A DNA stretch of 25,820 bases, taken from a virus. Positions 1 through 25,820 of this stretch are shown piece after piece. The translations under genes were made by a program, and so were the position numbers. The number at the start of each line of letters is the position of its first letter. The first letter of the stretch is position 1. A model generated the notes under the pieces. It saw only the letters and a program-made list of their open reading frames with translations. It was not told where the DNA came from and ran no database searches. The stretch spans positions 1 to 25,820 of the IMG/VR virus record IMGVR_UViG_3300025137_000254, one strand, 5' to 3'.

Positions 1-84
1 CCGACTGGTCCCACAGGTCCTACTGGACCGGCTGGTGCAGACGGAAATGATGGCGGAACAGGACCGACAGGTGCCGCAGGTGGA
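1..84 (+). repeat. Collagen-like GPT triplet array 1
   Basis: In-frame 9-nt units encoding Gly-Pro-Thr, with a GAD-GND-GGT interruption. The array is open at the left window edge. It is part of the first fibre gene. Confidence 0.85.
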
Positions 85-927
85 TTTGGAACACCTACTG
101 TAAGTAGTGGTCCTTTAGCCATAGCATCTAGTGGACCTAACACAGCAAAAGTTTTTGCCTTTACAATTCCATCCGGTTCAACCGGACCTACCGGCCCAAC
201 AGGTCCTACCGGCCCAACAGGGCCAACAGGGCCAGCAGGAGCAGACGGTGATGATGGAAGTAATGGTGGGACTGGTCCTACTGGACCTACTGGGCCCGCA
301 GGTGGAACAGGACCGACAGGACCGACAGGACCTAGTGGTTCTGTCTCCGCACCTACTGTTTATTCGGCTTCGACTACTTATTCGGCGGGGGATGTCGTTC
401 TTTACGCAGGTGGAACTTACATAGCAAATACATCTGCTAACAATGATGACCCCGACACTTCTTCAAGATGGATTTTATTTGCTTCGCCAACAAGACAAAT
501 GTTGACAGCAGAATGGAACGACCAATATTATTCAGCAAGTATTAGAAACGGTTGGAAGTTTGGTTTCGGTGGTGGAATAAACAACGTAGATAACACGGAT
601 TCTTCAACAAATGCTATGGGAACAATTTTACCATTCGCTTGCAGATTAAAAGAAATTAGATGGTTTGTAGGAAATGTAGGTGCTGAGACAGGTTCGACAG
701 TTTTCACTCACAAAATTACAAAGAACGGTTCCGATTTGTCTACAACATATACTTGGGCGGCAACAGGAAGCGGCGGTTCTTCATTCACAAGAACAGCATC
801 ACCGGATGTTGATTTTGCCGCAGGAGATAGTTTTAACCTAAGACTAACTACAACAACAGGTTATAACAGTCAAAATCAGATAGGTAGAGTTAGAGTAGTA
901 TTTTTGTTTGAAATGAGGGAGAACTGA
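1..927 (+). CDS. Collagen-like tail fibre / receptor-binding protein (5' end cut by window)
   Basis: The frame is open from base 1, so only the last 308 residues are present. Residues 1-28 and 60-114 are Gly-Pro-Thr collagen-like triplets with interruptions such as GADGNDG, separated by a short beta-rich spacer. Residues 115-163 ([17 protein letters not shown], then W at the end) resemble a small chitin-binding/CBM5-12-like fold. Residues 164-308 are a beta-rich C-terminal domain ending in [13 protein letters not shown], plausibly a trimeric jelly-roll head. Known family logic: GPT-rich triple-helical shafts with a globular C-terminal head occur in phage fibres and in BclA-type surface proteins. 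I infer a trimeric fibre that contacts the host surface. The next gene starts 4 nt later and carries the same repeat type, so the two are probably co-transcribed. Exact fold of the head is not certain. Confidence 0.8.
178..342 (+). repeat. Collagen-like GPT triplet array 2
   Basis: In-frame triplets at residues 60-114 of the first fibre gene, mostly GPT or GPA, interrupted by [11 protein letters not shown]. The DNA units use different synonymous codons, which limits but does not abolish slippage. Confidence 0.85.
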
Positions 928-931
928 TAAT

Positions 932-1537
932 ATGTCAAGAAACTTTAAGGATACGGCAACAGCAGAAAAAGCGTTGAAGTCAACACAAAAAGAATGGTTG
1001 AAAAGAATACAAAACGCATACGGTGAAAACTATTATGACGCTTTATCCGATTCAGAAAAAGCCGAACTTGAGACGTTCAGAACCGGCATGAAAAATCTTT
1101 CTAGTATATCGAGTAAAGGAACATTTCACGACGATGGTGTTTTTCCTACCGTTCCATCTTGGTTTGACTACGGAGATTTAGAAGATTCGCAAGGTGTTTC
1201 TAGAGCGACTGCTGGACCTACTGGACCCACTGGACCTACTGGTCCTGCGGGTAGTAGTGGTTCAACCGGACCTACTGGACCTACTGGACCGGCGGGTTCA
1301 GATGGAAGTAATGGTTCAACAGGTCCTACGGGTCCTACGGGGCCAACAGGTCCCACTGGCTCGACAGGACCTACCGGACCAAGTGGTAGTGGTGGTGGCG
1401 GGGGTTTTCCTGTCAATATTGATGGTAAAGTAGATACTACTATTACAAATTGGGTGTATGACTCTAGAGGCGGAACAATCACAATAACATACGCCAACGG
1501 AATGACTTCCCAAATAACGGGCGTTATTGGTGGTTAG
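932..1537 (+). CDS. Second collagen-like fibre protein
   Basis: A 201-aa protein. Residues 1-90 form a helical N-terminal region ([20 protein letters not shown], then an acidic helix) that looks like an attachment or trimerisation segment. Residues 95-153 are collagen-like triplets (GPT/GPA/GST), followed by a Gly-rich hinge (SGSGGGGG). Residues 159-201 are a short beta domain with repeated strands ([21 protein letters not shown]). The lack of a large C-terminal head separates it from the preceding fibre. It could be an accessory fibre, an adaptor to which the larger fibre binds, or a capsid decoration. It starts 4 nt after the preceding stop, so translation is probably coupled. Function is inferred from architecture only. 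Confidence 0.8.
1214..1390 (+). repeat. Collagen-like GPT triplet array 3
   Basis: Residues 95-153 of the second fibre gene. The same GPT/GPA units and DGSNG-type interruption occur as in array 2 of the neighbouring gene, giving short stretches of DNA homology about 1 kb apart. Confidence 0.85.
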
Positions 1538-1538
1538 T

Positions 1539-1598
1539 ATGGAAGGTTACAACAAATTTTGGTTGTGGTTAATGAAAAAATTAGGCGTAATAGTATAA
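1539..1598 (+). CDS. Possible 19-aa peptide
   Basis: An ATG one base after the stop of the second fibre gene opens 19 codons (MEGYNKFWLWLMKKLGVIV). A GGTGG-like ribosome binding site lies just before it. The peptide is hydrophobic with two central lysines, as in tiny membrane peptides. It may equally be a chance open stretch. Confidence 0.22.
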   Translation: MEGYNKFWLWLMKKLGVIV

Positions 1599-1604
1599 TA
1601 CCTC

Positions 1605-1611
1605 TTAAATA
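1605..1611 (+). promoter_or_regulatory. Archaeal TATA box (TTAAATA) for the dioxygenase gene
   Basis: TTAAATA is centred 26 nt before the ATG at 1634. This is the spacing expected for archaeal TBP-dependent start at the start codon itself, so the transcript would be leaderless. The same spacing recurs before 2233, 2616, 21042 and 25546. Confidence 0.6.
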
Positions 1612-1633
1612 CCCTAGTATCTAATGACAATAT

Positions 1634-2203
1634 ATGTCAGAAATGATGAAGCATCCTGCATGGATAATGTGGGAAGAAGCATTGAGCGAAGAAACAGTGA
1701 ATGAGATTATTGATTTAGCAAAAGAAACAGAACCTAAATCCGCATCTACTTTTAGAAGTGGTGAAGGTGAAGAAGATAGTCACAGAAAAACACAGATAAG
1801 ATGGTTACAAGATGAAAAATATAAAACCTTTACACAACAAATGATGTGGTATGTAGAGAAAGCAAATGAGCAATTTAACGTAGATGTATCTTTTTTGCCA
1901 CCGTTACAATTCACAGAATATAAAGATGTAGGTTATCACTATGGTATGCACCATGACATTAATTGGGATAGACAAGATGGTTTACATAGAAAAGTAAGTC
2001 TTGTAGTTCAGTTATCCGACCCCGAAGATTACGAAGGTGGAGAGTTAACATTTAGTCATACTCAAAACCCCGACCCAATAGCACTTGCTAAAAAAGGCAC
2101 AGTAATATGCTTTTTATCTTATCTAGAACATGGCGTTGCACCTATTACTAAAGGTAATAGAACAAGTCTAGTAGGATGGGCCGAAGGTCCAAGATGGAAA
2201 TAA
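1634..2203 (+). CDS. 2-oxoglutarate/Fe(II)-dependent dioxygenase, prolyl 4-hydroxylase type
   Basis: A 189-aa protein with the double-stranded beta-helix signature of the P4H/PKHD group. The iron ligands appear as H106-x-D108 in YHYGMHHDINW and the distal H166 in YLEHGVAPI. R176 lies 10 residues after that histidine and is the expected 2-oxoglutarate anchor. The strand VSLVVQLSDP...YEGGELTF before the distal His is also typical. Enzymes of this family hydroxylate a protein side chain using O2, Fe(II) and 2-oxoglutarate. It lies 96 bp after two collagen-like fibre genes, so proline (or another residue) of the fibres is a plausible substrate, but this is inference: related enzymes in tailed phages are common and mostly of unknown substrate. 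It has its own TATA box and no ribosome binding site, consistent with a leaderless transcript. Confidence 0.85.
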   Translation: MSEMMKHPAWIMWEEALSEETVNEIIDLAKETEPKSASTFRSGEGEEDSHRKTQIRWLQDEKYKTFTQQMMWYVEKANEQFNVDVSFLPPLQFTEYKDVGYHYGMHHDINWDRQDGLHRKVSLVVQLSDPEDYEGGELTFSHTQNPDPIALAKKGTVICFLSYLEHGVAPITKGNRTSLVGWAEGPRWK

Positions 2204-2209
2204 TTTAAC
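2202..2209 (+). promoter_or_regulatory. Probable TATA box (AATTTAAC)
   Basis: An AT-rich element overlaps the stop of the dioxygenase gene and is centred about 27 nt before the ATG at 2233. It is less canonical than TTTATATA, and its spacing is the main support. Confidence 0.4.
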
Positions 2210-2232
2210 TAACGCTATAACAAGTTAATGTT

Positions 2233-2580
2233 ATGAGTGACGGCTCTACTAGCGTAGCGTATATTATTTGTTTTATAGTAGTGATGGGAATGATGGGTCC
2301 TACGTTTTCTTTAGATACATTAGAGGAAAATGGGACAATTACTTGTAAGAATGTATCCGGTAAAGTTATAGGAAAAGAAACACCTATAACTCTTAAAGTG
2401 CAAGTGAATGATTCAGTAGGTAATGTTGTTAATATATACGATGTATATGTTAGTCCTAAAGCCTTTGCTAATTACAGTATAGGTGATACTCATATAGAAT
2501 CTATATGCACTATAACAGATTACGAATACTACAAAGAAATTATAGAAATGTTATTAGAAAGTGGTGTGTTAGGTGAATAA
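2233..2580 (+). CDS. Small exported or membrane-anchored protein, unknown function
   Basis: A 115-aa protein. Residues 8-26 (VAYIICFIVVMGMMGPTFS) form a hydrophobic segment that could be a signal peptide or N-terminal anchor. The rest is a beta-rich domain with sequon-like NGT, NVS, NDS and NYS and two cysteines (C38 and C92) that could form a disulfide outside the cell. It ends with an acidic helix. I do not recognise the family. Its own probable TATA box and its place between the dioxygenase and the membrane-protein cluster suggest a role at the cell surface or in the virion envelope-contacting parts, but nothing in the sequence fixes this. Confidence 0.7.
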   Translation: MSDGSTSVAYIICFIVVMGMMGPTFSLDTLEENGTITCKNVSGKVIGKETPITLKVQVNDSVGNVVNIYDVYVSPKAFANYSIGDTHIESICTITDYEYYKEIIEMLLESGVLGE

Positions 2581-2585
2581 TACTC

Positions 2586-2593
2586 TTTATATA
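2586..2593 (+). promoter_or_regulatory. Archaeal TATA box (TTTATATA)
   Basis: A canonical TTTATATA lies 6 nt after the preceding stop and is centred 26 nt before the GTG at 2616. It gives a leaderless start for the 57-aa gene and probably drives the membrane-protein cluster and the genes behind it. Confidence 0.65.
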
Positions 2594-2615
2594 TTTAACG
2601 AATTATCGAAAGGTT

Positions 2616-2789
2616 GTGTCTACAACACGAAGAGGTAAAATAGTTTACAAACCCCCTGAAAAGTCATATACCAATGTAAACATTGAAGAGACACTTCATG
2701 GGTTTAAGTTATATCGGGATGGGTCTAGTAAGCCCTTTAGCGTAATACCATTTTCTGCGGTAACACAAATTATATACGAGCGTGAATAA
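2616..2789 (+). CDS. 57-aa protein of unknown function, GTG start
   Basis: The frame runs from GTG at 2616 to TAA at 2787-2789 and ends one base before the next ATG. The start is chosen because it is the only start codon in this frame after the upstream stop and lies 26 nt from a perfect TATA box. The protein begins with a basic stretch (STTRRGKIVYKPPEK) and ends in a short beta-hairpin-like part (FSVIPFSAVTQIIYERE). No ribosome binding site is visible, in line with a leaderless mRNA. I do not recognise the family. An antisense frame also crosses the region but has neither a promoter nor operon context. Confidence 0.6.
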   Translation: MSTTRRGKIVYKPPEKSYTNVNIEETLHGFKLYRDGSSKPFSVIPFSAVTQIIYERE

Positions 2790-2790
2790 A

Positions 2791-3189
2791 ATGAGCGAAA
2801 ATAACACAACAATTGAACCAGCAGAAACGTGCCTTAACGCACTAAACGAAACGATAGACTGTATAAGTTTATCATCGTCATCACTTTTAGGTGATATAGA
2901 GATATTGTTACTAGCAGTAGTAGCACTAGCAGGAATTGGGGTTTGGGGATACAAAAAGTTTTTATCCCTTAATTCAGACGGAAAGATAACTCTAGATGAG
3001 TTATTAGATTCTGTGGATGATGTTAAGGAAAAGGTAGAAGAAGCAAAAGCAGAATTAAAGACTATTGATGACACATTAGAGTCTAGAAATGTTGCTGAGT
3101 TAAAGGAAATACTAAAAGAAAAAGGTCTTGCCGTAAGCGGTAAGAAAGCAGACCTTATTGCCCGATTGAAGGCGAGCATGGATGAATGA
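2791..3189 (+). CDS. Single-span membrane protein with C-terminal SAP domain
   Basis: A 132-aa protein from the ATG at 2791; a GTG three codons earlier is in frame but overlaps the preceding gene. Residues 1-35 are a polar N-terminus with NNT and NET sequons and two cysteines (C14, C24). Residues 37-56 form one transmembrane helix (IEILLLAVVALAGIGVWGY). Residues 61-70 (NSDGKITLDE) resemble half an EF-hand loop. Residues 72-95 are a charged coiled coil, and residues 98-128 match the SAP motif (RNVAELKEILKEKGLAVSGK, then KADLIARLKA). SAP domains bind DNA. The positive KK after the membrane span predicts N-terminus out and SAP inside. This gives a protein that could tether DNA or a nucleoprotein to the membrane. 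It is the first of three adjacent membrane proteins. Confidence 0.75.
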   Translation: MSENNTTIEPAETCLNALNETIDCISLSSSSLLGDIEILLLAVVALAGIGVWGYKKFLSLNSDGKITLDELLDSVDDVKEKVEEAKAELKTIDDTLESRNVAELKEILKEKGLAVSGKKADLIARLKASMDE

Positions 3190-3427
3190 TGAATCAGTTA
3201 TTAGTTTAAGGTTAGACAATTTAGAAAATACTGTCGAAAGACATGAAAGATTGATAGAGCAATTAGTTCAATCTCAAGTCAATATGCAGACAGGTCTTGC
3301 TAAGGTGGCTACTGAATTAGAAATAACTAATGGATTAATAGGCACATATATGGGTAATATGCAAAAGATTATTTTTGCCTTAATAGCAATAGTAGCAGGG
3401 GCTATGGGTTTGTCAACACAGATGTGA
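3182..3427 (+). CDS. Small coiled-coil protein with C-terminal membrane anchor
   Basis: An 81-aa protein overlapping the end of the SAP gene by 8 nt, so translation is coupled. Residues 4-55 are a heptad-rich coil (LRLDNLENTVERHERLIEQL), and residues 62-78 (KIIFALIAIVAGAMGLS) form one membrane helix at the C-terminus. This layout is the same as XhlA-type lysis-associated proteins of bacteria and their phages, but I cannot show homology. In an archaeal virus it could belong to a lysis or egress set, or it could anchor a structural part during assembly. Confidence 0.7.
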   Translation: MNDESVISLRLDNLENTVERHERLIEQLVQSQVNMQTGLAKVATELEITNGLIGTYMGNMQKIIFALIAIVAGAMGLSTQM

Positions 3428-3431
3428 TATT

Positions 3432-3590
3432 ATGAATCAAGAAGAATGGCATGATTGGTGTAGAGATGTTACCGATAAATTAGGAAACCTTGAAAAGACA
3501 CTACAAGCGTATCACAAGTTACAGAAGCGTATGCTTTTTGTTATATTAACAGGAATGGTGTTGTCAAGTGGTTTATTATTGCTCTACTAA
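3432..3590 (+). CDS. 52-aa tail-anchored membrane protein
   Basis: The frame runs from ATG at 3432 to TAA at 3588-3590 with GTGAT six bases before the ATG as ribosome binding site. Residues 1-33 are polar and helical (MNQEEWHDWCRDVTDKLGNL), and residues 34-52 (MLFVILTGMVLSSGLLLLY) are one hydrophobic helix ending at the C-terminus. The layout copies that of the preceding 81-aa protein: soluble helix then membrane anchor. The last 23 nt overlap the connector gene in another frame. A holin-like role is possible from size and topology alone. Confidence 0.65.
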   Translation: MNQEEWHDWCRDVTDKLGNLEKTLQAYHKLQKRMLFVILTGMVLSSGLLLLY

Positions 3591-4104
3591 TGATGTAGGT
3601 TCTAGATTAGGTTTAGATTCTGCACAGCGAACTAGGGCTTCGACAAAACTATCAAGTAGCATACGCAGGTCTACAATAGATATAGACCAAGTGTTTAGAG
3701 ATTACGGTAGGGATGTTCCTAGTAAAAGTATTAAAGATACTACATTAGACGGTGCAGTATCCGCAGGTGCAAACACAATTACGCTTACTAGTAGCACAGG
3801 ATTTAGTAGTGCTGGTAATGGTAATGTAGACGGAGATTCTTTTAAGTGGACTGGTAAGTCTACAAATAATTTAACAGGGGTTAGCGGTTTATCCGCAGAC
3901 CACGCAGACAATGTAACAGTTCAGGAAGGAGAGTTTGCACACGTTATTAGAGAAATATGTGCTGATATAGCGGCGGCATATTACCTTGAAGATGAGAGTA
4001 TGTTTCAGACCACAGGACCCGAAGGTTCTCTTAGAGGAACAGTATTAAGAGAAAGAGGGGAAATGAACCTAAAACGTTTGGCTCACTTGGGTAGCGTTGA
4101 TTAG
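3568..4104 (+). CDS. Head-tail connector (adaptor) protein
   Basis: A 178-aa protein from GTG at 3568. The N-terminus (YYCSTNDVGSRLGLDSAQRT) and the helical C-terminal part (EFAHVIREICADIAAAYYLEDES) match the pattern of gp6-type head-tail connectors, which form a ring under the portal. Residues about 57-118 are a beta-rich insertion (NTITLTSSTGFSSAGNGNVD, then FKWTGK) between the helices. The start is chosen because residues 3-15 are the conserved beginning of such proteins and no later Met exists before residue 145. The start overlaps the small membrane protein by 23 nt. It is followed by neck and tail genes in the usual order, which supports the call. Confidence 0.65.
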   Translation: MVYYCSTNDVGSRLGLDSAQRTRASTKLSSSIRRSTIDIDQVFRDYGRDVPSKSIKDTTLDGAVSAGANTITLTSSTGFSSAGNGNVDGDSFKWTGKSTNNLTGVSGLSADHADNVTVQEGEFAHVIREICADIAAAYYLEDESMFQTTGPEGSLRGTVLRERGEMNLKRLAHLGSVD

Positions 4105-4112
4105 GTGAAAAT

Positions 4113-4760
4113 ATGGGAAGTTATGGGGCATTCGACCATCCGGGTTTTCCGGCTATTGGTGCAATAGAGAAATTTAGAATGAATACTGATAGAGCATTTG
4201 CTTCAAAAGAAGCAGAATTTAAAAAGGAAGCAGAACAGATAAGAGTAAATAATAAACCTACACCTATACAACATAACGGTAGAACGGCTATGAAACGTCG
4301 GAAGCAAGACGAAAGTCCTTTACAAATGAATGCTTATTTTGACAAAAGCGTTTACAAAAGTTTACTACAAGACATAAAAGAAGAAGTGGAACAATTAGGT
4401 GAAGATTTAATAGAAGAAGCACTTTTTGAAAGTTTGTCAAAAACTAGTAGAGAAATAAGAGGTATGACTAATTTTAAGAGTAAAATATCTCCTACTAAAC
4501 CAGCAAGTGGAGATTTGTATGAAACAATAGGTGAATCTTTAAACTTTACTAAAACACATTTTAGTAGCACTAACCAATTCGTATCTTATGAAGCGGGTTC
4601 TTTTGATGAAGGAGAAAACAGCCCACAAGAAGGTGTTAGGGGTAGCAGAATGGATAATACAGGTGAAACATTAATAACTTTAACAGAAGAAGGGACTTCA
4701 CCGTTTGAAGCACATTTGGTTTCTAATGTCTTTAAATTTCCTGCTAAGAGGCATGGGTGA
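4113..4760 (+). CDS. Neck / tail completion protein (putative)
   Basis: A 215-aa protein. AGGTGA at 4103-4108, overlapping the TAG stop of the connector gene, is its ribosome binding site. The N-terminal 65 residues are basic, residues 75-115 form an acidic helix (KSVYKSLLQDIKEEVEQLGE), and the C-terminal third is beta-rich and ends in a basic VFKFPAKRHG. No motif is diagnostic. The position between connector and tail terminator-like gene is where HK97 gp10-type or other neck proteins normally lie, so the call rests on gene order. Confidence 0.45.
   Translation: MGSYGAFDHPGFPAIGAIEKFRMNTDRAFASKEAEFKKEAEQIRVNNKPTPIQHNGRTAMKRRKQDESPLQMNAYFDKSVYKSLLQDIKEEVEQLGEDLIEEALFESLSKTSREIRGMTNFKSKISPTKPASGDLYETIGESLNFTKTHFSSTNQFVSYEAGSFDEGENSPQEGVRGSRMDNTGETLITLTEEGTSPFEAHLVSNVFKFPAKRHG
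4756..4760 (+). promoter_or_regulatory. Ribosome binding site that fixes the start at 4766
   Basis: GGTGA, whose last three bases are the stop codon of the neck gene, lies 5 nt before the ATG at 4766. It rules out the in-frame GTG at 4757, which is part of the site itself. Confidence 0.65.
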
Positions 4761-4765
4761 GATAT

Positions 4766-5824
4766 ATGACGGTAGCAACAAAAACTCAATATTGGAACAG
4801 TAGAATGAATGGCACAGACCCTACTGCTTTGACAGGCACGTTTAATGATGTTTGGTCTGCTAGTGGTAGCGGTTCAGCATCCGGTGGTAATTGGGTAATT
4901 ACCAATGGTGTATATACAATAACACCCACTACAAATGAATATACTTTGGTTGGTTGTTTATCTTATACTACTGCACCCGACAGTGGCACAGTTCTTATGA
5001 AATTAGATAACGGAACACATAAAGTAGAAGTTAAGTCAACAGGTAATAACACAAGTCTTTCTTTGGTAGGAACTACTACCGTAACTGTATCCGATTTAGA
5101 TTTAGCATTAGCGGAAGATAAACCAGTTAATTTAATTTTAAGGTTAACATTAGCAAATGATGGCACAGCAAGATTATACACACATGAAATTATCGACGAT
5201 GACGATGCAAACACTGTATTTTCTAGTGTTACAGGTGCCACTGGTTCAAGCAAAGCAGTAGCATGGGGTAACACTACCGGTAGCGTAAAATGGGCTTCTA
5301 TATACTACTCTAAATTTGGTTCTTTTAGCCCTAAAGAATTATTACTCTCAGACTTTGCACAAGATACTTTAGCACGTATGGGTTTATCTATTGTAGAACA
5401 ATTGAAAAATAGCCCAAGACCTTACCTTAAAACACAAGTTCCTGATTCATCCATAGTTTACGGTTATGATATATCTTCTCAAATGATAAATAGAATAGGT
5501 TCACCTAGTATTCATATATTAGTCGAGCGTTTAATATCTCCACAGTTTGAAAGTTTGGGCGGTGCTAAAATTACACAAGAGTATGATGTAAAGGCTTTTA
5601 TTACCGTAAAAGGAACTAATTATGAAAACGCATATCGCAAAGCACTTAATATTATGGGAGAAGTATTTGATGAGTTATATACAAATACTGGTGTATCGGC
5701 TACAACGGATAGTATTATAAGTTATTCAGCAAACTTAGATTCTAAAATGGATAACGATGAAACTATATGTGTTCACGTATTGACTATGCGTTATATGCGT
5801 AGAATTGATATGCGTCATCGGTAA
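4766..5824 (+). CDS. Tail terminator-like protein with an N-terminal beta-sandwich domain
   Basis: A 352-aa protein from the ATG at 4766. Residues about 20-185 are rich in beta strands and Thr/Ser/Gly (GNWVITNGVYTITPTTNEYT, then VNLILRLTLANDGTARLYTH), like a concanavalin-type beta-sandwich. Residues about 195-352 look like a tail terminator/completion domain: a helical start (ELLLSDFAQDTLARMGLSIV), then EYDVKAFITVKGTNYENAYR and a closing strand ending in TMRYMRRIDMRHR. Terminators are usually only about 130-180 aa, so the first half is an addition. It would sit at the head-tail junction and could decorate the neck or bind glycans. The following gene is the tail tube, which fits the usual order. 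The terminator call is from pattern and position. Confidence 0.55.
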   Translation: MTVATKTQYWNSRMNGTDPTALTGTFNDVWSASGSGSASGGNWVITNGVYTITPTTNEYTLVGCLSYTTAPDSGTVLMKLDNGTHKVEVKSTGNNTSLSLVGTTTVTVSDLDLALAEDKPVNLILRLTLANDGTARLYTHEIIDDDDANTVFSSVTGATGSSKAVAWGNTTGSVKWASIYYSKFGSFSPKELLLSDFAQDTLARMGLSIVEQLKNSPRPYLKTQVPDSSIVYGYDISSQMINRIGSPSIHILVERLISPQFESLGGAKITQEYDVKAFITVKGTNYENAYRKALNIMGEVFDELYTNTGVSATTDSIISYSANLDSKMDNDETICVHVLTMRYMRRIDMRHR

Positions 5825-5875
5825 GAATGTTAATAAGTCAATTGTTATCTCATAAACAATATACAGGTGTAAACT

Positions 5876-6901
5876 ATGAGCGAGTTTAACAATAGATATA
5901 TTTCAATAACAAAAGAAACGACTAACTATACTACCAATGCGGGTAGTGGGACAGAAGTTTACGGTGAGGTAGATGATGAATCATTAATGCACCGATACGA
6001 CTTACTAACAAGACAAGACATGAGCAGAAGTATTGCTTCAAAGTCTGTCACAGGAACAGAATATTCAGAAGGTGGTTTTAACCTTGCGGCTCAAATAGAC
6101 CCATTTTTGGGAAATGTTTTTAGAGCATTTTTTAAGGATACTTGCTCTAGCGGTAATTCTCACGTATTTACTGAACCAACCGGAACAGAAGTTTTACCTT
6201 CTTTTACCATACAAGTAGGGAGAGAGCAAAAAGAACACACCTATAAAGGAATGGTAGGTAATAATCTAAGTATTAGTGCAAACGTAGGAGAATACGTTAT
6301 GGTAAGTGCTGATTTCGTAGGTAAGGCTGAAAGTGCAACAGGCGATTTACAAACACCTAGTTTTGGTGGAGATAGTTTAGATGCACTTTACTTTTCTAAC
6401 GGTTCAGTTATTTTAAATGATGGAACAGGTTCAGCAAATTCTACTGCAAGTGCTTCTATTAAATCATTCTCTTTAGATATTTCTATGAATAGAGATACTG
6501 ATAACGCATACGGTCTTGGTAACTCAACATATACAAGACCCCCAATAGCACAAAGAAGAGAAATAACAGGTAGTTTAGAATTAAATCAAGTAATTTATGG
6601 TGCTACACCTACTGGTGATGACCCATCATACGATAACTTAATTGCCGCAGATGGTGATATGTATAATGCGGGTTCAGCATTACCGGCTATTAAAATAACT
6701 CTTAATGAAGAAAGTGGGACAGATAACATAGAGATAGCACTTTACAAGGTAAGATTTGAGGCTCCCGAAGCAAACGTAAGCGGAAGAGATACTAACACAA
6801 TGACAGTAAACTTTGTTGCTCTTTACGACGCAGGTGACGCTAACAAAGCAGTTCAAATTACTATGGTTGGTTCTCAATTATTAGAATCTAGTGCTTACTA
6901 A
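5876..6901 (+). CDS. Major tail tube protein
   Basis: A 341-aa protein with GGTGT as ribosome binding site. The middle part (LPSFTIQVGREQKEHTYKGM, then VGNNLSISANVGEYVMVSAD and FVGKAES) is typical of siphovirus tail tube proteins, with the exposed loop and long beta-hairpins that stack hexameric rings. A repeat of the fold follows: FSLDISMNRDTDNAYGLGNS, REITGSLELNQVIYG, and a closing MTVNFVALYDAGDANKAVQI. It lies just before the tail chaperones and tape measure, as expected. It is probably the most abundant tail protein. A major capsid protein is the alternative, but the order and the VSADFVG-type strands favour tube. Confidence 0.75.
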   Translation: MSEFNNRYISITKETTNYTTNAGSGTEVYGEVDDESLMHRYDLLTRQDMSRSIASKSVTGTEYSEGGFNLAAQIDPFLGNVFRAFFKDTCSSGNSHVFTEPTGTEVLPSFTIQVGREQKEHTYKGMVGNNLSISANVGEYVMVSADFVGKAESATGDLQTPSFGGDSLDALYFSNGSVILNDGTGSANSTASASIKSFSLDISMNRDTDNAYGLGNSTYTRPPIAQRREITGSLELNQVIYGATPTGDDPSYDNLIAADGDMYNAGSALPAIKITLNEESGTDNIEIALYKVRFEAPEANVSGRDTNTMTVNFVALYDAGDANKAVQITMVGSQLLESSAY

Positions 6902-6910
6902 GGTGATTAA

Positions 6911-7069
6911 ATGTATGGAAGAGATATACCGGAAAGGTATCTTGAAGAAATGAAAAACATGACTGAAAAACAGGCTGTGCTATATTCTAAAAGATTTCCT
7001 TTACTAGCAAAACCTGTAAAAAAGGTTACGCCCCCAAAAATTAAAATTATAAAGCAAGAAGAAGAGTAA
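6911..7069 (+). CDS. 52-aa basic protein, unknown function
   Basis: The frame runs from ATG at 6911 to TAA at 7067-7069. A strong ribosome binding site, AGGTGAT at 6901-6907, overlaps the stop of the tail tube gene, which supports a real gene. The N-terminus is helical and charged (MYGRDIPERYLEEMKNMTEK), and the C-terminus is lysine-rich with PPKIKIIKQEEE at the end. I do not recognise it. Its place between tail tube and tail chaperones suggests a small tail assembly factor. The hairpin that follows begins 10 nt after its stop. Confidence 0.6.
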   Translation: MYGRDIPERYLEEMKNMTEKQAVLYSKRFPLLAKPVKKVTPPKIKIIKQEEE

Positions 7070-7078
7070 CTCTTTATT

Positions 7079-7120
7079 AATGCCTTATACTCTCCTAGAT
7101 ACAGTGAGAGTGAAGGTATT
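7079..7120 (+). promoter_or_regulatory. RNA hairpin covering the ribosome binding site of the tail chaperone
   Basis: Bases 7079-7086 (AATGCCTT) pair with 7113-7120 (AAGGTATT, one G-U), and 7089-7094 (ACTCTC) pair with 7106-7111 (GAGAGT). T7088 can pair with G7112 by wobble, leaving A7087 bulged. The loop is 11 nt. The outer arm contains the AAGG of the ribosome binding site and ends directly at the ATG at 7121. I infer reduced or regulated translation of the chaperones relative to the tail tube. Confidence 0.55.
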
Positions 7121-7471
7121 ATGCCAATTTTAAAGAAAGAAATAGAGTTAGACGATGGAACAAAGATTTGGGTTAGACAGGCTTCCGGTATGGAAAAACT
7201 GAAAATTACTAACATACAAGGTAAAGCATTTCGTAAAATGTCTCATGCTGGTGGACCGGAAAAATGGACCGAAGAACAAAACGAAGAGTTTGCTTCAATG
7301 GTTGATGAATTAGGTGGCGGCGTTGAAGCACAAATGGAAGCATGGGTTGAGCCCTGTATTCTAGACGAAAAGATAGATGTAAACACATTAACATTTGAAG
7401 AATTAAATAGTATACTACAATTTGTGCGTGGTGACGATGAAGAAGGTGCTGTGCCTTTTCTGAGTTCCTAA
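7121..7471 (+). CDS. Tail assembly chaperone 1 (gpG-like, putative)
   Basis: A 116-aa protein. It starts as a beta-hairpin (MPILKKEIELDDGTKIWVRQ), then becomes helical and acidic (EKWTEEQNEEFASMVDELGG), with a late NTLTFEELNSILQFVRG helix and an acidic tail. Phage tail chaperones bind the tape measure, are small and acidic, and come as a pair between tail tube and tape measure, as here. The ribosome binding site (AAGG) is inside a hairpin. The stop TAA overlaps the ATG of the next gene, which is in the -1 frame, so either re-initiation or frameshifting could link the two. Confidence 0.6.
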   Translation: MPILKKEIELDDGTKIWVRQASGMEKLKITNIQGKAFRKMSHAGGPEKWTEEQNEEFASMVDELGGGVEAQMEAWVEPCILDEKIDVNTLTFEELNSILQFVRGDDEEGAVPFLSS

Positions 7472-7779
7472 TGGTTGCACCTAGCCTGTGTATGGCATTT
7501 AAAGGAACATTACCGTCTGATTTATGGCTAAAGTATTCTGTTCAAGGTGGTAGACACCTTATGGATTTAGATTTATTAATAGCGGCAGACATTAACGATA
7601 AAATATCAAAAGCGACTAAAAGTGCTAAGAAAACAAATCCTAGAGATGCGGTTGCTAGACGCAACCAAAAACGTGAGCAACGCAAACTATTAAACAACAA
7701 CAATGACCTACTCGATATATTGAGAGAAAGCGGGGTCCCAATTGTTAATGACCCAAAGAGTAGCGGTGAAGGTAAATGA
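7471..7779 (+). CDS. Tail assembly chaperone 2 (gpT-like, putative)
   Basis: A 102-aa protein overlapping the preceding gene by one base (TAATG). Residues 10-45 contain FKGTLPSDLWLKYSVQGGRH followed by a DLDLLIAADINDKI helix. The rest is very basic and polar (KATKSAKKTNPRDAVARRNQ) and probably flexible. There is no good ribosome binding site of its own, so it depends on coupling. In lambda-like phages the second chaperone is made only as a frameshift fusion with the first; here it has its own ATG. It overlaps the tape measure start by 4 nt (ATGA). Confidence 0.55.
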   Translation: MVAPSLCMAFKGTLPSDLWLKYSVQGGRHLMDLDLLIAADINDKISKATKSAKKTNPRDAVARRNQKREQRKLLNNNNDLLDILRESGVPIVNDPKSSGEGK

Positions 7780-10700
7780 TAGCGGAAATAGGTATTTTAT
7801 CATATTTAACACCATTAGTATTTATTAGCATGGCTGTTACCATGCTTGTTCTTAGAGCAAGTGGTTCAAGAGTTTTCTTCGACGTTGTTGGAACGTTTCA
7901 AGCCAACAAAATGATTAAAGATATGCAAGCGTCTGCTACTGTTATGGAGAGTCTTTACTTAGATGCCTTAATGGGTATAGAAGAAGCCGGTGCTGAAATG
8001 GGTCAAATGTTTAACAGTCTTGTTGATGCTACTGTGCCTATGGCTCAAGAAATAGAAAACGCACGTGTTGAGTTTGACAAGTTTTTAGGAGAAGGTGAGG
8101 ACTTAGCAGAAGTTACTGCTGAACTAGAAAAAATAGGTTTAGGGTTTGGGTTTGCCGCAGACGAAGCGTTTAGAGCAGGTGCTAGAATGGCTCAATTGAG
8201 TGGTGTTCTAGGTGGTGGCACTACCGAAGTAGGAACAGAAATAGGTATGATGTTTGGTATGATTTCCGGTATGGATACCGAAGCCGCTATGCAAAGACTA
8301 ATTAACTTACAACAACAGACATTCTTTATGACTAAAGGTCTTGAAGATAATATGACAGCACAGGAAAAAGTAAATACTTTGCGAAGAGATTCTATTGCTA
8401 TCTTAGACCAATTAAACACAATCGAAAACCGTTCTGCGGCTACTATGTCTCAGATAACTTTCGTTATGAATCAGTTTGCCTCACAGGCACATCTTACTAA
8501 TGAAAGCATAGCAAGTATGGCCGCTATGTCGGCTACGCTTATTGAAGCCGGTGAAGAACAAGGAAAGGGTGGTAGAGCCTTGCGTATGATATATGCTAGG
8601 TTAGGTGCTAATACAAACGGTGCTAGAGATGCTATTGAGCGATTAGGTATAGCAGTCTTTGACGCTAATGGTGACATGAGGCCGTTTAGTAAATTATTAG
8701 ATGATTTAGCAAAACAATATCATACTTTAGATGGTAGGCAACAACAACAAATGGCTCAACAAGTAGCGGGTAACAGACATTATACACGTCTTATTAAATT
8801 ATTAGAAAACGTAGACCGTGTTAAAGAGTTAGAGTTAGAGGCTATGGTTCAACAAATGTCTGCAACAGATGAGGTAAACAGAAGGTTGAAATCTCAAGTA
8901 TTCGCTTATGAACAATCCGAAGCGGCTATTAAAAATTATAGTGCGGCAGTAGGTAATGCACTTTTGCCGGGTCTTACTTCCGCTAATAACCAACAGGCTT
9001 TGTTTATGGGAACACTGGCTAAACTATTCGATAATGATTTATTAGGTAATATTGTAGGTAGAATGGTAATGATGAGTAGAGTTATGGGTAACTTTGCAGG
9101 TCCAGTATTCCAATCAGTATTGGCATTAAAAAGTTTACAGATTGCTTTACAAACACAACAAATACTTATGAGAGCGTTTAGTGGTGCTACAATTATTGAC
9201 GGTAATACTAAAAAAGCACATACTGTAATGACTGAGGCACAAACTTTAGAACTTAAAGAGCAAAACGCAGTATTTGAACATAATATTGTAATGCTAAAAA
9301 GAAAAATAGTAGTAGGTAAAGAAAAAATAGCAGTATTAGATTTAAGTAAGGCTAGTATAGGACAATTAAATAGACACATACAATCAAATACTTTATTAGT
9401 AGATGAAAACCAAAAAAAGATTGATTTAAATAATAAAACTTTAGCGGCAAGTATTCCGATAGACCACAACGCTAACCATCAGAAAAAATTGTTAAACAAT
9501 ACAATTTTAACAAGTAGTCTTGTTATAACTAAATATACTATGGGTTTGGGTATGCTAGGAAGTGCTATGATGATGTTTGCTAGTAACGAAAAATTAATGG
9601 TTGCAGGATTGCTTGTTACTACTGCGGCTATGGCTATTCAAATGACGGCGACTATGAAAAGTTTGTCGGCTACTATGGCACAAAATGGAGCCTCTACTGC
9701 TAATATCGCTATAATGATTGCACAAATACCTGTAATTAATGCAGTAAGTTTATCAATAGATGGTTTAGCGGCAAGTTTAAAAATGGCTACATGGGCTACT
9801 AGAGGTTTAAAGGTGGCATTAGCCACAATTGGTATAGGTGTTGTAATAATAGGTCTTGATATTCTTTTAGATAAATTAGGTGTTTGGAATATGTTATTAC
9901 CAGATTTAGACCAAAATATGGAAACTTTAAGCACTACAACCTCAGACACAGGATTAGTAATGCAGTATCTTGCTATGGAAACTTCTGAGGTAGTTAGTCT
10001 TTTAGATGAAAAGAAAAGAAAGTTAGCAGAAATAGCAGACGACCAAAGTGAAATGTCTAAAAAGTTAGCAGAAGGATATAAGGTTGAAATTGCTTCATTA
10101 ACTCAAACGTTAGATATGAGAGCAGTAGAAGCAGTATCTATGGATGGTTTAGCACAAAGATATGACACTTATTTAAAACACCAAGAAGATTTAACAAATG
10201 TAACTAAAAACCAAAGAGGTGCTATTGACGATATTCGTAGACTGTTTTTAGGATTAGCAGATGGTATAAATTGGGCACAAACACAAGGAGAAAAATTTGG
10301 GAATTGGGTAAGTAGTGGTTTCGGTTTTGGTGACGTATTTAGTGGAGAAGCCGGAGAAGGATTTTTTGATAACATTATTTCTACTGGTTTAATTGGTGAT
10401 AGACAAAAAGCAGAAAAGGGTATGCAAGATTTCGTAGACCACAACGCTGATTTAATGACTTTCTTAGCAGGAAAAACTTTTGAAAGTAGTGAGGATATGA
10501 TAGCGGCTTTAGAAGATTACAATGAGTATCTAAGAAATTACGGGCAAGAAGATTTGACAGGTGGTATAGGCACTAGTTTAGACGACGCAACAGAATCACT
10601 ATACAAATTTAACAACGCTAGAGAAGAGTTATTTTTTGGTTTTTCTACCGACAAATTAACTGGCGACCTTGTAAGACAAGTAAAACAACAAGGTGTAGAA

Positions 10701-10829
10701 ACTTTAATAACATCCACAGAAGTAATTATGACTAATAACTTTAACGGAGATATGACTATACCGGAAATAGCACAACAGTTATTAGATGAAATAAATAGTG
10801 AAGCCCGCAAAAGAGGAATAGTGACTTAA
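7776..10829 (+). CDS. Tail tape measure protein
   Basis: A 1017-aa protein with GGTGA 7 nt before the ATG. Residues 12-27 are a hydrophobic segment near the N-terminus. Residues about 60-400 match the TP901-type tape measure core (SIASMAAMSATLIEAGEEQG, RALRMIYARLGANTNGARDA, then AMVQQMSATDEVNRRLKSQV and SAAVGNALLPGL). Two further hydrophobic regions lie in about residues 585-690 (GLGMLGSAMMMFAS, ALATIGIGVVIIGLDILL), as usual for tape measures that help DNA cross the host membrane. The C-terminal part is acidic and helical. By the usual rule of about 1.5 angstrom per residue, the tail would be near 150 nm, which fits a long siphovirus-like tail. Confidence 0.88.
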   Translation: MIAEIGILSYLTPLVFISMAVTMLVLRASGSRVFFDVVGTFQANKMIKDMQASATVMESLYLDALMGIEEAGAEMGQMFNSLVDATVPMAQEIENARVEFDKFLGEGEDLAEVTAELEKIGLGFGFAADEAFRAGARMAQLSGVLGGGTTEVGTEIGMMFGMISGMDTEAAMQRLINLQQQTFFMTKGLEDNMTAQEKVNTLRRDSIAILDQLNTIENRSAATMSQITFVMNQFASQAHLTNESIASMAAMSATLIEAGEEQGKGGRALRMIYARLGANTNGARDAIERLGIAVFDANGDMRPFSKLLDDLAKQYHTLDGRQQQQMAQQVAGNRHYTRLIKLLENVDRVKELELEAMVQQMSATDEVNRRLKSQVFAYEQSEAAIKNYSAAVGNALLPGLTSANNQQALFMGTLAKLFDNDLLGNIVGRMVMMSRVMGNFAGPVFQSVLALKSLQIALQTQQILMRAFSGATIIDGNTKKAHTVMTEAQTLELKEQNAVFEHNIVMLKRKIVVGKEKIAVLDLSKASIGQLNRHIQSNTLLVDENQKKIDLNNKTLAASIPIDHNANHQKKLLNNTILTSSLVITKYTMGLGMLGSAMMMFASNEKLMVAGLLVTTAAMAIQMTATMKSLSATMAQNGASTANIAIMIAQIPVINAVSLSIDGLAASLKMATWATRGLKVALATIGIGVVIIGLDILLDKLGVWNMLLPDLDQNMETLSTTTSDTGLVMQYLAMETSEVVSLLDEKKRKLAEIADDQSEMSKKLAEGYKVEIASLTQTLDMRAVEAVSMDGLAQRYDTYLKHQEDLTNVTKNQRGAIDDIRRLFLGLADGINWAQTQGEKFGNWVSSGFGFGDVFSGEAGEGFFDNIISTGLIGDRQKAEKGMQDFVDHNADLMTFLAGKTFESSEDMIAALEDYNEYLRNYGQEDLTGGIGTSLDDATESLYKFNNAREELFFGFSTDKLTGDLVRQVKQQGVETLITSTEVIMTNNFNGDMTIPEIAQQLLDEINSEARKRGIVT

Positions 10830-13800
10830 TGGTAAGAGCAGTAACACAAAAATATCAAATATGGCTTGCGGGCTATTATGATGATTTTAACGGTGCAAGA
10901 GCAATACCGGATGATAGGAACCAACCTACTGATACTTCATACACAGCACTTAAAAGTCATTTTGGAAATCCTATGAACGGAGAAGCGTTTTTAAACCCTA
11001 GACTTAGATTTTCTATTGAAGAAAGATTAGAAGATAGTGCTTTAACAAGTGATAATAAAGTATCAGATGAAAACAATAACGCTTTACAAAACGATGGTAT
11101 ATTTGAATGGCTTACATTTGATGACACTAGGTTATCTAAAAACGAATGGGAAGGTCGCTCACAATTACAATACCCCGACGGAAATATACCAAATAGATAC
11201 AAATTTAATAATGATACATCAGATTATGCAGAAGGTTATCAACGTTTTATTAACGGACATAATAGTGACGCATCTTACATAGTCCCAACAGGTGACAATG
11301 ATTCTACTTTTGGTAGGGCTGATATGAAAACACATGATTCCATACAATACAATCTTAAAAAGGCAGGTCTTTCTACTGGAAACACAGGCTCTAAAGGTAA
11401 CTTTATCCAAAAAGCAAATTTAGCAGGTGTTTTTACGGGAGAAATAGTAGCACACAATTCTGCACAAACTACACCTACTAACTTAAACCAAGATATTTAT
11501 TCCCCATCAAAAAAACCTTTTTTAGTAATACAATCTTCTAGATTAAACAGTAGTAATTCTGCTACCACACCTACTATAATTTATGACGGACCTCTTAATA
11601 CTCGCTTAGATGGAGATATTTTTACGGTAAGACTAGCAGTTCAAAGTGCTAAAGTAACAGGTGATTGGGATGACGCAGGTGTAAAATTTGAAATAGGTTT
11701 TCCTGTATCACAAGCAGGATTACTAAATGATAGTGGTTATACTGGTGCCCCCGCAATAGACTACACACTAGATTTATCGTCAATTAGTTACAACACACAA
11801 GGGTTACTAGTTAATCCAAATTTTGCTACACCCGAAGTTACTAATGACAATGTATGGTTAGATGTTGATTTTGTTTTTAATTATACTGATAATAATTTTG
11901 ACGTATATATTAACGGTAGTTCTCATGCTACTAACATACCTATGAATGACGCTGATAAAAACGGTTCATCAGATGGTGCTACAACAGCGTCAAATCTTTA
12001 CGGCTATCAATTTACTGTAACAAACGAAGGCACCGCAGGTAATCATGGTTATGTTTCTTATTTGTTGTTAGATAGAGCCGGTTTAGTAAGATATTTAACA
12101 GATGATTTTACTACAACCGAAGAAGTAGAAATACAAAATTTAGATATAACTCAAAGTGTAAACGGTGTTTCTTCTTGTAAAGTAATAATAGCAGATGACC
12201 CACAGGATAGTGGCACAAGTAGAGGAACGGCCTCATCTAATTATTTGTTAAATATAAAAAGTTTATTTGTATCTTCTTCTCCTTTAAACTGGAACCTTAT
12301 TGTTTTTGCCGATACTGATAACAGAATTGATAGACCAGTATGGAGAGGTGAAGTGTCTAGTTTTAACATAAAACAAAATAAACGTTCTAGATTACTAACA
12401 TTACAAGCCTTTGATAGTATGTCTGAATTAGATAAACAAATACCTCTTTGGGATGTAGGACAAAAAGGATTAGATACATCGGAAGAAAGTAACGATTATT
12501 GGTCTTACGACGCTAAAGGATTTAGAGATGCTATGTATTTAGGTGTGGCTAAATTAAAATTATTAGACGGTAATGTAGGTTTTGATGAAAATACTAATTA
12601 CAGAAAAAGTTCCGACCAAAGAACGCAATTAGGTTCAGGCCATCCTATACAGATGTATAACAATGAAAATATATATGGTCCTAATGATATAGAAGATTCG
12701 TATGAAGGTTATGGAATAAGAGGATTTCAACAAGCGACAGGTAGTAGTAATACTAAAATAATAATGCAAGACAGTGGACATAATATAACTGCTAGTGTTA
12801 ATAATATAATTAACGTAAAAGCAAGTAATGGGTTTACTAAAATAGGTGCTACGGTTTTAACGCCAAGTGCCGGCACTTCGACTAGTATACAAGTATCTGC
12901 TACTGACGTTCCATACAGTAGTGTTAGTGGGGCCGGTAAAATAGTTTATATGGGTAAATTTATGGGCGAAACAATAGCAAGTGAGGAACGTTTTTTAGAA
13001 GATTTAAACCAACCCGCTACTCAACAAGATAGAGATGATTGGAAAAACTTTACACGAAGGTTTCCTATAACTCAAGGTAATATTTCAGATAAATTACAGA
13101 TATGGTTTGATACAGAACCCGATTTAAAAATAGGTGATTTATTTTATATTAATCAAAAAAATGACAACGCAAGTATTTTATTAAGCGTAGCAGGTTCCGG
13201 TGGCTATGGTAGTTACAATAGAAGAACTAAAGTAACAAGCATTAAAAAAATAAGAGATAGTTATGCTAATAATACAGATTATTTAACCAAAGGCTCAACA
13301 AGCAATTCTTTTTATTGGGTTGTTAGCACAGACCAAGATGTTATTCATTCTAGTGTAGGTGGTGAAATTGGCACTTATGCTACATCTGTTGCATCAAACG
13401 GTGGCACAAACTTTTTATCAGGCACATCACGTTTTTCCTATTCTAATGTTAATGCAACAATAACTAATGTTAATGTTCCAAATTTAACAAACATACAATA
13501 TAGACCAATACACGCTAGATGGATGCGAGATTTACCACAAAGTTTATGGTTTCAATATCATTTTGGCACAATAAATAAAAAACCTTTAGATGAGCCGCCA
13601 CCTAGACCTCAAACTGGTTATCTACAATCAACACAATCGGCTTCTTATTCTAGTGTTTCATCAAGTCAAACTATTAGTAGTGCTTCTACTATAATAGAAA
13701 TATCAGAAAGTGCTTACGATGCCGCACCAAACGCAGGTATAGCCGAGTTATGGATTACTAAAGATTTAAGTCCAGCAAATTACGTTAGTGCAAATATATT

Positions 13801-16800
13801 TAAAGAAAAATTTATTTATCAAGCGAAAGTAGCAGTATCCGGTAGCCCTAATAGATGGTATCTTTTAGGTGTAAAATACATTACCGGTAATTATACAATA
13901 ACTTCTAACAATCGTTACACAGAAAATAGTGTAGAAAGAAGAATGTATTTACGATTTCAAAATATAAGTAATGATTATAAACATATTTGGTTACTTTGGT
14001 CTGATATGAGAAACGATGGTTTAGCCGACGCAGATGGTTCACAACGGAAAAAAGATTTCGGTTTACAATACCCATTAAATAAAAACTATGACTTTGATTT
14101 ATATTTTGCAGACCAAGTAGATGAAAAAGGAAACATAGATAAGTTTGGTAGTTTAAAAGTAGGAGAAGATTTAGATGTATGGAATGTAGACACTACAATA
14201 GACCCAATTACTCAAAAAGGCTTTTCTAAACCTATTGATTATTCTTCACCACAAGCAATTACACTACAAGAAAGTAGTAGTAAATTAAGAATAATGACAG
14301 GTAATACAGGAACAATAGCAAGTGGAGATTTTATTTATCTTATTAATACTAATAGTCACGATGGTATGCACGTAGTCGATTCTGTAAGTAGTAATACACA
14401 CATACACACTACTACTACATATGTAGGTAATGTTGTAGGGACAGGTGGTGCGTTTTATTGTCCGGTTGTAGGTAGTGAATCAGACTTTGATAAATACCAT
14501 GACTGGGAAGATAAAGCAGGGGCGTTACTAGTTATCGACGCATCTAAATTCTTTAACCTTAATAGTAATGCTAACGGTGGTAAAACAGGACAGTCTGCTG
14601 GTGGTAGGACAGACCTAGTAGATTATGTTGTAGAATCTGATGGTGAAAGAGCAGGATTTCCTGCACTTATAGATAACTACTGGACCGAAGCGTTGTCATC
14701 ATTCCAAACAACCGGAGATTTAGCCTTAGAACACCCTAACCAAAATATATTAATATCAAGTGCTACACTTGCTAGTGATGGATTTACTGAGGGTTATAAA
14801 GGTTTGCCTGTAAATGATGTTACTATATTTGCTGATGAAGGTATAGGCAAACTAGTCACTAGAATGAACGAAGATGGAAACAATTCTATTACTAATTATT
14901 TTCATTGGGATGGGAGATTAACAAGCGAGTTTTCAAGCACAGGCACTTTAACCGTAGGTAGTCAAGATACTTATGAAGGTATGCTTTACAGACCAATAAG
15001 TCGCACAGGTCACGCTCATATAACTGCTGGTGTCACAGAAGGTATGGTCCTTAGAAGGACTGCTACTGACAATACTATTACCGAATTAAATATTTTAAAA
15101 GTAGAAAGCGAAACTGAAATATGGGTTTTTGATGATACTAATTGGGCTACATCAGATACTTATGTTATCCCTACACAATTAGCAAATATATTTATTATTG
15201 ATGGTTCACAATTTACCGTCGATAATGAAATAGATTATGTAAATTTAGAAGAAAACCTTTGGAATGTTTACCATGCTAACAGTATAGGTATTGCTGATAT
15301 TGGTATAGCAAATTTAAATTTAGGCACAACAGAAGGTGGAGAAACTACACCGGTTGCTTACGAAGTTCATGCAACCGTTTATTCTGAATATATGCTACGT
15401 CTAATGATGCACATTAATGGATTTTACAAAAACCCTAACGGTGGAACATATTGGGATAGCGATAAAATTCGTATGCTTTGGAATGCGGCTATAATGGATA
15501 CGTGGCTACCTAGTGCTAAGGTAACAAGTATTTACGATATAAATAACGTTCCTGTTACGAATATTATGTCTGATGATGATTCTTACGGTTCAGTAGTAGA
15601 TACTAGAACTAGTAGTTTAGGCTCAATAATAAGTAAGATACAAGAGAAATCAGGATACGGTTCTAACGGAACGTATCAAACTTTTACTTACGGTATAGGT
15701 AGAGATAATAGATTTGAATTTAGACCTAATTATAATAGCGGCATTCTTTTGAATAGAGACAATATGACAATAAATAATATAAATGTAGATTTAAGTAGTC
15801 AAATAACAAACGTTAGAGTTTATTACAACAACGGTTCTTCGTTTGCTGATTGGCCCGCCGTTAATTTAAACGATACTACTTCTTGGAAAATATTAGAATT
15901 TTCAGATATAGTTAGTAGTAACGAGGCTTTATTAATAGCACAACAAGAATATAATAAATATAAAAAGAATCCACTATCGTTAAGGGCTGAACCATTTATG
16001 GATGGGACCGTAAGTAATAAAATGATAGACGACGGGCGTTATGGCTACATAGCAGACCCTTACATAGCATTAGGTGAAATAAGTAGCGTAAGTAATTATG
16101 AATATGTTACTAACTGGACTAGGATAGGTTTAGGTGGTGCCCCTTTTAACGGTATGGTAAATGCTTTAAATGGTAATATGAATATAGAATTAAGTGATTT
16201 GGGTTCTAGATACGGTAGTTCTAAAGAAGCACAAAGCGGAACAGCAACAGACGATATAAATTGGAAACATAATTATTACTGGTATGGTAGTAACTCTATT
16301 AGCCATGCTGTGCAAGTAGTTCACATACCAAATAAAACACCATTAGTAAGCACACAAACCGGAGAACATTTAAGAATGTGGGTAGATTTGAAAGCAGGTC
16401 AAAGTGGGACAGATATTGATAATGCTGAGTTTACAATTTATTTAAGTGATTATTCTTTTAGTGCGAACAAAGATAAAACAGGAATATTGACCGATGCTAC
16501 TTATCAAGAAACACTAGACGTAAAACACAGTGGTTTTTATGAAATAGATATACCTGTAACTTACGGGGCACAGGCTAATGCTACTATGGTGATTTCTTTT
16601 AACGCAGAATATTGTAGGGCTTTACTGCGTCATAGATGTGGACTACCTACACACGCAAACATTTTAAAACAAGTGGCTACTAACACCGACAGTATATTCC
16701 CAATAGGTTGTAGGACATACACAGGGTCTACGGAAATAGGTAGTGATGGAAATGGTGCGTTTAGAAATGGTAGAGCAATATGGTATGCTCCACGTGTTCA

Positions 16801-17848
16801 CGTTTGTAAAGATTTATCATTCGTTAAAGGTTCTATGGTTAATGTTACCGACAAAGGTCTTGAGTTAACAAATGAACCTATGGTTATCAAAAGCGTATCA
16901 TGGAATATTTCTGCTGGTAATACGGAAAAAGTTATATTTGATTTGGAAAGAGATGAGAGCGTAGAAAAAGGAGATATGTTAAGTTATCTTTTCCCTAATA
17001 CTAACAATGCTAGACAACGTTCAAAAAATGTTGGTGGTGGTTCAGGTGGTGGTGGTTATCAAGACAATGATAACGACAATCAACCAATGCCGCCTGATAA
17101 TTTTGGCGACCATTTTTTGCCACCGTTTAAACCAAGACCTAACGGGACTATGGATTCGACTGGAACATCTTATGACGCAGGTGGTAACTTAGGTGTCGGA
17201 CAATTATCACATACACTTTATAGTAAAATGAAAGGTAGAATGAATCTAGACAATGACAGTCTATCAGCCGGAACTAAGTTCGGTGTATTAGGAGCAAGCA
17301 AACCTAGTATTACCCCTACTACCATGAAAGGTATAGAAGGTATGGATGTAGATATATCTACAAGTAGTGGTAACACTACGGTTACTTCCGATGGTTACGT
17401 TTTTTCAGGCAAAGGTTTACAAGGAACAGAAGGACAATTAGTTTCTCAAGATTCTAGCATAGAAACTACTTTTAATGTGCCAAGAGATATAGTAAGTAAC
17501 AGAATGAGCATACAGGCTTATATTACACACGGTCCTATTGTTTCTTCATCGTCTACTAATGCTGTATTGTATGTAACAGTTACAATTCCCGAAACAGGAA
17601 AGACTTTTACTAATGAAATAAAAGTAAGGACTGGTTTATCTAATCAATCAATTGCTATAATGCCTCTAAGACCAATAGAAGGATTAAAAAATGCTGGTAG
17701 AAATGTTAAAGTTACGGTAACAAGAAAAGCAGGTATAGGTAATGATGATGCACATACAACAAGCCTTACTATACATAACTTAGAAATAAAAATGCACAGG
17801 GCTTCTGCTCATACTACTTCAAAGAGCAATCAATTCTCACCAATATGA
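10829..17848 (+). CDS. Giant tail hub / tip protein
   Basis: A 2339-aa protein that overlaps the tape measure stop by one base (TAATG), with GTGA 5 nt earlier. The N-terminal part up to about residue 420 includes a concanavalin-like beta-sandwich (DNVWLDVDFVFNYTDNNFDV). Residues about 430-545 (EVEIQNLDITQSVNGVSSCK, VWRGEVSSFNIKQ, LLTLQAFDSMSELDKQIPLW) are the first half of a phage tail hub (gp27/Gp37-like) domain. The second half appears only at about 1590-1780 (SLGSIISKIQEKSGYG, then DDGRYGYIADPYIALGEISS), so roughly 1000 residues of other beta-rich domains are inserted between them. A Gly-rich hinge lies near 2068-2077, followed by a Pro/Asp-rich linker and a C-terminal beta domain. It follows the tape measure as tip proteins do. 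Enzymatic residues for peptidoglycan or glycan cleavage were not recognised. Confidence 0.75.
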   Translation: MVRAVTQKYQIWLAGYYDDFNGARAIPDDRNQPTDTSYTALKSHFGNPMNGEAFLNPRLRFSIEERLEDSALTSDNKVSDENNNALQNDGIFEWLTFDDTRLSKNEWEGRSQLQYPDGNIPNRYKFNNDTSDYAEGYQRFINGHNSDASYIVPTGDNDSTFGRADMKTHDSIQYNLKKAGLSTGNTGSKGNFIQKANLAGVFTGEIVAHNSAQTTPTNLNQDIYSPSKKPFLVIQSSRLNSSNSATTPTIIYDGPLNTRLDGDIFTVRLAVQSAKVTGDWDDAGVKFEIGFPVSQAGLLNDSGYTGAPAIDYTLDLSSISYNTQGLLVNPNFATPEVTNDNVWLDVDFVFNYTDNNFDVYINGSSHATNIPMNDADKNGSSDGATTASNLYGYQFTVTNEGTAGNHGYVSYLLLDRAGLVRYLTDDFTTTEEVEIQNLDITQSVNGVSSCKVIIADDPQDSGTSRGTASSNYLLNIKSLFVSSSPLNWNLIVFADTDNRIDRPVWRGEVSSFNIKQNKRSRLLTLQAFDSMSELDKQIPLWDVGQKGLDTSEESNDYWSYDAKGFRDAMYLGVAKLKLLDGNVGFDENTNYRKSSDQRTQLGSGHPIQMYNNENIYGPNDIEDSYEGYGIRGFQQATGSSNTKIIMQDSGHNITASVNNIINVKASNGFTKIGATVLTPSAGTSTSIQVSATDVPYSSVSGAGKIVYMGKFMGETIASEERFLEDLNQPATQQDRDDWKNFTRRFPITQGNISDKLQIWFDTEPDLKIGDLFYINQKNDNASILLSVAGSGGYGSYNRRTKVTSIKKIRDSYANNTDYLTKGSTSNSFYWVVSTDQDVIHSSVGGEIGTYATSVASNGGTNFLSGTSRFSYSNVNATITNVNVPNLTNIQYRPIHARWMRDLPQSLWFQYHFGTINKKPLDEPPPRPQTGYLQSTQSASYSSVSSSQTISSASTIIEISESAYDAAPNAGIAELWITKDLSPANYVSANIFKEKFIYQAKVAVSGSPNRWYLLGVKYITGNYTITSNNRYTENSVERRMYLRFQNISNDYKHIWLLWSDMRNDGLADADGSQRKKDFGLQYPLNKNYDFDLYFADQVDEKGNIDKFGSLKVGEDLDVWNVDTTIDPITQKGFSKPIDYSSPQAITLQESSSKLRIMTGNTGTIASGDFIYLINTNSHDGMHVVDSVSSNTHIHTTTTYVGNVVGTGGAFYCPVVGSESDFDKYHDWEDKAGALLVIDASKFFNLNSNANGGKTGQSAGGRTDLVDYVVESDGERAGFPALIDNYWTEALSSFQTTGDLALEHPNQNILISSATLASDGFTEGYKGLPVNDVTIFADEGIGKLVTRMNEDGNNSITNYFHWDGRLTSEFSSTGTLTVGSQDTYEGMLYRPISRTGHAHITAGVTEGMVLRRTATDNTITELNILKVESETEIWVFDDTNWATSDTYVIPTQLANIFIIDGSQFTVDNEIDYVNLEENLWNVYHANSIGIADIGIANLNLGTTEGGETTPVAYEVHATVYSEYMLRLMMHINGFYKNPNGGTYWDSDKIRMLWNAAIMDTWLPSAKVTSIYDINNVPVTNIMSDDDSYGSVVDTRTSSLGSIISKIQEKSGYGSNGTYQTFTYGIGRDNRFEFRPNYNSGILLNRDNMTINNINVDLSSQITNVRVYYNNGSSFADWPAVNLNDTTSWKILEFSDIVSSNEALLIAQQEYNKYKKNPLSLRAEPFMDGTVSNKMIDDGRYGYIADPYIALGEISSVSNYEYVTNWTRIGLGGAPFNGMVNALNGNMNIELSDLGSRYGSSKEAQSGTATDDINWKHNYYWYGSNSISHAVQVVHIPNKTPLVSTQTGEHLRMWVDLKAGQSGTDIDNAEFTIYLSDYSFSANKDKTGILTDATYQETLDVKHSGFYEIDIPVTYGAQANATMVISFNAEYCRALLRHRCGLPTHANILKQVATNTDSIFPIGCRTYTGSTEIGSDGNGAFRNGRAIWYAPRVHVCKDLSFVKGSMVNVTDKGLELTNEPMVIKSVSWNISAGNTEKVIFDLERDESVEKGDMLSYLFPNTNNARQRSKNVGGGSGGGGYQDNDNDNQPMPPDNFGDHFLPPFKPRPNGTMDSTGTSYDAGGNLGVGQLSHTLYSKMKGRMNLDNDSLSAGTKFGVLGASKPSITPTTMKGIEGMDVDISTSSGNTTVTSDGYVFSGKGLQGTEGQLVSQDSSIETTFNVPRDIVSNRMSIQAYITHGPIVSSSSTNAVLYVTVTIPETGKTFTNEIKVRTGLSNQSIAIMPLRPIEGLKNAGRNVKVTVTRKAGIGNDDAHTTSLTIHNLEIKMHRASAHTTSKSNQFSPI

Positions 17849-18535
17849 TTCTCTCAAAGCAATTATAGCCTTTGCCTTTCTTCTAGTGATACCATTTATC
17901 ATCATTAATTCTTTTTGAGTTACTTTTTTCTTAAGTATATTATTTATACTACCAAAATGATTTAACAATCCTTCTGCTTGTTTTACCGTAATACCTTGTA
18001 TAGCAATCAACATTCGGATTCTGTTATCTAATTCTGCATTTTTTATCTCGTTTTGTTTTTGAGTATCTAATCTATATTGAGCCATACCCTGTTGCGTATG
18101 ATTTATTACCAACCATTCTACAAAATCATCCATAGTAGTTACTTCCATATATTTAATTTTCGGAAACCTTTGATAAAATGTGGTTTTAAATTGCTTCATA
18201 ACTTTTTTCATACGGGCGATTTCAATGGCCTTCATCTTAGCGGTAGGTCTACCATGCTTTAGAGGTATGAAAGGCTTTAATTCAGTCCCATAGACTACTA
18301 AAAAGGGGTTAGCACACGCCTCTTCCAAATCTCTTAACTGTTCTACTATCGTTCTCGTTCTTCCGTAGCCCATTATAGACCTGTAAAGGTCGTTGATTTC
18401 TTTAGCCTCTATTCCCCATTCGCCCATAGTATAATCAGACGCTTTCATCCGACATACTTTTACCTCATCTTTACCCATTCTCATTAATAGTTTATTAACT
18501 ACTTTAGGGTTTTCTCGGTCATCTACTAATAACAT
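17837..18535 (-). CDS. XPF/Mus81-type ERCC4 structure-specific endonuclease
   Basis: A 232-aa protein. The nuclease domain starts with LLVDDREN (D5, D6, R7, E8), followed by MKASDYTMGEW and GIEAKEINDLYRSI. The catalytic ERKx3D of XPF is here E43-A-K45-x3-D49. Residues 175-230 are two helix-hairpin-helix motifs (IRMLIAIQGITVKQAEGLLN, then MMINGITRRKAKAIIALRE), which bind branched DNA. The family cuts flaps, forks and recombination intermediates. I take the ATG at 18535 because the conserved domain begins there; the longer frame would need a TTG inside the upstream gene. No PIP-box is seen at the C-terminus. It overlaps the tail hub gene on the other strand by 12 bp at the 3' ends. Confidence 0.85.
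   Translation of the reverse strand: MLLVDDRENPKVVNKLLMRMGKDEVKVCRMKASDYTMGEWGIEAKEINDLYRSIMGYGRTRTIVEQLRDLEEACANPFLVVYGTELKPFIPLKHGRPTAKMKAIEIARMKKVMKQFKTTFYQRFPKIKYMEVTTMDDFVEWLVINHTQQGMAQYRLDTQKQNEIKNAELDNRIRMLIAIQGITVKQAEGLLNHFGSINNILKKKVTQKELMMINGITRRKAKAIIALRESYW
17912..17929 (+). terminator. Possible T-run terminator for the structural operon
   Basis: Two T-runs (T5 at 17912-17916 and T6 at 17924-17929) lie on the plus strand 64-81 nt after the tail hub stop, inside the convergent nuclease gene. Archaeal RNA polymerase ends at such runs, but they also reflect lysine codons on the other strand. Confidence 0.25.
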
Positions 18536-18567
18536 ATATACTTCACAGTATGTTGCATTATTAAAGA

Positions 18568-18726
18568 CTACCAACCTTTTGTGGTATATACTTCACCGTC
18601 TATGTCTACCATATAAGAATTACATTTACCGCAAAACTTTTCTACGGCTGTCTGCGAAGTCCAATCGGACCCACAGCATACGCATTTTGTTGCTTGTTCT
18701 AGTGTTATCATACTCATTGTCATCAT
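18568..18726 (-). CDS. Small zinc-ribbon protein next to the XPF nuclease
   Basis: A 52-aa frame from ATG at 18726 to TAG at 18568. GAGGTAAT just before the ATG is a good ribosome binding site and overlaps the primase stop, 4 nt away. Cys pairs C15-x2-C18 (CVCCGSD) and C32-x2-C35 (CGKC) form one zinc ribbon, and the rest is a short beta tail (YMVDIDGEVYTTKGW). It is the fourth zinc ribbon of the module and, like the others, sits just before a DNA enzyme, here the XPF-like nuclease 32 nt downstream. Function unknown: accessory DNA-binding subunit or regulator. Confidence 0.65.
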   Translation of the reverse strand: MMTMSMITLEQATKCVCCGSDWTSQTAVEKFCGKCNSYMVDIDGEVYTTKGW

Positions 18727-18730
18727 ATTA

Positions 18731-19723
18731 TTACCTCTTTACCCCATCGTGAGCCCAACATGGACCAGCGTCTACACAACATTTCGTAGGAACGTGTTCA
18801 TAATCTATGATGCTGTTTATGTGGAATCTTGATGTGTGTTCGTTATAGTCTCTCCAATTTAGTTTAGAGATAAAATTAAGTATGCTTTCGACGCTTTGTG
18901 TTTTTTCTTCTCTAGACAAAGTAGAAGGGTGTGCAAACCATCTTAAGTTTTCTGCTAGGTGTTGAACCAACGCTATCCTAACAGTGTGCTTAGGGTTTTC
19001 TTGTCTCATAGCCCTCTCTAGACAAGGCGGAATGGGTATCTGCCCTGCACTACCTATCTTACCGTTAAACTCTCCCATAGGAGCCGCTTCTTGCGTCGGA
19101 TTATTTGCTATCCATTTTCTAATGTCAAATCCCTTTTCAGGTTTCTTTCCTCTAAACGGGTCTAAATGTAACAAGTTTTTCTGTGGCTCTACTGGTATGT
19201 TATAAGAAAGAGGATTTACCATAAAAATACTAGCGTCTATATTGACAGACCATTTACCTCTCTTTGGATTATATGTATCAGGGATACGTGTTAATTTCTG
19301 TGGAAAACCTACACCATCTAAAGTTTTAAGACCCTTAGCCTTATCCTTTTGGTATCTCTCTAGGTGCTTTGCTATTGCTGTGCCTTTTATTGCTTCATCA
19401 AAGAATTGGTGAACATGAAAACCTCTTCCAGTAAAAACCAATCTAACGTCACCATTTAGTCTACCTAGTAGTGTGGATACATCCTTCTTCACATCTTCCA
19501 TACAACCATCCTCTAACATATCAAAATCCCACCATGCTCTATCCATAACCACTGATTCTACATCGTATTTCCATGTGCGGTAGGTATCCCTTCGCTCAAA
19601 AGAATATAAAGAAGTATAGCAGGATGCTTTACCGTTTATTTTCTGTATGTAATTATTGAAATCATCAACACTTTCACATGGGGTTCGGCGTAGCCCTATC
19701 TCACGTGGAAATCCAAGAGGCAT
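18731..19723 (-). CDS. Archaeo-eukaryotic primase, PriS-PriL fusion
   Basis: A 330-aa protein. The catalytic half has the metal-binding D66-F-D68 (WWDFDML), the nucleotide-binding TGRGFHVH at 98-105 (SxH-like H103) and a third acidic residue probably at D163 (VNID). Residues about 230-322 resemble the C-terminal iron-sulfur domain of the large subunit: PPC (C234), a helical stretch (HTVRIALVQHLAENLRW), then TKCCVDAGPC with C315, C316 and C322, giving four cysteines for a 4Fe-4S cluster. Cellular archaea keep PriS and PriL as separate proteins, so this is a compact single-chain primase of the type seen in some archaeal mobile elements. It synthesises the primers for the PolB encoded upstream. 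GAGAGGAAT serves as ribosome binding site; the gene starts 2 nt after a zinc-ribbon gene. Confidence 0.82.
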   Translation of the reverse strand: MPLGFPREIGLRRTPCESVDDFNNYIQKINGKASCYTSLYSFERRDTYRTWKYDVESVVMDRAWWDFDMLEDGCMEDVKKDVSTLLGRLNGDVRLVFTGRGFHVHQFFDEAIKGTAIAKHLERYQKDKAKGLKTLDGVGFPQKLTRIPDTYNPKRGKWSVNIDASIFMVNPLSYNIPVEPQKNLLHLDPFRGKKPEKGFDIRKWIANNPTQEAAPMGEFNGKIGSAGQIPIPPCLERAMRQENPKHTVRIALVQHLAENLRWFAHPSTLSREEKTQSVESILNFISKLNWRDYNEHTSRFHINSIIDYEHVPTKCCVDAGPCWAHDGVKR

Positions 19724-19725
19724 AT

Positions 19726-19881
19726 TTATTCCTCTCTTTTTACCGACTGACTACTACCACATTCACAAGCATACAAAAGTATTTTTTCGGGAACATTACC
19801 TTCTTGACCGGTTATTCTCCATATTTCTTCTGTGCCTTCCCACATATCATCAGAACCACAGGCTAGACATTCTATTAACAT
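19726..19881 (-). CDS. Small zinc-ribbon protein next to the primase
   Basis: A 51-aa frame from ATG at 19881 to TAA at 19726. C5-x2-C8 (CLACGSD) and C39-x-C41 (CECG) form the zinc ribbon. Between them lies a helical to beta stretch (EEIWRITGQEGNVPEKILLY) as in typical ribbons. It starts 8 nt after the Cas4-like stop and ends 2 nt before the primase ATG. It shares C-x2-C-G-S-D with the zinc ribbon next to the XPF nuclease, so the two may be related copies. The spacing and Cys pattern make it a real gene although it is short. Confidence 0.65.
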   Translation of the reverse strand: MLIECLACGSDDMWEGTEEIWRITGQEGNVPEKILLYACECGSSQSVKREE

Positions 19882-19889
19882 AAAACTAC

Positions 19890-20744
19890 TCACACTTCCC
19901 ACCCGCTTATTCCGTTCATTTCCGCTTCACAGTTAAGTGCGAAGTCACACCACATAGGACAAAAATAGTCATTCCATTTCATAGGCCATTGGTGGGAAAT
20001 AAGTGAGTCAATAGTGTCATATAAAGATGACTCGAAGGAATTATATGAACGCTCTAACATCGGCTCTAGTAAAGCCCATCCACGCTCAGGCCCTACCCAC
20101 ATTGTCTTACCCCTTTTGTTACCCTCTAATAATAATTTATCGCTACCATCTTCCGGTATCTCGTAATCGGGTGTTATATATAAAAAGTGAGTAACTTCAT
20201 CATAATCCATCAACCTAAGTAATCGTGTATAATAAATTAATTCTTTGCGAGTTCTTCCTAATTTAGACATACCCATGTTACCAGTCTTTAACTCTACTAG
20301 AATCAAGCCACCAGTAGTAGGGTGTCTTATAACACCGTCTATTAGCCCTACCCATACCAAAGGATGGTTTTCTAAGACTTCATATACTTCATGCTTGACT
20401 TCCGCCTCTACTACTTCAAACCCACCCAAGTCGTGTGCTATCTGATGTAATAGGATGTTCAAAGAATCTACCCCTTTATCATCACCTACACCCTCTTCTA
20501 CGGAAACCTCAATCATTCTTTCAGGACTTTCCAAAAGCCCTGCTTCCATAACAGTATGTATCTGCGTTCCCCTAATCATTTCTTCTGTCGGTGGTGCTGT
20601 GGGTATGTCTGCTACATATCTCCAATAAAACTGTCTAGGACACATCTTGTATGTCATATATGATGACTTACTAACTCTCAATGCGTCACAAGCGTGGTTG
20701 TGTTGAATGGTATCTGACGGATTATATGAAGAAGTTATGTTCAC
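19890..20744 (-). CDS. Cas4/RecB-family PD-(D/E)XK nuclease with 4Fe-4S cluster
   Basis: A 284-aa protein from GTG at 20744. Motif order is C35 (YKMCPRQFYWRYV), H63 (RGTQIHTVMEAGL), D136 (VGLIDGV), E151-L-K153 (LILVELKTGN), then the RKELIYYTRLL helix that normally carries the QxxxY motif but here lacks the Gln. C262, C266 and C272 at the C-terminus complete the four-Cys iron-sulfur site. Cas4/AddB-type enzymes resect DNA ends 5'-3' or 3'-5'. In archaeal viruses Cas4-like proteins commonly belong to recombination-dependent replication; there is no CRISPR array or other cas gene here. It pairs with the RecA-like ATPase as a likely end-processing/annealing system. The start is 4 nt after the zinc-ribbon stop. 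Confidence 0.85.
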   Translation of the reverse strand: MNITSSYNPSDTIQHNHACDALRVSKSSYMTYKMCPRQFYWRYVADIPTAPPTEEMIRGTQIHTVMEAGLLESPERMIEVSVEEGVGDDKGVDSLNILLHQIAHDLGGFEVVEAEVKHEVYEVLENHPLVWVGLIDGVIRHPTTGGLILVELKTGNMGMSKLGRTRKELIYYTRLLRLMDYDEVTHFLYITPDYEIPEDGSDKLLLEGNKRGKTMWVGPERGWALLEPMLERSYNSFESSLYDTIDSLISHQWPMKWNDYFCPMWCDFALNCEAEMNGISGWEV

Positions 20745-20748
20745 AATT

Positions 20749-21042
20749 TCACTCTTCCTCTAACTCAGTGCCATTGTCCCAGTTTTCAAAAGACGGTTGT
20801 TCAGAACCGTATATATTGTCTCCACATAAAGGACAGGTTTCGTTCCTTTCTATATTGTTTAAAATAGGTATCATTAAATCTTTACCACAAGTATTACAGG
20901 TAGGTTTTTCCATCTTACCCATTTCGTCTAGTAGATTATATAATATAGTTTGTGTTTTAATCAAATCATTACCAATCATATTTATCGCTAGTGCTACTTC
21001 ACTTACAAACTTTTTAAAATCTTCTTGCTTTACTTTACTCAT
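20749..21042 (-). CDS. Zinc-ribbon protein with helical N-terminus, next to the Cas4-like nuclease
   Basis: A 97-aa protein. The ATG at 21042 is preferred over the one six codons earlier because GGTGA lies 4 nt before it and the TATA box is centred 26-27 nt before it. Residues 1-45 form an alpha-helical, coiled-coil-like region (KFVSEVALAINMIGNDLIKT). C49-x2-C52 (CNTCG) and C70-x2-C73 (CPLCG) form a zinc ribbon, and the tail is acidic (NGTELEEE). It is the first gene of the second minus-strand operon and is followed after 4 nt by the nuclease. The helical part may mediate dimerisation. Function unknown. Confidence 0.72.
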   Translation of the reverse strand: MSKVKQEDFKKFVSEVALAINMIGNDLIKTQTILYNLLDEMGKMEKPTCNTCGKDLMIPILNNIERNETCPLCGDNIYGSEQPSFENWDNGTELEEE

Positions 21043-21055
21043 ATCTTCACCACAT

Positions 21056-21075
21056 ATCATTTCACATATAAACTA
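21056..21075 (-). promoter_or_regulatory. Promoter of the second replication operon (TATA box TTTATATG)
   Basis: On the minus strand this reads TAGTTTATATGTGAAATGAT. The TATA box (21065-21072) is centred 26-27 nt before the start at 21042. It overlaps the TAG stop of the polymerase gene. It matches 19 of 20 bases of the promoter at 25560-25579. Confidence 0.72.
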
Positions 21076-23310
21076 TACCCATTCTGTTCTATGTATCCCA
21101 CAGGCCACGTTATGTATAGGCTGTGCATCCCAAGACGCTAACTGATAGTATGGTATAATTTTTCTGAGAATGAATCTTTCTATTAGTATTTTTACCCCTA
21201 TTTTAGTTATACCATCTATGTCTTGAGGTTTATCGAATGCTATATACTGCCCTTTATCATTTATTGAAACTAAAAAGAAGGAGCCCTTTCTATAACCCTT
21301 ACCTAAGTTTTCATTAGCCCAAGCCGCACCAGCCGACGAACCCGACAATACTTTATATTTAGACAAGTCTCTCTCCAATTTACCCTTCATACATAACTCT
21401 TCGGGGTTCACCTTACCATCCATTATATCACAAACCAATTGCTTATTCAAATCAGTTATCTCACTTTCACTTTTACCTGAAAGGATACCTTCTATTGTAG
21501 TCTGCATAGCCTGTTTCATAACAGAAGGCATCCTTGTTTGTTTTAGTTCAATACCTTTAACGTAAATATTAGGTTCGTGATATTCTCCGTCGCTCCAAGA
21601 TACTTTTGCGGTATATCTATTCTTAGCAACCAATATAATTCTAGGACACCACTTTTCAAACTGTGTTATTATAGGGCTCATTCTATTGTTAATAGACTCT
21701 AGCATTTGTTCACCCATTTCAGGGCTAGGTATTCGACAGAATACTGAATCTGTATGTCCGTATATTACCTTGAAACCGACTCTCTCCGCTTCTTCCATCA
21801 ATTGACCTAGAGTTTTTCTAGAAGTGTATGTTATAGCCGCCGCTATATCAGGGTGATACATACCATATTTAGCATCACCACAGACACCATACATTGAAGC
21901 AACAAGAGTCTTAGCGGCAAACTGCATTGTGTCCCACTTTCTCTTCTTCTTTCCTTCTGTCATAATCATTTTCATCTTAAAAATATTTCTTAGGTCTGTC
22001 ATTTTATCCATTTGTCTGACTAACAAACCTTTATCCTTTTGTGCAAACTTAGTTCCATTACCACAATCCACACCTTCGGGGTCTAATGTATCCCAAGATA
22101 TGTTATACTTATCAGCATTACTGTGATACATAGCCTTTATATCTAGGATTCCCACGTTGTCATACACACCCGCTTCAACGTCTAAAATATCCGCACCTTC
22201 GTAATCTACTTTACTAAACTGTGGTTTACTAGGTATCCTTCTTTCAAAGGTTTTATCGGTTAAAACTAACTGTGAAAACATCTTAGTAATAAACGGTGTT
22301 GATTTGATTTCGCACTGAACAATATGTTGTAGGGAAGTATAATAATCTAAAGCGTTCACAGCCTCATCCAGTTTAGGTAGTAGTCTTACATCCTGCCTAC
22401 AATAGTGTATGTATAAATCCCTGTCCTCGAACCAAGATTCATCATGCCCTTTCTCTAACTCTACTTTCTTTTCCCCTAATATTTCTAGTGCCACATCGTT
22501 TAATTTATACGATGGTAACTTACCGTTTTTCAATTCCCATAATTTAGAAACACCAATCATCAAATCTATACAGTTTCTACCGACAATAGGTTGAGCCCAG
22601 TCACCAAACTCATACCTTATCTTTCTATGTGGGCTGAGAGTTAACTCAGACAAACCACAAGCCCTACATCTTTCTATGATTTGTTTCATGTCTGCCCCTA
22701 CAACATACCAACCGGTGATTATGTCGGGGTCGCACTTTTTCAAGTGTCTCATAAAATGTATTAACATAGACCTTTCATCAACAAAACCCAAAGCAGGTGT
22801 TTCGTATTTGTATTCTCCTAATTCAGAATGGGGTTTACCTTCTCCGTCTTTTAACCCCTGTGTCGCAAGCGTCGCCTCTACAAACCATACATATTCTTTT
22901 CCGGTAAAATTATCATAGGCTACTATGACTCTCATTTGTCCTGTTGTTGGCGACCATTCACAATCTAAATACCAAGTCCTATGTTCATAGTTTGGTATAG
23001 GTTCGTTACCTTGATTTACATAGTCTGCTAAAACCTGATTAGTATATGGTATATTCGCTTCCCATGTTTGACCTGATTTAGCCAATTGTTTTACATCGTA
23101 TTCTGTGGCACAAATTATCTTAGTTAGTTTTTCCCCAAAAAGACCAGTATAACCATCTTCCTTCTTTACCGCTTCCGCTATGTAAGGTGCATCTTCGGTC
23201 TTTACGAAACAGTAAGGCCAATGACCTTTAATAGTTTTTTCGTATCTTTCTTTGTTAGAAGTTCTTCCACGTATGATTATATCTCGGCCTCTACCCCGTT
23301 CAATTATCAT
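21073..23310 (-). CDS. polB: Family B DNA polymerase
   Basis: A 745-aa protein, compact for the family. Exonuclease motifs: ExoI D116-x-E118 (YLDCEW), ExoII region PDIITGWYVVGAD with D207 but not the usual N and F, ExoIII Y303-x3-D307 (YCRQD). Polymerase motifs: A with D390 (GILDIKAMYHS in place of DxxSLYPS), B K467 to G475 (KTLVASMYG), C Y517-G-H-T-D521-S, and KNRY at 563-566. D390 and D521, the two metal ligands, are present. The first Asp of the usual YGDTDS is His. This is the main replicative polymerase of the virus and works with the clamp encoded upstream; no clear PIP-box was seen. It begins inside the end of a zinc-ribbon gene (11-nt overlap), the last gene of the first operon. Confidence 0.92.
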   Translation of the reverse strand: MIIERGRGRDIIIRGRTSNKERYEKTIKGHWPYCFVKTEDAPYIAEAVKKEDGYTGLFGEKLTKIICATEYDVKQLAKSGQTWEANIPYTNQVLADYVNQGNEPIPNYEHRTWYLDCEWSPTTGQMRVIVAYDNFTGKEYVWFVEATLATQGLKDGEGKPHSELGEYKYETPALGFVDERSMLIHFMRHLKKCDPDIITGWYVVGADMKQIIERCRACGLSELTLSPHRKIRYEFGDWAQPIVGRNCIDLMIGVSKLWELKNGKLPSYKLNDVALEILGEKKVELEKGHDESWFEDRDLYIHYCRQDVRLLPKLDEAVNALDYYTSLQHIVQCEIKSTPFITKMFSQLVLTDKTFERRIPSKPQFSKVDYEGADILDVEAGVYDNVGILDIKAMYHSNADKYNISWDTLDPEGVDCGNGTKFAQKDKGLLVRQMDKMTDLRNIFKMKMIMTEGKKKRKWDTMQFAAKTLVASMYGVCGDAKYGMYHPDIAAAITYTSRKTLGQLMEEAERVGFKVIYGHTDSVFCRIPSPEMGEQMLESINNRMSPIITQFEKWCPRIILVAKNRYTAKVSWSDGEYHEPNIYVKGIELKQTRMPSVMKQAMQTTIEGILSGKSESEITDLNKQLVCDIMDGKVNPEELCMKGKLERDLSKYKVLSGSSAGAAWANENLGKGYRKGSFFLVSINDKGQYIAFDKPQDIDGITKIGVKILIERFILRKIIPYYQLASWDAQPIHNVACGIHRTEWV

Positions 23311-23476
23311 CTTCTCCCACGTTCCTTCTTAAGACATACATATTATTACAGTTTTCACATTCGTATAAATCTATACCTTCATCGACCTCACAAGAAAATA
23401 ACCACGAAAAGGTAGCCCCGCAGTTATCACACGCCCCTTTAGGGGGTGAGTTAGTCTTACTAATAGTATCGTTCAT
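23300..23476 (-). CDS. Small zinc-ribbon protein next to PolB
   Basis: A 58-aa frame from ATG at 23476 to TGA at 23300. C16-x2-C19 (CDNCG) and C40-x2-C43 (CENC) form a zinc ribbon, with an extra C29 between them. The N-terminus (NDTISKTNSPPKGA) is probably disordered. It overlaps the preceding gene by ATGA and the polymerase start by 11 nt, so the three genes are tightly coupled in translation. It is the first of four zinc ribbons that each precede a replication or repair enzyme. It may be a polymerase accessory factor, but the link is positional only. Confidence 0.68.
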   Translation of the reverse strand: MNDTISKTNSPPKGACDNCGATFSWLFSCEVDEGIDLYECENCNNMYVLRRNVGEDDN

Positions 23477-23787
23477 GTAAAATCTTCTCCCATATCTTCT
23501 AATCCTGCTATTTCACTTAAGTAGTTTTCTCTATCTCTACCCTCTTTACTCAATAAAGAAGGGGCTTGGTATTGTATGTCGTCTGATAATTCTAATCTTA
23601 CATTAATAGAAGCAATATACCTATCTCCTGTTTTCTTATCGGTCATTATGTAGGTATTAATACCTTCTCTCCCTGCCATAGCACTGTGTTCGTAGGTCAA
23701 TTGATTACCAGCACCTATCCAAATTATCTTCAAATCTCCGTCGGGGCTACTAGTAACATTAACCGGCCCTAAATTCCATATAACCAT
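23473..23787 (-). CDS. 104-aa protein of unknown function in the replication operon
   Basis: The gene starts 2 nt after the clamp stop. The first 70 residues are predicted beta-rich (LKIIWIGAGNQLTYEHSAMA, then YIASINVRLELSDD), and the last 35 are acidic with NYLSEIAGLEDMGEDFT at the end. A beta-rich core with an acidic tail recalls single-stranded DNA-binding proteins, and the operon has no other such gene in view, but I see no motif proving this. No cysteine pairs or nucleotide-binding motifs are present. Confidence 0.6.
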   Translation of the reverse strand: MVIWNLGPVNVTSSPDGDLKIIWIGAGNQLTYEHSAMAGREGINTYIMTDKKTGDRYIASINVRLELSDDIQYQAPSLLSKEGRDRENYLSEIAGLEDMGEDFT

Positions 23788-23789
23788 AC

Positions 23790-24614
23790 TTAAAGCACCA
23801 CCGATGTTTGAAAGATGAAGTCACCATCACCTAGATTTATAACCATAGGATTACCCATACCCAGTTCAGTGAAATCCCATATACCTATATTAACCTCATT
23901 ACTTAGGTTAGCGAAGATATACTCAAACCCACCTGCGTATGTAGCAGAAGTCGGTGTATCCGGTAATCCCTTAACATCTAAAACCGTATTAGTTTTACCC
24001 TTAAGGTCTTTACCTACATCTATATTTAATTTCCCATCACTATAAGAAATATCATACCTGTTAAACTTTTGTCCGTTCATAGAATCACATCTGAATGCTT
24101 CGTATAAATCAGTAGTATCTAAATCACTAAGTAATAAAGTTACGGGAAAACTACGACCATCGTTAGTATTATATTCGTATTTATCTACATTTATCTTTTC
24201 CGCCAACGCTCTAGATTTATCAGACCATTGTGATATAGTCTGCGGCGTGTGAGGGAAGGCTCTAGCCTCTTTACTAGCACTGATAGTAGTCTGTTTATTA
24301 CTACTCTTAAATTTAATTTTACCGTCACTACTGGTTAATGTTAGTAGACCACCGTGATATTTTAAGATACCTAATGTGGTTTCTATATCAGTAATCACTA
24401 TCTCACCTTGTCCTGTGCATGGTATAGACAATCGCATCAAAGAAGTCACACCGTCTTTTACTAAAGAGCAAAAGGAGAGTCTACCCCCATCTGCTTTTAA
24501 GATAAGACTATACAATTGCACACGTGGCGAACCATCAATCGTATGCTTTCTTTGTGCTAATTTAAGCAACCATGTTAGTGACGCTTTTTCTACAACAATA
24601 CTCAAGTCAACCAC
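23790..24614 (-). CDS. Sliding clamp (PCNA-like)
   Basis: A 274-aa protein, slightly longer than cellular archaeal PCNA (about 245-250). It shows the two-domain clamp pattern: N-terminal helix VVEKASLTWLLKLAQ, strands with RLSFCSLVKDGVTSLMRLSI, the inter-domain region around residues 110-150, and a C-terminal part (GGFEYIFANLSNEVNIGIWD, then NPMVINLGDGDFIFQTSVV) equal to the last helix and strands of PCNA. It tethers the polymerase to DNA. Start is GTG at 24614, 13 nt inside the ATPase gene; a TTG three codons later is also possible. Divergence is high, so the call rests on pattern plus its place beside PolB. Confidence 0.7.
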   Translation of the reverse strand: MVDLSIVVEKASLTWLLKLAQRKHTIDGSPRVQLYSLILKADGGRLSFCSLVKDGVTSLMRLSIPCTGQGEIVITDIETTLGILKYHGGLLTLTSSDGKIKFKSSNKQTTISASKEARAFPHTPQTISQWSDKSRALAEKINVDKYEYNTNDGRSFPVTLLLSDLDTTDLYEAFRCDSMNGQKFNRYDISYSDGKLNIDVGKDLKGKTNTVLDVKGLPDTPTSATYAGGFEYIFANLSNEVNIGIWDFTELGMGNPMVINLGDGDFIFQTSVVL

Positions 24615-25546
24615 TCTAAACCGATAAACTCAAACTTACCATTACTGATACGTGCTACGTCGTGTATAGAACCAACCTTCTCTATGTGTATGCCTTTCAT
24701 CTCTTCTATCTTGGCTCTTACTACCCATTCATTATCCTTTAGGTTTCTATCGCCCTCGACACCTGTCGCTAGGTCGGCTTTCTTTTGGTATCTAGACAGG
24801 AATATCTGTTGTGAAAACTTTCTCATTGTTCCTTTCTCCCATTCCGGTCTGTGACCTACGGTCATTAAAACTTTCTTACCTGTTCCATCATCCATGTATT
24901 GAGACACTGGTTTTAAGTGAAAAGTAAAATACACCTTAGCCACATTTAGACTATGTAATCGTGTGAGAACATTTCTGTATAGACGGTTACGCTCTCTCCA
25001 TTCTTTCTGATTGAATGTTCCATCTTCTGTTTCAATGATACCTCTACTAAGTAGAGATGTTCGCATAGCGTGTTCACACCATTTTAGGAAGGTCGAGCCA
25101 CCATCAAAGATAACACCACCGACTGATTCAGGGTCTTGTTTTACCTTGTCAGCAAGTATGTTCACATACCATGAAGTCTTATCTAGTAGAGCCTTATAAT
25201 CTACGTTGTTATCTTCGTCGAAGATAGAGTCGTCTGTCTCATCGTGCAACGGAAGAACCACTACATTAGGTGAGTCAGGATATACTACGTCAACAGTAGA
25301 ACGTGCTGAGTTATCAATGTCAAACAGATATACAGTTTTACCTGCTTCTATCTCGTCTTTAAGTAAGGACAGTGCTAGTCCTGTTTTAAGGGTGTTTTCG
25401 TGTCCTACGAAGGACATACGATGTTCTATTCGTTTCACCCTATTGTTATCGAATAAATCTCGATAATAAGATTCGTCAAACTTTGTTGACGGTTCTGCGG
25501 TCTTTGTATCAGCATTTTGGTTTGGTGCTTTTGCTCCCCAAGTCAT
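24602..25546 (-). CDS. RecA-like ATPase (Sak4/RadA-type recombination protein)
   Basis: A 314-aa protein. The first 40 residues are polar. The P-loop is G48-H-E-N-T-L-K54-T55, followed by a GLALSLL helix; the Gly normally before Lys is Leu. YLFDIDN (73-79) and Walker B GVIFDGGS with D148 follow, then a KVYFTFHLKPVSQ strand that matches the sensor region of RecA-fold phage ATPases. There is no cellular RadA N-terminal helix-hairpin-helix domain, so a Sak4-like single-strand annealing or recombination protein is more likely than a full RadA. It is the first gene of the first replication operon and probably acts with the Cas4-like nuclease. The ATG is 26-27 nt from the TATA box, giving a leaderless start. 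Confidence 0.75.
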   Translation of the reverse strand: MTWGAKAPNQNADTKTAEPSTKFDESYYRDLFDNNRVKRIEHRMSFVGHENTLKTGLALSLLKDEIEAGKTVYLFDIDNSARSTVDVVYPDSPNVVVLPLHDETDDSIFDEDNNVDYKALLDKTSWYVNILADKVKQDPESVGGVIFDGGSTFLKWCEHAMRTSLLSRGIIETEDGTFNQKEWRERNRLYRNVLTRLHSLNVAKVYFTFHLKPVSQYMDDGTGKKVLMTVGHRPEWEKGTMRKFSQQIFLSRYQKKADLATGVEGDRNLKDNEWVVRAKIEEMKGIHIEKVGSIHDVARISNGKFEFIGLEWLT

Positions 25547-25559
25547 ATTAACACCTTAC

Positions 25560-25579
25560 ATCATTACACATATAAACTA
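25560..25579 (-). promoter_or_regulatory. Promoter of the first replication operon (TATA box TTTATATG)
   Basis: On the minus strand this reads TAGTTTATATGTGTAATGAT. The TATA box (25569-25576) is centred 26-27 nt before the ATG at 25546. Its first three bases are the stop codon of the chaperonin gene. It differs by one base from the element at 21056-21075. Confidence 0.72.
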
Positions 25580-25820
25580 AGTGGTAGGTGCTATGATAGC
25601 GGCATCCGTCATTAACAACAAAGCCGCTATCGAAACAGCACTTTCAAGAGAGTTTAATACTACTTGTGTAGGGTCATAGACCCCATCTACCTTAGCCTTT
25701 CTCATTTCTCCGGTCTTACCGCACATATAATACGCCTTACCGAGAGAAAACCTAGTGTTTTCCGCACCACTATTCGATACAATAGTAGTTATAGGTGTTA
25801 GCAAACCGTTTACAAACAGT
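25577..25820 (-). CDS. Group I chaperonin (GroEL/Hsp60-like), C-terminal end only
   Basis: The gene runs in from the right edge; the last 80 residues are present and the frame stays open to the edge. They match the end of GroEL: LLTPITTIVSNSGAENTR (as in the PLxxIVxNAG segment), YYMCGKTGEM (as in GYxAxTGE), then DGVYDPTQVVLNSLESAVSI and ALLLMTDAAI. The GVxDPTxVxxxALxxAxSxAxLLLTTxA pattern is of group I rather than of archaeal thermosomes. The C-terminal Gly-Gly-Met tail of GroEL is missing. A virus-coded chaperonin would help fold capsid or tail proteins. The stop overlaps the promoter of the ATPase gene. Confidence 0.82.
   Translation of the reverse strand, partial: LFVNGLLTPITTIVSNSGAENTRFSLGKAYYMCGKTGEMRKAKVDGVYDPTQVVLNSLESAVSIAALLLMTDAAIIAPTT

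Follow-up and report, generated by a model that had tools for sequence, protein, structure and literature searches.

A long hairpin between a candidate archaeal TATA promoter and the start codon of a presumed tail chaperone gene may mask its ribosome site in read-through RNA

The analyzed window, a stretch of 25,820 nucleotides of viral DNA (IMG/VR record IMGVR_UViG_3300025137_000254, positions 1 to 25,820), contains a long inverted repeat that ends at the start codon of a presumed tail chaperone gene. We propose, with about even confidence, that the segment at 7072–7120 is an archaeal TATA promoter together with the short leader of the chaperone operon, and that the inverted repeat provides a promoter-dependent masking of the ribosome site. 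The repeat would link the untranscribed promoter spacer, which holds its 5′ arm, to the leader, which holds its 3′ arm, with transcription starting where the loop meets the 3′ arm. Transcripts of the local promoter would carry the 3′ arm alone, and their ribosome site would be open. Read-through RNA from the tail-tube promoter would carry both arms, form the hairpin, and hide the ribosome site, so that the abundant tail-tube RNA would give little chaperone and tape measure product. All coordinates below refer to the plus strand of the window unless stated otherwise.

The hairpin at 7079–7120 is real and unusual. Its minimum-energy fold has 17 pairs (two of them G-U), a 6-nt loop, and a free energy of −17.5 kcal/mol, with a single-base bulge on each side of the stem (A7087 and T7105). 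According to this fold, the 5′ arm occupies 7079–7096, the loop 7097–7102, and the 3′ arm, which corresponds to the predicted mRNA leader, 7103–7120. Shuffled sequences had a mean energy of −6.1 kcal/mol, and none of 200 was equally stable (z = −5.1). When the flanks were included (7040–7160), the stem was kept, with a z of −3.9 and again none of 200 shuffles reaching the native stability. A sequence-only reading of this DNA had described a long hairpin ending exactly at the start codon and had named a comparison with shuffled sequence as a check. Both the position, with the last paired base at 7120 directly followed by the ATG at 7121, and the excess stability were borne out; the stem itself stands, with 17 pairs and a 6-nt loop computed in place of the 14 pairs and 11-nt loop described earlier. 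Among the 51,556 stretches of 42 nt on both strands of the whole window, 107 were at least as stable as the hairpin, and these merged into 12 places. Nine of the places were G+C-rich repeat stretches at about 200–351 and 1217–1380, and the other three were the hairpin and two places on the minus strand. The latter lie outside the listed genes, at 18643–18684 (−17.6 kcal/mol) and 25590–25631 (−21.0 kcal/mol). The idea of an intrinsic terminator was dropped by eye because the stems at this junction had no strong T-run behind them.

The hairpin lies between the tail-tube gene and the operon that follows it. The tail-tube gene (5876–6901; Pfam Phage_tube_2, E = 2.4e-17; PHROGs tail protein, E = 6.9e-23) has a TATA-like box of its own, GTTAATAA (5829–5836), which is the likely source of read-through RNA, with a start predicted at about 5860–5864. 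The distance from this box to a TAGAGG/ACAGG motif was 26–27 nt in 22 distinct sequences of relatives, a count that omits five of 33 loci (four with a missing or unsure gene start, and one, L117, in which the pattern was unmatched). In the tail-tube promoter region of the window (5829–5875), a small hairpin, ATTGTT/AACAAT (p = 0.02), is present in the spacer and is mostly missing in relatives. Upstream of the long hairpin is a small ORF of 52 amino acids (6911–7069) with a terminal acidic run; its counterparts in relatives, as judged by eye, are rich in Lys, Ala, and Pro and have the same acidic end. The upstream stop codon lies nine bases 5′ of the hairpin, and a terminating ribosome could thus disturb the 5′ arm, a point against the masking model. 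The first gene past the hairpin is the presumed tail chaperone (7121–7471), defined as an ORF and by a 16-row alignment of relatives, followed by a second small ORF of the operon (7471–7779, 102 amino acids) and the tape measure gene (7776–10829; PHROGs tail length tape measure, E = 4.4e-16). The PHROGs search returned no family for either small ORF or for 7121–7468. The designation "tail chaperone," proposed earlier, therefore agrees with position and synteny and not with a PHROGs family.

A TATA-like box and the likely transcription start flank the 5′ arm, a relationship that the sequence-only reading had overlooked. The box, CTTTATTA (7072–7079), shares its last base with the first base of the hairpin. 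To place it among relatives, we used a protein scan (43 loci) and an alignment scan (80 loci), and compared the window with 86 loci in all, of which L045 is the same virus as the window at 100%. A TATA-like octamer was present at the equivalent place in 52 of the 87 entries, representing 33 distinct sequences, as judged with a list of TATA variants that was compiled by eye once the sequences had been seen. The remaining 35 entries had no listed variant and were excluded from the counts; read by eye, their upstream ORF mostly extends almost to the chaperone ATG. In the 33 distinct sequences, the octamer lies immediately 3′ of the upstream stop codon. In these sequences, which were selected by motif, 23–26 nt separated the octamer's end from a start-site-like AGYG motif, with a standard deviation of 0.97. 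The octamer-to-ATG and AGYG-to-ATG distances ranged from 46 to 65 nt and from 14 to 32 nt, respectively, each with a standard deviation of 6.8. The spacer between the box and AGYG is thus constant in length, while its sequence turns over freely among relatives.

In the window, a 23-nt spacer (7080–7102) separates the box from A7103, which follows a C and is the 24th base past the box. We predict transcription to start at A7103, on the basis of the spacing in relatives and the geometry of archaeal promoters. The 3′ arm also begins at A7103, and RNA initiated there would be devoid of the 5′ arm. The 5′ arm precedes the predicted start and should therefore occur only in transcripts that read through from the tail-tube gene. 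The tail-tube gene repeats this promoter geometry. We consider it likely, from the box and its spacing, that a TATA-type promoter operates here. A further TATA-like box, CTTAAATA, is found at about 1595–1633 before a 2OG-Fe(II) oxygenase gene starting at 1634, with a shorter distance to the ATG.

The ribosome site is paired in the hairpin. The site is GAGTGA (7108–7113), which lies in the inner stem and on the first outer base, and it is conserved: AGTG is present in all 33 distinct leaders. The site proposed earlier, AAGG (7113–7116), ends just four bases 5′ of the ATG and is missing from most relatives, so that masking was upheld and the identity of the masked site was revised. The computed cost of opening the GAGTGA site (AGTGAA stretch) in the window was 9.84 kcal/mol in the read-through RNA and 0.31 kcal/mol in the RNA from 7103. 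When the spacer was shuffled, the mean cost was 3.12 kcal/mol, and none of 60 shuffles was as high as the native sequence. GAGTGA was unpaired in the computed folds of RNAs beginning at 7099, 7101, 7103, or 7105, whereas RNA from 7030 formed the full stem. The nearest relative, L046, gave costs of 7.48 kcal/mol in the long RNA, 0.40 kcal/mol in the short RNA, and 2.13 kcal/mol on average with shuffled spacers. These computations make it plausible, and rather probable, that the ribosome site is physically masked in the long RNA. Across the 33 distinct sequences, the mean cost in the long RNA was 2.72 kcal/mol as compared with 2.57 kcal/mol for shuffled spacers. Masking exceeded that of shuffled spacers at p of 0.1 or less in three of the 33 sequences and was clear in two, the window and L046; the site stays free in most relatives. 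General masking of the ribosome site across relatives was thus ruled out by the shuffled-spacer test. That masking is a function kept by selection is uncertain, and we place its probability somewhat below even.

Masking would occur in any RNA that contains both arms, and this would also suit a constitutive hairpin in the main transcript that damps chaperone translation, perhaps as a sensor of temperature or a ligand, with no promoter involved. The TATA-like box at a constant spacing from a start-like motif argues against this explanation, as do the poor conservation of the stem and the lack of an Rfam match, and we regard it as improbable to a high degree. The suggestion that the hairpin sets how much chaperone and tape measure is made relative to tail tube is compatible with its location, with the tail-tube gene on one side and the following operon on the other. 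RNA from the predicted local promoter would lack the hairpin.

The long stem is limited to the virus of the window and its nearest relative. It is full in the window, whereas one pair is broken in the three records of the L046 type and the stem has decayed in the three of the L054 type; in other relatives, it is absent or replaced by different structures. In L046, a change at C7090 caused the loss of a pair that was not repaired. No compensating two-sided changes in the long stem were found among the relatives compared, and an Rfam covariance model search of 6880–7300 gave no matches up to an E value of 1; a conserved RNA element was dropped as an explanation for these two reasons. The conservation in relatives that the earlier reading required was thus largely wanting, and its interpretation as a whole is partly supported. 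Pattern searches for further copies of the long stem retrieved just the records already known. A separate pattern gave 11 L080-type records in which AATACC is able to pair with GGTATT before the ATG. In loci of the L080–L108 type (e.g., L168–L176), AATACC sits after the TATA-like box, and the pairing resembles that of the window, with a local fold competing. Masking in this type was not above that of shuffled spacers.

Between the window and L046, the spacer and leader were identical at 39 of 41 positions, as compared with 18 of 32 four-fold degenerate sites of the chaperone gene (p = 1e-4). For L054, the corresponding values were 19 of 23 spacer positions and 14 of 28 four-fold degenerate sites (p = 0.02). 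The spacer of the tail-tube promoter was identical at 25 of 26 positions between the window and L046, and the conservation therefore does not single out the hairpin; these two viruses keep their promoter spacers with or without such a stem. An inverted repeat that arose by chance or neutrally in this short intergenic region would be in keeping with a stem confined to two lineages, one of them already mismatched, and with the unremarkable masking in 30 of the 33 distinct sequences. This explanation has to account for a stability that none of 200 shuffles reached, for a stem that runs exactly from the end of the TATA-like box to the ATG, and for the excess of conserved positions over synonymous sites, and it appears very improbable.

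Other hairpins were found at the same junction. Of the 33 distinct spacers, 11 (or 14 when a second shuffler was used) contained a short hairpin that lies between the box and the start and leaves the ribosome site free. In contrast, only two of 22 tail-tube spacers, that of the window included, folded better than shuffles. The Fisher p values for the difference were 0.05 and 0.014, with relatives treated as independent. The spacer energies at the junction and at the tail-tube promoter showed no overall difference (Mann-Whitney p = 0.43), and more than half of the distinct junction spacers had no significant hairpin. Hairpins as a general trait of the promoters of these viruses were dropped, given the low number among tail-tube spacers. 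In two hand-picked groups, pairing survives a few two-sided changes and is abolished when the pairing partner is slid along; as 22 to 36 of 500 column shuffles reached the observed share of pairs, this gives modest support. Eight loci (L051, L053, L056, L065, L066, L059, L064, and L067) carry a hairpin in the leader, 3′ of the predicted start, rather than in the spacer. The arms of the leader hairpins were GGCC/GGCC, AGCC/GGCT, GCGC/GCGC, and GTGC/GCAC, with some two-sided changes. On the protein tree, the hairpin types changed several times among relatives. A hairpin between the tail-tube and chaperone genes thus recurs in varied forms, whose common denominator would be the read-through RNA.

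These observations bear on the possibility that the promoter is real and the masking incidental, such that a recurring short intergenic hairpin, serving the 3′ end, stability, or cutting of the tail-tube RNA, happens to reach the ribosome site in the window. The higher share of hairpins at the junction, the pairing preserved by two-sided changes in the hand-picked groups, and the free ribosome site in most relatives fit such a situation. The many spacers devoid of a significant hairpin, the similar energies at the two promoters, and the absence of a strong T-run, as judged by eye, do not. We regard incidental masking as unlikely, though as the most serious of the competing explanations. The inverted repeat might instead act as DNA, as the operator of a dimeric regulator between the TATA box and the start. 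Its location in the core promoter, at which protein binding would presumably block transcription, and the high conservation of the spacer between the window and L046 are consistent with an operator. On the other hand, the repeat sequences vary freely with pairing kept in some groups, as would be expected of a structure more than of a binding site, and the repeat of the window is bulged and differs from the others. An operator is therefore considered improbable, somewhat less so than the constitutive hairpin.

Promoter-dependent masking remains our preferred reading for the window. A broader proposal, which we advance only tentatively, is that this family of archaeal tailed viruses balances tail tube against chaperone and tape measure by a stem-loop across or beside an internal TATA promoter, the origin of the RNA, local or read-through, deciding its translation. 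In the lineage of the window, the stem would reach from the TATA box as far as the ATG, acting directly on the ribosome site. This logic, also found at T4 gene e, would have been reached independently in archaea. If true, an archaeal virus would provide an example of RNA masking that depends on the promoter, and this would suggest how tailed archaeal viruses obtain abundant tail tube, but only small amounts of chaperone and tape measure, from adjacent genes. Hairpins at start codons need to be read alongside the transcription start, as half of such a hairpin may never be transcribed.

We take the window to be part of an archaeal-type tailed virus. Its opposite strand encodes a family B polymerase and an ERCC4 nuclease, and the best polymerase matches among those listed were from haloarchaeal tailed viruses, at approximately 25% identity. 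Searches of a phage collection by DNA similarity and with the tail-tube gene gave no match. Relatives were sought in genome contigs and none was confirmed, and hence no host was linked through a provirus. The virus is probably magrovirus-like, a name that we infer. In the available text of PMC10160649, magroviruses are described as tailed viruses of Marine Group II archaea; the window resembles them in having a marine-type tailed gene set and a family B polymerase related to that of haloarchaeal viruses.

The transcriptome of Thermococcus onnurineus, in the available text of PMC5316973, places the TATA box at a center about 27 nt before a pyrimidine-purine start. The window is like such archaeal TATA/BRE promoters in its A/T-rich octamer and in the similar distance to a predicted purine start preceded by a pyrimidine, and unlike them in having a stop codon directly 5′ of the box. 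The literature covered, in part, on read-through hairpins, parallels in archaeal viruses, and hairpins at tail chaperone genes contained no such archaeal case. The closest known system is gene e of phage T4, which, like soc, 49, and I-TevI, has an inhibitory leader structure according to the available text of PMC3014915. There, the long early RNA of gene e folds and is untranslated, and the late-promoter RNA, which is begun within the DNA of the 5′ strand and so lacks this strand, is well translated. The window shares with gene e a helix over the ribosome site in the long RNA, here in computed folds; its candidate promoter beside the 5′ strand would, from the predicted start at 7103, likewise yield RNA without that strand. 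As far as that text goes, gene e is transcribed by bacterial RNA polymerase from a phage late promoter, TATAAATA, whereas the window has a candidate promoter of the archaeal TATA type; gene e undergoes an early-to-late switch for lysozyme, whereas the window concerns a presumed tail chaperone, for which both RNAs would be late.

Follow-up and report, generated by a model that had tools for sequence, protein, structure and literature searches.

The PolB1 holoenzyme of Sulfolobus includes a small subunit, PBP1, with a cysteine-containing domain that binds PolB1 and an acidic tail (PMC5418573). The eukaryotic p12/POLD4 is a small PCNA-binding subunit of DNA polymerase delta (PMC6424025). Small zinc-finger genes are also already known and annotated in the replication regions of haloviruses: in HRTV-25, HRTV-27 and HJTV-2 of the Hafunaviridae, such genes with two cysteine pairs lie around those for PolB, Cas4 and the PriS-PriL primase. 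The archaeal CPxCG micro-proteins share with the proteins described here their small size and two cysteine pairs. The magroviruses (Magrovirales) of Poseidoniales encode PolB, PCNA, a clamp loader, an archaeo-eukaryotic primase, an ERCC4 nuclease and a chaperonin, and have their replication and structural modules in opposite orientation.

We analysed a window of 25,820 nucleotides, positions 1 to 25,820 of an uncultured virus record. It holds the later section of a replication operon belonging to a tailed archaeal virus that is most likely related to the magroviruses. The genes and the module orientation listed above are shared; the contigs of its relatives reach ~74 kb, versus 90-110 kb in magroviruses. 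The hosts of this virus family are probably marine archaea; our search for a host through PolB in GTDB contigs returned only ~25% identical PolBs. The replication genes of the window are listed in Table 1. Each of the ribbons ZR1 to ZR4 has two close cysteine pairs that are invariant in the alignments, from which a zinc ribbon is predicted, with the exception of L066-L074, where the cysteines of ZR3 (alignment A2) are respaced.

Table 1. Genes of the replication module in the window, in order of transcription
Feature	Position	Strand	Evidence or remark
P-loop ATPase, RecA/RadA/Sak4-like	24602..25546	-	inspection only; module's first gene in the window
Sliding clamp, PCNA-like	23790..24614	-	predicted structure
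p104, fast-evolving, between clamp and ZR1	23473..23787	-	43% identity to L001
ZR1, 58-aa zinc ribbon	23300..23476	-	CDNC/CENC
Family B DNA polymerase (PolB)	21073..23310	-	PF00136 1.7e-30, PF03104 1.8e-07; PHROG 262 7.5e-80
ZR2, 97 aa: helix, zinc ribbon, PIP-like QPSFENW, acidic EEE	20749..21042	-	CNTC/CPLC
Cas4-like PD-(D/E)XK nuclease	19890..20744	-	PF12705 1.2e-09; PHROG exonuclease 5.9e-10
ZR3, zinc ribbon preceding the primase	19726..19902	-	CLAC/CEC
Archaeo-eukaryotic primase, PriS-PriL fusion type	18731..19723	-	motif-based
ZR4 (family 4a), 52-aa zinc ribbon, primase-XPF junction	18568..18726	-	CVCC/CGKC
XPF/ERCC4-type nuclease with HhH domain	17837..18535	-	PF02732 5.5e-09, PF14520 8.8e-08

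The four small frames, each with two pairs of cysteines, that a sequence-only reading had noticed between the replication enzymes are all present on the minus strand. The spacings and the shared CxxCGSD that it described are borne out as well: the motif is common to ZR3 and ZR4, and the distance to the following gene is an 11-nt overlap for ZR1, 4 nt for ZR2, 2 nt for ZR3 and 32 nt for ZR4, a spacing of 32-37 nt from ZR4 to the XPF ATG (18535) being seen again in relatives. The ZR2 frame is open to 21060 and its 97 residues are counted from the likely ATG, while ZR3 has 58 residues if translation starts at a GTG and 51 if it starts at an internal ATG. Among the remaining frames of 30-130 aa in the window, just two contain two such cysteine pairs, and both lie antisense to long genes. 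For each of the four ribbon frames pN is lower than pS (for ZR1, pN/pS = 0.12/0.61). We consider the four frames to be beyond chance because of this rarity within the window, their homologues with invariant cysteines in dozens of contigs, the junction counts given below and pN < pS; that they are spurious is ruled out by the homologues, the antisense controls and pN/pS. Between ZR3 and its counterpart in L001 the synonymous divergence was unusually low, but other pairs did not consistently show this.

The sequence-only reading called for a search for the same frames in related viral genomes; they recur there, with conserved cysteines and in fixed slots. We found the order of clamp, PolB, Cas4-like nuclease, primase and XPF with ribbons again in ~100 IMG/VR contigs, and counted ribbon genes at each junction in 30 non-redundant loci, with the antisense strand as control. 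A ribbon gene is present at the PolB-Cas4 junction in 27 of the 30 loci, at Cas4-primase in 28, at primase-XPF in 22 and at clamp-PolB in 17. The antisense control at these junctions gives 0-3 loci, and the ATPase-clamp junction, used as another control, has a ribbon in only 1 of 29. When the loci are centred on the primase, a ribbon lies upstream of it in 34 of 37. The ribbon genes and their slots are conserved, they belong to several unrelated families, and they are under purifying selection.

The ribbons had been proposed to be dedicated accessory subunits, one for each enzyme and encoded immediately upstream of it. That they are real, conserved and fixed in position holds, and comparative evidence points to ZR2 as a clamp adaptor; the strict one-per-enzyme rule is not supported, and we regard it as very improbable. 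It agrees with the order and the spacings in the window and in ~20 close relatives, but insertions of more than 100 nt between neighbouring genes pair ZR2 with PolB and ZR4 with the primase at least as well: they separate ZR2 from Cas4 in 8 of 26 loci versus PolB from ZR2 in 3 of 26, and ZR4 from XPF in 4 of 20 versus the primase from ZR4 in 1 of 20. Moreover, XPF follows the primase without a detected ribbon in 14 of the 37 primase-centred loci, and in L094-L098 ZR2 was not detected and Cas4 stands without a preceding ribbon. Since insertions separate ZR2 and Cas4 more frequently than PolB and ZR2, they support PolB as the partner of ZR2. ZR1 overlaps the start of PolB in 9 of 9 non-redundant copies.

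It was also suggested that one ribbon gene had been serially duplicated. The cysteine pairs in all four ribbons, the CxxCGSD of two of them and hhalign probabilities of 78-85% between the profile of ZR1 and those of ZR2 and ZR4a would fit such an origin. The remaining pairs score low, however, the alignments span the cysteine knuckles only, and the lengths and architectures differ (e.g. the long helix and the tail of ZR2). As our profile comparison finds no family common to all four, we give this origin almost no probability.

The four slots differ in their histories. ZR2 and ZR3 are orthologous across the relatives and are kept in ~90% of the non-redundant loci over a large divergence. The ZR1 and ZR4 slots are taken over by unrelated ribbons and are lost in some lineages: the former is refilled elsewhere by ribbon-HTH or treble-clef proteins, and the latter is used by at least four ribbon types, with 4a and 4b standing in tandem in L041 and L045. 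This turnover could mean that the early operons of archaeal viruses abound in small ribbons of mixed function, such as host takeover or anti-defence, which merely persist in the gaps between conserved enzymes. The haloviruses would be a precedent, with many small zinc-finger genes near PolB, Cas4 and the primase and no regular alternation. But the orthology of ZR2 and ZR3, the near absence of ribbons from the ATPase-clamp junction and the consistency of the zinc ribbons, which random filling would not be expected to give, all count against this explanation, and we consider it unlikely.

The ribbons could instead be transcription factors or RNA-polymerase-binding factors like the CPxCG micro-proteins, with their placement reflecting early expression and translational coupling; we judge this somewhat unlikely. 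ZR3 is weakly similar to the ribbons of TFIIS (Zn_ribbon_TFIIS PF01096, 0.011, 1 of 14 members) and RPB9 (1qyp, 0.053), and upstream in the same region is a further ribbon with a winged-helix-like domain fused to it. Brz of Halobacterium, a small zinc-finger protein, is encoded directly upstream of its target gene (PMC2253796), and coupled translation is indicated by gene overlaps and by gaps of a few nucleotides. However, the genes of one operon would not each need a regulator, the slots are fixed across relatives with PolBs ~50% identical, and the clamp-binding-like tail of ZR2 would be left unexplained.

Of the four ribbons, ZR2 is the most informative. In its AlphaFold model a helix at residues 6-40 is followed by the ribbon and then by a loose tail that makes a short turn at the PIP-like motif. 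We aligned 36 copies (alignment A8), and nearly all copies terminate in EEE or a similar sequence. The PIP-like segment has the form Q-x-[ST]-hydrophobic-x-x-[WFY], and a motif Q-x-x-hydrophobic-x-x-aromatic near a terminus is present by a strict or loose pattern in 56 of 68 complete copies; the stricter pattern matches only 27 of the 68. PIP-like tails occur in 20 of 26 non-redundant copies versus 0.1 expected in shuffled tails, a comparison that overstates the significance since the tails are related sequences. Most of the motifs have F, I or V as the hydrophobic residue and D, A or E following the aromatic one, and hence differ from the canonical PIP box of eight residues; position 8 in the aligned copies is non-aromatic (D, A, E or other), so that a second aromatic residue is lacking. 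The tails of cellular archaeal PolBs with the motif are also mostly without a hydrophobic eighth residue (3 of 73 have one). Some lineages (L024, L032, L033, L075, L080-L087 and L091) keep a ZR2 without the PIP-like motif.

The viral PolB appears, from a comparison of C-termini, to have lost the terminal PIP motif of its cellular archaeal and haloviral relatives. No terminal PIP-like motif was found in the 83 complete viral PolBs, which gave two internal regex hits only, while of 73 PolBs, mostly archaeal, caught with the viral PolB profile in genome contigs, 51 terminate in Q..[ILM]..[FWY]. The haloviral PolBs, unlike that of the window, keep a terminal PIP-type motif of their own (4 of 4). 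That ZR2 carries the clamp-binding-type tail missing from the viral PolB suggests that it is a detached connector between polymerase and clamp. Two observations count against this suggestion: in the lineages where ZR2 lacks the motif or goes undetected, no PolB was seen to have regained a PIP, and the viral PolB has a conserved terminus of its own, GLxxxxW[VLI], which could itself bind the clamp.

The clamp has no sequence match in PDB or Pfam. Its AlphaFold model (pLDDT 89) matches sliding clamps with a Foldseek E of ~5e-12 and PCNA with a VIA-align Z of 19.8 (rmsd 2.4 over 218 residues), and by this predicted structure it is of the PCNA fold. A clamp loader is encoded in relatives. The primase, without a confident match in Pfam or PDB, was assigned as a putative PriS-PriL fusion, a type annotated in haloviruses, by its motifs DFD, TGRGFHVH and IPPC and its C-terminal cysteines.

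Our tentative preference is for the ribbons being accessory genes of the replication operon, with ZR2 as an adaptor between PolB and the clamp, ZR3 and ZR4 associated with the primase and ZR1 with PolB. ZR2 would be a small viral PolB subunit that ties PolB to the viral clamp. The long helix at its N-terminus would serve for self-association or for binding to PolB, the core contact would be made by the ribbon, and the C-terminal PIP-like segment would fit into the pocket of the clamp. The acidic end may help to release the polymerase, as in Sulfolobus PBP1. The PIP motif gone from the viral PolB would be provided by the neighbouring small gene instead. ZR3, and more loosely ZR4, would most likely associate with the primase, and ZR1 most likely with PolB, via protein or nucleic-acid contacts. 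It is possible, though we think it doubtful, that the clamp tail of PolB has moved to ZR2, that ribbons dedicated to the primase lie on either side of it, and that the replisome is wired by swappable ribbon adaptors.

Such an arrangement would have precedents, and the remark in the sequence-only reading that no such system was known has to be dropped in view of PBP1 (PMC5418573) and the annotated haloviral zinc-finger genes. PBP1 and ZR2 both have ~97 residues, conserved cysteines of metal-binding type, an acidic tail at the C-terminus and a family B polymerase as partner, which for ZR2 is proposed. The likeness is one of architecture: PBP1 is cellular, with a reported C2H2-type finger and 12 glutamates among the final 19 residues, whereas ZR2 starts with a long helix and has a PIP-like segment ahead of a shorter acidic end, and a profile search of PDB chains with ZR2 gave no match to PBP1. 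Like the proposed ZR2, p12/POLD4 is a small accessory subunit that helps in recruiting PCNA to a family B polymerase, and it dimerises. To our knowledge it has no zinc ribbon. The haloviral zinc-finger genes differ in having no regular one-per-junction order, and their profile matches to the ZR families are weak.

Should ZR2 prove to be a detached clamp tether, a polymerase in widespread viruses would have handed over its processivity motif to a partner of 97 residues, and one of the many annotated but unexplained small zinc-ribbon proteins of archaeal viruses would gain a concrete function. The clamp, the clamp loader, PolB and ZR2 form a small set for which reconstitution in vitro is possible.

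A Foldseek search with ZR2 gave weak ribbon matches, the best being the N-domain of archaeal MCM (E 0.12; profile search E 0.11), a likeness that we take as a lead only. No named phage relatives of the primase were found in INPHARED, and those of the Cas4-like nuclease are only weak matches to Campylobacter phage nucleases; its C-terminal cysteines are conserved and putatively hold an Fe-S cluster. The ATPase gene at 24602..25546 has no confident match in Pfam or PHROG; its place before the clamp is kept in relatives. In distant relatives the slot of p104 holds an HTH protein or one of another kind.

The window is a virus record of 25.8 kb. Its replication module spans 25546 to 17837 on the minus strand, in the order P-loop ATPase, sliding clamp, p104 (a fast-evolving protein), ZR1, PolB, ZR2, Cas4-like nuclease, ZR3, primase, ZR4 and XPF, and the tail and structural genes lie to its left on the plus strand. 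The four small zinc-ribbon proteins, ZR1 to ZR4, match the description given in the sequence-only reading. A gap of 32-37 nt after ZR4 recurs in many relatives, which supports 18535 as the start of XPF.

Coordinates of the ribbon proteins and other features in the window and in related viral loci
Feature	Location	Strand
p104	window 23473-23787	minus
ZR1	window 23300-23476	minus
ZR2	window 20749-21042	minus
ZR3	window 19726-19902	minus
ZR4	window 18568-18726	minus
Collagen-like protein and adjoining oxygenase	window 932-1537 and 1634-2203	plus
SAP-domain protein	window 2782-3189	plus
ZR3 counterpart in L001	L001:10724-10900	
ZR3 homologues with respaced cysteines	L066:4296-4457, L067:11521-11682, L072:11519-11680, L074:8331-8534	
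Tandem 4a and 4b ribbons	L041:12692-13043, L045:9155-9446	
CxxC protein of HRTV-25	L179:10581-10712	
GroEL-type chaperonin	L001:3510-5078, L029:4056-5555	
Winged-helix-like protein	L001:339-737	

The alternation of ribbons and enzymes is confirmed, and it is wider than first reported. The slots are conserved across relatives. The PolB scans gave 97 loci and the primase scan 80, many on the same contigs; the non-redundant set holds 30 loci with PolBs less than 90% identical. Counting non-homologous ribbons as well, we found sense ribbon frames at the clamp-PolB, PolB-Cas4, Cas4-primase and primase-XPF junctions in 17, 27, 28 and 22 of the 30 loci, and antisense ones in 3, 2, 1 and 0, while the ATPase-clamp junction has a ribbon in 1 of 29. 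In the loci centred on the primase, that gene has a ribbon before it in 34 of 37, most regularly ZR3, and one after it in 23 of 37. When the window is compared with the related locus L001, pN is far lower than pS in ZR1, ZR2 and ZR4, and in ZR3 it is also the lower of the two. The pS of ZR3 in this pair is low (0.23, against 0.55-0.69 in adjacent genes), with no consistent recurrence in the other pairs compared.

The ribbons could be serial duplicates of a single gene, but this is unsupported by profile comparison: most pairs have low hhalign probabilities, with the aligned parts confined to the cysteine knuckles, and ZR1 reaches 78-85% over ~30 columns against ZR4a (the family of the window ZR4) and ZR2. 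ZR3 has a weak likeness to TFIIS/RPB9 ribbons, and ZR1 and ZR4 gave no informative match. The slot between clamp and PolB is filled by ribbons, ribbon-HTH fusions, or treble-clef or HTH proteins, and the primase-XPF slot holds at least four ribbon types, with no ribbon detected in 14 of 37 loci. Two loci carry families 4a and 4b in tandem there, with no detectable relationship between the two. In one clade the ZR3 cysteines are respaced (VCAKDEGTGDCEW...CACG), and ZR4 was not detected in it.

The interpretation of the ribbons as dedicated accessory subunits, one per enzyme, is only partly supported. Counting sequences rather than independent events, insertions of more than 100 nt occur in 0 of 9 loci for ZR1-PolB, 3 of 26 for PolB-ZR2 against 8 of 26 for ZR2-Cas4, and 1 of 20 for primase-ZR4 against 4 of 20 for ZR4-XPF. 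ZR3 is tight both ways (3/27 and 2/27). These counts lean towards the pairings ZR1-PolB, PolB-ZR2 and primase-ZR4, and do not favour the assignment of every ribbon to the next enzyme in the order.

ZR2 may have a role at the clamp. Its 36 aligned copies have a variable N-terminal part, with four cysteines and one proline invariant, and in most of them the cysteines are followed by a PIP-like motif, Q-x-[ST]-hydrophobic-x-x-[WFY], and then an acidic end. In the predicted structure a helix at 6-40 is followed by the ribbon and then by a loose tail, in which the motif forms a short turn. Of 26 non-redundant copies, 20 carry the loose motif in their final 28 residues, versus 0.1 expected after shuffling; the strict or loose motif occurs in 56 of 68 complete copies, and no other family of the module has it at comparable frequency. 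Among PolB relatives on genome contigs, mostly archaeal, 51 of 73 end in the strict motif, typically QTTLGGF or QKTLFGY; the termini of four PolBs from haloviruses read QTGLGAFV, QTGLAAFC or QRGLADYV. None of 83 PolBs of this viral lineage has a terminal PIP-like motif, their termini being GLxxxxW[VLI] or similar. We infer from these sequences that the clamp-binding tail could have moved from the viral PolB to the adjacent subunit ZR2; the PolB terminus, itself conserved, may contact the clamp. Both ZR2 and its motif are missing in some lineages. In halovirus HRTV-25, PolB is followed two genes later by a CxxC protein of 43 aa with a PIP-like end, QTGLGDFV.

If this proposal is right, ZR2 would act like two known small subunits, the analogy being one of function. 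In Sulfolobus, the PolB1 subunit PBP1 has conserved cysteines, and its glutamate-rich tail helps to recycle the polymerase and restrains strand displacement (PMC5418573). Pol delta p12 dimerises and interacts with PCNA (PMC6424025). Archaeal viruses are known to carry small zinc-finger genes in their replication regions; we found no description of the regular ribbon slots and the probable clamp-motif transfer in the literature examined.

PolB, XPF and the PD-(D/E)XK nuclease have clear Pfam identities. The sliding clamp had no match by sequence searches, and its AlphaFold model (pLDDT 89) shows a PCNA fold, with Z 19.8 against PCNA. The primase had no confident library match; its motifs (DFD, TGRGFHVH, PPC and C-terminal cysteines) fit a PriS-PriL fusion, a kind of primase that haloviral annotations also list. 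Upstream of the replication block, the relatives have genes for an RFC-like clamp loader and a GroEL-type chaperonin as well. Most of the long loci examined share a winged-helix-like protein, encoded upstream of the clamp loader, whose C-terminal part is a ribbon (MSANNRR...). In gene content these viruses resemble the magroviruses of Poseidoniales, and therefore the host is probably a marine archaeon. Among the structural genes of the window is a small SAP-domain protein (PF02037, 1.2e-11). The collagen-like GPTGPT protein (PF01391) adjoins a 2OG-Fe(II) oxygenase (PF13640, 4e-16), possibly a prolyl hydroxylase with the collagen-like fibre as its substrate.
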